Shown here: one piece after another, positions 1-64,000 of the stretch
How positions within the stretch are numbered: the first letter of the stretch is position 1
How the letters are laid out: each line of letters begins with the position of its first letter
DNA from: Halorhabdus sp. CBA1104
Lineage (GTDB): Archaea; Halobacteriota; Halobacteria; Halobacteriales; Haloarculaceae
Assembly: GCF_009690625.1 (NCBI RefSeq)
Contig: NZ_CP033878.1
Span: 1,364,001 to 1,428,000, forward strand
DNA length: 64,000 nt
Direction: 5' to 3'
Made by a program: the position numbers and the translations under genes
Notes under the pieces: model-generated
Seen by the model: the letters and a program-made list of their open reading frames with translations, nothing else
Database searches by the model: none
What the model was told of the DNA's origin: nothing

Positions 1-33
1 GCGGCGGGAGTTCGCCGAGCGAAGCGAGTCTAT

Positions 34-69
34 CGGGAGTGAGCGATCACGAAGTGATCGCGATCTACG
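34..69. repeat. tRNA-linked hairpin element, copy 1
   Basis: The stem GCGATCAC (43-50), loop GAA (51-53) and stem GTGATCGC (54-61) form a perfect 8-bp hairpin. It is flanked by CGGGAGTGA (34-42) and GATCTACG (62-69). The second copy at 55073-55108 has the same flanks and loop but a different self-complementary stem. Both copies lie beyond the 3' end of a minus-strand tRNA gene. Function is unknown; an RNA processing, terminator or mobile palindromic element is possible. Confidence 0.7.
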
Positions 70-107
70 CCGCGGCCGCTGAGTGAGGAACACAGTGAGG
101 AACGAAG

Positions 108-129
108 CGGACGCGGCGGGATTCGAACC
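108..129 (-). repeat. Duplicated 3' end of tRNA-Arg (att-like repeat)
   Basis: These 22 bases are identical to 222-243, the acceptor and T-arm 3' end of the tRNA-Arg gene plus its discriminator position, in the same orientation and 114 bp away. Duplicated tRNA 3' ends are the usual scar of tyrosine-recombinase integration, but no integrase is visible and the gap is far too short for a functional element. A remnant attachment site or local duplication is the likely reading. Confidence 0.65.
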
Positions 130-221
130 GAGTGGAGACGGTCGACCTCGCTCCGCTCGGTCGCTACGACTCCCCGGGTTCGAATCCCTTGGTCCTCCAC
201 TCCTCACTGCGTTCGTCGTTA

Positions 222-294
222 CGGACGCGGCGGGATTCGAACCCGCGATCGAGGGGTTAGGAACCCCTCGCCCTATCCGCTAGGCCACGCGTCC
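222..294 (-). tRNA. tRNA-Arg (anticodon CCT)
   Basis: The minus strand folds into a full cloverleaf: acceptor GGACGCG paired with CGCGTCC, D arm GCCT/GGGC, anticodon stem AGGGG/CCCCT with loop TTCCTAA giving anticodon CCT, and T arm GCGGG-TTCGAAT-CCCGC. The discriminator is G. It reads the AGG codon. No CCA is encoded. Its 3' end is duplicated at 108-129. Confidence 0.95.
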
Positions 295-315
295 CGACCA
301 GTGGTTGGCGTGGCG

Positions 316-326
316 AGAGAAAAAAC
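316..326 (-). terminator. T-run terminator candidate after tatA
   Basis: Read on the minus strand, a run of six T (320-325) lies about 30 bases after the tatA stop codon and just before the tRNA-Arg gene. Archaeal transcription commonly ends at oligo-T tracts. No strong stem precedes it. Confidence 0.35.
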
Positions 327-355
327 GATTGCGTTCGACCGCCGCCTGAGAACCC

Positions 356-637
356 TTAGTTCGATTGGGTTTCGGTGTCGGTGTCGGAGTCGCTCGAAGA
401 CTGAGTCGTCGAGTCGGCACTCGCCGACTCCGGCGATTCGGCCCCGTCTTTCATCTCTTCGAGTTCCTCTTCGACTTGCTGGCGGCCTTTCTGGAATTCA
501 CCCATCGCCTGCCCGGTCGAGCGAGCGAGCTTGGGGATCTTGTTTGCGCCGAACAGCAACACTGCCAACAGCACGATCAACAGTAGTTCGGGTCCGCCCG
601 GGATGCCACCGAGTTGTAGGATCAATCCATCGATCAT
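356..637 (-). CDS. tatA: Sec-independent translocase protein TatA
   Basis: A 93-residue TatA-family component of the twin-arginine translocation pore, which exports folded proteins; most haloarchaeal secretion uses this route. One N-terminal membrane helix (about residues 16-30) is followed by the FGANKIPKLAR hinge, an amphipathic helix (about 33-55) and a very acidic, Ser/Asp-rich tail, as expected in a halophile. The start at 637 is chosen because the protein then begins right before the conserved membrane helix; the longer upstream reading frame is not TatA-like. Predicted Tat substrates occur in this window, for example the lipoprotein at 17250-17798. TatA and TatE-like paralogs cannot be separated here. 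Confidence 0.92.
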   Translation of the reverse strand: MIDGLILQLGGIPGGPELLLIVLLAVLLFGANKIPKLARSTGQAMGEFQKGRQQVEEELEEMKDGAESPESASADSTTQSSSDSDTDTETQSN

Positions 638-767
638 CGCTACGTGATTCTTGCTAACTGTGTAATATAGGCTTTTTGCTAGCCAGGTGTACATCATCCC
701 AGCGGTGCGGACCGGCAATTGTCGTGAACGGCACATCTTTTGGGCCACCATTCCTACTCGGGGTGCA

Positions 768-1244
768 ATGGTTGCTGAAGGCGACAGCGCCCCCGACTTT
801 ACTGCACCGCTCGCAAACGGCGACATCGACTCGTTTACCCTCTCTGAACGTCTCGACGAGGCCCCGATCGTCTTGGCGTTTTTCCCCGGCGCGTTCACCA
901 GCGTCTGCAGCCACGAGATGACCGAGTTCCGCGACCGCAGCGACGATATCGAAGATGTGGGCGGGACGCTGTATGGGATCAGCGTCGATTCACCGTTCGC
1001 ACTCAACGAGTTCCGCGACAAACTCGAACTCCCCTTTGGCCTGCTCAGTGACGCCGAAAAGGAGGTCGTCGACACCTACGATCTCACCATGGACTTCGAC
1101 GAACTGGGCGTCTACGACGTCGCCAAGCGCTCGGTATTCGTCGTCGACAGCGACGGCGAGGTCTCTTATGCGTGGGTCAGTGACGATCCAGGCGTCGAAC
1201 CCGACTACGACGAAGTTATCGACGCAGTGACCGACGCCGCCTGA
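768..1244 (+). CDS. Peroxiredoxin (single cysteine, AhpC/TSA fold)
   Basis: A 158-residue thiol peroxidase of the AhpC/TSA family that reduces hydrogen peroxide and organic peroxides in the cytoplasm. The active-site segment FFPGAFTSVCSHE carries the P-x3-T-x2-C signature, with the peroxidatic cysteine at residue 47. It is the only cysteine in the protein, so this is a 1-Cys or intermolecular-recycling type that needs an external thiol reductant. The start at 768 gives MVAEGDSAPDFTAP, the typical N-terminus; an upstream in-frame start at 687 would add 27 residues unlike the family. It stands alone, divergent from tatA. Confidence 0.9.
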   Translation: MVAEGDSAPDFTAPLANGDIDSFTLSERLDEAPIVLAFFPGAFTSVCSHEMTEFRDRSDDIEDVGGTLYGISVDSPFALNEFRDKLELPFGLLSDAEKEVVDTYDLTMDFDELGVYDVAKRSVFVVDSDGEVSYAWVSDDPGVEPDYDEVIDAVTDAA

Positions 1245-1332
1245 GGCGACGGCCCCCACACTGTGGACGGCCAACGAGAGCGAGAGGAAATACACGCGCG
1301 GCCTTTTTCTCGTGGTAGCTCTTGTATCGAGT

Positions 1333-2166
1333 ATGAGCGAGTCGACGGACACGACAGAGACAGGTGACGGCGATGGGCGGATCTACGAACCGGGGGCTGA
1401 ACACGCGTTTCCGGACGCGCGACTCAACGAGGTCCTGGCATACGTGGCCGACGACGAGGAGATTCAAGCGTATCTCACTGCCCAGAACGTCAACCCGGTG
1501 GCGCGAAAGCAGTACAACGACCACGGCCAGAAACACATCGAGATCGTCCGCCACCGGGCGCTCTGTCTCTATGACCTACTGAAGCGTGGCGGCGTCGTGT
1601 TCAACGGTGCGCGCGAACAGGGTCTCGGCGAGGCAGACGAGCCAGTCATCATCGCGCTGGCGGCGACGTTACACGACATCGGCCACGTCGTCCACCGAGA
1701 CGACCATCCGTATTATTCGATCCCGTTGGCTGGGAGTCTCCTCGACCGGATCCTCGAAGACCTGCCGTTTTACGACGTCGCCGAGGCGGTCCGTGTCAAA
1801 AGCGAGGTCCTGCACGCGATCCTTTGTCACGACACCGACGAACAGCCACTGACCCTGGAGGCAGGGGTCGTCAGGGTTGCCGACGCCCTCGACATGGAGA
1901 GTGGTCGCTCGCGATTCCCGTACGAACAGGGCGGGCGCGGGATCAACACGGTCTCCAGTCAGGCCATCGAGGCAGTGAATCTCCGGCCGGGCGAGGGCAC
2001 GCCCGTGCTAATCGAAATCGAGATGACGAACGCTGCAGGCGTCTACCAGGTGGACAATCTCCTGAAAGCCAAGCTCCGGGACTCGGGGCTCGAAGAGCAT
2101 CTCCGGATCGTCGCCATCAACTCCCGGCAGGACGCCGATCGGATCGTCGAGCGGATCGAATTGTGA
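1333..2166 (+). CDS. HD-domain metal-dependent phosphohydrolase
   Basis: A 277-residue HD-superfamily protein. The metal-binding residues are visible: H64 in NDHGQKH, H114-D115 in the core motif LHDIGH, and D184 in RVADALD. HD proteins hydrolyse phosphomonoesters or nucleotides such as dNTPs and (p)ppGpp, but nothing here shows the substrate. The C-terminal part (about 205-277, EIEMTNAAGVYQVDNLLKAK) resembles a small regulatory or dimerisation domain. The start at 1333 follows a plausible leader; the in-frame ATG 21 bases upstream is less likely because the acidic, low-complexity N-terminus fits better. It is probably monocistronic. Confidence 0.8.
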   Translation: MSESTDTTETGDGDGRIYEPGAEHAFPDARLNEVLAYVADDEEIQAYLTAQNVNPVARKQYNDHGQKHIEIVRHRALCLYDLLKRGGVVFNGAREQGLGEADEPVIIALAATLHDIGHVVHRDDHPYYSIPLAGSLLDRILEDLPFYDVAEAVRVKSEVLHAILCHDTDEQPLTLEAGVVRVADALDMESGRSRFPYEQGGRGINTVSSQAIEAVNLRPGEGTPVLIEIEMTNAAGVYQVDNLLKAKLRDSGLEEHLRIVAINSRQDADRIVERIEL

Positions 2167-2231
2167 ACGGGAGCCATACCGGATTCCACACCGGACGGTT
2201 TTAGAGGGTCGAGTTACTCTATTTCACTGTT

Positions 2232-2405
2232 ATGGGCTTTGGTAGCTACGATGAATCCGAACAGGAGAACCAGGCCAGTGGGGCAGATATCGACGACAGC
2301 GAGAGCGTCGACGTCGATGCGACCAACCACGATGGCGAAGTCAACTTCGAAGCCGACGCCTCCCAAGACGAGCTCCTGGACAAACTCCAGGACATGAAAG
2401 ACTGA
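2232..2405 (+). CDS. Small acidic haloarchaeal protein, DUF5786-like
   Basis: A 57-residue protein beginning MGFGSYDESEQENQ and ending LLDKLQDMKD. The middle is very rich in Asp and Glu, so it is probably a soluble cytoplasmic protein. Its N-terminal MGFGSYDESEQ and C-terminal short helix recall the small haloarchaeal DUF5786 family. Function is unknown. It sits 65 bp after the HD gene on the same strand and ends 16 bp before the convergent surE stop. Confidence 0.8.
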   Translation: MGFGSYDESEQENQASGADIDDSESVDVDATNHDGEVNFEADASQDELLDKLQDMKD

Positions 2406-2421
2406 CTGCGGGCCGTTCTCT

Positions 2422-3240
2422 CTATTGCGGTTGATCGCCGGTTCGTGATTCGTACGTTGCAGCCAGCTCGTCCAGCGCCGCGTGATGCTCGGTGGTGTGT
2501 GGGGCAGTCAACGGCGAGACGCTGACTCGGCCCTCGACGACGGCCCGTCGATCAGTCCCGTCCGGATCGGGAATCGTGCCGTCGGCCATCCACTCCCAGA
2601 TCCGGTCGTGGAGTTCGATCTCGTCGCCGTCTTTGATCGCGCCCATCTCGTAGACGCGTGAGGGCGACGTTATTTCGATTGACGCACTCGCCGTGCCGTC
2701 TTCGGCCAGCGGGGCGTTGACGTTGAGGTAATCGGCCTGCTCGAAAACACCGGCTTCGGGTGCCTCATCGACGAGGTACCGTGCCACTGCCGTCGCGTTG
2801 GCATACGACTCGGGTTCCTCGGTCAGTGGCTCCCACTTGTCGTCGTCCCTGACGGGGACGTACATCGAGACGGCGATGGCTGGCACGCCGAAGAAGGTAG
2901 CCTCGACGGCCGCACTGACGGTTCCCGAGCGCCCGAGGACGTACGCGCCAAGATTGGCACCGTCGTTACACCCGGCGACGACCATGTCGGTCTCGGGCAC
3001 GAGTGCCTCCAGCCCGGCGACGACGCAATCGGCCGGCGTCCCATCGATGACGTAGCCCAGTTCGTGCTCACTGACGCCAACGTTCGGCGAGATCGAGCGG
3101 CCGACCGCACTGCGGTCCTCGGCGGGCGCGACGACCGTCACGTCGGCAACTGTCGAGAGTTCGTCGTACAGCGCGCCCAGGCCGACGCTGTCGATCCCAT
3201 CGTCGTTCGTCAGGAGAATCTGTGGCGCACCGTCGTCCAT
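2422..3240 (-). CDS. surE: 5'/3'-nucleotidase SurE
   Basis: A 272-residue survival-protein-E family phosphatase that dephosphorylates nucleoside 5'- and 3'-monophosphates using a divalent metal. The N-terminal ILLTNDDGIDSVG carries the metal-binding Asp pair (D13, D14); further family motifs are the GRSGTVSAAVEATFFGVPAIAVS region and PLTAPHTTEHHAAL near the C-terminus. Length fits the family. The start at 3240 is chosen because the protein then begins just before the first beta strand; the upstream extension is arginine-rich shadow sequence. It runs towards the gene at 2232-2405 and lies 59 bp downstream of the methyltransferase gene. Confidence 0.93.
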   Translation of the reverse strand: MDDGAPQILLTNDDGIDSVGLGALYDELSTVADVTVVAPAEDRSAVGRSISPNVGVSEHELGYVIDGTPADCVVAGLEALVPETDMVVAGCNDGANLGAYVLGRSGTVSAAVEATFFGVPAIAVSMYVPVRDDDKWEPLTEEPESYANATAVARYLVDEAPEAGVFEQADYLNVNAPLAEDGTASASIEITSPSRVYEMGAIKDGDEIELHDRIWEWMADGTIPDPDGTDRRAVVEGRVSVSPLTAPHTTEHHAALDELAATYESRTGDQPQ

Positions 3241-3299
3241 GGGCGCAGTCCGTGTCTGGCGGGGAAAAGCCTGTCTCCGTCGGTTGGACCGCGGGCCAC

Positions 3300-4712
3300 T
3301 CACACGGGCACGCGATCGACAACCGTCTCGCCGTCGACGACGAGATTGTACGCTCTCTCGTCGTCGTTCCACAGCGCCAATACGTTCTCGAAGGCGAGTA
3401 GATCACCGTACTCGCTGTCGCGTAGGTCGCCGTTGAGAATCGACTCTTTGGTCAGGACGGCGAAGTGATCGACCTGTTCGCTGCCGTCGGCGACGAGGAA
3501 GACGGGGTTTCCATCGGCCTCGTCCCGGAGGTCCGGACTCAGTTTGATCCCCACGAGATCGATTCGGTCGGTAACGTATCCCTCGGCATCGGCCATTTTC
3601 GCCACCCGGGATTGGTCGGGACGGTACTCGATCGCTCGGGCATCGTCACGCCGGAGGATCGAATAGGCATACTGGACGTCGACGTTGACGAATTCGCCGT
3701 CCGTCTCGGCCCCCGCGGCGTCGTCCAGCCGGCCCTGAAACGGCGGCACGTCCACGTCTGGCTTGCGCGTGAACGACCAGCAGTCGCCTGCGGGCCGCTC
3801 TCCTGGCCAGAGTCGAACTGTCGGCGCGTAGATCGTGTACGTGTCCTCGAGGGCTCGCTCGGTCGTCCGAAGCCCCTTGGCCGTCTGTTTGTCGGCGGGC
3901 GCGATCGCGAGGACCGACCCGTCGGCTGCAAGCGCGTCAGCGTACCGGCCCAGCACCGCCGCTGGATCGGCCAGTTCGCTCAAGACGTTCCCGAAGACGA
4001 TCAAGTCGAATTCCGCTCCCGGCTCGAAGGCTTCGGCCCGCTCGCGGTGGACAGTCGTGTGGACGTTCGGACCCGTCGCCCCGAGCAGTTCAGTGAGAAC
4101 TTCGGCTGCACCATCGCCGGGTTCGACGGCGTGATACTCGACGATTCCGCCGGCTTCGACGACGAGATCGCACAGGCCAAGTGCCGGACCGCCGACGCCG
4201 GCCCCGATATCGAGGACGCGTAGCTGTGCCGGCAGTCGGTCCTCGGCGAGGAGCGGTTCGAGGGCGTACTGGCCGACGGCGTAGTAATCGGGGAGGTGGT
4301 AGATGGCGTACGCCAGTGCAGTCAGTCGATCGTAGGTGACGGCGTCGTCGTTGAGATACGCCTCCTTGACGGTGCGAATTCGCTCCCGGAGTCGGTCGCC
4401 CGACTCGCCCTCAGGCCAGCCGGGGCCGAATTCGGCGATGAGACGGTCTTCGAGTGCTCTCGTGTACCGCTCGGGGAACGGCTCGGCACGCTCGACAGTC
4501 GCGTCGAGTGGTCCCACAGGGGCAGGAACGAACGTGCCGTCCTCACGTTCACGAAGGCCGAGATCGACGGCCGCCTCCCGAAGGGTTTGCTTGACGACAC
4601 CCGGGTGGGGCTGGTCCGGAACGTATTCACAGATTTCGTCGGGATCGATCGGGCGGACCTCCCTGAGATACTTCGCGTTGTTCAGAATTGCCTCGCGACG
4701 CTCGTCACTCAT
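3300..4712 (-). CDS. Rsm22-like SAM-dependent methyltransferase
   Basis: A 470-residue protein with a Rossmann methyltransferase core: motif I VLDIGAGVGGPALGL at about 166-180, an acidic VEP loop, and LIVFGNVLSEL. An all-helical N-terminal region (about 80-160, with AYAIYHLPDYYAV) and the overall plan resemble the Rsm22/METTL17 family linked to small ribosomal subunit assembly. Only three cysteines are visible, and they do not form the clustered Cys motif known for Fe-S-binding mitochondrial Rsm22. The start at 4712 overlaps the upstream prephenate dehydrogenase stop by 8 bases, suggesting coupled translation. The family call is probable, the rRNA role is inference. Confidence 0.72.
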   Translation of the reverse strand: MSDERREAILNNAKYLREVRPIDPDEICEYVPDQPHPGVVKQTLREAAVDLGLREREDGTFVPAPVGPLDATVERAEPFPERYTRALEDRLIAEFGPGWPEGESGDRLRERIRTVKEAYLNDDAVTYDRLTALAYAIYHLPDYYAVGQYALEPLLAEDRLPAQLRVLDIGAGVGGPALGLCDLVVEAGGIVEYHAVEPGDGAAEVLTELLGATGPNVHTTVHRERAEAFEPGAEFDLIVFGNVLSELADPAAVLGRYADALAADGSVLAIAPADKQTAKGLRTTERALEDTYTIYAPTVRLWPGERPAGDCWSFTRKPDVDVPPFQGRLDDAAGAETDGEFVNVDVQYAYSILRRDDARAIEYRPDQSRVAKMADAEGYVTDRIDLVGIKLSPDLRDEADGNPVFLVADGSEQVDHFAVLTKESILNGDLRDSEYGDLLAFENVLALWNDDERAYNLVVDGETVVDRVPV

Positions 4713-5463
4713 CGCTATCCTCGGGTCGTGCCTGGTCGTAGAGTTGCTGGAAGGCTGTCGCGTCGGCGGCGGCGAGTTCGCTGGCCGTCTCGGCGACGGC
4801 CTCGCCCCCCTCGAAGGCCGCCTGGATGTCGGCGTAGACGCGGGCGTGGCCGCCGGTGACTTCTTCGAGTAACTCGAACAGGGCCGCCGAGATCGGCGTC
4901 TGGAATCGCTCTGGTACTGGCTGGGCAGCAAGCCCAAACGCCAGGATCGCGGCGTGGGTCCGGGCCTGGACAGTCTCCATCGCCGTGTCGTGTTCCTCGG
5001 GTGTCGTCTCGAAGAGGTCGTTGCCGGCCGCCCCGAGCGCCGCCCGGACCTGCTCGGTCACGGGGCCAGACTCATCGACCACCAGTGGCACGTTCCCGGG
5101 CGCGTTCGCGGGAGCAAAGAGCGGGTGGAGGCTCACCCGCTCACAGTCGGGGGCGTGTTCGGCCATCGCCGCGATCGGCTCGTCCATGATGCCCGCCAGG
5201 TCACAGATCGCGCGCTCGGCGTTTGGCGCGTGCGTTGCGATCGCCTCGGCCGTCGCCGGAATCGGGACCGCGAGACAGACGAGGTCGAAGCGTTCGTCGG
5301 TTTCGAGAGGGACAGCTCGATCACCGATGCGTTCGGCAGCGGCGCGTGCGATCGCGGGATCGGCGTCGGTAAACGCGATGGTGGGCGAATCGTCGAGGTG
5401 TTCCTCAAGCGTCCGGGCGAACCACCGGCCCATCTCCCCGGCGCCGACGACGAGTACGTGCAT
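4705..5463 (-). CDS. tyrA: Prephenate dehydrogenase
   Basis: A 252-residue NAD(P)-dependent dehydrogenase that would convert prephenate to 4-hydroxyphenylpyruvate in tyrosine synthesis. The dinucleotide-binding GAGEMG motif is at residues 7-12 (MHVLVVGAGEMGRWFA), followed by DLVCLAVPIPATAEAI and SLHPLFAP, which matches the catalytic-histidine strand of prephenate dehydrogenases. An all-helical C-terminal half forms the dimerisation domain. There is no fused chorismate mutase or ACT domain. The start at 5463 puts the glycine motif at the N-terminus; an upstream in-frame start would add nine residues. Its 3' end overlaps the Rsm22-like gene. Confidence 0.85.
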   Translation of the reverse strand: MHVLVVGAGEMGRWFARTLEEHLDDSPTIAFTDADPAIARAAAERIGDRAVPLETDERFDLVCLAVPIPATAEAIATHAPNAERAICDLAGIMDEPIAAMAEHAPDCERVSLHPLFAPANAPGNVPLVVDESGPVTEQVRAALGAAGNDLFETTPEEHDTAMETVQARTHAAILAFGLAAQPVPERFQTPISAALFELLEEVTGGHARVYADIQAAFEGGEAVAETASELAAADATAFQQLYDQARPEDSDE

Positions 5464-5582
5464 GGGTTCGGATACCGCTTTGCGGATCAAAAGGCGTTCG
5501 CCTTGCAGGCTCTGTGGGTCGATTTTCCGGTGTCCCGCAGGATGTCGAAAGCGCTAACAGTCGCGGACGGGTACGGGCTGGC

Positions 5583-6353
5583 ATGAAACGCGTCCGCTTT
5601 CGGGACCCGACGGGAACGATTCGCGGCGGTCGCTGGCTCGACGACGAGGGCCAGGCGTCCGTGACGACGGCACTGGGTGAGCCGGACGACGACGCCCCCG
5701 GCAAGACGTACCCGGCCGAGGCCGTCGACGTACTCCCGCCAGCCGAGCCGACGAAAATTATCGCGATCGGGCGCAACTTCGCTGACCACGCCGACGAACA
5801 GGACGCCGAAGTCCCGGACCGGCCGCTCCTCTTTTTGAAGCCCCCGAACACGGTCGCCAGTCACGGCTCGACGGTCTCGCTACTGCCCGATAAAGAGCGA
5901 CTCGATTACGAGGCCGAACTCGCGGTGATCATCGGCGAGACCTGCCACAACGTCGACGCCGACGAGGCCAAGGACGTGATCGCAGGCTATACCTGTTTCA
6001 ACGATATCTCCAACCGAGACGACCAGCGCGTCGAGACCAACTGGGTCCGCGGGAAGGCCTTCGACAACGCCGCACCGATGGGACCGGTGCTGGCGACACC
6101 CGACGAAGTGCCAGCAGATGCGACCATCGAGTGTCGCGTCAACGGCGAGACGAAACAATCCAGCACCCGCGAGAATCTGGTCTTTTCCGTCCCGGAACTG
6201 ATCGAAGAGATCACGACGTACATGACCCTAGAGCCTGGCGACGTGATCGCGACCGGAACGCCCGAAGGGGTGGGGCCACTCGAAGACGGCGACACCGTCG
6301 AAGTCGAGATCGAGGGGGTCGGGACGCTGGAACACGACGTCCACATTCCCTGA
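5583..6353 (+). CDS. Fumarylacetoacetate hydrolase family protein
   Basis: A 256-residue FAH-superfamily enzyme. The C-terminal catalytic domain (about 50-256) has the usual signatures: KIIAIGRNFADHA, LFLKPPNT, LDYEAELAVIIG with metal-ligand glutamates, and a GDVIATGTPEGVG loop. Members are hydrolases, isomerases or decarboxylases of aromatic-catabolism products or oxaloacetate; the substrate cannot be told. The N-terminal 45 residues form the small FAH accessory domain. The start at 5583 gives MKRVRFRDP. It is divergent from prephenate dehydrogenase with a 119-bp intergenic region. Confidence 0.88.
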   Translation: MKRVRFRDPTGTIRGGRWLDDEGQASVTTALGEPDDDAPGKTYPAEAVDVLPPAEPTKIIAIGRNFADHADEQDAEVPDRPLLFLKPPNTVASHGSTVSLLPDKERLDYEAELAVIIGETCHNVDADEAKDVIAGYTCFNDISNRDDQRVETNWVRGKAFDNAAPMGPVLATPDEVPADATIECRVNGETKQSSTRENLVFSVPELIEEITTYMTLEPGDVIATGTPEGVGPLEDGDTVEVEIEGVGTLEHDVHIP

Positions 6354-6535
6354 CCGAACGGCGGAAATGCCCCACGATGGGTGGATAGTAAATCGAAGGT
6401 CCCCCTGTGACTTTTTCGGCGTGTATTCCCCGTAAACCCCTCCCGTACAGGCGGTCGAAACGATCGCTGGACGGCCGAGATACGAATACCAGGGTGGTAT
6501 AATACCAATCGTATGTCCTTATATTCCCCTTACGA

Positions 6536-6545
6536 TTAATACTTA
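6536..6545 (+). promoter_or_regulatory. TATA-like box for the zinc-ribbon microprotein
   Basis: TTAATACTTA lies 25-34 bases before the ATG at 6570, the spacing expected for a leaderless archaeal transcript. A second AT-rich box, TTATATT at 6519-6525, would give a short leader. The 216-bp region 6354-6569 otherwise shows no gene. Confidence 0.45.
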
Positions 6546-6569
6546 ACAATCAGCCTCGAACGAGGGGCT

Positions 6570-6725
6570 ATGCCCCACGGGCAAGATGTCGAACGCAAGA
6601 ACGATCCGGCAAGTTCCTCCACGTACGAGTGTCTCCAATGTGGCACGATCGTTGAGTCGGAGACACATCCCGGCGCCTGTGAGTGTGGTGGAGAGTTCCA
6701 CAACCGCGCAAAGTCCCTCGAATAG
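6570..6725 (+). CDS. Rubrerythrin-like zinc-ribbon microprotein
   Basis: A 51-residue protein starting MPHGQDVERK, with two metal-binding knuckles, YECLQCG and GACECGGEFHN. The four cysteines (C-x2-C and C-x-C) would bind zinc or iron. Similar tiny proteins in haloarchaea carry the name rubrerythrin-like domain protein, although there is no four-helix di-iron domain. Role unknown; redox or nucleic-acid contact are both possible. It has its own TATA-like box and stands alone. Confidence 0.82.
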   Translation: MPHGQDVERKNDPASSSTYECLQCGTIVESETHPGACECGGEFHNRAKSLE

Positions 6726-6862
6726 TTCCGGACGGCAACCGTTCTCCGATTGCGTCCAGTACAGCCCGAACAGCCGTTGTTGACCCCAAGCGCCTCGTTC
6801 GGGCCGGGTGAGGAAATCACCCCTGCCAGAACGGCTTTCCCGGTGTCGACCCAATTCGGGGT

Positions 6863-7798
6863 ATGCAGGAGATACCCGGTATCCACCACGTAACGGCGAT
6901 CGGAAGCGACCCTGGCGAGAATCGGCAATTTTACACCGAAACCCTCGGCCTCCGGCTGGTCAAACGAAGCGTCAACCAGGACGACGCCTCGGTCTATCAC
7001 CTCTTCTATGGCGACCGCTCGGGATCGCCGGGCACCAGCATGACGTTCTTCCCCTACCCCGGCGCACGGGCGGGCCAGGTCGGCACTGGCCAGGTCAGCA
7101 CGACGCAGTTTCTGATTCCCGCCACCGCCGTCGACTACTGGGTCGAGCGCCTCGAAGCGGCCGAGGTCGACATCGGCGAGCGCCACGAGCGCTTTGGCGA
7201 GACGGTCATTCCTGTTTCCGATCCCGACGGGCTCCCGCTGGAACTGGTTGCCGTCTCGGATGCCCCTGCGGGCGATCCACCGGACGGACCGGTCCCCGCC
7301 GAACACGCAATCTGCGGGTTCTACGGCGTGACCCTCGCACTGTCCGATATCGATGCCACCGCACGCGTCCTCGAAACGATGGGCTACGAGCAAACGGACA
7401 GTGACGGCACCCGGGTCCGTTACGAGAGTGACGGCGACCTGGGGTACGTCGTCGAACTGCTGGCCGATCCAGACCTACCCCAGGGTCGGCCGGGAGCGGG
7501 CACGATCCACCACGTGGCGTTCCGTGTCACGAGCGACGACCAGGCCGACTGGCGTGAGGAGCTTCAAAGTCTCGGCCTCCGACCGACGGCAATCATCGAC
7601 CGCAAGTGGTTCGAGTCGGTGTACACCCGAACGCCCGGCGGTGTGCTCTTCGAGTACGCGACCGAAGGACCAGGCTATACGGTCGACGAGGATCTCGAAA
7701 CGCTGGGTGAACGACTCGTCTTGCCGGAGTGGCTCGACGATCGCCGCGAGGAGATCGAACAGGGACTGCCGTCGCTATCAGTCGAGACGAGCGAGTAG
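6863..7798 (+). CDS. Ring-cleaving dioxygenase-like VOC/glyoxalase protein
   Basis: A 311-residue protein with two vicinal-oxygen-chelate domains, starting MQEIPGIHHVTAIGSDPGENRQFY (about 5-130) and then HAICGFYGVTLALSDID to TIHHVAFRV (about 150-275). This two-module layout matches hydroquinone ring-cleaving enzymes of the MhqA/MhqO and LinE type. Metal ligands are likely the histidine in IHHVTA, the histidine in TIHHVAF and a glutamate in GGVLFEYA. The neighbouring DoxX and HxlR genes are also typical of quinone or electrophile stress responses. The substrate is not known. Confidence 0.85.
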   Translation: MQEIPGIHHVTAIGSDPGENRQFYTETLGLRLVKRSVNQDDASVYHLFYGDRSGSPGTSMTFFPYPGARAGQVGTGQVSTTQFLIPATAVDYWVERLEAAEVDIGERHERFGETVIPVSDPDGLPLELVAVSDAPAGDPPDGPVPAEHAICGFYGVTLALSDIDATARVLETMGYEQTDSDGTRVRYESDGDLGYVVELLADPDLPQGRPGAGTIHHVAFRVTSDDQADWREELQSLGLRPTAIIDRKWFESVYTRTPGGVLFEYATEGPGYTVDEDLETLGERLVLPEWLDDRREEIEQGLPSLSVETSE

Positions 7799-7816
7799 CC
7801 GTCCCGCCGAGTGCGA

Positions 7817-8233
7817 TTAGAACAAGCCGAGACCGACGCTATAGGCCCAGGATTGGCTCGCCACAGCAACGAGGACGAGTGCCCCGCCGGCCATACCGAC
7901 ATTCTTCAGGAACTGTGTCAACTCGTCCTGTTTTTGGTCCTCGGGGACCGCCCAAAAGTCGTGCATCGTCAGCGCCGAAACGAACAGGAATGCAGCGAGC
8001 GCTGCCGCCCCGACAGCCGGATAGAGTCCCACCGCGATACTGAGGCCAGCGGCCACGAGGACGACGCCGGATGCGACAACCGAGAACCCGGGCGCTGGGA
8101 GGCCCTTGTGCTGGGCGTAGCCGGTCATCGCCTCGCGCTGCTGGAAGTGATTGAGCCCCATAAACGCCAGCACGACGCCGAACAGCAGGCGACCGGCCAG
8201 CAAGATGACCCCCGCTGTGCCTTCGATCGCCAT
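7817..8233 (-). CDS. DoxX family membrane protein
   Basis: A 138-residue protein with four predicted membrane helices (about 7-27, 50-68, 72-90 and 112-135) and the DoxX-family pattern LLAGRLLFGVVLAFMGLNHFQ and FLKNVGMAGGALVLV. DoxX proteins sit in the membrane, often next to redox or quinone-stress genes. The gene is divergent from an HxlR regulator and convergent with the ring-cleaving dioxygenase, so all three may answer the same chemical stress. Function of this member is inferred only from family and context. Confidence 0.88.
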   Translation of the reverse strand: MAIEGTAGVILLAGRLLFGVVLAFMGLNHFQQREAMTGYAQHKGLPAPGFSVVASGVVLVAAGLSIAVGLYPAVGAAALAAFLFVSALTMHDFWAVPEDQKQDELTQFLKNVGMAGGALVLVAVASQSWAYSVGLGLF

Positions 8234-8326
8234 CAGGCACGCACCTCCACTTCCGCGGGGCTACTCACACTCGTGGTGGTCGATACGCGATTGGCGTCGT
8301 CAGTTACTGATATCATTCCGTTAGTT

Positions 8327-8350
8327 GGTTCGTTTGCGAACCTATTTATG
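8327..8350 (+). promoter_or_regulatory. Palindromic operator next to a TATA box (HxlR/DoxX divergon)
   Basis: GGTTCG (8327-8332), spacer TTTG, CGAACC (8337-8342) is a perfect inverted repeat directly followed by TATTTATG (8343-8350), a TATA box about 35-42 bases before the HxlR start. The repeat lies where the TFB recognition element should be, so a bound regulator would block TFB. Winged-helix HxlR proteins bind such inverted repeats as dimers, so autoregulation and DoxX control are likely. Confidence 0.6.
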
Positions 8351-8384
8351 CGCTCGGCGACAAGAATGCGATCAGATAACACCG

Positions 8385-8738
8385 ATGTCACCCACCGCCA
8401 CGAGCCAGGAGCAGTCCGTCGAGGAGCGAAACGCCGCGGCCTGTCCGATCGTCGAAGCAGTCGAACAGATCGGCTCGGAGTGGCGACTGATCGTCTTGCA
8501 CGACCTCGTTGACAGCGAACAGCGGTTCAACGAGCTCAAGCGCTCGACCGGGGCGAGTTCCCGGACCCTCTCGCGGGTGCTCGACGACCTAGAAGACGCG
8601 AACCTGGTCGATCGCCGTGTCGAGGATCGGCCGATCGCGACCTACTACTCGCTGACCGAGAAAGGACAGGCGCTGTGTCCGATCTTTACGGACCTAGAGG
8701 AGTGGGCCGACGAGTGGGTAGACGGAATCGAGGGGTGA
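8385..8738 (+). CDS. HxlR-family winged-helix transcriptional regulator
   Basis: A 117-residue MarR-like/HxlR DNA-binding protein. It shows the family pattern CPIVEAVEQIGSEWRLIVLHDL (about 23-45), FNELKRSTGASSRTLSRVLDDLEDANLVDRR as the recognition helix and turn, and a wing with YYSLTEKGQAL. A cysteine at about residue 23 in ACPIVEAV is a common redox sensor position in this family. The start at 8385 follows the operator/TATA region; an upstream in-frame start would cover the TATA box. It is divergently transcribed from the DoxX gene. Confidence 0.92.
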   Translation: MSPTATSQEQSVEERNAAACPIVEAVEQIGSEWRLIVLHDLVDSEQRFNELKRSTGASSRTLSRVLDDLEDANLVDRRVEDRPIATYYSLTEKGQALCPIFTDLEEWADEWVDGIEG

Positions 8739-8848
8739 AGGGCCTGTCACGCCGTGATTTTGGGGAATTCTCTACACCACACCGGCGTGGAGTCGATGAT
8801 CCTTCCGCGAGGCTAAGTATTTTGAGCCATGGATGTGGATTATCGATC

Positions 8849-9217
8849 ATGCAGGTCTTGGTGGGGGTTGGCGGCACAGAACGTTCGTTTGGGGCCTTAG
8901 AGGGAGCCCTCGAGCGTGCCAGGCAGGCCGGCGACGAAGTAGCAGTGGCAGTTTTCGACGATCCATCGGCTACACTGACAAGAGAGCAAGTACGGGATCG
9001 GATTTCGACAATTCTCGAAGAGTACGACCGGGATGTAAAACTGCAGGACATCGACGGCGATCCGGGATCACAATTAGTACAGGTCGCCGAGAACGGCGAG
9101 TTCGACCAACTCGTGTTGGGGGACGGCAACCGGACGCCGATGGGCAAGATACAGCTAGACAGCATCGCCCAATTCGTCCTGTTTAACTCCCACGTCACCG
9201 TCAAACTCGTTCGATGA
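8849..9217 (+). CDS. UspA-like universal stress protein
   Basis: A 122-residue protein of the universal stress protein (Rossmann-like) fold: MQVLVGVGGTERSFGALEGALERA, a central strand DQLVLGDGNRTPMGKIQLDSIAQFVLFNS, and a final HVTVKLVR strand. The ATP-binding G-x2-G-x9-G(S/T) motif is not intact (GDGNRTPMG), so nucleotide binding is uncertain. A TATA-like AAGTATTTT lies about 30 bases before the start. Its stop overlaps the start of the GNAT gene (TCGATGA), so the two are an operon. Confidence 0.85.
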   Translation: MQVLVGVGGTERSFGALEGALERARQAGDEVAVAVFDDPSATLTREQVRDRISTILEEYDRDVKLQDIDGDPGSQLVQVAENGEFDQLVLGDGNRTPMGKIQLDSIAQFVLFNSHVTVKLVR

Positions 9218-9711
9218 CTGACCGCTCGCCCTGGACACCGCCGCCGCGGTCGTTCGCCGACGAGGCTGGCCGGTCGATCCGTATCGAACGCGGGATCGAC
9301 GACCGGGCGGCCCTCGTTGGAATGTACGAATCCTACGCGCCACACCACCGCGCCCAGGGACTGCCGCCAGTGGGCCAGGCGCGGATCGAAGAGTGGCTCG
9401 ACACCGTCTCCGAGGGACTGAACGTCGTCGCCTGGCACGGCGATCGCGCTGTGGGGCACTCGGCGTTGCTCGGCGGCGCGGACGATCACGAGTTGATGAT
9501 CTTCGTTCACCAGAACTACCGGCTGTCGGGCACCGGCTCACGACTCATCAGGTCGCTTCTGGCCTACGGGTACGCACAAGGTGTCGAAACGGTGTGGCTG
9601 TGTGTCCGGCCGAGCAATACGATTGCCGTCTCGCTGTATGAATCGGTCGGCTTCGAGCGGGCTGAGGAACGCGGGAGCGACCTCGAAATGACGCTCGCAC
9701 TGCAAGAGTAA
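9214..9711 (+). CDS. GNAT-family N-acetyltransferase
   Basis: A 165-residue acetyltransferase fold. The acetyl-CoA region is visible as LMIFVHQNYRLSGTGSRLIRSLLAYG (motif A, Q/R-x2-G-x-G/A-like, about 89-115) and the C-terminal IAVSLYESVGFERAEERGSDLEMTL typical of GNAT motif B. The N-terminal PPPRSFADEAGRSIRI is variable. Substrate unknown. Start and the preceding UspA stop overlap, so it may act on or with that stress protein; that link is inference. Confidence 0.88.
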   Translation: MTDRSPWTPPPRSFADEAGRSIRIERGIDDRAALVGMYESYAPHHRAQGLPPVGQARIEEWLDTVSEGLNVVAWHGDRAVGHSALLGGADDHELMIFVHQNYRLSGTGSRLIRSLLAYGYAQGVETVWLCVRPSNTIAVSLYESVGFERAEERGSDLEMTLALQE

Positions 9712-9737
9712 CGGCACGACCCACCATGGCAACTGGG

Positions 9738-10169
9738 TCACTGGCAATCCGACCGTCCATTGTCACCGACTACTACACCGGAGTGGTCCTGCATGGCTTC
9801 GACCGTTGGGTCGGGGACGCCCGTCAATCGAACGGCGAGTTCCCGAAGAGACTCCGTCTCGGCACGGACCTCGACAGCCTCGGCGACAGAGATATCGACA
9901 TTCGTGTAGACGCCGTAACATGCTGCATACAACTCCAGCCACTCGGCGAGCGTCCGCTCTAAGGCACGGGAGACGTCTGCCGAAAGCGGCGGTTCGTGCG
10001 CTCCCATCGTAGCTTCCTGGTACAGTGCCACGGCCGGTCCGACGCCGTCCCGGAGATAGTCACGAGCGCGGTCGCGGTCCGGTGGCTCCGTCGGGGGCAG
10101 AAAACTCCCTCTCGCCCGTCGCGCTCGTTCGGCGAGTGCCTGCACGCGGACGCGGTAGGCGGACGACAT
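9738..10169 (-). CDS. Conserved haloarchaeal protein of unknown function
   Basis: A 143-residue, largely helical protein, MSSAYRVRVQALAERARRARGSFLPP at the N-terminus and PLSADVSRALERTLAEWLELYAACYGVYTNVDISVAEAVEVRAE in the middle. No membrane segment, signal peptide or metal motif is visible, and I do not recognise a named family. It is convergent with the GNAT gene. A short open frame (10174-10335) ends four bases upstream on the same strand and is probably cotranscribed. Confidence 0.7.
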   Translation of the reverse strand: MSSAYRVRVQALAERARRARGSFLPPTEPPDRDRARDYLRDGVGPAVALYQEATMGAHEPPLSADVSRALERTLAEWLELYAACYGVYTNVDISVAEAVEVRAETESLRELAVRLTGVPDPTVEAMQDHSGVVVGDNGRSDCQ

Positions 10170-10173
10170 CGAC

Positions 10174-10335
10174 TCACCGGGCTCCGGAGCACGTTGCTGC
10201 CTGTGGCCGCCGGCCGGACGCGGGCTTCACGGAGTCGCTGCTGGCAGTGACGATCGGTCGTCCCAGCGCGGCCAGGCGCAGGGCCACCCAGACGGATGCG
10301 ATCGCAGTCGGCAGCCATATGTTTCCAGGCATCAT
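10174..10335 (-). CDS. Possible small membrane-associated protein
   Basis: A 53-codon open frame, MMPGNIWLPTAIASVWVALRLAALGRP, with one hydrophobic helix at about residues 5-25 and a short basic tail. Its stop is four bases before the start of the gene at 9738-10169, and an AT-rich AATAATATG stretch lies about 20-30 bases upstream. These favour a real leader gene of that operon, but no homology is recognisable, so the call is tentative. Confidence 0.4.
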   Translation of the reverse strand: MMPGNIWLPTAIASVWVALRLAALGRPIVTASSDSVKPASGRRPQAATCSGAR

Positions 10336-10422
10336 AGCTATCTATCGGGATACACGAATCCTACATATTATTCCGTGACGAATACCCGCCGGGATTTCCG
10401 GAATCGGCACTGCGACCCGGGA

Positions 10423-10755
<333 letters not shown>

Positions 10756-10883
10756 TCAGCCTCCGACGTGGGAGGGCTTAAAACTACGTTAGCGGGCGGT
10801 GATCCCCGGTTTCGTTTCCGGGGAACGGCGATAACTCGACAGTCGTCCAACAGAGGGATAAGGACCCTCGGCGAAAGCCGACC

Positions 10884-11189
10884 ATGGCAGCCAAAGACCT
10901 CGAAACGACGACCGTAACGGTATCGACAGACGACGCAAGCGACGACATGGAAGTCCCACTCGCGCTGATCGAGCTATTGACCGAGGGCGAGGAAGACGTC
11001 CCGACCGTCGTCGCGGACATCGCGATGTTCGGCCTCGCCCAGCGCGTGCACACGGCCGTCCATCACAGCCAGGGCGACCCGAGCGCGGACATCGACGCGG
11101 ACATCGAGGACATCGAGGCCGCGACCGACGAGCGCTTCGAGGAGCGCTTTGGTTCGAGTTTCGAAGAGCTGCTCGACCACAGTCACTGA
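10884..11189 (+). CDS. Conserved small haloarchaeal protein
   Basis: A 101-residue acidic, mostly helical protein (MAAKDLETTTVTVSTDDASDDMEVPLALIELLTEGEEDVPTVV region at the N-terminus, FGSSFEELLDHSH at the end). It has no cysteine, membrane helix or known motif. Similar unnamed proteins are usual in haloarchaea; I do not recognise a function. It overlaps the 3' end of the convergent surface-protein gene by seven bases. Confidence 0.72.
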   Translation: MAAKDLETTTVTVSTDDASDDMEVPLALIELLTEGEEDVPTVVADIAMFGLAQRVHTAVHHSQGDPSADIDADIEDIEAATDERFEERFGSSFEELLDHSH

Positions 11190-12688
11190 TCGACGCGCCG
11201 TACTCGGGTAATCACCGCGATCACGAGGAGTGACGCTATTCCTGGCGCCGACCCGAAGCCGGGACCGCTCGTGGTCGTCACCCCCGTTTTCGAAGGTGTC
11301 GTTGCTCCTCCCTCGGAGACGATCGGCTCGAAGGACTGGTCTATCTCTGGTAGCGCTGCCTTCTCCGGGGCGTTGAGTACTGTTACGTTCGATCCATCGG
11401 TGACGACGGCGAAGGCGTCGGCGTACGGGCCACTCGGGATAACGTAGCGATCGGCACCGACGCGCGTGGCGTCGTAACTTGCGAGTACGCGTCGATAGGC
11501 AGTCCCAAACTCGCGAGCGTCGCTTTCCGTGTCCCAGGTCGTCTCCCAGACGTAGCCGGCGTGGCTACCGTTCGTGTACGCACGAAGTGTGTCGTTTTCC
11601 CAGCCGTCGGCGGGCACACTCGCGTACCCGCCCGAAAACGAGGCGTTCGGGACCGGCATCGCCACGTCTCGCGTCCGGTTTTGCTGTTCGAAGAGGAGGC
11701 GGATGCCGACCGCACCGATCCGCTGATCCGTCCCCGTCGGCTGCCAGGCCGGGCCCGATCGATCCTCGGACTCGATCGACGCGGTAGACTCGACGTTGCG
11801 CTCGGGGTGAATTACAGACTTCATCGTCCGGGGCGGGGACTGGTGGGTCTCCGAAACGGCGTCCCAGCCACCACGATCCCGTAGGGCCTGGACGTAGGTC
11901 GCGCCCGCCTGGTAAGGCACGCCCATCAGCCGGGCGATCGCGGGCGTGATATCCCCTGCTGGCGGTGCCAGACCACCGGTCAGACAGTCCCACTCGCCGC
12001 TGGCACACTGGCGCCGATAGCGACCATCGACGAGTGAGGCCTCCCCCTCGACGAGTCCGTCTTTGGCGAGTTCCCCGTCCAACGTCGTCCGCTGGTAGCG
12101 CGGGGCCGAGAGATCGAAGTGCTGGTCTTGGAGGACGTGGACGAGTTCGTGAGCGAGGACGTACTCCGAGACCTTCGGGCGGTCGGGATCGGAGGTTACG
12201 AGCACGACGTGATCGACGCCCTCTTCGGCCGCCATCCCGCCGACGCTGGCCAGAATCGTCCCGCGGACGGCTCGTCTGGCGTCTGTGTCTTCGCCGACGA
12301 CGAACAGCGCTTCCCAGGTTGGATTGTCACCTCGAAGCTGGGTCACGTTGCGATCGACGTACCGTTCGACACCATCCCGCGAGACGAATTCCATAGACGT
12401 GTTCGCGGTGAACTCCAGGCCACGGAGGTGTTCGACGCGGGCCATCGTGCGGGCGAGGACGTGCTCGCGTTCGGCCGGTGTGAGCCCGTCTGTCTGGTCG
12501 ATGTCGATCGTCTCGTTGTACCAGTAGCCGTGCTCCCAGCCGATCACGTCGCTCTCGGGATCGGCCGGTGCGGTGTCGTTGTTCGGGCCGTCCTGGGCCA
12601 CGGCGGGGCCGGCGACGATCGTGCCAGCACCGACGAGGACGACAGCAATCACGCCAAGCGCGACCGAAGCGGAGACCAGGCGCGTCAT
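11183..12688 (-). CDS. Hvo_1808-like surface protein with HELVH motif
   Basis: A 501-residue exported protein. The N-terminus (MTRLVSASVALGVIAVVLVGAGTIVAGPAVAQDG) is a Sec-type signal peptide of about 32 residues. HELVH at 180-184 in SEYVLAHELVHVLQDQHFDL is a zincin-like metal site, so metalloprotease activity is possible. The C-terminus has PGFG, a short hydrophobic stretch and RVRR, the PGF-CTERM plan for archaeosortase processing and lipid attachment. Several N-x-S/T sites suggest S-layer-like glycosylation. The start at 12688 puts the signal at the N-terminus; the frame extends 24 bases further. Its family assignment rests on overall resemblance. Confidence 0.78.
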   Translation of the reverse strand: MTRLVSASVALGVIAVVLVGAGTIVAGPAVAQDGPNNDTAPADPESDVIGWEHGYWYNETIDIDQTDGLTPAEREHVLARTMARVEHLRGLEFTANTSMEFVSRDGVERYVDRNVTQLRGDNPTWEALFVVGEDTDARRAVRGTILASVGGMAAEEGVDHVVLVTSDPDRPKVSEYVLAHELVHVLQDQHFDLSAPRYQRTTLDGELAKDGLVEGEASLVDGRYRRQCASGEWDCLTGGLAPPAGDITPAIARLMGVPYQAGATYVQALRDRGGWDAVSETHQSPPRTMKSVIHPERNVESTASIESEDRSGPAWQPTGTDQRIGAVGIRLLFEQQNRTRDVAMPVPNASFSGGYASVPADGWENDTLRAYTNGSHAGYVWETTWDTESDAREFGTAYRRVLASYDATRVGADRYVIPSGPYADAFAVVTDGSNVTVLNAPEKAALPEIDQSFEPIVSEGGATTPSKTGVTTTSGPGFGSAPGIASLLVIAVITRVRRVDQ

Positions 12689-12759
12689 TATCGAGTGGCT
12701 GTCGGCAAGCACCTAAAGCCGTTCTGCCTGCGACCGGTCCGGAAACCCGTCGACCGCGT

Positions 12760-13422
12760 TCACACGACAGCCCACTCCAACAGGACGCCGTCGTCGAGCC
12801 GATCGACTGCCTGGAGTTCGAGGTCGGGAAAGTCCGTGAGGAACCCGTCCCCATCAGCCAGCGTGGGTGCGCCCCGGCCGCCGATGATCTGTGGGCCGAC
12901 GAACACGGACAGTTCGTCGACGAGACTGGCCTCGAACAGCGAAAAGATGAGTTCACCCCCGCCTTCGACCATGAGTCGTTCGATCCCGTGGGCTTCCAAC
13001 TCGGCCAGGGCCGCCTCGAGGTCTACCCGCCCCTCGCCGGCGACGATCACCGTCGCGCCCGTCGCTTCGAGACGGTCGATTGCGTCCGCGGATGCGGCCT
13101 CGCTGACGAGCACGACGGTCTCGGCGTCGTCGTCGAGAATCGCTGCGTCAGGCGGCGTTCGACCGCGGGAGTCGGCCACGACGCGGGCCGGTTGGGGCGT
13201 GTCGCCACGCCCACGGCGTGAGGGGATCTGTTCCTCGTCGTCGACTGTCAGCGATGGATCGTCGGCGAGGACGGTCCCGACCCCGACCATGACGGCGTCG
13301 CTGTCGGCCCGGACCTGATCGACGCGATCGAAGTCCGCCGGGCCGCTGATGGCGACCTGTTCGCGCTCGCGGGTCGAGAGCTTGCCGTCTACACTCGTTG
13401 CCGCGTTGACGACGACGTGCAT
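12760..13422 (-). CDS. 2,5-diamino-6-ribosylamino-pyrimidinone 5'-phosphate reductase
   Basis: A 220-residue RibD C-terminal-domain reductase, the archaeal riboflavin (and F420 deazaflavin-related) pathway enzyme that reduces the ribosyl group with NADPH. Seen: MHVVVNAATSVDGKLSTRERE at the N-terminus, the VMVGVGTVLADDPSLTV substrate/cofactor segment, and GIERLMVEGGGELIFSLFEASLVDELSVFVGPQIIGG near the C-terminus. No deaminase domain is fused, as usual in archaea. It is divergent from the RPA operon, sharing a 102-bp intergenic region. Confidence 0.9.
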   Translation of the reverse strand: MHVVVNAATSVDGKLSTREREQVAISGPADFDRVDQVRADSDAVMVGVGTVLADDPSLTVDDEEQIPSRRGRGDTPQPARVVADSRGRTPPDAAILDDDAETVVLVSEAASADAIDRLEATGATVIVAGEGRVDLEAALAELEAHGIERLMVEGGGELIFSLFEASLVDELSVFVGPQIIGGRGAPTLADGDGFLTDFPDLELQAVDRLDDGVLLEWAVV

Positions 13423-13500
13423 CGTCCGTGTTTCTCTCGCCCCCCGAAAACGACTTTCGGCTCCCCCAAGCGGTGACGAACAAGCGGACCGAGGACTGTC

Positions 13501-13508
13501 TTTTTATT
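13501..13508 (+). promoter_or_regulatory. TATA box of the rpa1 operon
   Basis: TTTTTATT sits about 17-24 bases before the first ATG (13525) and 23-30 before the second in-frame ATG (13531). The latter spacing suits a leaderless start at 13531, which would drop two residues from the predicted RPA1. Confidence 0.5.
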
Positions 13509-13524
13509 CGCGCCGGTCGAATCG

Positions 13525-14805
13525 ATGGGCATGGACGTCGAAGACAAAGCCGAGGAACTCGCCTCCGACCTCGGTGTCACCAAAGAGGAGGTCAAAGACG
13601 ACCTGGAGAACCTCGTCTCCTACAGCGTTCCCCTGGACGAAGCGGTCCAGAGTGTGCGACGCAAGTACGGCGACGGGGGAAACGACGGAGCGGAATCAAT
13701 CCCGCAAAAAGATATCGTCGAAATCACCACCGACGACGACAGCGTGAGCGTGACTGGTGTGGTGCTGACGGCCGGCACACGCTCGATCCGGTATCAGGGT
13801 TCGGATCACGTCATCCACGAAGGTGAATTCGCCGACGAGACGGGCAAGATATCCTATACAGCCTGGGAAGACTTCGGGATCGAGCCCGGCGACGTGGTGA
13901 CGATCGAGAACGCGGGCATCCGCGAGTGGGAGGGGAAGCCGGAACTCAATCTCGGCGAGCGGACGACGATCGCCCTCAGCGACGAGTCGATCGACGTGCC
14001 CTCTCAGGTCGGTGGCGATCGCGCACTCGCCGACCTCGCCCCCGGCGATCGTGGCGTCAACGTCGATATCCAGGTGCTTGAAGTCGAACAGAAGCACATC
14101 GACGGCCGCGACGGGGAGACGGAGATCCTCAGCGGTGTGTTCGGCGACGAGTCGGGACGGCTCCCCTTTACCGACTGGGACCCCCACGATTCGATCGAAA
14201 CCGGCGCTGCAGTCCGGATCGAGGACGCCTTCGTCCGGGAGTTCCGCGGTGCGCCATCGGTGAACGTCTCGGAGTTCTCGACGGTCACGCCCCTCGACCG
14301 GCCGGTCGAGGTGACCGACGACGCCCCACAGTTGTCGATACGGGAAGCCGTCGATAGCGGCGGCCAGTTCGACGTCGCAGTCGTCGGCACTGCCATTGCG
14401 GTCCGTGACGGCTCGGGGCTGATCGAGCGCTGTCCGGAGTGTGGCCGCGTCGTCCAGAACGGCCAGTGCCGGAGTCACGGTGGCGTCGAGGGCGAGGACG
14501 ACCTGCGGACGAAAGCCATCATCGACGACGGCACGGGGACTGTCACGGCGGTTCTGGACGAGGAGCTAACCGCCGAGATCTACGGCGGTGACTTGGACGA
14601 TGCTCGCGAACACGCTCGAGACGCCATGGACAAAGAGGTCGTCACAGACGCGATCCGTGAGGCGATCGTCGGCCAGGAATTCCGTGTTCGCGGTTCGTTG
14701 AGTGTCGACGACTACGGGGCAACGCTGAACGCGAGCACCTTCGAATCGAGCGCTGACGATGCCGCCAATCGTGCCCGCGATCTGCTCGCGGAGGTGGGCC
14801 GATGA
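13525..14805 (+). CDS. rpa1: Replication factor A (single-stranded DNA-binding protein), RPA1
   Basis: A 426-residue ssDNA-binding protein of the haloarchaeal RPA1 type, acting in replication, recombination and repair. A helical N-terminal domain (about 1-50) is followed by three OB folds: about 62-150 (DIVEITTDDDSVSVTGVV), 170-258 and 270-410. In the last lies a zinc ribbon C303-x2-C306-x8-C315-x2-H318. It overlaps the next gene by four bases (ATGA), and the order rpa1-rpap1-rpe matches the conserved haloarchaeal operon, where RPA and its associated protein form a complex. An in-frame ATG at 13531 is a credible alternative start. Confidence 0.92.
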   Translation: MGMDVEDKAEELASDLGVTKEEVKDDLENLVSYSVPLDEAVQSVRRKYGDGGNDGAESIPQKDIVEITTDDDSVSVTGVVLTAGTRSIRYQGSDHVIHEGEFADETGKISYTAWEDFGIEPGDVVTIENAGIREWEGKPELNLGERTTIALSDESIDVPSQVGGDRALADLAPGDRGVNVDIQVLEVEQKHIDGRDGETEILSGVFGDESGRLPFTDWDPHDSIETGAAVRIEDAFVREFRGAPSVNVSEFSTVTPLDRPVEVTDDAPQLSIREAVDSGGQFDVAVVGTAIAVRDGSGLIERCPECGRVVQNGQCRSHGGVEGEDDLRTKAIIDDGTGTVTAVLDEELTAEIYGGDLDDAREHARDAMDKEVVTDAIREAIVGQEFRVRGSLSVDDYGATLNASTFESSADDAANRARDLLAEVGR

Positions 14806-16459
14806 GCGCCGACGAAGACGGCGACGACGGGAGTCCAGGACGACGGGAAGTCGCTTACCGCGTTTTCGCCGGGGAGTTCGACGACGCCGACTTCGGTTAC
14901 TCCGAGAGCGACGAGGAACGCGCCCCGAACTACGTGATCACGCCGACCGGTGGGCGTGTCAATCGGCTGTTCGCCGTCGGTGTGTTGACGGAGGTTCAGC
15001 CCGCCGGCGAGGACGTGCTCCGGGCGCGGATCGCCGACCCGACGGGCACGTTCGTCGTCTACGCTGGCCAGTACCAGCCCGACGCCCAGGCGTTTCTGGA
15101 ACGCGCCGAGCCGCCGGCCTACGTCGCTGTCACCGGAAAGGCCCGGACGTTCCAGCCAGACGACAGTGAGGTCGTCTACACCTCGATCCGACCCGAGAGC
15201 CTCAACGAGGTCGACGAGGGGACGCGTGATCGCTGGACGGTCCAGACCGCCCGCCAAACCCTAGAGCGTGTCGGAACGATGGCGACAGCGATGCAACTGG
15301 ACGCCGAGGGAGACACACTCGCCGCGACCCTGGGCGAACGAGGCGTTCCGGGCGGACTGGCCGCAGGCATCCCCCTCGCGATCGACCATTACGGGACGAC
15401 GCCGGGCTACCTCGGGGCCGTGCGGGAGCTGGCGCTGTCGGCCGCCGAACTCGTCGCGGGCGAGCGCGAGGAAGTCAAAGAGCTGGCGATCGCGCCAGAT
15501 GAGGGTGGCGAGGCCGACCTCGCGGCGCTGGCCGAGACGGCAGCCCTCGAAGATCCAAAAGCGAGTGATACAGCTGTCGGTGACACGACGGAGACAACCG
15601 AGACAACGGACACCAAGGCGACACCCGAGGCGAGCGAAGCAACGACCGAGGCGGTCGACGAACCTACGAGCGAACCGGCTGCAAAGACGAGCGAAGTGAC
15701 CACAGAGACAAGCGAGACCACCGAGGCGACTACGACACCGGACGAGATAGTCGACTCGGCCACAGAACCGAACGAGACGGTCGCCAAGCCGGACGATTCG
15801 GCGGAGACAACTACCCCCGAGCAGTCGACGACACTCGGGGAGACCGAGACGACCGCGGCTGAGGGGAGACGGCCGCGACCGAGGCCGGTGACGAGTCGGG
15901 AGAGACCACGACGGACGAGGGCTCGACGGTCGCGACAGACGACGAATCGGCGGGACTGGGCGACTTCGACGGCGAGTTCGAACTCGACGACGAGGAGCGC
16001 GAAGAGATCAAAACCGAGTTCGGCACGGAGTTTACCGCGGGGACAGACGTCGAGGAGCCCGGCGAGGCCGACATCGAGACGCCGGATCCAGAGGACCTAG
16101 CCGAACAGGAGGGCGCCGAGACCGACGAGCATGCAGCGACGGCAACGACGACAGCAGAGCCAAGCGAAGCCGCCACGTCAGGCGTACCTACCGATACCGC
16201 TAGGGGAGACTCAGCCGGGCAAGGAATGCCTGGCGCCGACGAGGACGACGATGACACAGCAGAGCTCGACCTCGAAGATGCTGTCATGGACGCGATGACT
16301 GAACTGGACGACGGCGATGGGGCCAACCGGGAGGCCGTGATCGATCACGTTGTCGACAGTGAAGGCGTCCCCGAGTCGGCCGTCGAAGATGCCATTCAGG
16401 ACGCACTGATGAACGGGCAGTGTTACGAGCCCGGCGAGGGCACGCTGAAGCCAATCTGA
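14802..16459 (+). pseudogene. rpap1: RPA-associated protein RPAP1, frameshifted
   Basis: The partner of RPA1 (COG3390-like). Frame 1 runs from 14802 to 16100: an OB-like N-terminal domain (VAYRVFAGEFDDADFGY, VLRARIADPTGTFVVYAGQYQ) and a Thr/Glu-rich linker, then nonsense after codon 355. In the -1 frame, open across 15866-16459, the sequence continues sensibly with acidic linker and the C-terminal winged-helix-like domain (DLEDAVMDAMTELDDGDGANREAVIDHVV to GQCYEPGEGTLKPI). The break is at GGGG (15863-15866); one extra G restores a protein of about 552 residues. A -1 slip on GGG is also conceivable. The restored stop overlaps rpe. Confidence 0.85.
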
Positions 16460-17214
16460 TGGTTGTCGAGCCGGTTCCCGACGCGCCCGCCGCAGTCGCC
16501 GACGTGCCCGAAGGACGAGCCCTGTTGCTCGCGGACGTCCACGCCGGGATCGAGGCTGGTCTCCGCCGGGACGGCGTCGAAGTGCCGTCACAGGCCGATA
16601 CCCGCCGCGAGACGATCGAGGCGTTACTGGACCGGACAGTGCCGGATCGGGTCGTACTTCTGGGAGACCTCGGTCACACTATCGGCAGCCCCGACCGCCC
16701 GGAGCGTGCGGAGATAACGGGGATCGTCGAGACAATTACCGATCGGGTTCCACTGACGCTCACGAAGGGCAATCACGACGGCGAGATCGAATCGGTGCTG
16801 GCCGATCGGGACGGTGTGACGATCACCGGCGGGGACGGCACTCGGCTGGGCGAGGTCGGCTTCGTGCACGGACACACCTGGCCGGCACCGGACGTCCTCA
16901 GGGCTAAAACGGTCTGTATCGGCCACGAGCATCCGGTCGTGAGACTGGAAGACGACGTCGGCGGGACGCGCAAAGAGCGCGTGTGGCTGCGGGGCACGCT
17001 CGATTCAGTCCCCTTCGAGTCCCACTACGGCGAGGACTGTCCGACGATCGACGGCGAACTCGTCGTCTGCCCAGCGTTCAACGATCTCTCGGGAGGCACC
17101 TGGAGTAACGTCGCCGGGCAGTCGTTTCTCTCGCCGTTCCTGCCTGCGGGGCTCGCCGACGGTGACGCGTATCTCCTCGATGGAACGCGGCTGGGCCCCT
17201 ACCAGAGCGTGTAA
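16459..17214 (+). CDS. rpe: Calcineurin-like metallophosphoesterase of the RPA operon
   Basis: A 251-residue phosphoesterase with the four calcineurin metal motifs: D26-x-H28 in LLLADVHAG, GDLGH, GNHDGE and a late VHGHTW plus GHEHPV. It is the third member of the conserved haloarchaeal rpa1-rpap1-rpe operon (rpe, phosphoesterase). The start ATG overlaps the stop of restored rpap1 in TGATG, direct support for translational coupling and for the -1 frame of rpap1. Substrate unknown; a nucleotide or DNA-end role is inference from context. The longer in-frame start at 16420 is rejected. Confidence 0.9.
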   Translation: MVVEPVPDAPAAVADVPEGRALLLADVHAGIEAGLRRDGVEVPSQADTRRETIEALLDRTVPDRVVLLGDLGHTIGSPDRPERAEITGIVETITDRVPLTLTKGNHDGEIESVLADRDGVTITGGDGTRLGEVGFVHGHTWPAPDVLRAKTVCIGHEHPVVRLEDDVGGTRKERVWLRGTLDSVPFESHYGEDCPTIDGELVVCPAFNDLSGGTWSNVAGQSFLSPFLPAGLADGDAYLLDGTRLGPYQSV

Positions 17215-17249
17215 GCCGAGTGCGATGCAATCCGGGCCTCGAGGGCCGA

Positions 17250-17798
17250 TCACACCGTCGAAGACGGGTTCGGGCCGTACACTTCGACGTAGAAGCCAGC
17301 GCCGACGTTGACGATGCGGAACTGCTCGGTTGCCGGAACGTACTTGCTCATGCGCTCTTTTTGCTCACCCTGTGGCCCGGAAACGGTTTGTTGTGATTCC
17401 CAGGAAGTCCCGACTTGCTCGTGAATTTCGTAGGACCCATCGGTCAACAGAGCGCTGTCAGTCCGGGACAGTATCCAGTACGTTTCCTCGGGGACGACCG
17501 AGTAGGTCTTGTAGCTACCACAGCCACCGTATGCGAACCACTCGGCTGCGCCCGGCCCCGTCGCCGACTTGGACTCGCCCGAGGCCGGTTGGCAAGCGTC
17601 GTCTGCTGCGTCGGTCGCAACTGGGAAAAGCTGTGCCTCGGGACGGTCAGATTGGTCCCCACCATCGCCGTCGGAAAACATCCCACTGACACTGCTACAA
17701 CCAGCGAGAAGGGCACTCCCACCCACAGCGACCCCGCCGAGGACGGCGCGTCTCGAAACGCTCTCCCCATCCATTTGTGAATCGACACGTTCGGTCAT
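17250..17798 (-). CDS. Tat-exported lipoprotein
   Basis: A 182-residue secreted lipoprotein. The N-terminal signal shows the twin arginines (SRRAVLG, R16-R17), a hydrophobic stretch and the lipobox LAGC with the lipidated cysteine at 34, so it leaves folded through the Tat pore and is anchored outside. Cysteines C77, C97 and neighbours (DACQPAS, GGCGSY) may form a disulfide. A TATA-like GATATTTAC lies about 20-30 bases upstream, suggesting a leaderless start at 17798; longer upstream readings are not plausible. No functional domain recognised. Confidence 0.85.
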   Translation of the reverse strand: MTERVDSQMDGESVSRRAVLGGVAVGGSALLAGCSSVSGMFSDGDGGDQSDRPEAQLFPVATDAADDACQPASGESKSATGPGAAEWFAYGGCGSYKTYSVVPEETYWILSRTDSALLTDGSYEIHEQVGTSWESQQTVSGPQGEQKERMSKYVPATEQFRIVNVGAGFYVEVYGPNPSSTV

Positions 17799-17965
17799 AG
17801 CTGAATGCTCAGCCCACCTAAGTAAATATCCATTGATGTATTTCGGACAGCGACAGGTTCCGGGATACCCCAAACATGGCGGGGAACTGACCAGACGATC
17901 GATATCTGAATCGGCATCGGAATCAGGTCGATCGGGCATCGTAAGTGCGGGTCGATCAGCGACGA

Positions 17966-18234
17966 TCAAACGACCAACACGAAGATGCCACTCACGACGA
18001 CGAGATCCAGGCCAGTCGTGACGAGGGTGCCAAGCCGGTCGTCGCAGTCGAGGAGACGAGCGCGACGACGAACCCCGTGAACGGAATGGCTCGTTCCAGG
18101 CCGAGGATCCGGCTCAGGACGGAGGCCACGAAGCCAAGCCCCTGGCGAAGACGCCCAGCAGCCAGACGAGCTGCGGGCTGAGGCCCTAAAGAGCGTCGTT
18201 CGAGCAACACGGGGTACCGGCAGGGCGACAAAGA
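17966..18234 (-). pseudogene. Frameshifted small membrane protein
   Basis: No single frame codes here, but three minus-strand frames join into one hydrophobic protein: GLSPQLVWLLGVFARG, then LGFVASVLSRILGLERAIPFTGFVVALVSSTATTGL, then GTLVTTGLDLVVVSGIFVLVV and a stop. Each join needs only one extra G in the minus strand (in AGGGGC near 18144, in TTGGC near 18031, perhaps a third near the 5' end). Three or more membrane helices. Start is unclear because no ATG is near, so the true 5' end is unknown. The same single-base deletions occur in rpap1, pyrB and purD, so either miscalling or real decay is possible. Confidence 0.45.
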
Positions 18235-18278
18235 TGAGCCTGAACTGTCGAGAGCGGGTAGCGCCCGTCGAATCGAGA

Positions 18279-18285
18279 TTTATAG
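18279..18285 (+). promoter_or_regulatory. TATA box for the uspA gene
   Basis: TTTATAG (18279-18285) lies 23-29 bases before the ATG at 18308. This spacing predicts a leaderless transcript. Confidence 0.55.
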
Positions 18286-18307
18286 TCCCTCGCCTTCGAG
18301 TTATCGT

Positions 18308-18724
18308 ATGGCAGTACTGGTGCCGTACGATAGTTCAGAGCCGGCCAGAGACGCCCTCGAAGAAGCAGTCAGCGAGTACGGTGACGAGCGGATCGTTCTC
18401 CTTCGCGTGATCGAAGTCGCCGACGATACCTTCGAGGCCGGGTTCAATCTCATCCGGGACAGCCTCGAAGACGACCCGGAAGAACTCGCGGCAGACGTTG
18501 CCGACGAGGTACTGTCGGTCCTCGAAGCGACGGACGGCGACTACGTTGTCGAGACGACCGCCGGGAAACCCGCCAGGGAGATCGTCCGCTACGCCGAGGA
18601 CCACGATATCGATCGGATCGTCATGGGCAGTCACGGCCGGGACGGCGTCTCGCGGATCCTGCTTGGCAGTGTCGCCGAAAAGATCGTCCGTCGCTCGCCG
18701 GTCTCGGTCACCGTCGTGCGCTGA
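18308..18724 (+). CDS. Universal stress protein UspA
   Basis: A 138-residue universal stress protein of the ATP-binding class. It shows the N-terminal strand MAVLVPYDSSEPARDALEEAV, and the C-terminal G-x2-G-x9-G-S loop IVMGSHGRDGVSRILLGSVAEKIVRRSPVSVTVVR, all ATP-contacting glycines present. This differs from the degenerate copy at 8849-9217. Monocistronic, leaderless by promoter spacing, with a stop 15 bp before the convergent creatininase-family stop. Confidence 0.93.
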   Translation: MAVLVPYDSSEPARDALEEAVSEYGDERIVLLRVIEVADDTFEAGFNLIRDSLEDDPEELAADVADEVLSVLEATDGDYVVETTAGKPAREIVRYAEDHDIDRIVMGSHGRDGVSRILLGSVAEKIVRRSPVSVTVVR

Positions 18725-18739
18725 TCGGGCCGTCGTGGC

Positions 18740-19510
18740 TCAGGGGTGTGTTTTCGGCATGAGGTCGGGGAAGTCCTGCTCGGCAAGCCACTCGGCCAGC
18801 GCGACGAGTTCACCGCTGGCAGCATCGAACAGTTCTGCACCGATCTCGGCGGTGGCATCCGTCTGGTCGCCAAAGACACCGTTTGCACTGTTGTCGATCG
18901 AGTCGTAGAACGTTCGTGAGCCGTGGACGCGACCGATTCTCTCGCCGACCTCGACGAGCCCACCGTCGCGTGCGTCTTCCAGCCGATCCTCGTGGACGAG
19001 TTCGGGGTGGAGATGCTGGATGAGTGCCGTTTCTTTCGGGCCACCGTGGGGGCCGTTGTGTTCGAAGGCCTCGTCGATCCGTTCCGGAATACTCTCGTCC
19101 CACATCCACTCGATGGCGTAGGCGATCTCGTCGTTGCGAAGCCGACGACCCACTTCGCGAAGGTGCGTGACGTTCCCGCCGTGGGCGTTGACGTAGATCA
19201 CGCGGTCGATGCCGTGCTGAGTCAGACTCCGGGTAATGGTCTCGACGTACTCCCGGAACGCCGACGGGTCGGCCGAGACCGTCCCGGGGAACTGCAGGTG
19301 ATGATCGGAGACGCCGATCTTGATCGTCGGCGTGCAGAGAAAGCCGGTCCGATCGGCGGCCTCGCGGGCGAACGCTTCGGCGATGAGATGATCCGTTCCT
19401 TCAGGGAGATGTGGACCGTGCTGCTCGGTCGAGCCCAGCGGCACCAGCGCCAGCGATTCCGACTCGAAGTACGATTCGAGGTCCGGCCAGGCCTCGTCTG
19501 GCAGGTACAT
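18740..19510 (-). CDS. Creatininase-family amidohydrolase
   Basis: A 256-residue metallohydrolase of the creatininase/MftE-like fold. Metal ligands are visible in LGSTEQHGPHLPEGTD (E, H, H, D), VNAHGGNVTHLR, and EHNGPHGGPKETALIQHLHPELV. Members hydrolyse cyclic amides or, in flavin synthesis, the amide in FAPy compounds (ArfB-like); the archaeal riboflavin enzyme 2-amino-5-formylamino hydrolase belongs to this family, so either role is possible. The start at 19510 (MYLPDEAWPDLE) fits best; an in-frame ATG at 19537 is an alternative. Confidence 0.82.
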   Translation of the reverse strand: MYLPDEAWPDLESYFESESLALVPLGSTEQHGPHLPEGTDHLIAEAFAREAADRTGFLCTPTIKIGVSDHHLQFPGTVSADPSAFREYVETITRSLTQHGIDRVIYVNAHGGNVTHLREVGRRLRNDEIAYAIEWMWDESIPERIDEAFEHNGPHGGPKETALIQHLHPELVHEDRLEDARDGGLVEVGERIGRVHGSRTFYDSIDNSANGVFGDQTDATAEIGAELFDAASGELVALAEWLAEQDFPDLMPKTHP

Positions 19511-19732
19511 GCTCCAGTCTCGGGGATGCGTACCCATGAACGTGTCCCACGCTGTCGAGTGACCGGCGGGTCGTTCAGATAGGCGGCGTAGTGAGGCCAA
19601 GCGACTGTATCCGCAGCCACGGTCGGCCGACGAGTACGTAAGGCGATTGCAGCGGGGCCAGAGAGACAGTCTGGCAGCTGTAAGTCCCAGAGCGCCCAAA
19701 CCAAAGACGGGGTCTCTTGAGCGGCGCTAGTC

Positions 19733-19740
19733 ATATAAGC
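19733..19740 (+). promoter_or_regulatory. TATA box for the GlpA-like gene
   Basis: CATATAAG (19732-19739) lies 19-26 bases before the ATG at 19758, suggesting a leaderless start. The reverse strand also reads CTTATATG, so the box is near-palindromic, but no opposite-strand gene with correct spacing is evident. Confidence 0.5.
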
Positions 19741-19757
19741 ACACAAACCAACAGAAA

Positions 19758-20981
19758 ATGATGATAGAATCGACCACGGTACTCGTCGTCGGGGGTGGAG
19801 CGACCGGCACAGGCATCGCGCGGGACCTCTCGCTTCGAGGTGTCGACGTGACGCTCGTCGACCGGGACGGTCTCTCCAGTGGGACTTCGGGACGCTCACA
19901 CGGACTCCTCCACAGCGGCGCACGGTACGCCGAGTCCGATCGGGTCGGTGCCGAGGAGTGTATCGAGGAGAACACCGTGCTCCGTTCGATCGCCGGTGAG
20001 TGCATCCGGGACACCGGTGGGCTGTTCGTCCAACTCGAGGAAGACGATCCGGAGTACTTCGAGGAGAAACGCGCGGCCTGTGAGGCTATCGGGATCGAGA
20101 CGGCGTTGCTCGATGCCGATGAGGCCCGGGAACGCGTGCCCGATCTCACACCGGACGTCGAGCGGGCAATGTGGGTCCCCGACGGCGCGATCTATCCCTC
20201 GCGGCTCGGGGCAGCCAACGCCGCTGATGCCGAAGAACACGGTGGGACGATCTACCCGCACGCGCCGCTGGAAGCGGTGAGTGTCGTCGACGGCCGGATA
20301 ACCGAAGCGACACTCGGCGGCACGGTCGAGCGGACGATCGAACCGGAACACGTCGTCAACGCGGCTGGTGCGTGGGCCGGACAGGTGGCTGCACTCGCGG
20401 GCGTCGAAGTCACCATGGCTCCGTCCCGGGGCGTGATGGTGTCTGTGGCCTACGACGAACTGGACCCAGTGTTGAACCGCTGTCGGGACCCCGCCGACGG
20501 CGACATCGTCGTCCCCCACGCTGATGAGGCAGTGCTCGGGACGACGAGTGTCCCGGTCTCGGACCCCGACGACTACGAGAAAGCCGCCTGGGAAGTCGAG
20601 ACGTCGATCGAAGAGTGTGCGAAGCTGTTGCCGCCGGTCGCCGACGCACCGACCGTGCGCGAGTGGTGGGGCGTCAGGCCACTGTATGCCCCCGACGAAG
20701 CCGAGGGAGACCGCCGCGGGATCTCGCGGGGCTACTTCGTGCTAGATCACACCGATGACGGGGTTGAGAACGTCACCAGCATCGTGGGCGGAAAGCTGAC
20801 GACCTACCGGCAGATGGCCGAGACGACCGCCGATCACGTCTGTGAGAGCCTCGGCGTCGATGCCGACTGCGAGACCGCGACACGCAAGCTGCCTGGCGCA
20901 GACGACGCCGACCGACTGGACGAGCTGGTCGACCGCTACGACGGACAGGGACCGACCGACAAGGATGTCGTCGCGCAATGA
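19758..20981 (+). CDS. Glycerol-3-phosphate dehydrogenase-like FAD oxidoreductase, short form
   Basis: A 407-residue FAD-dependent oxidoreductase of the GlpA/GlpD family. The Rossmann motif VVGGGATGTGIARDLSLRGVDVTLVD is at about 9-34, the substrate region shows GRSHGLLHSGARYAES, and GGKLTTYRQMAE is near residue 350. Anaerobic GlpA proteins usually have 530-560 residues with a C-terminal BFD-like 2Fe-2S domain; this one stops before it, after DGQGPTDKDVVAQ. No glpB, glpC or glycerol kinase lies nearby. It may be a different glycerol-phosphate oxidase, or truncated. Confidence 0.8.
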   Translation: MMIESTTVLVVGGGATGTGIARDLSLRGVDVTLVDRDGLSSGTSGRSHGLLHSGARYAESDRVGAEECIEENTVLRSIAGECIRDTGGLFVQLEEDDPEYFEEKRAACEAIGIETALLDADEARERVPDLTPDVERAMWVPDGAIYPSRLGAANAADAEEHGGTIYPHAPLEAVSVVDGRITEATLGGTVERTIEPEHVVNAAGAWAGQVAALAGVEVTMAPSRGVMVSVAYDELDPVLNRCRDPADGDIVVPHADEAVLGTTSVPVSDPDDYEKAAWEVETSIEECAKLLPPVADAPTVREWWGVRPLYAPDEAEGDRRGISRGYFVLDHTDDGVENVTSIVGGKLTTYRQMAETTADHVCESLGVDADCETATRKLPGADDADRLDELVDRYDGQGPTDKDVVAQ

Positions 20982-21144
20982 AGGCGGCTGCTCGCAGAAC
21001 TCCGGGAAGGTAGTGCGTTCGATGCCGGTGCTGTCGGCCCCGCGACCGATCGTCGTGCTGTGGGGCGACCACGGAACGGCCATGGTGTCTGTTTTCACCC
21101 CTCCCCCGATGCGTTTAATCGGCTGAAACCGCTATACGTAGCCG

Positions 21145-23964
21145 ATGAGCGAGGGCGAGGCCGCGTTCACCCACCTCGGCGAGGCCGTCCGGGAGGCGCT
21201 CTCTGCACGGGGATTCACGACGCCGACCGAGCCACAGCGCCGCGCGATTCCGCCCCTGGCGGCCGGCGAGGACGCGCTGGTGATCGCCCCGACCGGGAGT
21301 GGCAAGACCGAGACCGCGATGTTGCCGGTCTTCGACGCACTCGCGGCGGATCCACCCGAAGGGATCGGCGCACTGTACGTGACACCGCTGCGCGCACTGA
21401 ATCGCGACATGCGCGATCGCTTAGAGTGGTGGGGCGAGACCCTTGAGATAGAAGTCGACATCCGTCACGGCGACACCTCCGACTACCGCCGCCAACAGCA
21501 AGCCGAGAATCCACCGGACGTGCTCGTGACGACCCCCGAGACGCTGCAGGCAATCCTCACGGGGGAGAAACTCCGGCTCGCGCTCGAATCCGTCGGCCAC
21601 GTCGTCATCGACGAGGTGCACGAACTTGCCGCCGCAAAACGCGGGGCGCAGTTGGCAATCGGCCTCGAACGCCTCCGGGAACTGGCTGGCCCGTTCCAGC
21701 GGATCGGCCTCTCGGCGACGGTCGGTGATCCCGAGGAAGTCGGCCGGTTTCTCACCGGCGATCGGGGCTGTGAGATCGTCGAGGTAGGGGCCGGGAGTAC
21801 CCTCGAAATCGACGTCGTCCAGCCGACCGTCAAAGACGGCGACGAGGAGATCGCCGGCCAACTCGTCACCGACCCCGACGTCGCGAGTCACGTCCGGACG
21901 ATCGACGAACTGATCGCAACCCACGACTCGACGCTGGTGTTCGTCAACACGCGACAGACTGCCGAGGCGCTGGGATCGCGACTCAAGGAGTACGGCACCG
22001 ACCTGGGTATCCACCACGGCTCGCTCGCGACTGACGCCCGCGTCGAGGTCGAAGACCAGTTCAAGGCCGGCGAGTTGGACGGGCTGCTCTGTACCTCCTC
22101 GATGGAGCTGGGCATCGACGTGGGCCGGGTCGATCACGTCGTCCAGTACAACAGCCCCCGACAGGTCTCCCGCCTGCTCCAGCGGGTGGGACGGGCGGGC
22201 CACCGCCGGGATCGAACCTCGAAGGGGACGGTCGTCACGACTGGCCCGGACGAGACCTTCGAGGCGCTGGCGATCGCCCGCCAGGCCCAGGCCGGCGAGG
22301 TCGAACCCGCCCAGATCCACCACGGGAGCCGCGATACGGTCGCCAACCAGATCGCCGGGATCGTCATGGATCTCGGGGAGGTCGACGCCAGACGCGCCTA
22401 CGAGATCGTCACGCGGGCCTACCCCTTCGCCGACATTTCCGAACCGGTGTTCCGGGAGATCGTCCGCGAACTCGCGGAGAATCGGGTCGTCTGGCTCGAA
22501 GCGGACGACGACGAACTCTCGAAACGACGGGGCACCTGGCAGTACTTCTATCACAACCTCTCGATGATCCCCGACGAGGCGACCTACGACGTCGAAGACG
22601 GAGCCAGCGGCAAGCAAGTCGGGACGCTTGACGAACGGTTCGTCGTCAACTTCGCCGCGCCGGGAGAAGTGTTCGTCCAGCGCGGCGAGATGTGGCGCAT
22701 CACCGAGATCGACGAGGAGGAAGACGTCGTCAACGTCACGCCCATCGAGGATCCCGCCGGCGAGGTCCCCGCATGGACCGGCCAGGAGATCCCCGTCCCC
22801 TACGATGTCGCCCAGGAAGTCGCCGAAATCCGGACGGTCGCGGCCGAGCAACTCCGGGCCGGCGGCGATCGGGCGTCGGTAGCGCGCCACCTCGCCGGGC
22901 GATACGACGCCGACAGCGAGACCCTCGAAGCCGCCCTCAAGCAAGTCGACGATCACGAAGGGCCGGTGCCGGGACCAAACCGAATCGTCGTCGAGTTCGA
23001 GGGCCGAGACGTCGTGGTCAACGCACCATTCGGCCACAAGGTCAACGAGACGCTGGGGCGGCTACTGTCGGCACTCCTGGGCCAGCGGACGGGATCGTCC
23101 GTCGGCCTCGACGTCGATCCCTCTCGGATCAGCCTGGAAGTGCCCCGGAACGTCACCGCCGGCGATGCGGTCGACATTCTGGAATCGACTGCGCCCGAAC
23201 ACGTCGAGGGGTTGATCGAACTCAGCCTGAAGAACGCCGACGCCCTGAAGTTCCGGCTCGCACAGGTCGCGGCGAAGTTCGGCTCGCTCAAACGCTGGCG
23301 CGGACGGGGCAGCCAGCGGTTCGGTCGCGACCGCCTGCTCGATGCCCTCGAAGACACACCGATGTACGACGAGGCCCTCCGGGAGTTGATCCACGAGAAA
23401 CTCGCGATCGAGCGGACGGGTGACGTCCTCGCCGCGATCCAGAAAGGCGATATCGACGTCGAGACCGTCGGCGGCCGAACGGCGATCGGGCTGGGCGGTC
23501 GCTCGGGTGGCACCGAACTGCTCGCCCCCGAGAACGCCGACGCCAGCGTCATCGAGACCCTGAAAGACCGCATCCAGGACGATCGCGTGATCCTCTTTTG
23601 TGTCCACTGTGAGTCCTATCGGCGGACCAAACCCGTCAAACGCGTCCGCGACCAACCGCACTGTCCGGAGTGTGACTCGACACGGATCGCCGCACTCAAT
23701 CCCTGGGACGAGGAGACCATCGCGGCGGTGCGGGCAACGGACAAGGACGACGAACAGGAAAAGCGGACCAAACGCGGCTATCAGGCGGCCGATCTGGTCC
23801 AGAGCCACGGCAAACAGGCGGTGATCGCCCTGGCCGGACGCGGCGTCGGGCCGACCAACGCCGCCCGCATCATCAACAAACTCCGGGAAAACGAGGCCGA
23901 ATTCTACCGGGATATTCTCGAACGCGAGCGCGAGTACGCCCGAACGCGGTCGTTCTGGGAGTGA
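21145..23964 (+). CDS. Lhr-type superfamily 2 helicase
   Basis: A 939-residue DNA/RNA helicase. The RecA-like motor shows Walker A APTGSGKT (49-56), DEVH (156-159), GLSATVG (motif III), and LLCTSSMELGIDVGRVDHVVQ and QRVGRAGHRRD (motifs V and VI) in the second domain. The long C-terminal part has the Lhr winged-helix and DNA-binding architecture, ending with a zinc ribbon C819-x2-C822 and C840-x2-C843. Lhr enzymes translocate 3'-5' on DNA and are linked to repair and recombination. Monocistronic. The start ATG at 21145 follows a 163-bp gap. Confidence 0.92.
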   Translation: MSEGEAAFTHLGEAVREALSARGFTTPTEPQRRAIPPLAAGEDALVIAPTGSGKTETAMLPVFDALAADPPEGIGALYVTPLRALNRDMRDRLEWWGETLEIEVDIRHGDTSDYRRQQQAENPPDVLVTTPETLQAILTGEKLRLALESVGHVVIDEVHELAAAKRGAQLAIGLERLRELAGPFQRIGLSATVGDPEEVGRFLTGDRGCEIVEVGAGSTLEIDVVQPTVKDGDEEIAGQLVTDPDVASHVRTIDELIATHDSTLVFVNTRQTAEALGSRLKEYGTDLGIHHGSLATDARVEVEDQFKAGELDGLLCTSSMELGIDVGRVDHVVQYNSPRQVSRLLQRVGRAGHRRDRTSKGTVVTTGPDETFEALAIARQAQAGEVEPAQIHHGSRDTVANQIAGIVMDLGEVDARRAYEIVTRAYPFADISEPVFREIVRELAENRVVWLEADDDELSKRRGTWQYFYHNLSMIPDEATYDVEDGASGKQVGTLDERFVVNFAAPGEVFVQRGEMWRITEIDEEEDVVNVTPIEDPAGEVPAWTGQEIPVPYDVAQEVAEIRTVAAEQLRAGGDRASVARHLAGRYDADSETLEAALKQVDDHEGPVPGPNRIVVEFEGRDVVVNAPFGHKVNETLGRLLSALLGQRTGSSVGLDVDPSRISLEVPRNVTAGDAVDILESTAPEHVEGLIELSLKNADALKFRLAQVAAKFGSLKRWRGRGSQRFGRDRLLDALEDTPMYDEALRELIHEKLAIERTGDVLAAIQKGDIDVETVGGRTAIGLGGRSGGTELLAPENADASVIETLKDRIQDDRVILFCVHCESYRRTKPVKRVRDQPHCPECDSTRIAALNPWDEETIAAVRATDKDDEQEKRTKRGYQAADLVQSHGKQAVIALAGRGVGPTNAARIINKLRENEAEFYRDILEREREYARTRSFWE

Positions 23965-24006
23965 GTGTCGTCGAGTCGGCACCGACGAGACGGGGCAACG
24001 CGCAGG

Positions 24007-24621
24007 TCAGTCACTCCGAAGCGTCCCGGTCTCGTCCTCGTGCCACGCGGCGCGTTTGCGAACGGCGACCCGTGAGACGACCAGTCCGAACACGAGAATC
24101 AACAGGCCAAAGGCCAGAAACGACCCGACGACCGCCCGGGAGCTACTGATTGGCGGGTTCGCTACGGCAGCGTCACCGAGAACGCTACGCCCGAGGGCAA
24201 GCAAAAGCGGCGTAACCCCGACCAGGCCGCCCAGAACGGTGAGACCACGGCCGACGATCAACGAGGGCACGTGCGTTCTGGCCAGCAGCCCGGCGGGAGC
24301 CATCCACGCACTCATGCCGACCAGTACCAGCCCGAGAGGGGTCGCCGGGAGCACACTCGCCAACATGAATCCCGACAGCGGCGCGAAGGGGACCGAGATC
24401 GCCAGAGCAGTCGCGAGTCGGAGTGGATACGGCAACGTCCGGCCGCGGGCTGTGTGACTCTCCTCGGCGGTAGACAGCGCGCTATCGACGATCGCATCGG
24501 TCGCTGCCGAGGAGAGGTCGCCCTCGTCCGTGCGGATTTCGAGGCCACAACCCGGACAGATGCGGCTCCCATCCAGGCCAGCCCCACAGGACGGACAACG
24601 ATTCGCTGCCGAGTCGCTCAT
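24007..24621 (-). CDS. Zinc-ribbon membrane protein
   Basis: A 204-residue integral membrane protein. An N-terminal zinc ribbon (C9-x2-C12, C22-x2-C25 in RCPSCGAGL and RICPGCGLEI) is followed by four predicted helices: about 75-97, 101-122, 128-148 and 165-190, then a short basic/acidic tail. The plan, a cytoplasmic zinc ribbon tethered to four helices, is common among haloarchaeal proteins of unknown role. The start at 24621 follows a non-coding stretch; an in-frame extension upstream is not supported. Confidence 0.82.
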   Translation of the reverse strand: MSDSAANRCPSCGAGLDGSRICPGCGLEIRTDEGDLSSAATDAIVDSALSTAEESHTARGRTLPYPLRLATALAISVPFAPLSGFMLASVLPATPLGLVLVGMSAWMAPAGLLARTHVPSLIVGRGLTVLGGLVGVTPLLLALGRSVLGDAAVANPPISSSRAVVGSFLAFGLLILVFGLVVSRVAVRKRAAWHEDETGTLRSD

Positions 24622-24726
24622 TGGCCGGAGTTGGTCGGCCGGGTATTTGACGTTTGGCCGCAACGTCGCGTCGCGCTATCACAGCCGCCAGTGTGTTATT
24701 TGTACCCAACGCTCGTGGCTCAAGCT

Positions 24727-24846
24727 ATGGATACGAGAGTTCTCACTCCCGTGCTCGGAGATGTACGCTCGTCAGTTGCCAACTTGCGGATCGACACGGT
24801 AGCGCCCGGGTGGGCCAGCGTCCCCCAGGAGGCGGATCAGGCATGA
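24727..24846 (+). CDS. Possible 39-residue upstream ORF
   Basis: An open frame (MDTRVLTPVLGDVRSSVANL and a short tail) ends in TGA overlapping the start of the oxidoreductase gene (GCATGA, 24842-24847). A TATA-like TTATTT is about 33 bases upstream of its ATG, the right distance for a leaderless start. It could be a translated leader that couples to the downstream gene, or a chance frame; no homology is recognised. Confidence 0.3.
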   Translation: MDTRVLTPVLGDVRSSVANLRIDTVAPGWASVPQEADQA

Positions 24847-25967
24847 CCGTCCGCGTCGGGTTCCTCGGCTACCGGTTCATGGGCCGGGCACACGCGAATG
24901 CACTCGCTCGGCTGCCGCTGTTCTTCCCGGAAGCGCCCGCGGTCGAACGGAGCGTCCTGATCGGCCGCGACGAGGATGGACTGTCCGAGGCGGTCGATCG
25001 GCTGGGCTTTGACCGATACGTCACCGACTGGGCGGCGGCGATCGACGAGATCGACGTGCTGTACAACCTCGGTCCGAACAACCTCCACGCCGCGCCCTCG
25101 ATCGCTGCCCTCGAAGAGGACGTCGACGTCTTCTGTGAGAAACCACTCGCTCACACCCTCGACGCGGCCGAGGAGATGGCGGCGGCCGCCCGAGCGAGCA
25201 ACGCGACGACAGGGATCGCGTTCAACTACCGGTTCGTCCCGGCGATCCAGCTCGCTCGCGAGTTGATCGACCGGGGCGAACTGGGCGAGATCTATCACGT
25301 TCGCGCTCGGTACCTACAGGACGGGCTGGCCGATCCCGAGGCGGCCTGGAGCTGGCGCAACGACGAGTCGGTCGCCGGATCGGGCGCGCTCGGGGATCTC
25401 GGTGCCCACTCGATCGATCTCGCGCAGTTCCTGCTCGCCGATCGCGTCGAACGCGTCTCGGGCCACCTGCGCACGTTCGTCGACGAGCGGCCGGTCCCGG
25501 ATGAAGCGGGCAGGGCCGACGACAGCGGGACCGAGACGCGCCCGGTCACCGTCGACGATGCTTTCAGCGCCCAGGCGACTTTCGCGGGCGGCGCGATGGG
25601 GACCTTCGAGGCCTCGCGGATGGCGACGGGCCACGACAACAGCAACGTGATCGAAGTCAACGGCTCGAAGGGGTCCCTTCGGTTCGACCTCGAACGGCTC
25701 AACGAGCTGGACGTCAGACGGCCGGACGGCCGCGGCTTCGAGACGGTTCTGGTGACCGAAGAGGACGACCCGTACGGCGACCGCTGGTGGCCGGCCGGTC
25801 ACGTCCTGGGCTGGGAACACACGTTCGTCCACGAAAACTACGAGTTCCTCAGCGCCGTCGCGTCGGGAGATGGCTACGCCCCGGACTTTTCGGACGGCCT
25901 GGCGGTCCAGCGTGTGCTGGCGGCCATCGAGAAGAGCGACGCGTCGGAATCGTGGGTGACGGTTTGA
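24843..25967 (+). CDS. Gfo/Idh/MocA family oxidoreductase
   Basis: A 374-residue NAD(P)-dependent sugar or polyol dehydrogenase-like protein. The Rossmann part has VRVGFLGYRFMGRAHANAL (about 3-21), VLYNLGPNNLHAA and VFCEKPLAH with the family lysine at about 102. The C-terminal domain (about 130-345) includes GIAFNYRFVPAIQLARELI and the GALGDLGAHSIDLAQFL segment with the catalytic D-x3-H. Substrate unknown. A standalone gene on the plus strand; the longer in-frame start at 24654 is rejected because the N-terminal fold starts at 24843. Confidence 0.9.
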   Translation: MTVRVGFLGYRFMGRAHANALARLPLFFPEAPAVERSVLIGRDEDGLSEAVDRLGFDRYVTDWAAAIDEIDVLYNLGPNNLHAAPSIAALEEDVDVFCEKPLAHTLDAAEEMAAAARASNATTGIAFNYRFVPAIQLARELIDRGELGEIYHVRARYLQDGLADPEAAWSWRNDESVAGSGALGDLGAHSIDLAQFLLADRVERVSGHLRTFVDERPVPDEAGRADDSGTETRPVTVDDAFSAQATFAGGAMGTFEASRMATGHDNSNVIEVNGSKGSLRFDLERLNELDVRRPDGRGFETVLVTEEDDPYGDRWWPAGHVLGWEHTFVHENYEFLSAVASGDGYAPDFSDGLAVQRVLAAIEKSDASESWVTV

Positions 25968-26049
25968 TCAGGGTGGGCGTGTCCATCACCGTGGTCGGGC
26001 CGTTCCAGAGAGGGGAAAGGACTTGTCGCCAGCCCCTGAGGGTGGCCGT

Positions 26050-27804
26050 ATGGACCTGGAGGACTACTGGGGCGTCGGGCCAAAGACCCGCGAGTTGCTG
26101 GCCGAGAACCTCGGCGTCGAGGCCGCCATCGCAGCGATCGAGAGCGGTGACCTCCGAACGCTGACCGAAGCCGGACTGAGCCGCGGGCGGGCGACGCGGA
26201 TCCTCCGGCGGACTGACGGGGCCGCGATGGACGTACTGGCGACCCGGGACGCTCGGGACGTCTACAAGTCGGTCCTGGATCTGGCCGCCGAGTTCGCCGT
26301 CACCCAACACGCAGCCGATAGCATCCGACTACTGACACCGAAAGCCAGCCGGACCGAGATGGAAGCCCACCTCGAAACCGTCATCGAGGCCAGAGACGCC
26401 TGGACGGGGCTCTCTGAGAGCGATCGAGAACGCGTCACCGAGGCTTTCGAAGCCTACGACAGCGTCGAGGGCGGCGATCTGGCCGGCGTCCGGGCCGCGC
26501 TGGCACTGAAGGCGGCCGGAATGACCACCGGCCCCTTCGAGACGCTCGCTGATCTCGACACAGAGCACCTCGAGGTCGGGGCCGAGGCCCTAGACGCACT
26601 GTCGGCGGGCGGGGTCGCCGAGGGCGCCGACGAGCGCCTCGACGACCTCCGGAGCCAGCGTGGGGCGGTCGAGGACATGGCCGCAAACCCCGAACGCGTC
26701 ATCGAGGCCGTCCGCGAGGCCGGCGTCGGGGGCGGTGATGCCTTCCGCGAGACGTTCGTCCGCCACGTCGTCGAGGAAGCCGGTGTCGACGTCGAGGCGG
26801 TCCGGGACGCGACGCCCCGCGAGGCCGCCAACGCGACCGATTTCGTCGCCGAAGCGTTGCGAACCCTCGCCACCGACCGCCAGGACGCCGTGACCGAGCG
26901 AGAACAGGAAGTCAGCGACCAGCTGGAGACGACCCTTTCGGCTGCTCGCGAGGAGATCGACCGGGCCGTCGCGGCCGTCGACGAGATCGCACTCGCCGTC
27001 TCGCTGGCTCGCTTCGCGATCGCGTTCGACCTCACGGCCCCGACCTACGTCGAGGATCGGGACGTCATCGCCGTCGAGAACGCCGACAACCTGTCGCTAC
27101 TGGGAGCTGAGGCGGACGTCCAGCCGATCACCTACGCCGTCGGCGATCACACCCTCTCGGTCGATCGGGCACGGGTGCCGCCGGACGGGGACCGCGTTGC
27201 CGTCCTGACGGGAGCAAACAGCGGTGGGAAGACGACGCTGCTTGAGACACTCTGTCAAGTCCAGTTGCTCGCCCAGATGGGCCTGCCCGTCCCTGCCGAG
27301 ACCGCAGAAGTGGGGATCGTCGATGTGATCGTCTTCCACCGCCGGCACGCGAGTTTCAACGCGGGCGTGCTCGAATCGACGCTTCGGTCGGTCGTCCCGC
27401 CACTGACCGACGAAGGCCGGACGTTGATGCTCGTCGACGAGTTCGAGGCGATCACCGAACCGGGTAGCGCCGCCGACCTCCTGCACGGTCTGGTGACGTT
27501 GACCGTCGATCGGGCAGCCCTTGGCGTGTTCGTCACCCACCTGGCCGACGATCTGGAGCCGTTACCACAGACGGCCCGGACCGACGGGATCTTCGCCGAG
27601 GGACTGACGACCGACCTCGAACTGGAAGTCGACTATCAGCCCCGCTTCGAGACCGTTGGCCGCTCGACGCCGGAGTTCATCGTCTCGCGGCTCGTCGCCG
27701 ACGCCGAGGACCGGACTGAACGCTCCGGGTTCCGGACCCTCGCCGAGGCGGTCGGCGAGCAAGCGGTCCAGCGCACGCTGTCGGACGCCGAGTGGTCCGC
27801 CTAA
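26050..27804 (+). CDS. MutS-related ATPase with helix-hairpin-helix N-terminus
   Basis: A 584-residue protein combining a short helix-hairpin-helix start (MDLEDYWGVGPKTRELLAEN, IESGDLRTLTEAGLSRGRATRI) with a long helical middle (about 80-350) and a MutS-type ATPase domain V. Walker A GANSGGKTT is at 388-396 and Walker B LMLVDEFEA at about 459. No mismatch-reading MutS domain I is seen. It resembles archaeal MutS paralogs of the MutS5/MutS2-like sort. Its stop overlaps the AMMECR1 gene's upstream region by shared sequence, with only 60 bp to its start. Confidence 0.85.
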   Translation: MDLEDYWGVGPKTRELLAENLGVEAAIAAIESGDLRTLTEAGLSRGRATRILRRTDGAAMDVLATRDARDVYKSVLDLAAEFAVTQHAADSIRLLTPKASRTEMEAHLETVIEARDAWTGLSESDRERVTEAFEAYDSVEGGDLAGVRAALALKAAGMTTGPFETLADLDTEHLEVGAEALDALSAGGVAEGADERLDDLRSQRGAVEDMAANPERVIEAVREAGVGGGDAFRETFVRHVVEEAGVDVEAVRDATPREAANATDFVAEALRTLATDRQDAVTEREQEVSDQLETTLSAAREEIDRAVAAVDEIALAVSLARFAIAFDLTAPTYVEDRDVIAVENADNLSLLGAEADVQPITYAVGDHTLSVDRARVPPDGDRVAVLTGANSGGKTTLLETLCQVQLLAQMGLPVPAETAEVGIVDVIVFHRRHASFNAGVLESTLRSVVPPLTDEGRTLMLVDEFEAITEPGSAADLLHGLVTLTVDRAALGVFVTHLADDLEPLPQTARTDGIFAEGLTTDLELEVDYQPRFETVGRSTPEFIVSRLVADAEDRTERSGFRTLAEAVGEQAVQRTLSDAEWSA

Positions 27805-27863
27805 AGACCCCACGTGTTGGGGGTCGCTCGGTACGGAGCTGGCAGCCCTATCGGGAGGTAGCG

Positions 27864-28508
27864 ATGTCACCTGGGGACGCGGCGCGCCTCGACAGCGGGA
27901 CCGGCCAGCGCCTGGTCGAACATGCCCGGGCAGTCGTGACCGCGGCCGCGACCGACGGATCGGCGCCGGCAGCTCCGGATCTCGACGTCCTCGACGAGGA
28001 GCGTGGCGTCTTCGTGACGCTGCAATTGGACGGCCAGTTGCGGGGCTGTATCGGTCGGCCGCGACCGGCACAGCCCCTTTCGGACGGATTGCAGGCTGCA
28101 GCCGTCGGCGCATCCAGCGACGATCCGCGATTCCCGCCGCTTTCGGCCGACGAACTCGACGCCGTTACCGTCTCGGTGAGCGTCCTGACGCCACCGGTGA
28201 CTGTTTCGGGGGAGGTGCCTTCCTCGATCGAGATCGGCCGAGACGGCTTGATCGTCTCGAAGGGGCGACAGACCGGCCTGCTGTTGCCACAGGTCGCGGT
28301 CGAGCAGGAGTGGTCGACCCAACAGTTTCTCGCCCAGACAGCCCGGAAAGCCGGCCTTCCAGAGGCTGCCTGGCGGGAAGCCGAGACGACCGTCAAGCGC
28401 TTTTCGGCACAGGTCTTCGCCGAGGAGTCACCGAACGGCCCTGTCACCGTCGATGAGTATACGCGCTCGGCAGGCCAGTCGGCCGCAGGCGAGCGGTCGA
28501 CAGATTGA
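27864..28508 (+). CDS. AMMECR1-domain protein (AmmeMemoRadiSam system protein A)
   Basis: A 214-residue AMMECR1 protein: RGVFVTLQLDGQLRGCIGRPRPAQPLSDGL (the LRGCIG signature, conserved cysteine at about residue 75) and LLLPQVAVEQEWSTQQFLAQTARKAGLPEAAW in the C-terminal half. Archaeal members are the A protein of the AmmeMemoRadiSam system, whose chemistry is not known; MEMO and radical-SAM partners are not seen in this window. It follows the MutS-like gene by 59 bp and overlaps the DUF357-like gene's upstream region. Start at 27864. Confidence 0.9.
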   Translation: MSPGDAARLDSGTGQRLVEHARAVVTAAATDGSAPAAPDLDVLDEERGVFVTLQLDGQLRGCIGRPRPAQPLSDGLQAAAVGASSDDPRFPPLSADELDAVTVSVSVLTPPVTVSGEVPSSIEIGRDGLIVSKGRQTGLLLPQVAVEQEWSTQQFLAQTARKAGLPEAAWREAETTVKRFSAQVFAEESPNGPVTVDEYTRSAGQSAAGERSTD

Positions 28509-28534
28509 GGGGGCGACCCCGAATAGAGCGGGCC

Positions 28535-28819
28535 ATGCCTGCCGATCTCACCGAAAAGACCGACCGCTACGAGCGATTGTTGGCGAGGGCCCTCGAAGAA
28601 GCGACGGTGCTGGCGCCCGAGACGACGCCACTCGGCGACGCAGCGACCGACTGCTTGGAGATGGCCCGGTCGTACCTCGAAGACGGCCGCCACTTCCGGG
28701 CCGAAGACGACCTGGTCAATGCGCTGGCGGCGTTCTCCTACGGCCACGCCTGGCTCGATGCCGGGGCCCGGATCGGGCTGTTCGACGTTCCCGAAGAGGG
28801 ACACCTTTTTACCGTGTGA
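28535..28819 (+). CDS. DUF357 family protein
   Basis: A 94-residue helical protein (MPADLTEKTDRYERLLARALEEAT, MARSYLEDGRHFRAEDDLVNALAAFSYGHAWLDAGARIGLF). The pattern of a paired helix with SYLEDGxHFxxxDDxVNALAAFSYGxAWLDAG is the DUF357 signature. Function unknown; it is a common partner of translation and DNA-handling genes in archaea. It is the last gene of a probable operon with the MutS-like and AMMECR1 genes. The TTG frame start at 28505 is not used. Confidence 0.88.
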   Translation: MPADLTEKTDRYERLLARALEEATVLAPETTPLGDAATDCLEMARSYLEDGRHFRAEDDLVNALAAFSYGHAWLDAGARIGLFDVPEEGHLFTV

Positions 28820-28893
28820 GTCTGGCAGCGGTCGGTCGATGCGGGTGTGACCGAGTACCTAGTTGCCGTGTGGCGATAAGGGTTTGGGAAAGA

Positions 28894-28901
28894 TTTATAT
28901 A
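28894..28901 (+). promoter_or_regulatory. TATA box upstream of tfb
   Basis: TTTATATA (28894-28901) is a strong match. A second, TAATATTT (28946-28953), lies 29-36 bases before the ATG at 28982 and fits a leaderless start. Two start sites, one with a leader of about 55-60 bases, are therefore likely. Confidence 0.55.
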
Positions 28902-28981
28902 CTTTTCGGACTTACTATAGATCACCAACGGCAACCGAGAGTACTAATATTTTCCTCTACGGTTGCCCGCGTCCACCCATC

Positions 28982-29977
28982 ATGAGTGAAACGACGACAC
29001 CCCTGTACACCCGAGACGAAACGAGTGAGCGACCGACCGAGCAGCGCGAACGAGCTGATGAAGAAACCCAGAGCGAGCAGGAACACTGTCCGGAGTGTGG
29101 TGGTTCGTTGACGAGCGACGCCGAACGCGGTGAGACGGTGTGTAGCGAGTGTGGACTGGTCGTCGAGGAAGACGAGATCGACCCCGGCCCGGAGTGGCGC
29201 GCTTTCGACGCCAAAGAGAAAGACGAGAAGTCCCGCGTCGGCGCGCCGACGACGAACATGATGCACGATAAGGGCCTCTCGACGAACATCGGCTGGCAGG
29301 ACAAAGACGCCTACGGCAACTCGCTGTCCAGTCGCCAACGCGAGAAGATGCAGCGCCTCCGGACCTGGAACGAACGCTTCCGCACCAGGGACTCCAAAGA
29401 ACGCAACCTCAAGCAGGCTCTCGGTGAGATCGACCGGATGGCGAGCGCACTCGGCCTCCCCGAGAACGTCCGCGAGACCGCTTCTGTCATCTATCGCCGG
29501 GCCTTGGACGAAGACCTCCTGCCCGGTCGCTCCATCGAAGGTGTCGCTACCGCCTCGCTGTACGCCGCTGCCCGTCAGGCGGGCGTTCCACGGAGTCTCG
29601 ACGAATTCACGCGGGTCTCTCGGGTCGAACGCATGGAATTGACCCGGACCTACCGATACGTCGTCCGAGAGCTGAATCTAGAGATCAAGCCAGCCGACCC
29701 CGAGAGTTACGTCCCCCGGTTCATCTCGGATCTGGACCTTCCCGAGGAAGTGACCAATCGAGCGCGTGATCTGCTCTCCTCGGCGCGGGAAGCCGGTGTC
29801 CTCAGCGGAAAGAGCCCCGTCGGACTGGCCGCGGCATCGATCTATGCGGCGGCCTTGCTGTGTAACGAGCGGATCACACAGAGTGAGATCAGCGAGGTCG
29901 CAAACATTTCCGAAGTGACGATCCGCAACCGCTACAAGGAACTGCTCGAAAGCGAAGAATCGCTCGACGGCCTCTAA
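28982..29977 (+). CDS. tfb: Transcription initiation factor IIB (TFB)
   Basis: A 331-residue basal transcription factor that bridges TBP, the BRE element and RNA polymerase. Zinc ribbon C36-x2-C39 and C54-x2-C57; the B-reader/linker region (about 75-130, KEKDEKSRVGAPTTNMMHDKGLSTNIGWQDKDAYG); and two cyclin repeats (about 140-215 and 235-315), the last with a helix-turn-helix ISEVANISEVTIRNRYKEL. Haloarchaea carry several TFB genes, so the paralog number cannot be named. An acidic, low-complexity N-terminal extension of about 30 residues precedes the zinc ribbon. Confidence 0.95.
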   Translation: MSETTTPLYTRDETSERPTEQRERADEETQSEQEHCPECGGSLTSDAERGETVCSECGLVVEEDEIDPGPEWRAFDAKEKDEKSRVGAPTTNMMHDKGLSTNIGWQDKDAYGNSLSSRQREKMQRLRTWNERFRTRDSKERNLKQALGEIDRMASALGLPENVRETASVIYRRALDEDLLPGRSIEGVATASLYAAARQAGVPRSLDEFTRVSRVERMELTRTYRYVVRELNLEIKPADPESYVPRFISDLDLPEEVTNRARDLLSSAREAGVLSGKSPVGLAAASIYAAALLCNERITQSEISEVANISEVTIRNRYKELLESEESLDGL

Positions 29978-30106
29978 GCTGGGCCACAGTCGTCACCACC
30001 ACGGACAGCGGGGCGCTTCCCTGTCACATTTCGACGGACGTGATCGCGATTACCACGGCCGCCATCGGGCACAAGAGACTTATTGATCGACAATGACTTC
30101 TCGGTC

Positions 30107-30427
30107 ATGGTACTGGAGAATATCGACCCGACGCAATTAGGCGCGCAAATGGGGGGCAGCGCCATCGTCGGTGCCGTAATCGGCTTTGCTGCAAAGAAGA
30201 TCGCCAAAATCATCGCAATCATCATCGGGCTAGAGTTGATGTTGTTCAAATTCCTCGAATCGCGGGGCGTGCTCTCAGTGAACTGGGAACGCCTCACGAA
30301 CGCCTCGGCAAACGCCTCCGAACAAGCTGCCCAAGCCGGCCAGACCGTCATCGAGACGTTCGTCTCGACGGCCGGGATCGGCGCGAGTTTCGCCGGTGGC
30401 TTCATGCTCGGCTTCAAAAAAGCGTAG
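30107..30427 (+). CDS. FUN14 family protein
   Basis: A 106-residue small membrane protein of the FUN14 family. Two or three helices are seen: GGSAIVGAVIGFAAKKIAKIIAIIIGLELMLFKFLESRG (about 14-52) and GIGASFAGGFMLGFKKA at the C-terminus, with a polar middle region. The glycine-rich GGxxxGxxxGFxxKK pattern is the family feature. Function in archaea is unknown. The start at 30107 follows a TATA-like CTTATTGAT about 25 bases upstream; a TTG frame start at 30083 is less likely. Confidence 0.9.
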   Translation: MVLENIDPTQLGAQMGGSAIVGAVIGFAAKKIAKIIAIIIGLELMLFKFLESRGVLSVNWERLTNASANASEQAAQAGQTVIETFVSTAGIGASFAGGFMLGFKKA

Positions 30428-30594
30428 TTGGCTATCCTAAAGTCACTCAGTGACCGATTGCTGGATGCCCGTGGATTGAACGATCGTGTTAGAGACGGCA
30501 CCCTGTCGACGTCATTGACGTTTCTGCAGGAGAAAGTTGGCTGGTAAATTGCGACGTGATGAAGAGTGGTATTCGAAAGCAATCAGAAAGTCCG

Positions 30595-31458
30595 CTACGA
30601 TGACGGAGCCGACCCCTCAGAGACGGTCTCGACGGGAATCTCGAACAGCCGAACGCCACAGGACACACAAGAAACAGTAGCGACTTCGTACTCCGAACAG
30701 CAGGAGGTCGTCGTCTCAGTGTCGAACGACGTCGGGCCGCCACAAGCCGGACACTGCTCGATGTACAGCCGCAGGCCGCCGGCGAGGTGCCCCCGCTGGG
30801 CGGGCGGGAGGTCCGCCCAGCCCTCATAGCGGTCGGCCAGGATCGCACAGCTTGCGACGTCGGCAATCATGGCAGCCCGGGATTCCCACCGGCCCATGAT
30901 GCGGTTGTCGAGACGGACGATCGTCGCCCGCTCGGTCTCCTCGACCTGGATCGCGCCCTCGACACCGAAGGCCGTCTCGATGTGTCCCGGAAGATCGTCT
31001 GCCTCGGCAACGTCGTCGATAGCAGCCTGCCACGCCGTCGCGAAGGTATCAACCAGTTCGAAATCCTCGCCCGTCTCGTCGAACTGGAGGGCGTTGGCGT
31101 CTACGAGGATGTCTTCGACGTCACGTTGCTGCTCGGCGTCGAGCATCGCCTGTGTGTTGGGGGCCGGTTCTTTGCCAAACAGCTGCAACAGCCACGGTGG
31201 AAAGTACCGCTTCGTCAACGTCGGTGTCCCCGGGACGAGGTAGCCCCGAAGCCAGATCTGAGCGAGTCCGAAAAGTATCGCCAGTCCCCCGACGGCGGCG
31301 GCGATCGGCAGCGACTGACCGGCTACGAGCAGTCCCCCGGCCACCAGTTGGCCACCCAAGACGGCGATGAGCGTGTTCGTGACGGTACACGGGAGACACC
31401 GGTTGTCGCCGGTGTACGCCGGCCGTCGGTACCGATCGAAAACTGAGTGGCGGGCCAT
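30595..31458 (-). CDS. Membrane protein with C-terminal zinc ribbon
   Basis: A 287-residue protein with a CLPC motif (residues 21-24), two predicted helices (about 28-47 and 50-70), a long soluble acidic domain (about 95-225) and a C-terminal zinc-ribbon region CPACGGPTSFDTETTTSCC and VSCVSCG. The start at 31458 gives MARHSVFDRYRRPAY; the frame extends 18 codons further but lacks support. Function unknown. It is the last gene after SBDS on this strand, with an 80-bp gap, so it may belong to the same transcription unit. Confidence 0.8.
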   Translation of the reverse strand: MARHSVFDRYRRPAYTGDNRCLPCTVTNTLIAVLGGQLVAGGLLVAGQSLPIAAAVGGLAILFGLAQIWLRGYLVPGTPTLTKRYFPPWLLQLFGKEPAPNTQAMLDAEQQRDVEDILVDANALQFDETGEDFELVDTFATAWQAAIDDVAEADDLPGHIETAFGVEGAIQVEETERATIVRLDNRIMGRWESRAAMIADVASCAILADRYEGWADLPPAQRGHLAGGLRLYIEQCPACGGPTSFDTETTTSCCSEYEVATVSCVSCGVRLFEIPVETVSEGSAPSS

Positions 31459-31538
31459 CGATCGACGGTTGATGACGGAGCGACAATAGCCATTCGGTCG
31501 GTATCCCACCAAAGGGCCACAAGTGAGACAACGCGACG

Positions 31539-32264
31539 CTACCGCGTCTTGATGTCGTCCTCGTCTTTGAGAATCTGTGTCTCAGCTTCGCCACTGGACA
31601 CTTCGTTTGCGAGTTCGTAGAAGTCGTTTTGCAGCCCCGCCGGGAAGGTCACCACGCCGACCCAAGAGCCATCGGCCTGCCACTCCTCGCGTTCGAGGTC
31701 GCCAAATTCCCGAATCTTCGCTTGGCCGCTGCCCGCGTAATCGGCCGGCAGCTGGACCGCGACGGTAACCTCGTCGAAGCGGATCGGAATGATCGGTCGT
31801 AGTTGCTCTAAGGCGTCCTCAACCTGGTTTTCGACTGGTTCCATCGGATCGACCTGGAAGCCTGCCTCTTCGAGGGCGGACTCGATACGGTCTGGCGGGT
31901 GTGGCGCGTCATCCATCTGCGGGTTGACGGCGTTGCGGGTGATGCGCTGGACGAGTTCCCGGTGTTTGCGCTGTTGCATCTCGCGGCGCTGGTCGGCAGT
32001 AATCTGGATCTCACCGTCTGTGATAACCTGTGGGATAATGGCCAGGGGATCGGTCGTCTCGAAGACTTCTTCGAGCGACTCCTCGGGCGGGCGGTCGCCA
32101 CGCGAGGCATCCTCGAAGACGTCTTCGGCGGCGATGACGTCCTCGAGTTCGTCGTCGAACTCGTCGCGCTTGATAGCCAGGGCCGCGTCCGGGTCGACGA
32201 GTACCTCGAAGCGCTGGCCATGTGACTCGAGTCGAGCCGTCACTGCCTCGTCAAGCGATATCAT
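31539..32264 (-). CDS. SBDS-family ribosome assembly factor
   Basis: A 241-residue archaeal Shwachman-Bodian-Diamond protein, which helps release the 60S-like subunit anti-association factor aIF6. Three domains are seen: N-terminal RNA-binding FYSH domain (MISLDEAVTARLESHGQRFEVLVDPDAALAIKRDEF), the helical middle with ITADQRREMQQRKHRELVQRITRNAVNP, and a C-terminal ferredoxin-like domain. It is next to psmA in the RNA/proteasome cluster, the usual archaeal arrangement. The start at 32264 is chosen at the conserved MISLDEAVTA. Confidence 0.95.
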   Translation of the reverse strand: MISLDEAVTARLESHGQRFEVLVDPDAALAIKRDEFDDELEDVIAAEDVFEDASRGDRPPEESLEEVFETTDPLAIIPQVITDGEIQITADQRREMQQRKHRELVQRITRNAVNPQMDDAPHPPDRIESALEEAGFQVDPMEPVENQVEDALEQLRPIIPIRFDEVTVAVQLPADYAGSGQAKIREFGDLEREEWQADGSWVGVVTFPAGLQNDFYELANEVSSGEAETQILKDEDDIKTR

Positions 32265-32365
32265 ACCGAGACCTACACAATCCCCCGACAAAGGTGTTTC
32301 CGAACGACCCCGCGACGAAACGGCCACGAGAAAATCCAGCCCGAGACACTGAACGCGATGGCCCG

Positions 32366-33184
32366 TTACTCGTCGTCGGTCTCGTCAGCGTCCGACTCGT
32401 CGGTCGCTTCCTCGTCTGTGTCCTCGGCCTCATCGCCTGGGGCCTCGTCGGCTGCAGGAAGCAATCCGAGATCGTCGAGATGGGCTTGTTTCTGGTCGTC
32501 AGTGAGTTCGCTGAACTGGGCGTCCTCGACACTGATCGTCGCGACGCCGATTCCTTCGGGCGCGAGTTCGCCGTCGTTGACCGCAGCCATCGCTTCGAGT
32601 GCGAGCCCGACACCCGCGTCGAGATCCATCTCCTCGTCGTAGTTCGCTTCGAGGTACTCCCGGATATCGCCACGGTCGGCCCCGATCGCGAGTGCCTTCC
32701 ACTCGTAGGGCGTCCCGGACGGATCAGTCTCGTACAGTCGGGGCTCGCCGTCACTGACGCCGGCGATGATCAAGGCGACGCCGAAGGGCCGCGCACCGCC
32801 GATCTGGGTGTACTGCTGGATGTGATCGGTGACTTGCTTGGTGAGTGTCTCGACGCCGATCGCTTCGCCGTACCGAAGCTGATTGACCTGTGTCTGCCGG
32901 CGAGCGAAGTCGATGAGCTGGCGGGCGTCGGCGACGTGGCCAGCCGAGGCGATGCCGATGTGGTCGTCTGCCTTGTGGATTTTCTCGACGGAGGATCGCT
33001 CCATCAACGGTGATCGGATACGCTTGTCGACGGCGAGGACGACGCCATCGGCCGTCCTGACGCCGATGCTCGCCGTCCCGCGCTTGACGGCTTCCCGGGC
33101 GTACTCGACCTGGTAGAGGCGACCGTCCGGTGAGAAGATCGTGATTCCGCGGTCGTAGGCCTGCTGTTGGGATTGTCCCTGCAT
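32366..33184 (-). CDS. psmA: Proteasome subunit alpha
   Basis: A 272-residue alpha-ring subunit of the 20S proteasome. The N-terminal QGQSQQQAYDRGITIFSPDGRLYQVEYAREAVKRG is the alpha-type signature, forming the gate. The body has GVRTADGVVLAVDKRI, IASAGHVADARQLIDFARRQ and GGARPFGVALIIAG. A long acidic tail (about 235-272) is typical of haloarchaeal alpha subunits. It overlaps nothing but lies two bases after the rnp2 stop. Several alpha paralogs exist in haloarchaea; this is probably the main one. Confidence 0.95.
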   Translation of the reverse strand: MQGQSQQQAYDRGITIFSPDGRLYQVEYAREAVKRGTASIGVRTADGVVLAVDKRIRSPLMERSSVEKIHKADDHIGIASAGHVADARQLIDFARRQTQVNQLRYGEAIGVETLTKQVTDHIQQYTQIGGARPFGVALIIAGVSDGEPRLYETDPSGTPYEWKALAIGADRGDIREYLEANYDEEMDLDAGVGLALEAMAAVNDGELAPEGIGVATISVEDAQFSELTDDQKQAHLDDLGLLPAADEAPGDEAEDTDEEATDESDADETDDE

Positions 33185-33186
33185 AG

Positions 33187-33666
33187 TTACTCGAGATCGC
33201 GTTGCGTCGCCCCGAGGAACTCCTCGCCGATCTGCACGTCGACACAGCCGTTCCGGACGACGGCGGAGCGGTCAGCACCCGCGAAGGCGACGTCGCTGTG
33301 CTCGGTGGCTTCCGGGCGACTTCCTAAATACTTTTCTTCACACGCACGCACCGTGCCGCTGACGCCGCTGACGCGGACGCCAACTGGCTCGTCATCAACG
33401 GTATCGAGACAAGTCAAAACAGCGCGAGCGTCCGAGACCGCCCCGCGGCGCGTCCGGACGATGGCGTTGCCCGTCCCGTCTTCGAAGGTGAACTGTTCGA
33501 CAGTGAGATCGACCCGGGCCGAGCCAACGTCACCGAGCAAATTCTGTGCGGCGAACCACAATTCCCGCTGGAGCGTCCGCCGATCGATCGCGAGGTCCGG
33601 CCACCCCTCAAGCTCAACGGCCAAATATCGCCAGCGCTGGCGGACGTGTTTCGGCAGCGGATTCAC
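33187..33666 (-). CDS. rnp2: Ribonuclease P protein component 2 (Pop5)
   Basis: A 159-residue Rpp14/Pop5-type RNase P subunit, which binds the RNA to mature tRNA 5' ends. The MNPLPKHVRQRWRYLAVELEG start and the DLAIDRRTLQRELWFAAQNLLGDVGSARVDLTVEQFTFEDGTGNAIVRTRRGAVSDAR middle match the family. The start codon is GTG at 33666, overlapping the upstream methyltransferase stop (GTGA), so the genes are coupled. RNase P component 3 is three genes upstream on the same strand. Confidence 0.93.
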   Translation of the reverse strand: MNPLPKHVRQRWRYLAVELEGWPDLAIDRRTLQRELWFAAQNLLGDVGSARVDLTVEQFTFEDGTGNAIVRTRRGAVSDARAVLTCLDTVDDEPVGVRVSGVSGTVRACEEKYLGSRPEATEHSDVAFAGADRSAVVRNGCVDVQIGEEFLGATQRDLE

Positions 33667-34286
33667 GAGTCGTCCCCCACCGCCCGTTCAGCGACCAGTA
33701 CGCCAACCTGATCGTGGACGCGTTCGACGGCCGACAGGGCGAACCCGGCCGAGGTCAGGGCATCTGCCAACGTTCCGACTGTCGCCGGGTCGTCGACCTC
33801 GGGCGAGTAAAAGGGTTCGGACGGATCGGCCTCGCCGAACAACATGACGTCACCGAGGACGAATCGCCGCGGGCCAAGCGCCGCGATCGTCTCGATTGCC
33901 TCGCCTTTCGCTGCGTCGTCGAGATGGTGCATCGCGAAGTTCGAGACCACGATATCGACGGCGGTGTCGGCCGGCACGTTCGGCTCGCGGAACCGGCCCG
34001 TGCCAAAGGAGATGTTGTCGAGACCGGCATCGGTGGCTTTCTCGCTGGCCTGATCGAGCATCCCCTCGCTGATGTCTCGGCCGATTACCTCGCCGGCCGT
34101 CTCGGAAAGCGCGAGGGCGATCGCTCCCGTGCCAGTTCCCAGATCGAGCACGACGTCGTTCGGTTCGGGTGCGGCGTGGTCGGTCACGAGATCGGCGGCC
34201 GCCCGATACTCCGGGCTCCCCTCGCTGTCGTACGTAGCAGCGGCCTTGTCGAAGCGGGCGGCGTGGTCCTCGATGGAGCGTTTCAT
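33663..34286 (-). CDS. Class I SAM-dependent methyltransferase
   Basis: A 207-residue small Rossmann methyltransferase. Motif I DVVLDLGTGTGAIAL (about 47-60), IGRDISEGMLDQA, and VSNFAMHHL are seen. No target domain is fused. It is located between RNase P genes and overlaps rnp2, so RNA modification is plausible, but the target is inferred only from context. Confidence 0.88.
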   Translation of the reverse strand: MKRSIEDHAARFDKAAATYDSEGSPEYRAAADLVTDHAAPEPNDVVLDLGTGTGAIALALSETAGEVIGRDISEGMLDQASEKATDAGLDNISFGTGRFREPNVPADTAVDIVVSNFAMHHLDDAAKGEAIETIAALGPRRFVLGDVMLFGEADPSEPFYSPEVDDPATVGTLADALTSAGFALSAVERVHDQVGVLVAERAVGDDS

Positions 34287-34416
34287 ACCGTTAGTTGCGG
34301 ATCGAAGGCTTTCAACGCCACGGGACAGCCGCCGTCATCGTGGCTGCAATCTTGTGCCAGGGCCAACGGTTTGAACCACCGGAAGGCTAAATTGCCCGGT
34401 CTACGTGGTCGATGGC

Positions 34417-35310
34417 ATGGATCGGCGCCACCTCTACGGGGCGACGTTCGGCATCGTCGGCGTCCTGCTCGCGGGCGTCCAGTTGCTACACGCAACCGAA
34501 CAAACTGCGGTACCGATCGCGATCGTCGTCGACGGTGCCCCGTTCGCGCTGCTTGGACTGTCACTGTCCTTTGCGGGCTACTGGCTGGCTAGTAGCGAAC
34601 AATTCGAGGAATATCTGCCGCGGATCGCCGCCTGGGCCGTCGGCGGAACCCTCCTGTTGGCGTCGGTGGCTGCGCTGACGTTGTTCAGCCAGCGCGTCGC
34701 GACGGGAACCCTCCAGCGAGCCACATACATTACCGCAGATAGCATCACAGTCGGTGCCGTCGCGGGCACCGTCGTCGGGCTCTACGACGCACAGAGCCAG
34801 CAACACCGGCAGAAACTGGAGGCAGAACGTGACCGAACCGAAGCGTTCGCCCGCAAAGCGGCCGACCTCAACAACTACGGGCGCGCACTCGCCCAGGCGA
34901 CGACCGTCGAAGAAGTCAGCGCCTACTGTATCGAGGGACTCTCCTCGCTGCTAAGCCTCTCAGAGACCGCCTTCGTCGAAGTCGGCCCCGAAGACACGCC
35001 GATCACCTCCAGTACGGTCTCGAACGGCTTCGAATCCCAGCTCCGGTCGATCGCCCGTCACGCGGCCGAAGACGAGGCCGTCGTGGCCGTTCACGAAGGC
35101 GAGAGCGTGCCCGCAGATGTCGCCTCGGTACTGACAGTCCGACTGGAAAACACGGCCGCGACGACGGGGGTGCTCGTCGCGATCAGGGACACGGCCGAGC
35201 CGATATCGACGGAAGACGAGCAACTGCTTGAACTACTGGCGTCCCACGCAAGCATGGTGCTCACCCGTCTTTACAGTGGCCCTGGCCAGGGCCGTCCCGA
35301 CAATCGCTGA
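34417..35310 (+). CDS. Membrane sensor with GAF-like domain
   Basis: A 297-residue protein with four N-terminal helices (about 7-25, 33-58, 70-91, 106-123), a short coiled coil (about 125-155) and a GAF-like cytosolic domain (about 160-290; YCIEGLSSLLSLSETAFVEV, VRLENTAATTGVLVAIRDTAEP, EQLLELLASHASMVLTRLY). No kinase, HTH or other output is visible. It lies on the opposite strand inside the RNA/proteasome cluster, between the methyltransferase and rnp3, with 14 bp to the rnp3 stop. The ATG at 34417 is preferred over an in-frame GTG at 34405. Confidence 0.78.
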   Translation: MDRRHLYGATFGIVGVLLAGVQLLHATEQTAVPIAIVVDGAPFALLGLSLSFAGYWLASSEQFEEYLPRIAAWAVGGTLLLASVAALTLFSQRVATGTLQRATYITADSITVGAVAGTVVGLYDAQSQQHRQKLEAERDRTEAFARKAADLNNYGRALAQATTVEEVSAYCIEGLSSLLSLSETAFVEVGPEDTPITSSTVSNGFESQLRSIARHAAEDEAVVAVHEGESVPADVASVLTVRLENTAATTGVLVAIRDTAEPISTEDEQLLELLASHASMVLTRLYSGPGQGRPDNR

Positions 35311-35323
35311 TCGACGCTGCCGA

Positions 35324-36025
35324 TCAGCGATCGTCTGTGTCCGCCAGACGGATACCCGGTTCGACGAAATTGTCGCTCGCGCGCTCGCGGTTACGCGTCG
35401 CGAGTGCACCCCAAGCCGCCAGGCCTGCCTCGATCCAGGCAGCCGAACAATCGAGTGCCTCGCCGACCGCCGCCAGGTCTCGTGGCGCGCGCAACTGGAG
35501 ATGAGTCCGGGGGTCGGCACTGACGACGTAGGGGGCATCGTACTCCTCGATGAGGTCTTGCAATTTCTGCAGATCACGGAGGGCAGCAACGCGTTGACCG
35601 CCCTCGGCCCGTAGTACGTGCCTGAGAGAGTACTCCAGATGGACACCGTTTTCGGCGGCCGTTTTGACGACGACGTGATCGACGTCGCCGTCCCCTGCCA
35701 TCGGATGAGCGAGGACGTCGACCGCCGGCTGTTCGACGGCGAAGCGATTCATGTCGAGGTCACCACCGTGGACTGCTACGATCGTCCGTGACTCGCGATG
35801 GTTGCCGATGAATCCGCTTGCACGGGAGCGATCCTCGGCGTGGATCTCCACGCCCGAGACGACATCGATACCATAGGTGTCTGCGATCGACGCCCGATCG
35901 TACGCGGGCAATGCGTCGCCGTGATTGCGAACGACGATCCCGTCGAACCCGTATTCGGCAGCGGTCGAGACAAACCGGGCAACGGTGGCTTCGCCGTCCG
36001 GCCTGGCGTGGACCGCCTCGTACAT
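35324..36025 (-). CDS. rnp3: Ribonuclease P protein component 3 (Rpp30)
   Basis: A 233-residue Rpp30-type RNase P subunit with a TIM-barrel/PHP-like fold. Motifs include MYEAVHARPDG, YGFDGIVVRNHGDA, IDVVSGVEIHAEDRSRASGFIGNHRE, TIVAVHGGDLDMNRFAVEQPAVDVLAHPMAGDG, and NGVHLEYSLRHVLRAEGGQR. The ATG at 36025 is chosen; a GTG start at 36028 is also in frame. The start overlaps the stop of the upstream exosome-linked gene (TGATG), giving coupled translation. Confidence 0.93.
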   Translation of the reverse strand: MYEAVHARPDGEATVARFVSTAAEYGFDGIVVRNHGDALPAYDRASIADTYGIDVVSGVEIHAEDRSRASGFIGNHRESRTIVAVHGGDLDMNRFAVEQPAVDVLAHPMAGDGDVDHVVVKTAAENGVHLEYSLRHVLRAEGGQRVAALRDLQKLQDLIEEYDAPYVVSADPRTHLQLRAPRDLAAVGEALDCSAAWIEAGLAAWGALATRNRERASDNFVEPGIRLADTDDR

Positions 36026-36456
36026 CACGACCCCTCGAAGGCCTCACGGACGTTCGCGACGGCCCGGTCTTTCTCGGCCGGATAGGCCTCGACTTTACCC
36101 CGGAGCGTGATACCATCCCCACGCTTGACGGTCCCGTTGTAAGCCGCCTGCTTGTCCAGCGTCAGGAAAAACGAACAGTTCTCGTCGATCCGATCCTCGA
36201 GTTGGTCGAGAAACTGCCCCCGTTCAGTCTCGGACAACGAGTCGACCTGTGAGAGGACGTGTCTGATCTCGTCGGCCCGTTCCAGCCGCGTCGAGAGAAT
36301 GAGGATGCGATCGCCGTGGTGGCCCTCGGTCTCGGCGCGCTCGATGGGCGCGTCCTCGGGCAGGAACGTCCCCAACGCGTCCTCGATGCGCGCGTCGTCT
36401 TCGGTCGCATAGCAGAACGTCCGCAGATCGACGTAGTGGAACGGGACCGTCGACAT
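36025..36456 (-). CDS. Exosome-linked RNA-binding protein (COG1325-like)
   Basis: A 143-residue protein, MSTVPFHYVDLRTFCYATEDDARIEDALGTFLPED at the start and KRGDGITLRGKVEAYPAEKDRAVANVREAF at the end. The FHYVDLRTFCYATED and HHGDRILILSTRLERADEIRHVL segments recall archaeal RNA-binding proteins encoded next to exosome and RNase P genes. It overlaps rnp3. The exact molecule bound is not known; the family name and context are the basis. Confidence 0.82.
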   Translation of the reverse strand: MSTVPFHYVDLRTFCYATEDDARIEDALGTFLPEDAPIERAETEGHHGDRILILSTRLERADEIRHVLSQVDSLSETERGQFLDQLEDRIDENCSFFLTLDKQAAYNGTVKRGDGITLRGKVEAYPAEKDRAVANVREAFEGS

Positions 36457-36463
36457 CGAGCGA

Positions 36464-36700
36464 TCAGGCGTCCGACTCGTCGGTTGGTTCCGCGTCCTCG
36501 TCCTCGGGTTCGTCTTCGGCCTCGGGGGCTGCTTCGAGGGCGTCTTCCGGGACACCCTGCTCGCGGCCCTCCGCGAACTCGACCGTGTAGGTCGCGTCGC
36601 CGAACATCGTCTCCATGATCTGGGTGACGGTCCCGGTTTCGCCGTCGAACTCACTGTGTTCGTCGTGCAAGGTGACGTGATCGTCTTCTTCGAATGCCAT
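36464..36700 (-). CDS. Small acidic beta-barrel protein
   Basis: A 78-residue protein with MAFEEDDHVTLHDEHSEFDGETGTVTQIMETMFGDATYTVEFAEG, a short KOW/SH3-like beta-barrel core, and a very acidic C-terminal tail. Similar small beta proteins in haloarchaea have no known role; RNA or protein contact is conceivable. The start at 36700 follows a noncoding stretch; it is the first gene of the minus-strand RNA cluster and lies 7 bp before the exosome-linked gene. Confidence 0.75.
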   Translation of the reverse strand: MAFEEDDHVTLHDEHSEFDGETGTVTQIMETMFGDATYTVEFAEGREQGVPEDALEAAPEAEDEPEDEDAEPTDESDA

Positions 36701-36801
36701 ACCCATCGGTATTGGAGTGGCGACTAAAAAGGGACTGATTCGGCTCACACGCCGGTTCGCGGTGTCGAACACTTAAGCCAGTGACCGTCCAAGTTCGAGC
36801 T

Positions 36802-36879
36802 ATGACTGTTCGGACGTTCGGTAGCAAGCGATCGGATCGCGGGCTGAGGACAGACGAGCGCGGACGTTCGGGCGGATGA
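36802..36879 (+). CDS. Possible 25-codon upstream ORF before the Nudix gene
   Basis: ATG at 36802 reads 25 codons (MTVRTFGSKRSDRGLRTDER and a short end) to a TGA that overlaps the Nudix ATG (GGATGA). It starts about 22 bases after the TAAG of an AT-poor upstream region, so no clear promoter is seen. Either a translational-coupling leader or a chance frame; no homology. Confidence 0.25.
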   Translation: MTVRTFGSKRSDRGLRTDERGRSGG

Positions 36880-37439
36880 CGGTCGTCGACAACCTGTGGT
36901 ACCGTGCCGAGGAAGCCGCCCAGCAGGCCGAACAGACGTATCATGGGCTCCGTGAGGGAGCTACCGACGTCATGGAGTTTACCCGGACGCGACACGTCTC
37001 TCGGCCCCGCTTTGAGACGATCACGGCCCGGATCCAGGACAATGGCCTCCCGTACGGGGCCCACACCGTCGCGACCAACGACGACGCGCTATTGCTCGTC
37101 CGACACGAGGCCGTTGGCAAGTGGGTCCTGCCAGGCGGTGAGATCAGTGGCGACGAATCGTTTCGGGCGGCCGCCAGGCGCGAGCTGCGCGAAGAAGCAG
37201 GTATCGACGGCTCCTATTGCGGGCTCGAGCTACTGGGTCGTGTCGAATTCTACTGTGACGAGTACGAAACGTGGGGGGTCCTCCCGATCTACGAAGCCCG
37301 AGCCGAAACGACGACGCTAACGGTCGAAGACCCCGACGCCGAGATCACTGACGCCGAGTGGTTCGAGACGCTACCGAGGGACGCGCGTGATAGAGATGTC
37401 CTCACGCGCTGGCTCGAAACACGGAAGAGAGACGGGTAA
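36876..37439 (+). CDS. Nudix hydrolase
   Basis: A 187-residue protein. The Nudix box GEISGDESFRAAARRELREEAGI lies at about 88-110 and carries the metal-binding REx2EE. It hydrolyses a nucleoside diphosphate linked to another group; substrate unknown. The N-terminal 50 residues (LWYRAEEAAQQAEQTYHGLREG) form a helical extension found in haloarchaeal members. A standalone gene. Confidence 0.93.
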   Translation: MTVVDNLWYRAEEAAQQAEQTYHGLREGATDVMEFTRTRHVSRPRFETITARIQDNGLPYGAHTVATNDDALLLVRHEAVGKWVLPGGEISGDESFRAAARRELREEAGIDGSYCGLELLGRVEFYCDEYETWGVLPIYEARAETTTLTVEDPDAEITDAEWFETLPRDARDRDVLTRWLETRKRDG

Positions 37440-37561
37440 GACGAATCCAACAGTATCACGCCCAGCGATAGTTGCCACTACCAGTCGTAACGATCCGGAG
37501 GAGGATGATCCGACACGGAACGTCACTCCCACACCGATGGCGGATCACCCCCGACGATACC

Positions 37562-37642
37562 TCAGTCTCCCTTCGATTTCTTCACCATAGCGACTACGAA
37601 GGCGACAACGACCAGGGCGACCAGTAGTTTCTTTTTCGACAT
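37562..37642 (-). CDS. Tiny single-helix membrane protein
   Basis: A 26-residue frame with the sequence start MSKKKLLVALVVVAFVVAM and a KKSKGD end: one hydrophobic helix framed by lysines on both sides, an ideal single-span protein. It is too short for usual gene finders. Its stop lies about 122 bp beyond the Nudix stop, on the opposite strand. No homology recognised, so it remains a candidate. Confidence 0.5.
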   Translation of the reverse strand: MSKKKLLVALVVVAFVVAMVKKSKGD

Positions 37643-37766
37643 CACCTAAACTGTCCACCCAGTGGCCTAAAACGTTTCTGGAAGGCCAGCCAATCCTGCC
37701 ATCTCCAGTGAAACGCCCCGACACTGGATCGACAGACGACCCAATCGACGACGGACAGGCCGCCCG

Positions 37767-38225
37767 TCAGTCGATCAGGTCGGCGATATCGTCACGAACG
37801 ATCGTCTCACAGTACGCACAGCGCACGCCCTCATCGAGGACATCGAAGCGTGAGTCGACCGGCTCGTTCCCGGTCGTGATGCAATTGTGGTTCGGGCACG
37901 AGAGGACCCCAACGACTTCTGCGGGCCGAGAGACGCGATGTTTCTCGATAACCTCGAAGTCCCGGATAATGTTGATCGTCGCCGCGGGTGCAATCAGCGA
38001 GAGGACGTCGAGTTCGGCCTGGCTTAGCTCCCGGTCCTCGACTTTGACGATATCTTTGGCTCCGAGGCGGTCGCTCGGGGCGTTCATGACGATACTTACG
38101 GTGTCGCCGTCCCCGCCCTCGATACCGAGAATCGAGAGGACGTGCATCGCTTCCCCACCAGTGATATGATCGATGACCGTCCCACGCGGGATCTTGCTGA
38201 CGCGGAGTTGCTCGTCGGTACTCAT
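37767..38225 (-). CDS. pyrI: Aspartate carbamoyltransferase regulatory subunit
   Basis: A 152-residue allosteric subunit of ATCase in pyrimidine synthesis. The N-terminal nucleotide-binding domain starts [24 protein letters not shown]; the C-terminal zinc domain has C110, C115 (SCPNHNC) and C136, C139 (RCAYC). Binding of CTP/ATP there sets catalytic activity. It overlaps pyrB by four bases (ATGA at 38222-38225), so pyrB-pyrI are one operon with coupled translation. Confidence 0.97.
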
Positions 38226-39138
38226 GCCGACTCACCCTCCAACAGCAGATCGAGGAGTGCCATCCGAACGGGCACCCCGTTGTGGGCCTGCTCGAAGAAC
38301 TGTGCGTGGTCTGTACGATCGACGTCGTGGTCAATTTCGTCGACTCGCGGGAGCGGATGCAGGACGGTCAGCTCGTCGCCAGCCCCCGCTACGGTCTCAG
38401 CGTCGATCTGGTACTCGCCGGCGACAGCCCGATACTCACTCTCGTCCGGGAAGCGCTCTTTCTGAATGCGGGTCACGTACAGGACGTCCAGACTGTCGAG
38501 AATGGGTTCGAGTTGGGTGTGTTCTCTGATCGTCGCCCCCTCCTCGTGGAGGTCGTAGCGAACCGACCGCGGGAGTTTGAGACTCTCCGGGCTGATGAAG
38601 TGTTGGGTCGCATCGAAGTTCGTCAGCGCGTGGGCCAGCGAATGGACGGTGCGACCGTACTTCAGGTCGCCCATAATGCCGATCGTGAGGTCATCCAGAC
38701 CGGCGTTTTCTCGGATCGTATAGAGATCAAGCAGCGTCTGGGTCGGATGCTGGCCGGCTCCATCGCCCGCGTTGATGAGCGGGACGTCGACGAACTCGCT
38801 GGCCATCTTGGCTGAACCCTCGCTGGGATGGCGCATAACGAGGGCGTCGGCGTACCCTTCGACGACACGGACCGTATCTGCGAGGCTCTCTCCCTTCTCG
38901 ACGCTGGAGTACTCCACTGGCCCCATGTCCACGATGTCTCCGCCCAGGCGCTTGATCGCCGCCGTGAAACTCATTTTCGTGCGCGTGCTCGGCTCGAAAA
39001 GAGCAGGCCAAGCAGCGCGCCGGGGTGGCGCTGGGTGAACGCCGCCGGATCGTCGTCCATCTCGGCCGCCCGATCCAACACCTCCTCGATATCGGCCCGC
39101 GAGAGTTGTTTGGCGCTGATGATGTGGTCGTGACGCAT
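38222..39138 (-). pseudogene. pyrB: Aspartate carbamoyltransferase catalytic subunit, frameshifted
   Basis: Catalytic subunit of ATCase, making carbamoyl-aspartate. The true start is at 39138 ([31 protein letters not shown]), which reads to LLGLLF and then breaks at a minus-strand TTTT run (38997-39000). The next frame resumes at [21 protein letters not shown], the carbamoyl-phosphate-binding STRT motif, and runs to [11 protein letters not shown]. One T inserted at that run gives a normal 305-residue protein. The rest ([28 protein letters not shown]) is intact. A base-calling error is the simplest reading; real loss would make the cell need uracil. Confidence 0.9.
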
Positions 39139-39238
39139 CGATCACATCCCCGCTCGCCTGGTTCTTGAATCCCCCGACACGCCCCGAAGTGCGCGAGAAA
39201 ACGGCCCAAGCAGTCACCACGACCCCTCAATCCGGAAT

Positions 39239-39246
39239 CTTTAATC
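39239..39246 (+). promoter_or_regulatory. TATA-like box before the KaiC-like gene
   Basis: CTTTAATC (39239-39246) lies 30-37 bases before the ATG at 39276, near the expected spacing for a leaderless or very short-leader transcript. The intergenic region is shared with the divergent pyrB. Confidence 0.4.
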
Positions 39247-39275
39247 GCGTGGCTATCTATTGTTATAGATGACAC

Positions 39276-39905
39276 ATGGCCGATCGGCTCCGGACCGGGA
39301 TCGACGTCCTCGACCGGAAACTCGATGGTGGGCTCCCGGCCGGTTCTATCGTCGTGCTGAACGCGACGCCAGCCAGCCAGGCAGAGTTGTTTCTCTACGA
39401 GCTGACGGCGACACGCGGCACGCTGTATCTCTCACTGGATCGGTCCGAACAGGCGATCAAGGACAGTCTCGAACAGTCCCCGACGGCTACCGGCCAGCCG
39501 ACGGTCAGACACGTCTCCGGTGAGGCCCCACTCGACAACGCCGGCAAACTCGTCAGTGCGCTCCCGGAGACGTCCAACCTCATCATCGACCCCTTAGACG
39601 TCCTCGAAGCACAGGAGCCACCCTCCCGGTTCCGGAGTTTCATGAACGACCTCCAGAATCACATCTTCAACACGGGGAGTCTCGCCGTCCTGCACTGCCT
39701 GGACGGCCGAGGTGTCCCACCGCTGCGGGACACGACCGAACACTTCGCCGACGTCGTCTTCGACCTCCACACCACGATCGCCAACGACGAGGTCGAGAAC
39801 CGGCTGGCGATCCCCAAGTTCCGCGGCGGCCGTGCCCCGACCAGCGTCATCAAACTCGATCTGGTCGAAGAGGTCAGCATCGACACCAGCCGCGATATCG
39901 CCTGA
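39276..39905 (+). CDS. KaiC/RecA-like protein with degenerate P-loop
   Basis: A 209-residue RecA-superfamily protein. It begins like KaiC domains (RTGIDVLDRKLDGGLPAGSIVVLNA, DG/GG loop before the first strand), but where the Walker A glycine-lysine should be it reads NATPASQAEL (29-38), so nucleotide binding is probably lost. The later strand LIIDPLDVLEAQ takes the Walker B position. Haloarchaea have many such RecA-like partner proteins, often near signalling or chemotaxis genes. Function unknown. A leaderless start is suggested by a TATA-like box 30 bases upstream. Confidence 0.8.
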   Translation: MADRLRTGIDVLDRKLDGGLPAGSIVVLNATPASQAELFLYELTATRGTLYLSLDRSEQAIKDSLEQSPTATGQPTVRHVSGEAPLDNAGKLVSALPETSNLIIDPLDVLEAQEPPSRFRSFMNDLQNHIFNTGSLAVLHCLDGRGVPPLRDTTEHFADVVFDLHTTIANDEVENRLAIPKFRGGRAPTSVIKLDLVEEVSIDTSRDIA

Positions 39906-39970
39906 CCACCTTTTTACTGCGGTGGGTTCGCAGAGTGAACCCCCCTCGCAAAAAGCTGGACCAAAAACTC

Positions 39971-40000
39971 CTCCGAACGCGCCGGCCGGCGCGTTCGGAG
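39971..40000. repeat. Perfect 30-bp palindrome
   Basis: CTCCGAACGCGCCGG (39971-39985) is followed directly by its exact reverse complement (39986-40000), with no spacer. It lies 66 bp beyond the KaiC-like stop codon. A second hairpin follows, CCGCGTC (40005-40011) and GACGCGG (40023-40029), with an 11-base loop. As RNA this could be a strong terminator or processing signal; as DNA, a protein-binding site. Confidence 0.75.
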
Positions 40001-40141
40001 AGAACCGCGTCTCACTTCGTTCGACGCGGACACTTCGAGAGATCTACAGCCCCCATTGATGAAGCGAAGCCACCATGGAACGGAGGGGTTCACAGACCGC
40101 TTCGCTCGGTGGTCAAACAGCGTATCGGGTGCAGTAGCCGA

Positions 40142-40336
40142 TCAGTTGCGCCATTCGTTGATGAGTGTCGGGACGATAACGCCAACGCCGAGCAGCACGG
40201 CGAAGTGAACCCATTGGCGGTCGGTGACGGCTGTTGTCCCATACACCGATACGAGAGCGACGACGACGAAAAATGCGGTAATCTTGGTTTCTGTGCGAAC
40301 CAAACCATTCGACTGTGAGGAGGGCTGTTCTGACAC
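40142..40336 (-). CDS. Small two-helix membrane protein
   Basis: A 64-residue protein with two clear membrane spans (about 18-36 and 43-60): TETKITAFFVVVALVSVYGTT and VHFAVLLGVGVIVPTLINEWRN, after a polar 17-residue N-terminus. The short linker and final EWRN are typical of tiny haloarchaeal membrane proteins of unknown function. It is convergent with the KaiC-like gene. Confidence 0.75.
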   Translation of the reverse strand: MSEQPSSQSNGLVRTETKITAFFVVVALVSVYGTTAVTDRQWVHFAVLLGVGVIVPTLINEWRN

Positions 40337-40461
40337 TCTCGATCGTTCGGCTGCATCTCACTAATACTCTTTCCACAATCCCGGTGCCGACTGCGGCCAC
40401 TAACCGACCATAGCAGGAGCCAGACCTGTCTGGACAAGTGGCCAGCACACGAACAGATCTG

Positions 40462-40860
40462 TCACTGCTCCCAGCGGAGTCGGAGCCCGAATTCACCGTT
40501 TGTTTCAGCGACTTCGATATAGCTCTCGCGGTCGCCAACCGCACGCGGCAGTCGGACTGAAGCGGAATCCATCCACTCGGCAGTCGAAATGGTGAACGTA
40601 TAGTTTCCGGGTCGGTCGATTGTGGTCACGTCCCACTCGGTTCCGGGTTGAACGGATCGCGTCGCGTTCAACACGGCCACGCCACCGCGTTCAACTCGAT
40701 AGGACACGTTCCACGTCCCATTCGTCGGATTGTACACCGTGACCTCGGCGTTGGCGTCGCCATCGAAGCGCTGTTCCGGCGAGTCCGTCACTGTGCCGGA
40801 CGCACCGCTACATCCGGCGAGGACGAGACAACAACAGACGAGGAGGGCCTTGAATTGCAC
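40462..40860 (-). CDS. Lipoprotein of unknown function
   Basis: A 132-residue secreted lipoprotein. A short Sec-type signal (MQFKALLVCCCLVLAGC) ends in a lipobox LAGC with C17 as the lipidated residue; no twin arginines are present. The body is a beta-sandwich-like domain with ANAEVTVYNPTNGTWNVSYRVERGG and YTFTISTAEW, and N-x-S/T sites for glycosylation. An AT-rich AAATATGTACTTA upstream could be its promoter. Function unknown. Confidence 0.8.
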   Translation of the reverse strand: MQFKALLVCCCLVLAGCSGASGTVTDSPEQRFDGDANAEVTVYNPTNGTWNVSYRVERGGVAVLNATRSVQPGTEWDVTTIDRPGNYTFTISTAEWMDSASVRLPRAVGDRESYIEVAETNGEFGLRLRWEQ

Positions 40861-41100
40861 AGCTAGCGGTGTTACCCCGTAAGTACATATTTCTTGTCAC
40901 AAAGGAAGCAACAGCGCGGTCGCGGGTATCGATAGCAGCTATCGTCGAAGACGTGCTCGCGAAAGCGTCAAAGCGAGTTGCCCGGAACTCACAGCGAACT
41001 GGGACGCTTTGGGAAGATCGCATTGCGACCTCGCCTCGCTCGCGGGACAGTAAAGCCACCGCCAAGGTACCGTTTTGTCGACGGCGGCCGTACCACCAGT

Positions 41101-41406
41101 ATGGACCAGCAGGCGTCCGTCGACGCGGAGTCGATCCGTCAGCGGGCGTGGATCGAGTACAGAGAGCCCGAAACCGCGCGGGTCGACCAACCCGTCTGGG
41201 TGGCAGAAGACCGAGAGAGCGGTTGTCTGGCCATCGGCGACGTCCGTATCGAAGCCGTGGGGAATCTGGTCGCCGCCGTCGACGAGTACGAGCGATCGGA
41301 CACCGACACGCCGCTACTGAAGGCTCGTGGACAATCGATACCGCGCCGGTTGGGGCGGGAAAATGAAACCGCGCCGTTAATCGATCGGCTGTTACCCTGG
41401 CGATAA
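41101..41406 (+). CDS. Conserved haloarchaeal protein of unknown function
   Basis: A 101-residue acidic soluble protein: MDQQASVDAESIRQRAWIEYREPETARVDQPVWVAEDRESGCLAIGDVRIEAVGNLVAAVDEYE and a basic RLGRENETAPLIDRLLPWR end. It resembles small antitoxin-like or HicB-like modules (SGCLAIGDVRIEAVGNLVAAVDEY has the feel of a degenerate HicB domain), but no HicA toxin lies beside it, so that reading is weak. The start at 41101 follows an AT-poor stretch. Confidence 0.65.
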   Translation: MDQQASVDAESIRQRAWIEYREPETARVDQPVWVAEDRESGCLAIGDVRIEAVGNLVAAVDEYERSDTDTPLLKARGQSIPRRLGRENETAPLIDRLLPWR

Positions 41407-41425
41407 CTCGTCTAGGGCCGGGGCT

Positions 41426-42382
41426 TTACTCTTCGTCGACGTCCAGTTCCTCGGCGAGTTCGTCGGCGTCGACGTCCGCGTCTTCGAGCGCTTCTTCGAG
41501 GTCGCCACCGCCGCCACCGCCCATACCGCCCATCATGCCGCCCATGCCGCCCATCATGCCACCGCCCTCGCCCAGCGTCTCCTGGACGATGACGCGGTCA
41601 ACACCGAGCAGCTCGACGAACTGCTGGGCGATCTGCTGTTTCTGGAACATCCACTGCTGGTTCATCGACAGCTGAGGCGTGGCCTCGATGTACAGCGTGT
41701 CCTTCTCGACTTCGACGGTCTCGGTGACCGGGCCGTCCTCGTCGTCGTCGGCATCTTCGAGCTCTTCGGGGTCGTCGACGACTTCCTCTTCTTCCACGAC
41801 GTCGGTCTCGAACCAGACGTCGAGTTCCATGCTGAGCATGGTTTCGAGCAGACTCTCGGCCTTGGCCTCGCGGTCCTCGACAGTGTCGACGATCTCGTAC
41901 TCGTACTCGATGTCCTCACCGGCGAGTGGGTGGTTGAAGTCGACGCGAGCGCGCCCGCCGATGATCGTCTCGACGTGGCCGTGCTCGCCGTCGACGTCGA
42001 CGTGAGCGCCGGGATAGCGGTCGTCCTCGGGGATCTTGTTGGCGCTGACGGTCCGGACTTCTTCCTCGTCGTAGGCGCCAAAGGCGTCGTCGGCCGCGAC
42101 GACGACCGATCCTTCCCCGCCGACTTCCTCGCCGATGACGGCCTCCTCGACGGGTTCGAAGAGGTGGCCTTCGCCCAGAACGATCGTCCGGGGTTCGAAC
42201 TCTTCGTCCTCACCGACGCCTTCCTCGTCGGCGATTTCCTGACTGGTCGTATCCACGAGGTTACCATCCTCGACGGTCCGTGCGGTGTATTCTACCGTAA
42301 CGAAGTCACCCTCCGCCAGACCGGTCGCCTCGTCGCTTTGCGTTTGTTCCTCGGCCGTCTCGTCCGCGGAATCGTCGGTCAT
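41426..42382 (-). CDS. FKBP-type peptidyl-prolyl isomerase with GGM tail
   Basis: A 318-residue SlyD-like isomerase and chaperone. After an acidic start, the FKBP domain (about 28-175) shows FVTVEYTARTVEDGNLVDTT, GHLFEPVEEAVIGEEVGGEGSVVV and ADDAFGAYDEEEVRTVSANKIPED, with an inserted IF domain (VDGEHGHVETIIGGRARVDFNHPLAGEDIEYEYEIVDTV). A C-terminal extension includes a Gly-Met repeat (GGMMGGMGGMMGGMGGGGGG region, about 275-295), like chaperonin tails, then a Glu/Asp-rich end. It catalyses proline isomerisation and is likely cytosolic. Confidence 0.92.
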   Translation of the reverse strand: MTDDSADETAEEQTQSDEATGLAEGDFVTVEYTARTVEDGNLVDTTSQEIADEEGVGEDEEFEPRTIVLGEGHLFEPVEEAVIGEEVGGEGSVVVAADDAFGAYDEEEVRTVSANKIPEDDRYPGAHVDVDGEHGHVETIIGGRARVDFNHPLAGEDIEYEYEIVDTVEDREAKAESLLETMLSMELDVWFETDVVEEEEVVDDPEELEDADDDEDGPVTETVEVEKDTLYIEATPQLSMNQQWMFQKQQIAQQFVELLGVDRVIVQETLGEGGGMMGGMGGMMGGMGGGGGGDLEEALEDADVDADELAEELDVDEE

Positions 42383-42486
42383 ACCGAAAAGGAGTCCCGT
42401 TGCACTCTTAAGGACAACGTTTCGGGGCTATCGACCGTGATCGGAGATGCGTGCGGTTTTTGGCCTGTAGACCGCTGTGCTCGCTC

Positions 42487-43032
42487 ATGTACGAGGTAGA
42501 GATGAAAGTGCGGGCAGACCACGAGACGGTCCGGCAGGCACTGCTGGACGCTGGGGCCGACCCGCTCGGGACGATCCGGCAGGTCGATACGTACTACGAC
42601 GCCCCCCACCGGGACTTCGCGGCGACTGACGAAGCGTTGCGGGTCCGCCGGGAACACCGTCACGGCGAGACGACGGCGAAGCTCACCTACAAGGGGCCAA
42701 AGATCGACAGCGAATCGAAGAGCCGCAAGGAAGCCGAGACGACGGTCGGAGACGGCGAGACGGCCGACGCTATCGTCCGCGGACTCGGATTCGAACCCGC
42801 CGCAACCGTCGAGAAAGAACGACATCGATACGCACTCAGCGGGTACATCGTCACGCTCGACGACGTAAGCGATCTCGGGGAGTTCGTCGAAATCGAAACC
42901 GAAGTCGACGACGAGAGTGCAGTCGAAGGGGCGCGAGAATCCCTCCAGGGGAAGCTGGCGGACCTCGGACTGGATCCCGCCGAAAGCATCCGGCGGTCCT
43001 ACCTCGGCTTGCTCTTGGATAACTCCAAGTAA
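42487..43032 (+). CDS. CYTH-domain class IV adenylate cyclase-like protein
   Basis: A 181-residue CYTH triphosphate-tunnel enzyme. Seen: MYEVEMKVRAD (the ExExK strand), YYDAPHRDFAATDEALRVRRE, TAKLTYKGPKID, and LDDVSDLGEFVEIETEVDD with metal-binding acids. Members are CyaB adenylate cyclases, thiamine or inorganic triphosphatases; archaeal function is uncertain. The start is at 42487; the frame reaches 36 bases further upstream without support. It is divergent from the FKBP gene. Confidence 0.9.
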   Translation: MYEVEMKVRADHETVRQALLDAGADPLGTIRQVDTYYDAPHRDFAATDEALRVRREHRHGETTAKLTYKGPKIDSESKSRKEAETTVGDGETADAIVRGLGFEPAATVEKERHRYALSGYIVTLDDVSDLGEFVEIETEVDDESAVEGARESLQGKLADLGLDPAESIRRSYLGLLLDNSK

Positions 43033-43092
43033 TTGATCGCGGTCCGAAAGTTTCCGTAAGTTATAGACAGTGCGGCAGGTAAGCTGGTAGTA

Positions 43093-44298
43093 ATGACTGA
43101 CCGAAACATTCGCGTCACGCCAGCCAGCGGGTTGGCCGTCGAGGACCAGCGGGTCGAAGTCGTCGAGCGCAAGGGCCTGGGTCATCCAGACTCGATCTGT
43201 GACGGCGTCGCCGAGCGCGTCTCACAGGCGCTGGCCCAAGCGTACTTGGATCGTGTCGGCAAGGTGCTGCACTACAACACCGACGAGACACAACTCGTCG
43301 CCGGCACGTCCGCCCCGGCCTTTGGTGGCGGCGAAGTGATCGAGCCGATCTACCTGTTGCTCGTCGGCCGAGCGACCAAGGAGTTTCAGGGCCAGCGCAT
43401 CCCGACGGATACGATCGCCCTGGAGGCTGCCCGCGAGTATCTCGACGAGGCCTTCCCGCACCTCGACGTTGGCTCGGACGTGATCGTCGACGTCCGGCTG
43501 GGCGAGGGAAGCGGTGACCTCCAGGAAGTGTTCGGCGAAGACGGCGCGGCCGTGCCGATGGCCAACGACACCTCCTACGGTGTCGGCCACGCCCCGCTGA
43601 CCGAGACCGAACAGATCGTCCTGAACACAGAGCGCCGCCTCAACGGGGAGTACGCCGTCGAGAACCCGGCGATCGGCCAGGACATCAAGGTGATGGGCAA
43701 GCGTGAAGGTGACCACATCGACGTGACCGTCGCCGCCGCGACGGTCGATGCCCACGTCGAGAACATCCACGAGTACCGCGACGCCGTCGAGGGCGTCCGG
43801 GAGTACGTGACCGACCTCGCCGGCGAGTACACCGACCGGTCGATCAACGTCGACGTGAACACGGCCGACGACTACGAAGAAGGCGCGATCTACCTGACGA
43901 CGACCGGCACCAGCGCCGAGCAGGGCGACGACGGCTCGGTCGGCCGGGGTAACCGCGCCAACGGGCTCATCACGCCCAACCGGCCGATGAGTATGGAAGC
44001 CACGAGCGGGAAAAATCCCGTCAACCACATCGGGAAGATCTACAACCTGCTGAGTACCGAGATCGCCCAGTCGGTCGTCGCGGAAGTCGACGGGATCAGA
44101 CAGCTGCAAGTCCGGCTACTCAGCCAGATCGGCTCGCCGATCGACGATCCACACGTCGCCGACGCTTCGATCATCACCGAGGACGGTGTTGCGGTCGCCG
44201 ACGTCAAGGACGACGTCTCGGCCATCATCGACGAAGAACTCGCCGACATCACCGACATCACCGAACGGGTCATCGAAGGCGATCTCTCGACGTTCTGA
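43093..44298 (+). CDS. mat: Methionine adenosyltransferase, archaeal type
   Basis: A 401-residue enzyme that makes S-adenosylmethionine from methionine and ATP. It has the archaeal signature rather than bacterial Met[30 protein letters not shown] at the N-terminus, [61 protein letters not shown] in the catalytic region. A TATA-like TTATAG (about 43061) is near. It is a single gene. SAM supplies the several methyltransferases in this window. Confidence 0.97.
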
Positions 44299-44406
44299 GT
44301 AACCGAATCCGGACCCGACCGGCAAGCGATCGGGGGCGATCGCCAAACGGTTTCTCGGCCGATCGCTGTCGAAGCCTGTTTACTCCCGCATCGAATACGC
44401 TCGGCT

Positions 44407-45609
44407 ATGCATCCACCGGGGGCCGATACCGTCGTCGTTCGTCACGGCGAGGTCGGTGTCAAGAGCGATCAGGTGCGGATGAAAATGGAGTTCCAGCTCC
44501 AGGAGAACCTCAACGCACTGCTTTCCGATCGGGGCCTGCCGGGCGATACGGGCTGTGAACGCAATCGCCTCTACGTCCGGACCACAGAGGACGCTGTCGA
44601 GGCCGCGACTGCGGCAGCCACCGAGGCGCCGGGCGTTGTCTCGGCCAGTCCCGCACTGACCGTCGCGCCGACGATGGACGCGATAACGGACGCCCTCGCC
44701 GACACGACGACCGCCTGCTACGACGGTGGCCCCTTCGCTGTGGTAGCGCGGCGTGCCGGCGGTGACGACGTCCACGACTTTTCGAGTCGGGACATCGAGA
44801 ACGAAGGTGGCCAAGCCATCTGGGACGTGATCGAATCGATGGGGAAGACACCCGAGGTCGACCTCGACGATCCCGCATTTACCGTCTTCGTCGAAGCACG
44901 CCCCGACGAAGCGTTCGTCTTCCTGGAAAAACGATCGGGGCCGGGTGGGCTCCCCCTGGGGACCCAGAAACCCCTCGTTGCCCTCCTCAGCGGTGGCATC
45001 GACTCGCCCGTCGCGGCCTGGCAAGCGATGACTCGCGGCGCGCCGGTCGTTCCGGTGTACGTCGACCTGGGAGCCTACGGCGGCGTCGACCATCGCGCCC
45101 GAGCGGAGGCAGCCGCGGGTGCGCTGGCAAGGCGTGCGCCGAACTTCGATCTGCAGCTGTCCGTCGTCGACGGTGGCGAGGCCGTCGAGCGGTTGATGAC
45201 CGACGTCGAAGACACGCGGATGCTCTCGTTCCGACGGTTCATGTATCGGGCCGCCGAACGCATCGCCCGCGACGTCGGCGCGGTCGGAATCGTCACGGGC
45301 GAGTCCATCGGCCAGAAGTCGAGTCAGACGACGGCCAACATCGCGGTCACAGACGCCGTGACGGACCTGCCGATTCATCGCCCGCTGGTGTCGGCCGACA
45401 AGACCGATATCATCGCCCAGGCCCGGGACCTGGGCACGTACGACGACGCGACCGTCCCCGCGGGCTGCAACCGGGTCGCACCCGACAAGCCCGAGACACA
45501 CGCCGATCCAGCAGCGGTCGAAGGTAGCGAGCCTGATGACCTGCTGGAACTGGCGGACAGCGCGGGCTCGAATCCCGCGGTCGTTGACCCGCCGGCCCAG
45601 GTCGAGTGA
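44407..45609 (+). CDS. thiI: tRNA 4-thiouridine synthetase ThiI
   Basis: A 400-residue sulfurtransferase for s4U8 in tRNA and thiazole synthesis. A THUMP domain (about 60-165) is followed by the PP-loop ATPase, LLSGGIDSPVAAWQAM with SGGIDSP at 195-201, and the PVYVDLGAYGGVDHRARAEAA and VGIVTGESIGQKSSQTTANI segments. No C-terminal rhodanese domain is present, as in many archaea; sulfur may come as sulfide. The start ATG at 44407 gives MHPPGADTVVVRHGEVGVKSDQVRMKME. It is followed by the DUF5804-like gene. Confidence 0.95.
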   Translation: MHPPGADTVVVRHGEVGVKSDQVRMKMEFQLQENLNALLSDRGLPGDTGCERNRLYVRTTEDAVEAATAAATEAPGVVSASPALTVAPTMDAITDALADTTTACYDGGPFAVVARRAGGDDVHDFSSRDIENEGGQAIWDVIESMGKTPEVDLDDPAFTVFVEARPDEAFVFLEKRSGPGGLPLGTQKPLVALLSGGIDSPVAAWQAMTRGAPVVPVYVDLGAYGGVDHRARAEAAAGALARRAPNFDLQLSVVDGGEAVERLMTDVEDTRMLSFRRFMYRAAERIARDVGAVGIVTGESIGQKSSQTTANIAVTDAVTDLPIHRPLVSADKTDIIAQARDLGTYDDATVPAGCNRVAPDKPETHADPAAVEGSEPDDLLELADSAGSNPAVVDPPAQVE

Positions 45610-45709
45610 CGATGCGACCAGCGACAACGAGCGGTCGAAACGAGCGCACTCACCGCCGACACAAAGCAAGACGGAACGCCTTTGGAACGCGGGGACACAA
45701 GGCCAACCG

Positions 45710-46210
45710 ATGACTCGCGTCTGCCTGCTCGGGACCGACGACGTCGCCCTCCGGCAGACGCTGCGCTCCCACGAGACCGCTCGCGACGCATTGTGGACCT
45801 ACGACCTGACGGATCCATACCGGAACGCCGTCGAGGTAGAAACCGTGAGTCTCGGGGCCGCGATCTCCCTGCTGAATGATCTCAACTGGTATCTCGTCCG
45901 CTACGTCGCGGACACGCTCCTCAGAGAACCGAGCGTCAGCGAGACCGAGTGGCTATCCCGCGAGCTGGCGAGGGACATCCGCGACGGCCGCATCGATCCG
46001 GACGAATCGGATCGCTATCTCAAAGTCTACGGCGTCATCGACCCGGACGACAGCGATAGCGAGGAGACGAGCGACGAGGCGAATACGGCTCGGCGGCTCG
46101 TCGAACCGATGTACGTGACCCGAACGGACGGCTCGATCCCGACCTACGACCTACGCGACGTGACCGACACTGTCGTCGTTCGCGTGACCGAATCGGAATT
46201 CAGTAGCTGA
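45710..46210 (+). CDS. DUF5804-like haloarchaeal protein
   Basis: A 166-residue protein, MTRVCLLGTDDVALRQTLRSHETARDALWTYDLTDPYRNAVEVETVSLGAAISLLNDLNWYLVRYVAD at the N-terminus and MYVTRTDGSIPTYDLRDVTDTVVVRVTESEF near the C-terminus. The TRVCLLGTDDVALR start and middle match the haloarchaeal DUF5804 family, whose role is unknown. The start at 45710 lies 100 bp after thiI on the same strand, so the two are likely cotranscribed. Confidence 0.8.
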   Translation: MTRVCLLGTDDVALRQTLRSHETARDALWTYDLTDPYRNAVEVETVSLGAAISLLNDLNWYLVRYVADTLLREPSVSETEWLSRELARDIRDGRIDPDESDRYLKVYGVIDPDDSDSEETSDEANTARRLVEPMYVTRTDGSIPTYDLRDVTDTVVVRVTESEFSS

Positions 46211-46268
46211 ATGGCCCTCGATGGCGAACAATCGCTTACCGACAGCAACAGTGTCTCTCAGCCGACGA

Positions 46269-47918
46269 CTAAGCAGGTGATCGCTCGGGTGAAGGCGGAA
46301 TCGGTTCGACGAACCCGATAATATCGAAAGCAGCGGGGTGGCCATCCTCCAGAACCGTTGCGTGGACCGAGAGCTCGATCAGCTCCCCGTCGCTGTCGTA
46401 CGCATCGATGTCGAACTCGGAGATCGATCCGGCCGTCACGAGTCGATCGAGAAGTGTTTCCCGTCGCTCCGGGTTGGCGTATACGTCCGTCGCCAGATCG
46501 TCGCCACTCTCGATGGCAGCCGCCGGTGATTCATACCCCAGCAGTGACGCCAGCCACTCGTTGACCTTGTGTACCTCACCGTCGGTGTCAGTCCGGAACA
46601 TACCGAACGGTGCGAGGTCGAACAGCGTCTCGTATTGTTTCAACTCGCGGTCGCGGGTTCGCTGTTCGGTCACGTCTCGGACGACACCGTCGAAGTACCG
46701 CTCGCCGCTCTCTTCGGTCATAATACCGGTCACTGACGCCCAGAATTCCGCTCCGGAAAGTCGCTGCAGTCGAAGCTCCATATCCCGGACGATGCCTTCC
46801 CGTTCGAGGGCCCTGATGAACTGCTCGCGGTCGGCGGGATCGGCGTACAGTTCCTCGAAGGGGCGCCCGACGAGATCCGATGCATCGGCGGCTCCAAACA
46901 GGTCGACCAGCGCGGGATTGACCTCGATCAGCGTCCCGTCGGGCAGCGGCGAGTTCCGATAGACGCCTTCGGGAACATTCGAGATGATTCGCTCGTAGCG
47001 CTGCTGGCGTTCGTGCAGTTCGATCCGGTAGATCGCGTGGGCCAGGTCGTCGCCGATCTCGGCCAGAAGTTCCCGTTCGCGCCAGTCGAAGGCATCGGCC
47101 GCCTCGGCGTACAGACAGAGGACGCCGTAGCGGTCCCCCTCGTAGACGATCGGGAGGGCTGCCGCCGCGCGGTAGCCACGCTCTGTGGCCGTCGCCGGCC
47201 ACTGGTTTGTCTCGTCGACCCGCGCCGTTGTAATGGTGCCCGCCTCCAGGGCGTCCCAGACGGGGCAGGCCGCCCCCTCAGCCGAGTCTGCAAGCAGTTT
47301 CTCGCCGTCGAGATCAGCATCGTCACAAACAGCATTCGCCCTGATGGTCAGTGAGTCACCAGCGGATTGGGGCTCGGCGATACAGGCGAGCCGATACGGC
47401 TCGGCGCCGGCGACGATCTCACAGACGTGGTGCTCGATCGTCGCCCGATCGTGTGACCGCACCAGCGCCTGATTGACGTCCCCGAGGATAGTCCGGATGC
47501 GATCGAGGCTGCTGGCCCGCTGGCTGGCCCGATACTGCTCGACAGCATTGCGTGCCCGGTTGGCGAGGAGTTCGTACTGCTCGCTGCCGGTGTCTTTCTG
47601 GAGATAATCGGTGACACCACTTGCGATGGCCTCGCTTGCGACCTCCTCGCTCCCCTTACCAGTAAACAGAATAAAGGGGAGATCGGGATACGATGCCCGG
47701 ACGGTATCGAGCAATTCGATACCGTCCATCCCCGGCATGTCGTAGTCGCTGACTACACAGTCGGCGGATGATGTATCGAGGCGATCCAGCACCTGAGAAG
47801 GATCCGTCACAGTGATCGTCTCGATGGCCTCGTCAGCCCGCTCGAGGTACGAGGCCGTCAGCGCGACCAGATCTTCCTCGTCGTCGACACAAAGCACCGT
47901 GACGGCCTGCCCTGACAT
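46269..47918 (-). CDS. Response regulator with GAF and two PAS domains
   Basis: A 549-residue signalling protein. The REC domain (about 5-125) has the phosphoacceptor D58 in CVVSDYDMPGMDG and the FTGKGSEEVASEA switch region. A GAF domain (about 145-290) and two PAS domains (about 300-415 and 425-540; ISNVPEGVYRNSPLPDGTLIEVNPALVDLFG, LFDLAPFGMFRTDTDGEVHKVNEWL) follow. No kinase, HTH or other output is visible. The second PAS is close to that of the paralog at 49102-49872. A TATA box ATTATAATG about 25-33 bases upstream supports the start at 47918, as does the shared MSG start of the paralog. Confidence 0.88.
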   Translation of the reverse strand: MSGQAVTVLCVDDEEDLVALTASYLERADEAIETITVTDPSQVLDRLDTSSADCVVSDYDMPGMDGIELLDTVRASYPDLPFILFTGKGSEEVASEAIASGVTDYLQKDTGSEQYELLANRARNAVEQYRASQRASSLDRIRTILGDVNQALVRSHDRATIEHHVCEIVAGAEPYRLACIAEPQSAGDSLTIRANAVCDDADLDGEKLLADSAEGAACPVWDALEAGTITTARVDETNQWPATATERGYRAAAALPIVYEGDRYGVLCLYAEAADAFDWRERELLAEIGDDLAHAIYRIELHERQQRYERIISNVPEGVYRNSPLPDGTLIEVNPALVDLFGAADASDLVGRPFEELYADPADREQFIRALEREGIVRDMELRLQRLSGAEFWASVTGIMTEESGERYFDGVVRDVTEQRTRDRELKQYETLFDLAPFGMFRTDTDGEVHKVNEWLASLLGYESPAAAIESGDDLATDVYANPERRETLLDRLVTAGSISEFDIDAYDSDGELIELSVHATVLEDGHPAAFDIIGFVEPIPPSPERSPA

Positions 47919-47940
47919 GAGCGGGGCGACACACTCTGCC

Positions 47941-47950
47941 ATTATAATGA
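47941..47950 (-). promoter_or_regulatory. TATA box for the REC-GAF-PAS gene
   Basis: On the minus strand, CATTATAAT runs between 47941 and 47949, about 25-30 bases before the ATG at 47918. This fixes the start at 47918 instead of the in-frame ATG at 47942, which would overlap the box. Confidence 0.6.
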
Positions 47951-48034
47951 TGGTGGAAAATTGTTCTGAAACCCGCCCGCAGAGGCAGGGCCAAGAAGTG
48001 TCCGTCAGTCGAATAGTCTGCTCGAACGCGTTCC

Positions 48035-48943
48035 TCAATCGAACAGCCCTGTCGAGAGATACCGCTCGCCGCTGTCCCAGAACACCGTCACCACCAGCGG
48101 TGTGTCCGAAGCCTCCGGGTCGGCGCGCTCTTCGGCAACTTCCCGAGCGATAACCCCCATCGCGCCGCTCGACTGGCCGACGAGGATGCCTTCCTCCTGG
48201 GCCAGACGACGACACTCCGCTTTGGCATCGTCCAGAGCGACGGTTCGTACCTCGTCGAGCAACTCGCGATCCAGGTTGTCACTGACGAACCCCGGCCCCA
48301 TCCCCTGGAAATTGTCAGATCCGGACTCGCCAGTCGAGAGGACGGCGTTGGACTCGGGCTCGACGGCGATGACGTCGACCCCGGGGAACGCCTCCGTGAG
48401 TCGTCGTGCGTTTCCACTGATCGTGCCGCCCGTCCCGACGCCGGCGACGAACGCGTCGATCGTCCGATCGCCGATCTGATCGAGGATTTCGCGGGCCGTC
48501 GTCTCGTAATGGGCCTGCGGATTGGCCGGGTTCTCGAACTGGCAGGGCTGGAACGTGCCTGCCTCGGCTTCGAGTTCGTCCGCCCGCTTGCGGGCAGTAG
48601 TCATGTCACCCTCGACGAGTTCGAGGTCGGCCCCGTAGGCCTGCATGAGACGACGGCGCTCGACGGACATGTCTTCGGGCATGACGAGAGTCACATCGTA
48701 GCCCTTTGCCGCTCCCACAAGCGCGAGTCCGATGCCCGTGTTCCCGCTCGTCGGCTCGACGATACTGTCGCCGGCTTCGAGTTTACCCGCCTGCTCTGCG
48801 GCCTCGATCATACGCAAGGCTGGGCGGTCCTTCGCCGACCCGCCCGGATTGAACGACTCTACCTTCGCGGCGATGGTCGCCCCTGGCGGCGAGGATAGCT
48901 CGACCAGCGGCGAGCCGATCGTCTCCAGAATCGACGTATCCAT
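48035..48943 (-). CDS. cysK: Cysteine synthase (PLP-dependent)
   Basis: A 302-residue fold-type II PLP enzyme making cysteine from O-acetylserine (or phosphoserine) and sulfide. The PLP lysine is K38 in VESFNPGGSAKDRPA; phosphate loop TSGNTG is at 65-70, and the GVGTGGTISGNARRL loop is at about 167. The protein is of bacterial CysK/CysM type. It lies between two REC-PAS genes on the same strand; no serine acetyltransferase is near. The start at 48943 is well supported. Confidence 0.93.
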   Translation of the reverse strand: MDTSILETIGSPLVELSSPPGATIAAKVESFNPGGSAKDRPALRMIEAAEQAGKLEAGDSIVEPTSGNTGIGLALVGAAKGYDVTLVMPEDMSVERRRLMQAYGADLELVEGDMTTARKRADELEAEAGTFQPCQFENPANPQAHYETTAREILDQIGDRTIDAFVAGVGTGGTISGNARRLTEAFPGVDVIAVEPESNAVLSTGESGSDNFQGMGPGFVSDNLDRELLDEVRTVALDDAKAECRRLAQEEGILVGQSSGAMGVIAREVAEERADPEASDTPLVVTVFWDSGERYLSTGLFD

Positions 48944-49101
48944 TTGGACCGGCTAGCGCTGTGGGACGTAAATCTCTCCCGGACACCGGCAGGATCTACC
49001 GTGGCCGAGGACGCGATCCACTGGATGGGCTGTTTTTGTACGGGGTTCGACGATTGGGGCGACTGACCAGCGACGACGAGCCGAGACGCCCACCTGAAGT
49101 G

Positions 49102-49872
49102 TCACTCCCGTTCGGACTCCGGGACACGCCAGGTGTAGCCGACGATTTCGAAGGGCCGAGTATCGGACTCGTCCAGTACCGTTGCGTTCATACGAAACGT
49201 TCGTGTTTCGCCCGACTTCGTGCGAGCCTCGTACTGGAAGTTTGTGACGGTCCCCTCGGTGGCCAGTCGGTCGATAAACGTCTCGCGTCGCCCCGGAGAC
49301 CGGTACAGTTCCTGGGCGAGATCGTTGTACGCATCGATGGCAGCCGACGGTGTGTCGTAGCCGACGAGGGCAGCCATCGCTTCGTTGACCTCGTAGACCG
49401 TGCCGTCCGAGGCTGTGCGAAAGATCCCGATCGGGGCGACGTCGAACAGCGTTTCGTAGCGCTTTAGCTCCCGATCGCGCCGTCGCTGGGCGAAAGCGTG
49501 TTCGATCCGATTGGCCAGCAACGCGTATCGCTCCCGGCCGCCCCCCTTCTGTAGATAGTCAGTGACGCCGCGTGCGATCGCTTCACTGGCGACTTCCTCG
49601 CTCCCCTTGCCGGTAAAGAGAATGAACGGGAGTTTGGGATGGTCGGCTCGGATCGCTTCGAGTAATTCGAGGCCGTCCATGCCGGGCATGTCGTAATCGC
49701 TGACCACACAGTCGACGGCGTTGCTCGACAGTCGATCGAGGACCGCAGTGGGGTCCGTTTCTGTGATGATCTCGAAGCGCTCTGCGCTACGCTGGAGGAC
49801 AGTTTCACTCAACGTGAGAAAGTCCGGATCGTCGTCGACACAGAGTACAGTGACAGCGTCGTCCCCCGACAT
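49102..49872 (-). CDS. Response regulator with single PAS domain
   Basis: A 256-residue paralog of the protein at 46269-47918: REC (about 5-125) with D59 in CVVSDYDMPGMDGLELLEAIRADHP, then one PAS domain (about 140-250; LFDVAPIGIFRTASDGTVYEVNEAMAALVGYDTPSAAIDAYNDLAQELYRSPGRRETFIDRLATEGTV). It ends with no kinase, HTH or other output. The start at 49872 follows a TATA-like ACTTATGC on the minus strand about 30 bases upstream. The two paralogs flank cysK, so this is a duplicated pair. Confidence 0.88.
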   Translation of the reverse strand: MSGDDAVTVLCVDDDPDFLTLSETVLQRSAERFEIITETDPTAVLDRLSSNAVDCVVSDYDMPGMDGLELLEAIRADHPKLPFILFTGKGSEEVASEAIARGVTDYLQKGGGRERYALLANRIEHAFAQRRRDRELKRYETLFDVAPIGIFRTASDGTVYEVNEAMAALVGYDTPSAAIDAYNDLAQELYRSPGRRETFIDRLATEGTVTNFQYEARTKSGETRTFRMNATVLDESDTRPFEIVGYTWRVPESERE

Positions 49873-50245
49873 GTCACTAGTGTGGGTGGGCGTTCGCATA
49901 AGTGTAGGGTGAACGCACAGTCCGTAACCGGGCACTGTGTAGGCGCTGGAGGCCACCATCGACAGCTCGGTCCCACCGCCGGCGATGGATTTCCTTCGAA
50001 GGCTACCATCTCGGACTGGGAATGGCTCGCTGTATGCCGAGCTGATAAGTTTGGCATATACCCAACAGAGCGACAGCGAACCCCTTCCCAGAGTGGGGCT
50101 ACCCGCAGGGAGATCGGGAAGGTATGCCATCGCTGTGGGGCTAGTTCGATCTGTGGCAGGTTCGATCGGTCGATCGAACACGCCGAGACCGGATAGTGTC
50201 GCCAACGACGCGACGGTTATAGGGCTCGCTATCGTATCGTGGTCT
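49873..50245. other. Intergenic region, no gene seen
   Basis: About 370 bases between the REC-PAS gene and the thioredoxin gene, which are divergent. Only shadow frames occur. It holds the minus-strand TATA-like ACTTATGC near 49900 and the plus-strand TTATAG at 50217-50222, plus a short palindrome CCTTCGAAGG near 49993. A larger regulatory region is possible. Confidence 0.6.
50217..50222 (+). promoter_or_regulatory. TATA box for the thioredoxin gene
   Basis: TTATAG lies 24-29 bases before the ATG at 50246, consistent with a leaderless transcript. Confidence 0.5.
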
Positions 50246-50620
50246 ATGCCACTGGACACGCTAGAACCGAACCCGGTCTGGAACGCTGACGCCCACGAAG
50301 AGACTGTCGAAACGCTGGCAGCCCTCGACGACGTGACCTACCACATCTGGGGTGGAGACTGGTGTGGCGACTGCCGATCCTTGCTTCCGGAGTTCGGTGC
50401 CGCACTCGCGGCCGCCGACATCCCCGACGAGCACGTCGTACACCATCCCGTCGACCAACAGAAAGACGGCGAGGGGGTCGAAGAGTACGGCATCGAGTAC
50501 ATTCCGACAGTCGTCGTCGAACGCGACGGCGAAGAACTCGCTCGCTTCGTCGAGGACGAGGGCCAACCGATCGCCTCCCATCTGGCGACCCAACTCGAAT
50601 CGGCCGAGACGTCGGCCTGA
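50246..50620 (+). CDS. Thioredoxin-family protein
   Basis: A 124-residue thioredoxin fold with the redox motif WCGDC (C40, C43) in HIWGGDWCGDCRSLLPEFGAAL and the cis-proline strand IEYIPTVVVERDGEELARFVEDEG. This WCGDC motif is a variant of the classical WCGPC. A cytoplasmic thiol reductant, perhaps for peroxiredoxin. It ends 7 bp before the stop of the convergent YyaL-like gene. Confidence 0.9.
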   Translation: MPLDTLEPNPVWNADAHEETVETLAALDDVTYHIWGGDWCGDCRSLLPEFGAALAAADIPDEHVVHHPVDQQKDGEGVEEYGIEYIPTVVVERDGEELARFVEDEGQPIASHLATQLESAETSA

Positions 50621-50627
50621 ATCGAAA

Positions 50628-52832
50628 TTATTGCGCTCGGTCACCGTCGAACCACGCAAGCGCCGCCTCGACGTCATCGAGTGGCCGCGAGCAGGTGAAA
50701 TCACGGCAGGCGTAGATGGTCGACTCGTCGTTGCGGGCCGCTCGCTCGGCAAATATCGGCGGGGCCTTCTCTAGACCGAACTGGTCGAGCCACCGCACCA
50801 GCCCGTTCTCTGTCGGCGGTCGCCGGGCGAGAATTCGGTTCGGCAAGGGGGTTTCCCCGATCCGTTCACGCCATGACTCGGGAATGGAATCGGCGGCCAC
50901 CGTCAGTTCGCTGGCCCCACTGGTCGCGTGGTCGGCCGCAAGCACCAGCGAGGCATGCTGGAGCGGGTCGGCTGCGATCGCGTCGTGGTGGGTCGACAAG
51001 ACCGATCGAGCCACGTCGTCGAAGCGGTCGTGTGGCACGAACGCCGACAGCGAACAGAGCACGTCGACCGCGACACCGGCGCTCGAGGGCGTCGAGCGGT
51101 CTGTGACCTCCTGGGGACGCGCGAGTAACGCCGTTCCGCCGGCCTCGGTGAAGTACAGCGTTCCGTCCTCGTCGTCCCAGAAGCGCGACTCGATCCCGCG
51201 AGCGAGTGCGAGCGCGAACCCGAGGTGGTCGGGGTCGCCGGTCGCCTGATAGCAGTCGAACGCCCCGCGAGCGAGAAAGGCGTAGTCCGCCAGATACCCG
51301 TCGATCTGGACGTCGCCGTCCGCATAGCGGCGTTTCAACAGCCCCTCTGCATCGTCCCAGAGATGCTCACGAACGAACGCGAGTGCTTCGCTGGCCCGAT
51401 CGGCCAGGTCGGCATCGAGTGTGAGGGCACCCTCCGAAAGGGCCGAGATCGCCAGCCCGTTCCAGCCGGCCAGGATCTTTTCGTCTCTGGCCGGGCGGGT
51501 CCGCTCCGACCGGGCGTCGAACAACTGCTCACGAGCCCGTGCGAGGCGATCTCGAACGTCCGCAACGTCGAGTCCTGACTGCGCTGCCAGTTCCTCGTGC
51601 TCGGCACTGATCGTCAGCACCGTCTGTCTCTCCTCGAAGTTACCGTCTTCGGTGATCCCGAACCGCTCCAACGCCAGCGAGGCGTCCGTCTCGTCGTCGA
51701 CCGCCGCCCGAACCTGCTCGGGCGTCCAGACGTAGAACCGGCCCTCCTCGCCCTCGCTACGGGCATCGAGCGTGCTGTAAAAGCCACCAGCAGGGTGAGA
51801 CAGTTCCCGATCGAGGAAGGCGAAGGTCTCCCGAGCCACGCGGGCATAGCGCCGCTTTCCGGTCGCCCGGTAGCCCTCGATGAACGCCCGCGGGATCTCC
51901 GCGTTGTCGTAGAGCATCTTCTCGAAGTGCGGAACGGTCCAGGACCGATCGGTCGCATAGCGGTGGAAGCCACCGCCGACGTGATCGTAGAGGCCGCCCG
52001 TCGCCATCGCGTCGAGCGTCTCCGTCAGAACGGCACGATAGTCCTCGCCACTGGCCTCCGTCCGTTCGGTGTCTCCGACGTCACTGCCGCCGATTCCCTC
52101 CAGATCAACGTCGGCGGTGGAGCCACTGTCGCCGTCGAGCCGAGCGTCGGCCCGCAACAAGAGCTGGAGTCGCGCCGGCTGTGGGAACTTCGGTCCGCCA
52201 CGTCCGAACCCTCCGTGTTCACGGTCGGCCTGGCGGAGCGCTGACTGGGCGGCGTCTTCGAGGAGGACTCCGCCTGTGCCGGCGTCCATTTCGGTCGGCG
52301 TCTCGGGCGTCCCCTCCAATTGTCCGGCGATCGCGTCGGCCCACTGGTCGGCCCGTTGTTGGACGTTCTCCCGGTCGTTCTCCCAGGTCTCGTTGAGGTC
52401 CTCGAGTAACTCCTCGAAGCCCGGCCGTCCGCCCTGGGGCTCCCGCGGGAAGTACGTCCCCACGTAGAAGGGCCGGCGATCGGGCGTCAGCCACACCGAG
52501 AGGGGCCACCCGCCCTGCTGACCGAGAAGCTGTGCGAGGGTCTGGTAAATACGGTCGACGTCCGGCCGTTCTTCGCGATCGACCTTGATGGGGACGAAGT
52601 GTTCGTTTAGCGTCTCGGCGACGACACGATCCGAGAAGCTCTCTTCTTCCATGACGTGACACCAGTGACACGACGAGTAGCCAATCGAGAGGAAGATCGG
52701 CGTGTTCGTCTCCGTGGCGGTCGACAGCGCCTGGTCGTCCCAGGGCTGCCAGTTGACCGGGTTGTCTGCGTGTTGGGTCAAATACGGACTCGCCTCTTCA
52801 TCGAGGCGGTTGCGCTCGGTGGGCGTGGGCAT
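50628..52832 (-). CDS. YyaL/DUF255 thioredoxin-domain protein
   Basis: A 734-residue protein with an N-terminal DUF255 thioredoxin-like domain (NRLDEEASPYLTQHADNPVNWQPW, IFLSIGYSSCHWCHVMEEESF with C55 and C58) and a long (alpha/alpha)6-barrel (about 200-730) resembling N-acylglucosamine epimerases. The family is also called SSP411 or spermatogenesis-associated protein 20; its reaction is unknown. The DRSWTVPHFEKMLYDNAEIPRAFIEG segment is the family core. Full length compared with its relatives; monocistronic on the minus strand. Confidence 0.93.
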   Translation of the reverse strand: MPTPTERNRLDEEASPYLTQHADNPVNWQPWDDQALSTATETNTPIFLSIGYSSCHWCHVMEEESFSDRVVAETLNEHFVPIKVDREERPDVDRIYQTLAQLLGQQGGWPLSVWLTPDRRPFYVGTYFPREPQGGRPGFEELLEDLNETWENDRENVQQRADQWADAIAGQLEGTPETPTEMDAGTGGVLLEDAAQSALRQADREHGGFGRGGPKFPQPARLQLLLRADARLDGDSGSTADVDLEGIGGSDVGDTERTEASGEDYRAVLTETLDAMATGGLYDHVGGGFHRYATDRSWTVPHFEKMLYDNAEIPRAFIEGYRATGKRRYARVARETFAFLDRELSHPAGGFYSTLDARSEGEEGRFYVWTPEQVRAAVDDETDASLALERFGITEDGNFEERQTVLTISAEHEELAAQSGLDVADVRDRLARAREQLFDARSERTRPARDEKILAGWNGLAISALSEGALTLDADLADRASEALAFVREHLWDDAEGLLKRRYADGDVQIDGYLADYAFLARGAFDCYQATGDPDHLGFALALARGIESRFWDDEDGTLYFTEAGGTALLARPQEVTDRSTPSSAGVAVDVLCSLSAFVPHDRFDDVARSVLSTHHDAIAADPLQHASLVLAADHATSGASELTVAADSIPESWRERIGETPLPNRILARRPPTENGLVRWLDQFGLEKAPPIFAERAARNDESTIYACRDFTCSRPLDDVEAALAWFDGDRAQ

Positions 52833-52932
52833 AGCTATCTGTCAGAGTCCAACGGGTAAACCCGTGGCGTCGCCGGCGAGGCTCGCACCGCCAAGAGCAA
52901 CCTTTACACTCCCCTGGTGTGGCCCTTCTGCC

Positions 52933-54227
52933 ATGACAGAAACGGTGCTGTTGATCGGGGGCGGCGGCCGGGAGCACGCGATCGCCCGCGCGCTCGCCGA
53001 GTCGGACTGTACGCTGTATGCCGCCGCCGGCAACCGTAATCCGGGGATCGCCAGCCTGGCCGATGGCTTCGAGACGCTGGAGACGACTAACCCCAGGCCG
53101 TGACGACCTACGCAAACAAGGTTGACGCCTCGCTGGCGGTCGTCGGCCCGGAAGCGCCCCTGGAGGCAGGCGTCGCCGACGCCTTAGACGAGGCCGGCAT
53201 CTACGCCTTTGGCCCCCAGGCCGAGCAGGCCCGTATCGAGACGAACAAGGGCTTTCAGCGTCGGTTCATGGATCGTCACGACATTCCCGGCTGTCCCGAC
53301 TACGAGGAGTTCACCGACAACGAAGCTGCCTGTGAACACATCGAGGAATACGACGGCGATCTGGTCGTCAAACCGGCCGGTCTCACCGGCGGGAAAGGCG
53401 TTCGTGTCATCGGCGATCAGGTGACCGCCGAACAAGCAAAGGCGTACATTCGCGAATCTAGCCACAACCGGATCGTCCTCGAAGAGCGACTAGTCGGCGA
53501 AGAGTTCACTATCCAGGCGCTGGTCGCAAACGGCGAACTCCGGGTTACGCCCGCCGTCCAGGACCACAAACGCGCCTACGAGGGCGATGACGGCCCCAAC
53601 ACCGGCGGAATGGGGTCTTACAGCGACGCGGGCCTCGAACTGCCGTTCATGGATCGAGACGACTACCTGGAAGCGGTGGACATTCTCGAAGCGACCGTCG
53701 ACGCCATTGAGGGGTACAAGGGCGTTCTCTACGGCCAGTTCATGCTCACCGCCGAGGGGCCAAAAGTCGTCGAGTTCAACGCCCGCTTTGGCGACCCCGA
53801 GGCGATGAACACTTTGCCCGTCATGGAGACAGACCTGCTCGATGTCCTCGTTGCCGCCCGCGAGGGCGAATCGCTCCCCAAACTCCAGTTCCAGCCCCAG
53901 GCGACGGTCTGTAAGTACGCAGTGCCCGACGGCTATCCGACTGACCCGGACGCCGGCGCGAAGGTCCAGATCTCGCCCGAAAATGCCGGCGACGCGCTGT
54001 TGTACTACGCCAGCGTCGACGAACGTGAGGATGGGATCTATACGACGACGTCCCGCTCTTTTGCGGTCGTTGGTGTGGCCGATGGGATCACGGACGCCGA
54101 AGAAATTACAACGGGGGCACTCAACAGCGCTGGAACCGAAGGCCTGCGCGTCCGCTGGGACATCGGGCAAGCTGAACTGGTTCAGTCCCGGATCGACCAC
54201 ATGGACGAACTACACAGCAGCGAGTAA
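52933..54227 (+). pseudogene. purD: Phosphoribosylamine-glycine ligase, frameshifted
   Basis: An ATP-grasp enzyme of purine synthesis (GAR synthetase). Frame 1 starts MTETVLLIGGGGREHAIARALAES and stops after ETLETTNPRP at 53103. The next frame continues without loss at VTTYANKVDASLAVVGPEAPLEAGVADALDEAGI through FGPQAEQARIETNKGFQRRFM, VVKPAGLTGGKGVRVIG, DGPNTGGMGSYSDAG to LHSSE. One missing base after CCCC (53091-53094), most simply a G giving CCC GAG, restores a 431-residue protein. It is an otherwise healthy gene, so a sequence error is likely. Confidence 0.9.
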
Positions 54228-54248
54228 AGCGAGCCTCGGCGAACGGCC

Positions 54249-54656
54249 TCATTCGGAATCGAAAATTGGCTCTCGTTCGCTGTCCTGTCGGTCTTCCAGA
54301 TCCTCGAGGGACTCGGTCTCAAGCAAGCGTTGGAGTTTGCGTTCGAACTGGTCGTCGGTGAGTTCGCCGCGCGCATACCGGTCTCTGAGTGTTTCGAGTG
54401 CTTGTTCGTCTGTTTCCTGGTTCTGTGTGTGCTCGGGTTCAGTGATCGTCTCGTCGTCCCACCACTCTTCGATATCTTCCTCGTCACCGAACAGTAACGC
54501 GACGATCGGGACGATCATAACGTATCCAACGAGCATGAACGGCAGCCACCAGTCTTGGCCGGTAAACAACGCGCCGAGGAAAATGCCCGTCACGAGGATC
54601 GAAACGACGCCCGTCGCGTTTTCGCACAGTCGCTCGATCGGTCCAGCATCGTCCAT
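54249..54656 (-). CDS. SHOCT-domain membrane protein
   Basis: A 135-residue protein with two N-terminal helices (about 14-33 and 38-56: VVSILVTGIFLGALFTGQDWWLPFMLVGYVMIVPIVALLFG), an acidic spacer and a C-terminal SHOCT motif (ALETLRDRYARGELTDDQFERKLQRLLETE at about 88-118). SHOCT helices mediate oligomerisation. Common and of unknown function in haloarchaea. Start at 54656; the longer frame upstream is not supported. Ends 21 bp after the purD stop, convergently. Confidence 0.88.
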   Translation of the reverse strand: MDDAGPIERLCENATGVVSILVTGIFLGALFTGQDWWLPFMLVGYVMIVPIVALLFGDEEDIEEWWDDETITEPEHTQNQETDEQALETLRDRYARGELTDDQFERKLQRLLETESLEDLEDRQDSEREPIFDSE

Positions 54657-55146
54657 GTCCGGTTGTTCTGTAGAAACTGTCTTTACAGTGTCGACGCACT
54701 GTCTCGAACTGCCAGTTGTCCGTCCGCCTCGATAGGTACCACCCAGAGTTGTCCACTCCGCCAGTGTCGGACAGTCGAGAGTATCGGCCGGGAGTGAGCA
54801 AACGCACAGCGTTTGCGAGCTACGGGCGACACACGACCACAGGGAGTGCACCGAAAGACTCGCTTCGCTCGCCTTTCGAGCCCTCGTCGCGCTTCACGCG
54901 ACTCGGCACCGGCGTTTCTTTATCCGCGCGAGCAAAGCGAGCGCGGTTCACTCGGCGCGACTATCGGGAGCGCCGAGGATGTTTTTCTCCGCGTTTTTGC
55001 GAGTGAGAGGTGCCCGCAACGAACGTAGTGAGCGAGGACACCCGAGCGAGTAAAAAGAGGGAGTGCGCCGGCCGGGAGTGAGCGAAGCCGAAGGCTTCGC
55101 GATCTACGGGCGGCGCATCGAATGACGACTGTAGGGAGGAATGAGA
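54657..55146. other. Intergenic region with low-complexity repeats, no gene seen
   Basis: About 490 bases without a credible gene. It carries many short GAGCGA/CGAAGCGAG repeats (around 54800-55060), the second hairpin element (55073-55108) and a 14-base repeat (55064-55077) of the tRNA-Gly 3' end. The composition resembles the region at 1-110, which is also next to a tRNA. Confidence 0.6.
55073..55108. repeat. tRNA-linked hairpin element, copy 2
   Basis: Stem GCGAAGCC (55082-55089), loop GAA (55090-55092) and stem GGCTTCGC (55093-55100), flanked by CGGGAGTGA (55073-55081) and GATCTACG (55101-55108). The first copy (34-69) has the same flanks and loop with a different but self-complementary stem. 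Located 39 bases beyond the 3' end of tRNA-Gly. Confidence 0.7.
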
Positions 55147-55217
55147 TGCGCCGGCCGGGAATTGAACCCGGGTCGAGAGCTTGGAAGGCTCTTGTCATAC
55201 CACTAGACCACCGGCGC
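55147..55217 (-). tRNA. tRNA-Gly (anticodon TCC)
   Basis: The minus strand forms a cloverleaf: acceptor GCGCCGG with CCGGCGC, D arm GTC/GAC, anticodon stem AGAGC/GCTCT with loop CTTCCAA (anticodon TCC), T arm CCGGG-TTCAATT-CCCGG, discriminator A. It reads GGA and GGG. No CCA is encoded. Its 3' end is partly repeated at 55064-55077. Confidence 0.95.
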
Positions 55218-55357
55218 TCACTTCGTTCGCGCCGAGCATCGACGGACTCCGTCCGTCTCAACACCGGCGCGCTCGTTCAACGGAACTGCCCACTGTGGAT
55301 GACCAGCCCCGCGTTCGCATCCGAACGTAACTCAGCCCACGTTAAGGGTGTTTCCTT

Positions 55358-56002
55358 TCAGTGCGACGCCGGCCGGACTGTCCCATAGCAGTTCCCGCTG
55401 GAAATCTCGCACTCGACCAGCGCGAGCTCACTCGCTTCAACGTCCGCTCGAAACTCCGCGGGCGCATAGATATGATAGAAGCGCGCCACGGCCTCGCCGC
55501 CGGGCAATGTCCACTCGACGGTCGTATCGAATCCCTCCTCTGCGTCGGCGGGTACGTCGAAGCGGTCGTGGGCGGTACTCCAGGCGCTGACCAGCGCCTT
55601 GCCGTCGGAGTGCAGCACCCGCGCGAGTTCGTCCAGGCTAGCGATCCGTGCCTCTCGGGACGGAAGGTGATGCAGCGTCGCGACGTAGACAGCCAGATCG
55701 ACGCGCTCGCTCACGATTGGCAACCGCGAGGCGTCCCCGAGCAACACTCCCGCGTCCGGAACCCGCTCGCCGGCAGCGTCCAAGAGCGAGCGGCTCACAT
55801 CCACTCCGAGTACTCGGTCGGCTCGCTGGTGGAGGGTTTCGACGTGGCGGCCGTTGCCACAGCCGATATCGAGCGCGCGTTCGACGCTCTCGGCGTTCTC
55901 GACGAAGGTCTCGACTTCCGGCCAGGCGTATTCCCGCGTCTTCGAGAAGTGCTCGGCGATACGATCGTACGTGTCACGCACGTCCACGCGGGAGCGGTCC
56001 AT
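55358..56002 (-). CDS. Class I SAM methyltransferase, Trm9-like
   Basis: A 214-residue methyltransferase. MDRSRVDVRDTYDRIAEHFSKTREYAWPEVETFV, motif I ALDIGCGNGRHVETL (about 43-57), VLGVDVSRSLLDAA, and VDLAVYVATLHHLPSREARIASLDELARVLHSDGKALVSAW match the Trm9/ABH8-type tRNA uridine methyltransferases, which need a partner Trm112. The YDRIAEHFSKTR start is a Trm9 sign. The target is inferred from resemblance. It lies 12 bases after tyrS on the same strand. Confidence 0.78.
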   Translation of the reverse strand: MDRSRVDVRDTYDRIAEHFSKTREYAWPEVETFVENAESVERALDIGCGNGRHVETLHQRADRVLGVDVSRSLLDAAGERVPDAGVLLGDASRLPIVSERVDLAVYVATLHHLPSREARIASLDELARVLHSDGKALVSAWSTAHDRFDVPADAEEGFDTTVEWTLPGGEAVARFYHIYAPAEFRADVEASELALVECEISSGNCYGTVRPASH

Positions 56003-56014
56003 TGGGTGCCTCGA

Positions 56015-57052
56015 TCAGTCGTACTTTTCCGGGTAGGCCTCGGCCAGCAGATCGGGCTGCGATTCGAGACGTTCCCGGATCGGATCGACGATTTCGCCGA
56101 TGTACTCTCCGGCGGCGTTTTTGAGATCCTGTGGGTGGAGTTCCTCGCTCACGAAGTCCACCTCTAACTCCTCGTAGGTGTCGTAGGTGAGGTTCCCGCC
56201 GTACTGCTCGGGCCGTTCGACCACAAAGGCCGCCTCGCGCTCCTCGAGGATCGGGAATACGAGGTACCGGACATACTCCAGGACGCCATTGCCCTCGACC
56301 TCGCCCATCGGACAGTAGGCGTCGCCGATCTTCTCGGCGACCGTCTCGGGGTCGTCTGTCAGTTCGACTTTCGAGGACTCCTCGGAGGCACTCATCTTTC
56401 CGCCCGTCAACCCGGAGAGCAACGGTGCGAAGACGCACGTCGGGGCTTGGCCGCCGTGTTCGGGCAGGACTTCCCGAGAGAGCATGTAGATCCCGCGCTG
56501 GTCGATCCCGCCGTATGCGACGTCAGCGTCCAGTGCGTCGACGTCCAACGTCTGCATCAGGGGATAGACGAGCCCGCCCAGATTGGGCGAATCCGATTCC
56601 CGGACGACCTCGCTTGCAGCACGCTGGGTGCGGGCGATCGTCGTCTCGGCAGTCATCCGCAGCAGTTCGAGGGTGTACTCGCGGTCGAGTTCGAACTCGC
56701 GCCCGCGCACGAACGTGATTTGTCCCGGATCGGCACCGGCGGCCTCGACCATCGCCTGGATCGTCTCTTCGTAATACTCAGAGCGCGCTTCGAGCAGGTC
56801 GAAGGGGCTCTTTGCGTCGTCGAGATGAGCGTGCAAGTCCGCGATCAGAACCGTCACGTCCATCCCGGCCTGCAGGAAGTCCGCCAGCTTGCGGATCGTC
56901 GTGAAATGTCCGATGTGCATCTCGCCGGTCGGCGCGTACCCGATGTACACCGACGGGTCCTCGCGCTGTTCGAACAGCTCCCGGAGTTCGTCCTCGGTGA
57001 CGACCTCCGCCGTGTTGCGGGTCGCCAGTTCGACTCGCTCGGCCGTGTCCAT
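56015..57052 (-). CDS. tyrS: Tyrosyl-tRNA synthetase
   Basis: A 345-residue archaeal/eukaryotic-type TyrRS. Class I signatures: HIGH at 46-49 in YAPTGEMHIGHFTTIRKLADFLQAG and KMSAS near 218 in LTGGKMSASEESSKVEL; the Tyr-binding pocket has YYEETIQAMVEAAG and VYPLMQTLDVDALDADVAYGGIDQRGIYMLSRE. It charges tRNA-Tyr. The start at 57052 is well supported. It is cotranscribed with the Trm9-like gene, and both serve tRNA function. Confidence 0.96.
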   Translation of the reverse strand: MDTAERVELATRNTAEVVTEDELRELFEQREDPSVYIGYAPTGEMHIGHFTTIRKLADFLQAGMDVTVLIADLHAHLDDAKSPFDLLEARSEYYEETIQAMVEAAGADPGQITFVRGREFELDREYTLELLRMTAETTIARTQRAASEVVRESDSPNLGGLVYPLMQTLDVDALDADVAYGGIDQRGIYMLSREVLPEHGGQAPTCVFAPLLSGLTGGKMSASEESSKVELTDDPETVAEKIGDAYCPMGEVEGNGVLEYVRYLVFPILEEREAAFVVERPEQYGGNLTYDTYEELEVDFVSEELHPQDLKNAAGEYIGEIVDPIRERLESQPDLLAEAYPEKYD

Positions 57053-57121
57053 ATCCGTTGGTCCGGAGTCGGTGCCTAAAACAATTCGTTTCCCGGTCCG
57101 GACGATCCGGCAATCCGGTCG

Positions 57122-58165
57122 TTACTCCTCGCGATCGGCAACCCGCCGCCGGTGAACGATCCCCTGGTTGTTCGCCGCGTTAGCGACGAAGTTCCGGAAC
57201 GCATCGCCGACATCCAGATCAGCTAGCACGGCGGGTCGACCCTCGTCGCCACGTTCGCGGATCTCCGGGTCCAGCGGGATCGATCCGAGGAACGGCATGT
57301 CGACGTCGGCGGCGAACTCCTCGCCGCCGCCTTCCCCGAAGATGGCATGATCGCTACCACAGTCCGGGCACTTGAAGGAACTCATGTTCTCGACGATACC
57401 CAGGACAGGCGTCTCGTGACGGCCGAACATCTCCAGGCCCTTGCGGGCGTCGTCTAAGGCGACACCTTGGGGTGTCGTGACGATGACCGCGCCGGTGACG
57501 GGGACTGTCTGGAGCATCGTGAGTTGTGTGTCGCCAGTCCCCGGCGGGAGGTCGACGACGAGGTAATCGAGGTTGCCCCACTCGACGTCTTCGAACAGTT
57601 GGGTCAGTGTCTGGTGGACCATCGGGCCACGCCAGATGACGGGATCGTCTTCACCCAGCAGGAAGTCCATACTCATGAGTTTCATCCCGTGTTTCTCCGG
57701 CGGGATGATGCGCTCGTCCTCGGTGGCCTCGGGACGTTCGTGGGCGTCGAGCATCCGCGGGACGTTCGGCCCATAGATGTCGGCGTCGAACAGCCCGACG
57801 CGGGCGCCTCGGTCGGCGAGTCCCGCAGCGAGATTGACGGAGACGGTACTCTTTCCGACGCCGCCTTTCCCCGAGGCGACGGCGATGACGTTCTTTACCC
57901 CAGGCAGGACCTCGCCGTCGGCCTCGCGTTCGACCGTCGCCGAAAGCTCCACGGCCAGATCGGGCGCGGCATCACCGACTACCTCGCGCACGCGGTCGGC
58001 GATAACCGTCTCGTTCGGCGAGAACGGTGCACCCAGCGCGAGGTCGATCCGCGCAGTCCCGTTGTCGATCTCGACGTCGTTGACCAGCCCAAGCGAAACG
58101 ATGTCGTCACTCAGATCCGGATCCTCGACCGATTCCAGCAGTTCCAGCAGCTCGGCTTCGTCCAT
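57122..58165 (-). CDS. Mrp/NBP35-type Fe-S cluster carrier ATPase
   Basis: A 347-residue P-loop ATPase, ApbC/Mrp family, which binds and transfers 4Fe-4S clusters. A DUF59/MIP18-like N-terminal domain (about 1-85; VEDPDLSDDIVSLGLVNDVEIDNG) precedes the deviant Walker A GKGGVGKST at 99-107; the cluster-binding CPDC is at 266-269. The rest (VVDLPPGTGDTQLTMLQTV, VALDDARKGLEMFGR) is intact. Fe-S proteins in this window, such as the zinc ferredoxin, are possible clients. Start at 58165. Confidence 0.95.
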   Translation of the reverse strand: MDEAELLELLESVEDPDLSDDIVSLGLVNDVEIDNGTARIDLALGAPFSPNETVIADRVREVVGDAAPDLAVELSATVEREADGEVLPGVKNVIAVASGKGGVGKSTVSVNLAAGLADRGARVGLFDADIYGPNVPRMLDAHERPEATEDERIIPPEKHGMKLMSMDFLLGEDDPVIWRGPMVHQTLTQLFEDVEWGNLDYLVVDLPPGTGDTQLTMLQTVPVTGAVIVTTPQGVALDDARKGLEMFGRHETPVLGIVENMSSFKCPDCGSDHAIFGEGGGEEFAADVDMPFLGSIPLDPEIRERGDEGRPAVLADLDVGDAFRNFVANAANNQGIVHRRRVADREE

Positions 58166-58231
58166 GGGGTCCGATAGGCCCCGAGCGAGCGAAAAGGCTT
58201 GTGACCCCGCACCGTGGGCCGTCCTCGACGG

Positions 58232-58954
58232 TCAGCGAGTCACGGGCTCGCCCGGACCGATCGTGAACGCACAGTCCGCTGCCAGTCTGAGCACGGCCCG
58301 ATCACCGAGATCGACGTCGCGGAGTTGCCGCGCGATCGGATGGTCTCCAAACGAGATCGACGCCCGGGGGCTCGCCGGCCAGACGCCGGCCCGCCCCCGC
58401 AACGCGGTCGGCTCCCGAAGCAACTCGCCGTCCGTCTCCGTGAAATTGTACCCCGACAGCCGGAGTGGCACGGTCGGCGGTCGCTGGATCGACGCGGTGA
58501 GCAATTCCGCCCCGTCGGCAGTGACTGTCGCCGTCCGCGTCCGGCCCTCGTCGGTCACGTCGATGTCGGCGACGAGTTTGGGATAACCCCAGATATCGAC
58601 ACCGAACGCGCGGGCGGGTTCCGTCGTCACGGGGAGCGTGTAGACGTAGCCACTGACAGGGCGCCGCAGCAGCGAGAGATACGGCACCGTTCGTGCCCCC
58701 GCTTCGACCGCGGGAATCAGCACACCTACCTCGTCGTATGGCGGGATCGTCTCCTCGCCGACACGGTCGTACCGGACGACGAGTACGGTTAGCGTGGCGC
58801 GGTCAGCACGCGTTCCCACGGGTTGCAGTCCGTCCGGGAGGAGGTTCTGCACGTCGCCTCGATCTGCGGGAAAGACGGCGCCCACGATCGTCGCAGAGAG
58901 ACTGACCGGGAGTTCGAACGTGTGGCCCGTCGAGACAGTGACGGTCTCGCTCAT
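58232..58954 (-). CDS. Acetoacetate decarboxylase family protein
   Basis: A 240-residue beta-barrel protein, with MSETVTVSTGHTFELPVSLSATIVGAVFPAD and the DYDEVGVLIPAVEAGARTVPYLSLLRRPVSGYVYTLPVTTEPARAFGVDIWGYPKLVADIDVTDE middle, typical of the ADC superfamily (GYPKLxA strand with the lysine that forms the Schiff base). Substrate unknown; bacterial members act on acetoacetate, others on unrelated ketones. The stop codon overlaps the SDR gene's 3' end by four bases, so the two form an operon. Start at 58954. Confidence 0.85.
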   Translation of the reverse strand: MSETVTVSTGHTFELPVSLSATIVGAVFPADRGDVQNLLPDGLQPVGTRADRATLTVLVVRYDRVGEETIPPYDEVGVLIPAVEAGARTVPYLSLLRRPVSGYVYTLPVTTEPARAFGVDIWGYPKLVADIDVTDEGRTRTATVTADGAELLTASIQRPPTVPLRLSGYNFTETDGELLREPTALRGRAGVWPASPRASISFGDHPIARQLRDVDLGDRAVLRLAADCAFTIGPGEPVTR

Positions 58955-59793
58955 TCGACAATCGACCTCCGGAATCGGCTCAGAGCCGCAAGCGCGGCGA
59001 TGGTCACCCGGTGCCCGAAATCCTGGATCGGCTGTGGCAACCATCGGGTCGCCAGGATCAGCTTCGCTGGCAAGCCAACGGGATAGCGGGCGGCCGGCGT
59101 CTCAGTCGTCGCGGCGTCGTAGATCGTCGCCGCGACCCGCTCGGGTGAGACGGCGAGTGGCCCGCCACCCAGCAGCGCATCACCATCGAGGGCCTCGTAG
59201 ATCGTCGCGTATCTGTCCGAGCGATCGAATCCGTCGAGGTGGCGGTCTGACGTGGCGGCGAGGTCAGTGTCGACCCAGGCGGGTTCGACCAGGGCCACGG
59301 CCACGTCCTGATTCGAAAGCTCCACGCGAAGCGTATCGAGCAGCCCCTCGACTGCGTGCTTGGAGGCTGCATACGCGCCCATCCCGGGAGTCGTTACGCG
59401 CCCGTGCGTACTGGAGACTGCGATGGCCGTCCCACCCTGCTGGCCCAACAGCGGCAGCGCGGTCCTAATCGTCCGCAAGGTCCCGTGGACGTTGACCGCA
59501 AACTGCCGATCGATCCAATCGGGCGGGAGGTCTTCGAGCGGGCCGGGCTGACAGTAGCCGGCGTTGGCGACCACCGCATCGAGTCCGCCAGCATCCTGGT
59601 GAATCCGCTCGAAAATACGGTCCAGATCGTCCTGGTCGGTCACGTCAACCGTCGCCGTGTGACAGCCTGTGAGCGTCGCCAGTCCGTCGGGATCGACGTC
59701 ACTCGCGTAAACGTTCCAACCACGAGTCGCGAACTGGTGGGCTGTCGCCCGGCCAATCCCGGAGGCAGCGCCCGTCACGAGCACTGTTTTCAT
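58951..59793 (-). CDS. Short-chain dehydrogenase/reductase
   Basis: A 280-residue classical SDR. NAD(P) loop TGAASGIG at 7-14, structural VVANAG at 74-79, catalytic S128 and Y141-x3-K145 in AVSSTHGRV and YAASKHAV. Oxidises or reduces an alcohol or ketone; substrate unknown. It overlaps the acetoacetate-decarboxylase-like gene by four bases, so the two may act in one catabolic or biosynthetic step. The start at 59793 gives MKTVLVTGAASG. Confidence 0.93.
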   Translation of the reverse strand: MKTVLVTGAASGIGRATAHQFATRGWNVYASDVDPDGLATLTGCHTATVDVTDQDDLDRIFERIHQDAGGLDAVVANAGYCQPGPLEDLPPDWIDRQFAVNVHGTLRTIRTALPLLGQQGGTAIAVSSTHGRVTTPGMGAYAASKHAVEGLLDTLRVELSNQDVAVALVEPAWVDTDLAATSDRHLDGFDRSDRYATIYEALDGDALLGGGPLAVSPERVAATIYDAATTETPAARYPVGLPAKLILATRWLPQPIQDFGHRVTIAALAALSRFRRSIVE

Positions 59794-59935
59794 GGAACGT
59801 ATCGTCGACTGCTGGTACTGAAAGGGTTGCGCTGACGGGAGCGGCTCACGGCGATAGCGATGACGATTGCCAGTGGTGATTTCCATGTGCCACGGTACCG
59901 TGACTTTCGCGCCCGGAGACAGCCCTTTCGTTGCG

Positions 59936-59943
59936 TTTATATA
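59936..59943 (+). promoter_or_regulatory. TATA box for the tRNA-Ser/ribosomal operon
   Basis: TTTATATA at 59936-59943 is a strong TATA match about 81 bases before the tRNA-Ser gene, and probably starts the tRNA-Ser-rps13 transcript. Confidence 0.6.
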
Positions 59944-60023
59944 CCGACGACGGATATCGAAGGGTACGCATCGTGTAGGGGCTTTGGCCCCGAGTCCGCA
60001 AGGGCGCAAGTACGTGACAGCGA

Positions 60024-60106
60024 GTCGTGGTAGCCAAGCGGCCCAAGGCGCATGGTTGCTAACCATGTGGCGTAAAGCCTCCGGGGTTCGAATCCCCGCC
60101 ACGACG
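60024..60106 (+). tRNA. tRNA-Ser (anticodon GCT)
   Basis: Acceptor GTCGTGG pairs with CCACGAC; anticodon stem CATGG/CCATG, loop TTGCTAA (anticodon GCT at 60058-60060); a long variable arm TGGCGTAAAGCCTC typical of serine; T arm CGGGG-TTCGAAT-CCCCG, discriminator G. Reads AGC and AGU. Located 18 bases upstream of rps13, so it is probably excised from the same transcript. Confidence 0.96.
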
Positions 60107-60123
60107 TTTCACGATCCCAACAT

Positions 60124-60645
60124 ATGAGCGCAGAAGACCCAGACGCGGACGCACCGGAGGACGACGAAGACCTTCGGTACTTCGTCCGCATCGGCCAGGC
60201 AGACCTCGACGGCACGAAGTCCGTCGAACGAGCCCTGACAGACTTGAACGGTATCGGCCAGCGCGCGGCCCGCATCATCGCCAGCGACGTCGACATCGAC
60301 CGCCGAGAGACGTTCGGCCGGCTCGAAGACGAGCAGATCGAGGCGATCGTCGAGCGCGTCGAAGGGTTCGCCGAAGAAGTGCCCGAGTGGCTGGCGAACC
60401 ACCGCAACGACTTCTTCGACGGCGAGACGACCCACGAGATCGGAAACGATCTCAACCTCACCCGTCGACAGGATATCAACCGGATGAAGATGATCAACGC
60501 CTACAAAGGCGTTCGCCACAAGCGTGGCCAGAAGGTCCGCGGCCAGCGAACGAAGTCGACTGGTCGAACCGAAGGCACCATCGGCGTCAACGTCGAGGCG
60601 ATCAAAGAAGAGCGTGAAGAAGAAGCCACGGAGGATGACGAATAA
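60124..60645 (+). CDS. rps13: 30S ribosomal protein S13
   Basis: A 173-residue S13/uS13, which contacts the head of the small subunit and the bridge to the large one. An acidic N-terminal extension ([17 protein letters not shown]) precedes the S13 core: [34 protein letters not shown] (helix-hairpin-helix) and [24 protein letters not shown]. First gene of the S13-S4-S11-rpoD operon; its stop overlaps the rps4 start (TAATG). Confidence 0.98.
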
Positions 60646-61154
60646 TGGCGCTCGGATCCAACACCAAGTTCTACGAGACGCCGAACCATCCCTTCCAGGG
60701 CGAACGTATCGCCGACGAAATGGGCCTCATCGGGCAGTACGGCCTCAAAAACAAAGAAGAGCTCTGGCGTGCCCAATCGGAACTGCGAGGGTACCGCCGG
60801 GAGGCTCGGCGGTTGCTCGGTCGGGACGCCGACGAACGCGAGGCCGAAGAGTTCCTCGGTCGCCTCAAACGACTCGGCATTCTCGGTGACGAGGACCGCC
60901 TCGACGACGTGCTGTCCCTGGAAGTGACGGACGTCCTCGAACGGCGGCTCCAGACGGTCGTTTACCGGAAAGGGTTGGCCAACACGGTCGATCAGGCCCG
61001 GCAGTTCATCACGCACGGCCACATTCTGGTCGAGGGTCGGCGCGTCTCGATCCCCTCGAAGATGGTGGCCGTCGCCGAGGAGCCGAGCATCGAGTTCGAC
61101 GAGACGAGTCCGCTCGCCGACGATCTCCACCCAGAACGCGCGGAGGAACGATAA
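60645..61154 (+). CDS. rps4: 30S ribosomal protein S4
   Basis: A 169-residue uS4, an early rRNA binder. [59 protein letters not shown] at the N-terminus and the S4 RNA-binding motif ([40 protein letters not shown]). The start overlaps the rps13 stop. Confidence 0.98.
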
Positions 61155-61155
61155 T

Positions 61156-61542
61156 ATGGCAGAAGACGACGGCAAGTGGGGCATTGCCCACGTGCACGCA
61201 TCGTTCAACAACACGATCATCACGATCACCGACCAGACCGGCGCCGAGACGCTGGCGAAGAGCTCGGGCGGGACGGTCGTCAAGCAAAACCGCGACGAGG
61301 CCTCGCCGTATGCCGCGATGCAGATGGCCGAAACGGTCGCCGAACAAGTACAACAACGGGGCATCGACGGCGTGCACGTTCGTGTTCGCGGCCCCGGTGG
61401 GAACCAGCAGCAAAACCCCGGACCGGGCGCGCAGGCGACCATCCGGGCGCTGGCTCGCGCGGGTCTCGAAATCGGCCGGATCGAGGACGTGACTCCGATC
61501 CCGCACGACGGTACCCGCAGTCCAAAGTCGAGTGGATTCTAA
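61156..61542 (+). CDS. rps11: 30S ribosomal protein S11
   Basis: A 128-residue uS11 of the platform. [118 protein letters not shown] is a full family match. Gap of one base to rps4 and one to rpoD. Confidence 0.98.
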
Positions 61543-61543
61543 C

Positions 61544-62287
61544 ATGGCCGAGTACGACGTCACGTTCATCGAACGCGAGGAACGCGAAGCCCGGTTCCTA
61601 ATCCGGGGTGTCACCCCCGCGTTCGCCAACGGCATCCGGCGGGCGATGATCGCAGACGTGCCGACGTTCAGTGTCGACACTGTCCGCGTTATCGAGAACT
61701 CGAGCGTGATGTTCGACGAGCAGATCGGCCTTCGACTCGGGCTCGTTCCGTTGACGACGCCACTCGGTGACTTCGAAATCGGTGACGAAGTGACCCTCGC
61801 ACTGGACGTCGAAGGTCCCGGAACGGCATACTCCGGCGATCTGGTGGCAAACGACGAGATGGTCGAAGCCGCCGATACAGACATCCCGATCATCGAGCTC
61901 AAGGAGGATCAGCGACTCGAACTCGAAGCCGATGCCGTTCTCGAAACGGGTCGTGACCACGCCAAACATCAGGGCGGCGTGGCAGTCTCCTATCGACACC
62001 TCCAGCGCATCGAAGAGGGCGGCGAACGCGACGAGTTCGCCGACGACGAGTCCCACATCGTTCGCGGTGTCATCGAAGACGACGGCGACTTGATTCCCAC
62101 CGAGGACTTCGACAACGATCTGACGAACCGCTACCCCAACACCGAAGTTGCGGTCGAAGATGTCCCGGAAGCGTTCGTCTTCCACGTCGAAACGGACGGT
62201 TCGTTCGACGTCGACACACTCGTGACCGAGGCGACAGACACGCTCCGGTCACGGGCTGAGGCACTGACCGACGCGGTTGCACTGTAA
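61544..62287 (+). CDS. rpoD: DNA-directed RNA polymerase subunit D
   Basis: A 247-residue archaeal Rpo3 (RpoD), a homolog of eukaryotic RPB3 and of bacterial alpha. [73 protein letters not shown] is the dimerisation region. It has no cysteine, so the Fe-S cluster of some archaeal D subunits is absent. The start at 61544 gives MAEYDVT; a short upstream frame start is not used. Last gene of the S13 operon. Confidence 0.97.
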
Positions 62288-62404
62288 CGATGATTCGCCC
62301 CCAAAAACCGAAATCGACGGCGCCCGCTGCCCCTCGTGGTGCGAGCGGCGCGACCGTCCGTATCGAAAGCGGTTTGAAGGGGCAGGAAAAATCGAATTAC
62401 GCGT

Positions 62405-62489
62405 GCAGGGATAGCCAAGTCTGGCCAACGGCGCAGCGTTCAGGGCGCTGTCCCGTAGGGGTCCGCAGGTTCAAATCCTGCTCCCTGCA
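62405..62489 (+). tRNA. tRNA-Leu (anticodon CAG)
   Basis: Acceptor GCAGGGA pairs with TCCCTGC, anticodon stem CAGCG/CGCTG with loop TTCAGGG (anticodon CAG), a long variable arm TCCCGTAGGGGTCC, T arm GCAGG-TTCAAAT-CCTGC, discriminator A. Reads CTG. The gene is 18 bases before rpl18e, and the tRNA is likely processed from the same precursor. Confidence 0.96.
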
Positions 62490-62495
62490 CTTTTC

Positions 62496-62501
62496 AGGAG
62501 G
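62496..62501 (+). promoter_or_regulatory. Shine-Dalgarno of rpl18e
   Basis: AGGAGG (62495-62500) is 7-8 bases before the ATG at 62508. Such a strong ribosome-binding site is unusual for this window, where most first genes seem leaderless, and fits a message that starts with a tRNA. Confidence 0.65.
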
Positions 62502-62507
62502 AACGTT

Positions 62508-62858
62508 ATGAGTAAAAGTAATCCGAGACTGCGTAGTCTCATCGCCGACCTGAAGTCGGCCGCCCGCAAGGGCGACGGAGACGTCTGGAGCGACGTCGCC
62601 GAGCGCTTAGAAAAACCGCGGCGCACCCACGCGGAAGTCAACCTGGGCCGCATCGAGCGGTACGCCCAGGAAGACGAAACCGTGATCGTGCCCGGGAAAG
62701 TGCTTGGCAGCGGCGTCTTGCAGAAAGACGTTACCGTCGCCGCCGTCGACTTCTCGTCGACGGCCGAGCGGAAGATCGACCAGGTTGGCGAAACGCTACA
62801 GCTAGAACAGGCACTCGAACAATTTCCCAACGGCTCGAACGTCCGGGTGATTCGATGA
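62508..62858 (+). CDS. rpl18e: 50S ribosomal protein L18e
   Basis: A 116-residue eL18, archaeal homolog of bacterial L15-like proteins. [83 protein letters not shown] matches the family throughout. It heads the L18e-L13-S9-rpoN-rpoK operon and overlaps rpl13 by four bases (ATGA). Confidence 0.97.
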
Positions 62859-63292
62859 GTATTGCAACGATCGACGCGGATATCGTCGTCGATGCCCGCG
62901 ACTGTATCATGGGTCGGGTCGCCAGCCAGGTCGCCGAGCGTGCCATGGATGGCGAGACCATCGCCGTGGTCAACGCCGAACACGCCGTGATCACCGGCGA
63001 CGACCAGGACGTCTTCGAGACGTACAAGAAGCGGACGGATGTCGGCAACGAGCAGGGCCGAGCGTACCCCAAGCGCCCGGATGGCATCCTCAAGCGGGCG
63101 ATTCGCGGGATGGTGCCCCACAAGAAACAGCGTGGTCGCGAGGCCTTCGAGAACGTCCGCGTCTACATGGGCAACCCGTACGACGAGGACCCGCAGGTCC
63201 TCGAAGGGACGTCACTGAATCGACTGTCGAACATCAGATTCGTCCAACTGGGCGATCTCTCGGCACGACTGGGAGCCAAGGTAACATGGTAA
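62855..63292 (+). CDS. rpl13: 50S ribosomal protein L13
   Basis: A 145-residue uL13, an early assembly protein. [107 protein letters not shown] is fully family-like. It overlaps rpl18e at its start and rps9 at its end. Confidence 0.98.
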
Positions 63293-63684
63293 CGAACACG
63301 TCAGGCAAGAAGAAGACTGCCGTTGCCCGCGCAACCGTCTCGGAAGGCGAGGGCAAGGTTCGAATCAACTCCCAGCCCGTCGAACTATTCGACCCGGAGC
63401 TGGCGCAACTGAAGATGCTGGAGCCGTTCCGAATCGCCGAAGACGGGCTCCGAGCGGCTGTCGATGTCGACGTGACCGTCGAAGGTGGCGGCGTCATGGG
63501 ACAGGCCGACGCCGCACGGACGGCGATCGCTCGCGGGCTGGTTGAACACACCAACGATGCGGAACTTCGGGATGCCTATATGGCATTTGACCGGTCGCTA
63601 CTGGTCAACGACGTTCGCCAGAGCGAACCCAAAAAGTGGGGCGGCCCGGGTGCCCGCGCCCGATACCAAAAATCTTACCGCTGA
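63286..63684 (+). CDS. rps9: 30S ribosomal protein S9
   Basis: A 132-residue uS9, whose C-terminal arm touches the P-site t[135 protein letters not shown]; the KKSYR-like end is the conserved tRNA contact. Overlaps the rpl13 end by seven bases. Confidence 0.98.
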
Positions 63685-63698
63685 GGTGAGCGCACGTC

Positions 63699-63893
63699 AT
63701 GATGATACCGGTCCGATGTTTCACCTGTGGCACCGTAATCGCCGGACACTGGGAAGAATTCAAAGAGCGCGCCAGGGAGGGCGACGAGGATCCCGAGGCC
63801 GTGCTAGACGAACTCGGCGTCGAACGGCACTGCTGTCGCCGGATGCTCGTCTCCCACGAGGATCTGGTTGACGTCGTGGCACCCTACCAATGA
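63699..63893 (+). CDS. rpoN: DNA-directed RNA polymerase subunit N
   Basis: A 64-residue zinc protein, homolog of eukaryotic RPB10. [11 protein letters not shown] with C7-x2-C10 and the pair C45-C46 in RHCCRRML form the zinc site. The stop overlaps the rpoK start (AATGA). RPB10 helps assemble the D/L platform of the polymerase. Confidence 0.97.
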
Positions 63894-64000
63894 CTGGCGA
63901 CCAAGACTACAACCGCTACGAGAAAGCTCGCGTCCTGGGCGCACGGGCGCTGCAGGTAGCATACGGGGCGCCGGTACTAATCGACACCGAACAGACCCAG
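63890..64000 (+). CDS. rpoK: DNA-directed RNA polymerase subunit K, partial
   Basis: The first 37 codons ([37 protein letters not shown]) match RpoK/RPB6: [21 protein letters not shown] is its conserved helix. The gene continues beyond the window end. The start ATG overlaps the rpoN stop by four bases, so it is the next gene of the same operon. Confidence 0.94.

Follow-up and report, generated by a model that had tools for sequence, protein, structure and literature searches.

The hairpins behind tRNA genes in a 64,000-nt window of the Halorhabdus sp. CBA1104 genome belong to a real, widespread and apparently undescribed family of units at tRNA ends, which points to a new class of miniature integrating elements. 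Each hairpin terminates a larger inserted unit, whose outer stem is formed in part by a duplicate of the 3' end of the tRNA. We consider it reasonably probable that the units are non-autonomous mini-insertions at tRNA attachment sites, carrying the hairpin at their distal end and likely moved in trans by a haloarchaeal tyrosine integrase. A literature search, with subscription papers mostly outside its reach, gave no description of these hairpin units.

Both 36-nt sequences reported in the initial annotation of the window (positions 34-69 and 55073-55108) are present as described, with shared flanks, a GAA loop and perfectly paired 8-bp stems. Each lies, as had been stated, past the 3' end of a tRNA gene, here on the minus strand, namely tRNA-Arg-CCT at 222-294 and tRNA-Gly-TCC at 55147-55217. 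The duplicated tRNA 3'-end pieces noted nearby were also recovered, a 22-nt piece at 108-129 that repeats 222-243 and a 14-nt piece at 55064-55077 that repeats 55147-55160. Chance low-complexity sequence is ruled out as the source of the hairpin, since the pattern GGGAGTGAGC..GCGANCTAC occurs three times in the window, compared with zero occurrences across 100 shuffles. A third copy, overlooked at first, was found at 54789-54824, and a fourth at genome position 2565901-2565932, beside tRNA-Gly-CCC. These four are the strict copies in the 2.63-Mb genome, all located a few hundred bases or less 3' of a tRNA. The features of the window are as follows.

1-33, minus strand: module D with another tRNA 3'-end copy, cut by the window start
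34-69, minus strand: hairpin core of element A, reading GTAGATC - GCGATCAC/TTC/GTGATCGC - TCACTCCC on the tRNA strand, with an inner stem of 8 bp and a loop of 3 nt
69-79, minus strand: X' arm, which forms the 5' side of the outer stem and is complementary, in inverted orientation, to the 3' end of tRNA-Arg (minus-strand sequence GCGGCCGCGGC)
80-107, unstranded: spacer of the A unit, rich in palindromes; its counterpart in genome G004 is inverted relative to the window spacer
108-121, minus strand: 14-nt copy of tRNA-Arg nt 60-73 (CGGACGCGGCGGGA on the plus strand), a unit boundary within the 22-nt exact repeat 108-129
118-188, minus strand: element B, another unit type, frequently next to A in arrays, with a hairpin enclosed by the inverted T-arm copies GGGATTCGAACC ... 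GGTTCGAATCCC
222-294, minus strand: tRNA-Arg (CCT), whose nt 60-73 (222-235 on the plus strand) are the duplicated core X
54789-54824, minus strand: third hairpin core, GTAGCTC - GCAAACGC/TGT/GCGTTTGC - TCACTCCC
54834-55063, unstranded: palindrome-rich module between the two Gly-side A hairpins
55064-55146, minus strand: whole A unit at tRNA-Gly, a 69-nt insert plus the 14-nt tRNA 3'-end copy at 55064-55077
55073-55108, minus strand: second hairpin core, GTAGATC - GCGAAGCC/TTC/GGCTTCGC - TCACTCCC
55147-55217, minus strand: tRNA-Gly (TCC), whose 3'-terminal 14 nt (55147-55160 on the plus strand) are the duplicated core

Read along the tRNA strand, the element consists of spacer - X' - GTAGnTC - GC N6 nnn N6' GC - TCAC - X. 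The X segment typically repeats 14 nt from the 3' end of the adjoining tRNA (nt 60-73, from TCCC to the discriminator), and X' is its inverted complement, with which it pairs as an outer stem. The length of the exact match between copy and tRNA end peaks at 14 nt (35 of 115 instances, and 65 of 115 for 14-18 nt). Units are non-coding and 77-168 nt long, with an insert part of about 70-80 nt and no room for an integrase gene. Target duplication accounts for X and not for X', which lies within the insert, yet matches the local tRNA, a feature unexplained by plain site-specific integration. The tRNA-Ala and tRNA-Pro genes share one unit type, in which both X and X' match the local tRNA and GAAC, GACC or GTAC stands in place of GTAGnTC. 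Because of this replacement, and because the outer stem continues into T-stem positions, a degenerate tRNA with GTAGnTC as the remnant of a D-arm was rejected. Tandem GA pairs had suggested a K-turn or C/D-like RNA on the antisense strand; this reading was dropped for lack of support. The second unit type, element B (118-188 in the window and many other loci), is widespread behind tRNA-Arg-CCT, has a longer tRNA copy of about 22-24 nt and occurs as a B-B tandem in G009.

Insertion can be followed in detail at tRNA-Ala-GGC, where the alignment compares one filled site (G004) with two empty ones (G001 and G002). Relative to the orthologous empty site, G004 carries a 92-nt insertion composed of 78 nt plus a 14-nt copy of the tRNA end. 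Beyond the terminal copy, the G004 sequence matches what immediately follows the tRNA in G001 and G002, with alignment scores of 228 and 174 (shuffle maxima 40 and 48, respectively), whereas the unit itself does not align to these flanks (19 and 26). At many other loci, insertion is implied. Gain of units rather than their loss is our inference, as precise loss would look identical. A CRISPR-like repeat array lies near the unit-bearing tRNA-Ala-GGC of G004 (L252, positions 1-990), where it was seen as repeated peptide stretches in open reading frames.

Among Halorhabdus genomes, the same tRNA-Ala-GGC gene is followed by U2 in G000, U1-U2 in G003, B'-U2 in G005 and B-U1-U2 in G006, with identities at this locus of 81/87 for U1 and from 62/86 to 68/80 for U2. 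The additional units are located on the tRNA side, as in stack-like growth. Together with the empty site, this stacking supports the option of a small mobile palindromic element raised in the initial annotation. At tRNA-Arg-CCT, the order of units is permuted: B-A-D in G000, B-A-A''D in G001, A-D-b in G002, A''-A-BD in G004, A-BD-A in G006, A''D-b in G003 and none in G005. Given this permutation and a partial degeneration of the units, homologous recombination across short repeats has probably helped to shape these arrays. In 17 of 62 cases, a run of at least four T begins immediately after the terminal X, compared with 4 of 62 that have one anywhere before the hairpin, as if insertion had displaced the tRNA from its own terminator. 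At L204 (G102), X' mismatches its own X and is identical to the X' of a unit at Arg-TCT elsewhere (L213, from a different genome), which is what transfer of a unit would be expected to leave; a search of G102 for the source of this arm found no tRNA with that 3' end.

The family was traced across Halobacteria by two routes. A strict pattern that omits the tRNA-derived arms matched in 19 of 59 relatives. One of the strict-pattern loci retrieved proved to be no hairpin; in the set of 31 loci, perfect hairpins are always on the tRNA strand and lie 3' of a tRNA or, once, beside tRNA 3'-end copies left behind an island. This last locus (L020 in G019) has no tRNA within 1.5 kb, yet it is surrounded by tRNA 3'-end copies. 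The covariance-model search that had been proposed as a check was positive for 97 of the 145 genomes sampled from the order, and clustering at tRNA 3' flanks was observed, with 78 of the 93 distinct model matches examined located 3' of a tRNA on the same strand; this model (R1) contains the tRNA-derived arms and could favour tRNA flanks, and the strict pattern without them yields the same linkage. In a GTDB scan, all palindromic 34-nt matches belong to Halobacteria, nearly all of them 3' of tRNAs, and the non-palindromic matches in other lineages were discarded as chance. Target tRNAs include Arg (CCT, CCG, TCT, TCG), Ala, Gly, Pro, Ser and Lys. Element A is also found behind tRNA-Lys, within tRNA arrays of a Natribaculum plasmid and of a contig from G010, a member of the window's family. 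The tRNA arrays at L164 (G010:C27:208000-227999) and L165 (CP095391.1) are dense, with up to 22 tRNAs in 20 kb, and on both replicons (a plasmid and a 313-kb contig) the hairpin is found only behind tRNA-Lys.

Two further kinds of hairpin were observed elsewhere. At least 20 dispersed copies of a related 32-nt core (GGGAGTGAGCGGATCGGAGATCCGCGATCTAC) lie mostly away from tRNAs in the metagenome-assembled genomes QS_8_69_73 and QS_4_69_225 (loci with this core include L036-L038, L047, L049, L054, L060, L070, L075, L082, L084, L132 and L152). They are flanked by two further hairpins, with about 110 nt conserved, and look like a non-tRNA branch that spread through one genome. Similar hairpins on the opposite strand are positioned directly upstream of tRNA-Gly at L187, L199, L200, L202, L212, L239 and L241, where the outer arm corresponds to the tRNA 5' end in reverse complement (GCTCACCACCGGCGC).

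Both stems of the hairpin covary. In 46 aligned copies, whose flanks were fixed by the search pattern and which were filtered for at least 5 of 6 variable stem pairs, 13 of 17 pairs changed on both sides, and the covariation score was 0.430, whereas shuffles gave 0.142 and slid partners no more than 0.122. A wider, model-fitted alignment of 92 distinct rows agrees. Even without the stem-pair filter, the true halobacterial matches are palindromic, whereas chance matches elsewhere are not. Across 134 distinct cores, the inner stem comprises 762 Watson-Crick, 10 G-U and 32 mismatched pairs, compared with 805 Watson-Crick, 46 G-U and 3 mismatched pairs in the acceptor stems of tRNAs at the same loci. 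The G-U pairs are thus rarer in the hairpin (10/772 vs 46/851, Fisher p=3.8e-6), although the tRNA control is under constraints of its own and related copies are not independent. Since selection on an RNA would make G-U intermediates commoner, their scarcity is suggestive of pairing in DNA or of correction of one arm from the other. A conserved hairpin with covarying stems is thus supported, whereas the earlier proposal that the stem changes point simply to selection on structure is not supported in that form; the G-U depletion is better matched by pairing at the DNA level or palindrome correction than by selection for pairing in an RNA.

The same depletion weighs on the idea that the unit is a functional RNA, a tRNA-like trailer hairpin co-transcribed with the tRNA that would aid its 3' processing or termination. 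Such an RNA would have the shape of an acceptor/T-stem minihelix with a hairpin cap, and the outer stem indeed derives from the tRNA 3' half and ends at the discriminator base, a T-run often follows it and covariation is strong. Orthologous tRNAs nevertheless do without a hairpin unit (tRNA-Ala in G001 and G002, tRNA-Arg in G005), sister species vary in unit number and order, and there was no Rfam match to the hairpin, only the tRNAs themselves scoring above the gathering score in the Rfam 15 search for known ncRNA families. We regard this possibility as quite improbable. Passive debris at tRNA flanks, in which palindromic intergenic DNA and the tRNA 3'-end copies of old proviruses would be rearranged through slippage of the replication machinery, template switches at hairpins and short-repeat recombination in the absence of any dedicated mobile unit, accommodates other observations. 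Halorhabdus species do differ by permuted unit order and inverted spacers, many modules are degenerate or truncated, true integrase islands use the same tRNA ends, and G-U depletion fits palindrome correction by template switching. Against it, many genera and families share the core GTAGnTC-hairpin-TCACTCCC and its Ala/Pro variant, with the spacing conserved, and one unit type is found both at tRNA-Ala and at tRNA-Pro, its X and X' exchanged to match the tRNA at hand. Debris would preserve neither the core spacing nor the local X and X', and this explanation is rather unlikely.

In the reading that we favour, mini-insertion, a tyrosine integrase is proposed as the agent from the place and size of the core. 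In G019, an intact tRNA-Arg-CCT is followed by a 28-kb island with tyrosine integrase genes (the catalytic-domain match lies below the Pfam cut-off), a 13-nt tRNA-end repeat that forms its att repeat (CCCGGCACGCCCG) and a B-A array. Haloarchaeal pleolipo-like proviruses have att sites of about 13 bp at tRNA 3' ends, and integration has been described at tRNA-Pro (with a 13-bp att), tRNA-Arg and tRNA-Ala (PMC7911831, PMC8371274). The DNA behind tRNA-Ala in G001 and G002 is predicted to encode a CxxC-type protein like one reported beside provirus att sites. As the core and its location nearly coincide with these att sites of the island and the proviruses, we infer that a haloarchaeal tyrosine integrase acting in trans is the likeliest agent. 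SNJ2-type or pleolipo-like integrase proviruses and islands resemble the units in their position at the tRNA 3' end, with the intact tRNA kept on one side and a direct repeat of its 3' end as flank. Their core is nearly the same (13 bp in proviruses and the G019 island, 14 nt in the units); the units, in contrast, measure about 80-110 nt, are non-coding, lack an integrase gene of their own and have a hairpin with an outer arm complementary to the tRNA end, which is absent from the attR of the elements examined. No autonomous element with the hairpin at its end was found: the attR of the G019 island has none, nor does the end of an integrase-bearing element in L217. Neither a true copy nor an attP was present in IMG/VR or phage records that would indicate a viral origin.

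Under this mechanism, a non-coding cassette with an insert of about 70-80 nt would integrate at the tRNA 3' end, the hairpin forming its distal end, and would leave a direct copy of the tRNA's last 14 nt (nt 60-73) at the far side. New units would enter next to the intact tRNA and displace older ones outward, the outcome being short arrays of hairpin units separated by tRNA 3'-end copies. The tyrosine integrase would work in trans on these non-autonomous units, for which a 92-bp circle would be a very small double-stranded recombination substrate. The hairpin may function as a recognition arm, or it may form in single-stranded DNA and act as a structure there, and X' may be kept complementary to X either by correction of the folded arms against each other or by selection on X'.

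Other mobile systems share parts of this anatomy. Integration of a casposon-like or CRISPR-adaptation-like type, in which Cas1 would duplicate 14 nt of its target at the tRNA 3' end, is suggested by the casposase of A. boonei, which reads a TCAAATC motif at the tRNA-Pro 3' end and gives 14-15-bp duplications there (PMC6614799), and by the growth of hairpin arrays on the leader (tRNA) side, as in CRISPR arrays and in tandem casposon insertion. Still, the units are non-coding, Cas1 (PF01867) was undetected in several unit-bearing genomes, such as G007, G011, G013 and G014, and the casposon duplication begins 8 bp after TCAAATC, whereas that of the units begins in the T-loop or immediately after it. 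By eye, no terminal inverted repeats were seen in the G004 insert or the Arg units. Cas1 or casposase as the agent was rejected in view of the genomes where Cas1 was undetected, and we consider it very improbable indeed.

PATEs, IS200/IS605-type elements of Haloquadratum and REP/BIME sequences are, like the units, short, non-coding, palindromic and probably mobilised in trans. PATEs and other IS605-derived elements are defined by near-terminal palindromes and the absence of target duplication (PMC3119063). In contrast to the dispersed PATEs, hairpin units sit at tRNA ends and have a 14-nt duplication, which sets them outside that definition. REP elements carry GTAG near the hairpin, as does the tRNA strand of the units. 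In integrons, attC sites have conserved boxes around a paired stem of free sequence, and cassettes are added at a fixed anchor with shuffled order. By analogy, hairpin units would be alike in their conserved boxes, paired free-sequence stem, anchor-side additions and shuffled order, although they are gene-free and anchored at a tRNA, and the likeness rests on anatomy and anchor-proximal growth. An integron-like system, in which the tRNA 3' end would anchor non-coding cassettes added and reshuffled by a recombinase that reads a folded strand, with a cassette end folded from the tRNA 3'-end copy and its inverted complement into a hairpin site, is an unlikely reading.

The tRNA 3' ends are classic landing sites of archaeal mobile elements, and accumulations there are usually dismissed as remnants. 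In about two thirds of the order's sampled genomes, a hairpin unit that is conserved and covaries recurs behind many tRNAs, in arrays that appear to record insertions one after another. This offers a testable system for the use of host att sites by minimal elements and for the matching of an inner palindrome to the local tRNA. These units also bear on whether folded-strand or CRISPR-like insertion exists beyond integrons and CRISPR.

Follow-up and report, generated by a model that had tools for sequence, protein, structure and literature searches.

The window analysed here, a 64,000-nucleotide stretch of contig NZ_CP033878.1 from Halorhabdus sp. CBA1104, contains two response regulator genes, RR1 and RR2, on either side of the cysteine synthase gene cysK. 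The gene order is RR2-cysK-RR1, and all three genes are co-directional on the minus strand (Table 1). Inspection of the open reading frames assigns position 46269 to the stop of RR1 and 49872 to the start of RR2. The ATG codons at 47918 (RR1) and 49872 (RR2) fit the homologues, while the upstream GTG starts proposed by the ORF lister for both REC genes are overextensions relative to them. CysK is recognized by the Pfam PALP model (5.8e-68) and by the NCBIfam cysK/cysKM models, whose scores (~1e-101) lie slightly below the curated cut-offs. The DUF5804 gene is a neighbour from an old sulfur gene block, and we make no claim that it belongs to a switch formed by the regulators. A TTAT[G/A] element is found by alignment at the matching place upstream of the RR1 orthologs in all seven Halorhabdus genomes, and because of this conservation RR1 probably also has its own promoter, of the leaderless type; the promoter role is deduced from the alignment.

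Table 1. Genes and sequence features of the RR2-cysK-RR1 locus (positions in the window)
Feature	Position	Strand	Evidence
RR1, output-less response regulator of 549 aa (REC-GAF-PAS-PAS)	47918-46269	minus	Pfam, synteny, genus searches, REC clade
RR2, output-less response regulator of 256 aa (REC-PAS)	49872-49102	minus	Pfam, BLASTP, synteny, REC tree
cysK, cysteine synthase (PALP), 302 aa	48943-48035	minus	Pfam/NCBIfam models
DUF5804 protein, convergent with RR1	45710..46210	plus	Pfam, synteny
TATA-like element TTATAATG, ~29 nt 5' of RR1 start	47940..47947	minus	alignment
RR1 REC, ~residues 1-130, acceptor D58, also D12, D13, T86, K108, Cys10	47529..47918	minus	Pfam, alignment
RR1 GAF, ~residues 130-302, C166, C179, C218, C268	47013..47531	minus	GAF cysteine comparison
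RR1 first PAS, ~residues 301-419	46662..47018	minus	Pfam
RR1 second PAS, ~residues 420-549, RR2 PAS counterpart	46272..46661	minus	BLASTP

Pfam models confirm that both proteins combine an N-terminal REC with a C-terminal PAS domain and that the longer one carries an additional GAF and PAS domain, as the initial annotation had described. RR1 consists of Response_reg (8-113, 1.6e-22), GAF_2 (157-296, 2.4e-12), PAS_9 (326-418, 1.5e-21), and a second PAS (PAS_8, 428-487), RR2 of Response_reg (9-113, 5.7e-23) and PAS (138-243, 5e-7). The phosphorylation residues, whose roles are textbook knowledge, are present in RR1 (D12, D13, D58, T86, K108) and in RR2 (D13, D14, D59, T87, K109), and are intact in all nine members of the cysK-linked REC clade described below. 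The proposed lack of kinase, DNA-binding, or enzyme output also holds: no HisKA, HATPase, HTH, HalX, CheB, or enzyme model exceeds its Pfam cut-off in either protein, neither open frame contains a HATPase match, and at an E-value of 0.01 no further Pfam model appears except a sub-cut-off OKR_DC_1_N over the RR2 REC. HalX, present in four of five own-genome proteins of similar size that were tested, is absent from both, as are BAT and HTH_10 of the Bat-type regulators. A kinase remnant behind RR1 was considered and rejected; only ~60 nt separate its stop from that of the convergent DUF5804 gene.

RR1 and RR2 share 97 of 176 residues (55%) in the stretch holding the REC domain (BLASTP, E 1e-55). 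The last PAS of RR1 and the only PAS of RR2 share 61 of 125 (49%, E 1e-39). Both E-values were computed for the single RR1/RR2 comparison, and the similarity therefore lies far beyond chance. Since the RR2 PAS is closer to the last PAS of RR1 (49%) than to the first (33%), RR2 looks like a shortened RR1 paralogue, a copy of the REC and last PAS, which bears out the view of the pair as duplicated proteins. RR2 is found in two of the seven Halorhabdus genomes, CBA1104 and H. salina (G049). The REC tree, which keeps RR1 (G000/G049) and RR2 as separate lines, speaks against a recent origin of RR2 from the RR1 of its own genome, but the AU test does not reject a single clade (p 0.098), so that the duplication may be recent or older. 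Tandem duplication of an entire cysK-RR pair followed by loss of one cysK is unsupported, because no cysK remnant was detected between trx and RR2, where tblastn and blastn gave chance-level matches only.

A REC gene of the RR1 clade lies directly 3' of cysK in 7/7 Halorhabdus genomes examined, so that a conserved cysK neighbourhood, the lack of which would have spoken against the original proposal, does exist within the genus. Beyond it, the co-occurrence disappears: in our set of 120 cysK loci, in which some genomes are entered twice and some loci are short, none of the 111 loci from other genera has a clade REC gene beside cysK, four have a REC gene of another type within 1 kb, and six genomes of genus g3 (including Halapricum sp. 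CBA1109) have no REC gene beside cysK. A REC-cysK unit common to haloarchaea is thus rejected. Likewise, the flanking of cysK from both sides applies to CBA1104 (RR2 5', RR1 3'), but RR2 occupies the 5' position in only 2/7 Halorhabdus genomes. Many haloarchaeal loci show the gene order DUF255-trx-cysK-DUF5804-thiI-metK, and in G049 and G073 the gene row extends into two half-size ArsP_1-like permeases. Since the linkage goes back to one founding event and has persisted within a gene block whose conservation extends well beyond it, it may be passive synteny.

The cysK-linked REC genes form a clade with support values of 84/91 in the first tree of all 37 rows, which placed two long-branched own-genome RECs inside the clade, and of 100/97 in a reduced set of 19 rows, from which these two and 16 further rows were left out. 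Within the genus, the orthologs form a series that shrinks from the C-terminus, from REC-GAF-PAS-PAS via a form with the last PAS cut short (G061) and REC-GAF-PAS down to REC only (G021, G036); the architectures of the G001 and G021 orthologs come from Pfam, those of the others from tblastn matches and open frames. REC is the sole part retained in all seven genomes, GAF and PAS being retained in five, and the GAF/PAS part is therefore not needed everywhere. Nevertheless, the proteins are under purifying selection despite this domain loss, as judged from dN/dS, which stays below 0.3 in all tested pairs and well below 1 for each domain. The G000/G049 pair gives 0.18 for RR1, 0.13 for RR2, and 0.07 for cysK, and REC changes faster in pairs with REC-only forms (0.18-0.28). 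All seven RR1 ortholog frames are unbroken from start to stop.

The clade is further marked by cysteines. C179, C218, and C268 occur in 4/5, 5/5, and 5/5 clade GAFs versus 1/22, 0/22, and 0/22 other REC-GAF proteins, of which 20 are from Halorhabdus and two (L111, L152) from other genera. This count dropped duplicates, matches shorter than ~115 residues, and those with E above 1e-6, and under these settings seven other-genus loci (L280-L286) gave no GAF match. The C179 position is Ser in G001, while C166 is common to other GAFs. In the REC domain, Cys10 (VLCVDD) is present in 9/9 clade members, one of them parsed one residue off, and was not found among 62 parsable other RECs; six of the 68 were unparsable, one of which reads ILCVDGD.

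The type represented by RR1 and RR2 is not new, since regulators with REC and PAS/GAF domains but no output have been described as a class of archaeal proteins (class v; Galperin, 2018, PMC5847659). The class is common in archaea. According to that census, it is mostly known from methanogens, is predicted to work through dimerization and protein-protein interaction upon phosphorylation or ligand binding, and has no experimentally studied member and no known partners. RR1 and RR2 match its description, having an N-terminal REC with a phosphorylatable Asp, PAS and/or GAF behind it, and no obvious output domain. They stand apart from the class as outlined there: the group is restricted to one genus and always sits 3' of cysK, it has cysteines of its own and a shortened paralogue, and its domains are lost step by step. 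Because the architecture is a published one, such proteins do occur elsewhere, which at class level counts against the original proposal (PMC5847659). The initial annotation's reading is thus supported in part: its new signalling unit around a sulfur gene finds no support as a unit common to haloarchaea. What is new is a Halorhabdus-only REC clade with a fixed place directly 3' of cysK. We found no paper, by title or abstract, on the RR1/RR2 proteins or on a REC-cysK link.

Two further comparisons come from Halorhabdus sp. CBA1104 itself. Among the best own-genome matches to RR1 over ~460 residues are two REC-GAF-PAS proteins that have an in-frame HATPase. Haloarchaeal REC-(PAS/GAF)n-HisKA-HATPase kinases correspond to class vi in PMC5847659; those encoded in this genome (L195, L196) share the REC-GAF-PAS order of RR1 with 38-39% identity, whereas RR1 and RR2 lack HisKA and HATPase. 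A second output-less REC-GAF-PAS-PAS protein (L226:5954-7639) adjoins another PALP enzyme, of the ilvA type. In contrast to RR1, its REC falls outside the cysK-linked clade, its GAF is devoid of the three cysteines, and its gene is convergent with the neighbour rather than co-directional 3' of it.

We consider RR1 and RR2 to be output-less archaeal response regulators that act as phosphorylation-controlled protein-interaction switches, with a probability of roughly 0.6. A histidine kinase encoded elsewhere would phosphorylate D58 (RR1) or D59 (RR2), and phosphorylation would alter REC pairing along a long helix following the REC domain (RR1 ~113-151, RR2 113-145), thereby changing which proteins are bound by the GAF/PAS part. 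Likely partners would be the REC-GAF-PAS histidine kinases, which RR1 and RR2 may tune or compete with, because the two regulators resemble the N-terminal halves of these kinases. The helix appears in the AlphaFold2 models of RR1 (residues 113-151, pLDDT ~35-48) and RR2 (residues 113-145, pLDDT ~33-63), weakly modelled in both. Mean pLDDT is 45 for RR1 (3-row alignment) and 57 for RR2 (5 rows), where only REC is good; GAF and PAS parts are modelled poorly, mostly below 60. A sequence search of the PDB returned REC matches and a REC-GAF chain (6oap) over RR1 residues 8-304; the RR1 GAF alone gave no match among PDB sequences, and a GAF profile gave weak GAF matches. In favour of the interaction switch are the intact domains without an effector, the preserved phosphorylation residues, purifying selection, the Halorhabdus-only clade at its place 3' of cysK, the resemblance to the kinases, and the prediction made for the class in PMC5847659. 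Against it counts that neither a kinase partner nor a target of RR1 or RR2 was found here. We also counted against it the loss of sensor domains in several species, the probable own promoter of RR1, the possibly passive cysK linkage, and the poor GAF/PAS models.

A tie to cysteine synthesis is suggested by the position and the GAF cysteines, and RR1 might sense the thiol, redox, or sulfur state for this pathway, a role that we regard as unlikely overall. C179, C218, and C268, together with C166 and REC C10, would serve as ligands of an Fe-S cluster or metal, or else engage in a disulfide or persulfide. In this way phosphorylation would be gated, or else the binding of a partner through which CysK or sulfur uptake is adjusted, and RR2 would be a GAF-less partner answering only to phosphorylation. 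The enrichment of the three GAF cysteines in the clade, the presence of Cys10 in all its members, the location beside cysK in every Halorhabdus genome, and the permease pair continuing the gene row in two species are in line with such a sensor. There is also a precedent in the chloroplast sensor kinase, for which PMC6949291 describes a 3Fe-4S cluster ligated by a cysteine of the GAF domain; both have a GAF with a conserved cysteine proposed as redox sensor, but the chloroplast protein is itself a kinase and its cluster is demonstrated, whereas in RR1 a cluster is hypothetical. The RR1 clade has conserved GAF cysteines, as cysteine-ligated or thiol GAF sensors do, but we do not claim it as a member of that group. 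Because the five clade GAFs are related, each cysteine may be a single inherited gain; moreover, one position is Ser in G001, the GAF is absent from G021, G036, and RR2, the comparison GAFs are nearly all from Halorhabdus, and the cysteines are not seen to meet in any reliable structure. The earlier proposal of a redox or sulfur signal read through GAF/PAS is made plausible by the three lineage-specific GAF cysteines.

Less probable still is a phosphate sink or competitor, in which the RECs would drain phosphoryl groups from REC-GAF-PAS kinases or pair with them, damping another pathway, with the position at cysK being accidental. The genome has 37 HATPase versus 24 REC matches, and thus many kinases without a linked regulator, and REC is the one part retained throughout the genus; a sink alone, however, leaves the retention of GAF/PAS in 5/7 genomes and the new cysteines unexplained. 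An equally improbable view is that RR1 and RR2 are in decay, being what is left of the N-terminal part of a REC-GAF-PAS histidine kinase after loss of the kinase core and continuing erosion from the C-terminus. The shrinking series, the similarity to N-terminal kinase halves, and the faster REC change with REC-only forms might indicate this, but intact frames (7/7) and phosphorylation residues (9/9), dN/dS well below 1 for all domains, and the TATA-like element conserved in 7/7 argue against it.

The locus offers a tractable entry to the class: across seven species, the same position holds naturally shortened forms that range from REC-GAF-PAS-PAS to a bare REC. Cysteine synthesis is a candidate pathway, and the cysteines to mutate are known by position. 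In the most far-reaching case, which is quite doubtful and less likely than the sensor by itself, a three-cysteine GAF regulator beside cysK, followed by a permease pair in two species, would form a switch, peculiar to Halorhabdus, that ties cysteine synthesis to thiol or sulfur state, combining a phosphorelay with direct sulfur/redox input and acting by protein contact, with the GAF-less RR2 as a second arm. If the sulfur/redox response holds true, it would provide the first input and output for the output-less REC-PAS/GAF class.

RR1 and RR2, the two output-less response regulators flanking the cysteine synthase gene cysK in the single-contig haloarchaeal genome G000 (2.63 Mb), are arranged on the minus strand in the transcription order RR2, cysK, RR1, followed by the convergent genes DUF5804, thiI, and metK. 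Judged by cysK, G000 is closest among named genomes to Halorhabdus salina FL145, at 91% identity, followed by H. amylolytica H27 at 81%, and it is treated here as a Halorhabdus. By Pfam, RR1 is composed of REC-GAF-PAS-PAS and RR2 of REC-PAS, and the scan detected no output model in either. The two proteins share 97 of 176 residues across the stretch containing the REC domain and 61 of 125 in the last PAS domain. By sequence, RR2 is a REC plus second-PAS paralogue of RR1, as its PAS domain is closer to the second (49% identity) than to the first PAS of RR1 (33%); no cysK remnant was found upstream of RR2. Pfam domains, mutual identity, and locus order confirm the duplicated REC-PAS feature beside cysK described in the initial annotation.

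Features of the cysK locus, the ilvA locus (L226), and ArsP_1-like permease pairs (unprefixed coordinates refer to the window)
Feature	Location	Strand	Remark
RR2	49872-49102	minus	256 aa
Conserved stretch 5' of cysK	~48960-49030	minus	
cysK	48943-48035	minus	302 aa
RR1	47918-46269	minus	549 aa
DUF5804	45710-46210		
Output-less REC-GAF-PAS-PAS gene	L226:5954-7639	plus	sole other output-less gene of such order in G000
ilvA-type threonine ammonia-lyase (PALP enzyme)	L226:7645-8913	minus	
Region of the L226 regulator and ilvA	G000:C1:2527953-2530912		
Half-size ArsP_1-like permease pair	G073:C1:930435-931540		behind RR1 ortholog
Half-size ArsP_1-like permease pair	G049:C1:154057-155234		behind RR1 ortholog
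Half-size ArsP_1-like permease pair	G021:C2:2532907-2534006		
Half-size ArsP_1-like permease pair	G061:C20:206268-207361		
Half-size ArsP_1-like permease pair	G006:C1:1632772-1633784		adjoins DUF5804-thiI-metK, different genus

We compared 120 cysK loci (80 named records and 40 genome stretches), including nine Halorhabdus loci from seven genomes, with H. salina and H. amylolytica each represented twice. The order DUF255, thioredoxin-like, cysK, DUF5804, thiI, metK recurs widely, which places cysK in an old sulfur-related gene block. A same-strand REC gene lies immediately 3' of cysK in all seven Halorhabdus genomes (nine loci). Just two of these genomes, G000 and H. salina (G049), have RR2 on the 5' side of cysK. 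Among the 111 non-Halorhabdus loci, four carry a REC gene within 1 kb, none of the same type: two look REC-HalX-like by eye (L169, L189), one is a different, stand-alone REC (L113), and one is another short REC (L185). Thus, the proposed REC-cysK neighbourhood is real but restricted to the genus, and may reflect a single event kept inside the conserved block. Many haloarchaeal loci retain DUF5804 beside thiI and metK, suggesting that it takes part in sulfur or S-adenosylmethionine metabolism.

RR2 groups with the cysK-linked RECs in a single clade, apart from own-genome and other-genus RECs (support 100/97 in a reduced 19-row tree, 84/91 in a 37-row REC tree). Within the genus, the regulator loses its C-terminal parts stepwise: G000 and G049 have REC-GAF-PAS-PAS, in G061 a stop codon shortens the last PAS, G073 and G001 have REC-GAF-PAS, and G021 and G036 retain REC only. 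Reading frames of the cysK-linked regulators are intact, and the phosphorylation residues are present in 9/9 clade members. Nei-Gojobori dN/dS for the G000/G049 pair is 0.07 for cysK, 0.18 for RR1 (REC 0.11, GAF 0.25, first PAS 0.13, second PAS 0.21), and 0.13 for RR2; pairs with REC-only forms range from 0.18 to 0.28. At the sequence level, the regulator genes are functional, under looser constraint than cysK. Between G001 and G036 (L159, L157), DUF255-trx-cysK is almost identical (pS 0.08-0.15), with pS of 0.59 for the REC gene, 0.51 for DUF5804, and 0.29 for thiI and metK; a recombination breakpoint is indicated at the regulator gene.

RR1 probably has its own promoter besides any cysK read-through, since a TTAT[G/A] element lies ~29-33 nt before the regulator start (counted by eye) in the cysK-regulator intergenic stretch of 7/7 genomes, the usual TATA-box place for a leaderless haloarchaeal transcript. 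Upstream of cysK, all seven Halorhabdus genomes share a well-conserved stretch around CCTGCCGGTG-ACCG with TTTAC after it, which is likely a cysK promoter or regulator site. Behind the regulator, G073 carries two half-size ArsP_1-like permease genes at 12-48 nt (depending on start-codon choice), overlapping one another by 4 nt, and G049 a similar pair behind RR1; at E 1e-15, no such pair was found in G000. The paired permeases comprise about 170-216 aa each and are encoded by adjacent genes.

G000 contains 24 REC matches: twelve in open frames also matching HATPase, one CheY-like and one CheB-like protein (read from sequence), five of REC-HalX size (HalX match in four, none in one), one REC-only, one Bat-like (read from sequence), and three output-less REC-PAS/GAF proteins, namely RR1, RR2, and a 561-residue REC-GAF-PAS-PAS protein. 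RR1 and RR2 share the sequence features of the output-less REC-PAS/GAF class of Galperin et al (2018; PMC5847659), who anticipate that its members act through dimerisation and protein contact and state that none had been studied by experiment. The best-supported mechanism for RR1 and RR2 is an interaction switch in which phosphorylation would control their protein interactions, probably touching similar REC-GAF-PAS kinases as candidate contacts.

Direct sulfur or redox input, as also envisaged initially, is a reasonable minority reading. GAF cysteines at RR1 positions 179, 218, and 268 occur in 4/5, 5/5, and 5/5 cysK-linked regulators, compared with 1, 0, and 0 of 22 other REC-GAF proteins (20 from Halorhabdus); C166 is general (21/22). 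Cysteines per GAF number 4-5 versus a mean of 1.55 in the comparison set. The REC motif VLCVDD is present in 9/9 clade members, and no cysteine was found at that position among 62 further RECs that could be parsed, most of them reading VLHVDD. In a weak AlphaFold2 model of RR1, C179 and C268 each lie on a different strand of the GAF sheet (175-183 and 262-271; pLDDT there about 50-57), so a shared site is possible. A functional precedent, with no kinship to RR1 claimed, is the chloroplast sensor kinase, described in PMC6949291 as ligating a 3Fe-4S cluster via a GAF cysteine.

The third output-less regulator of G000 is convergent with the ilvA-type gene, a few nucleotides apart. This adjacency occurs in 4/7 Halorhabdus genomes (G000, G049, G061, G073) and in none of 34 other-genus ilvA loci, one of which has a REC 1.8 kb off. 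All three output-less REC-PAS/GAF genes of G000 adjoin a PALP gene, a post hoc observation in a genome with eight PALP matches that may be coincidence.

The class to which RR1 and RR2 belong is already known; new here are a Halorhabdus-only cysK-linked clade, its shortened paralogue, the stepwise loss of domains, and the clade-specific cysteines.
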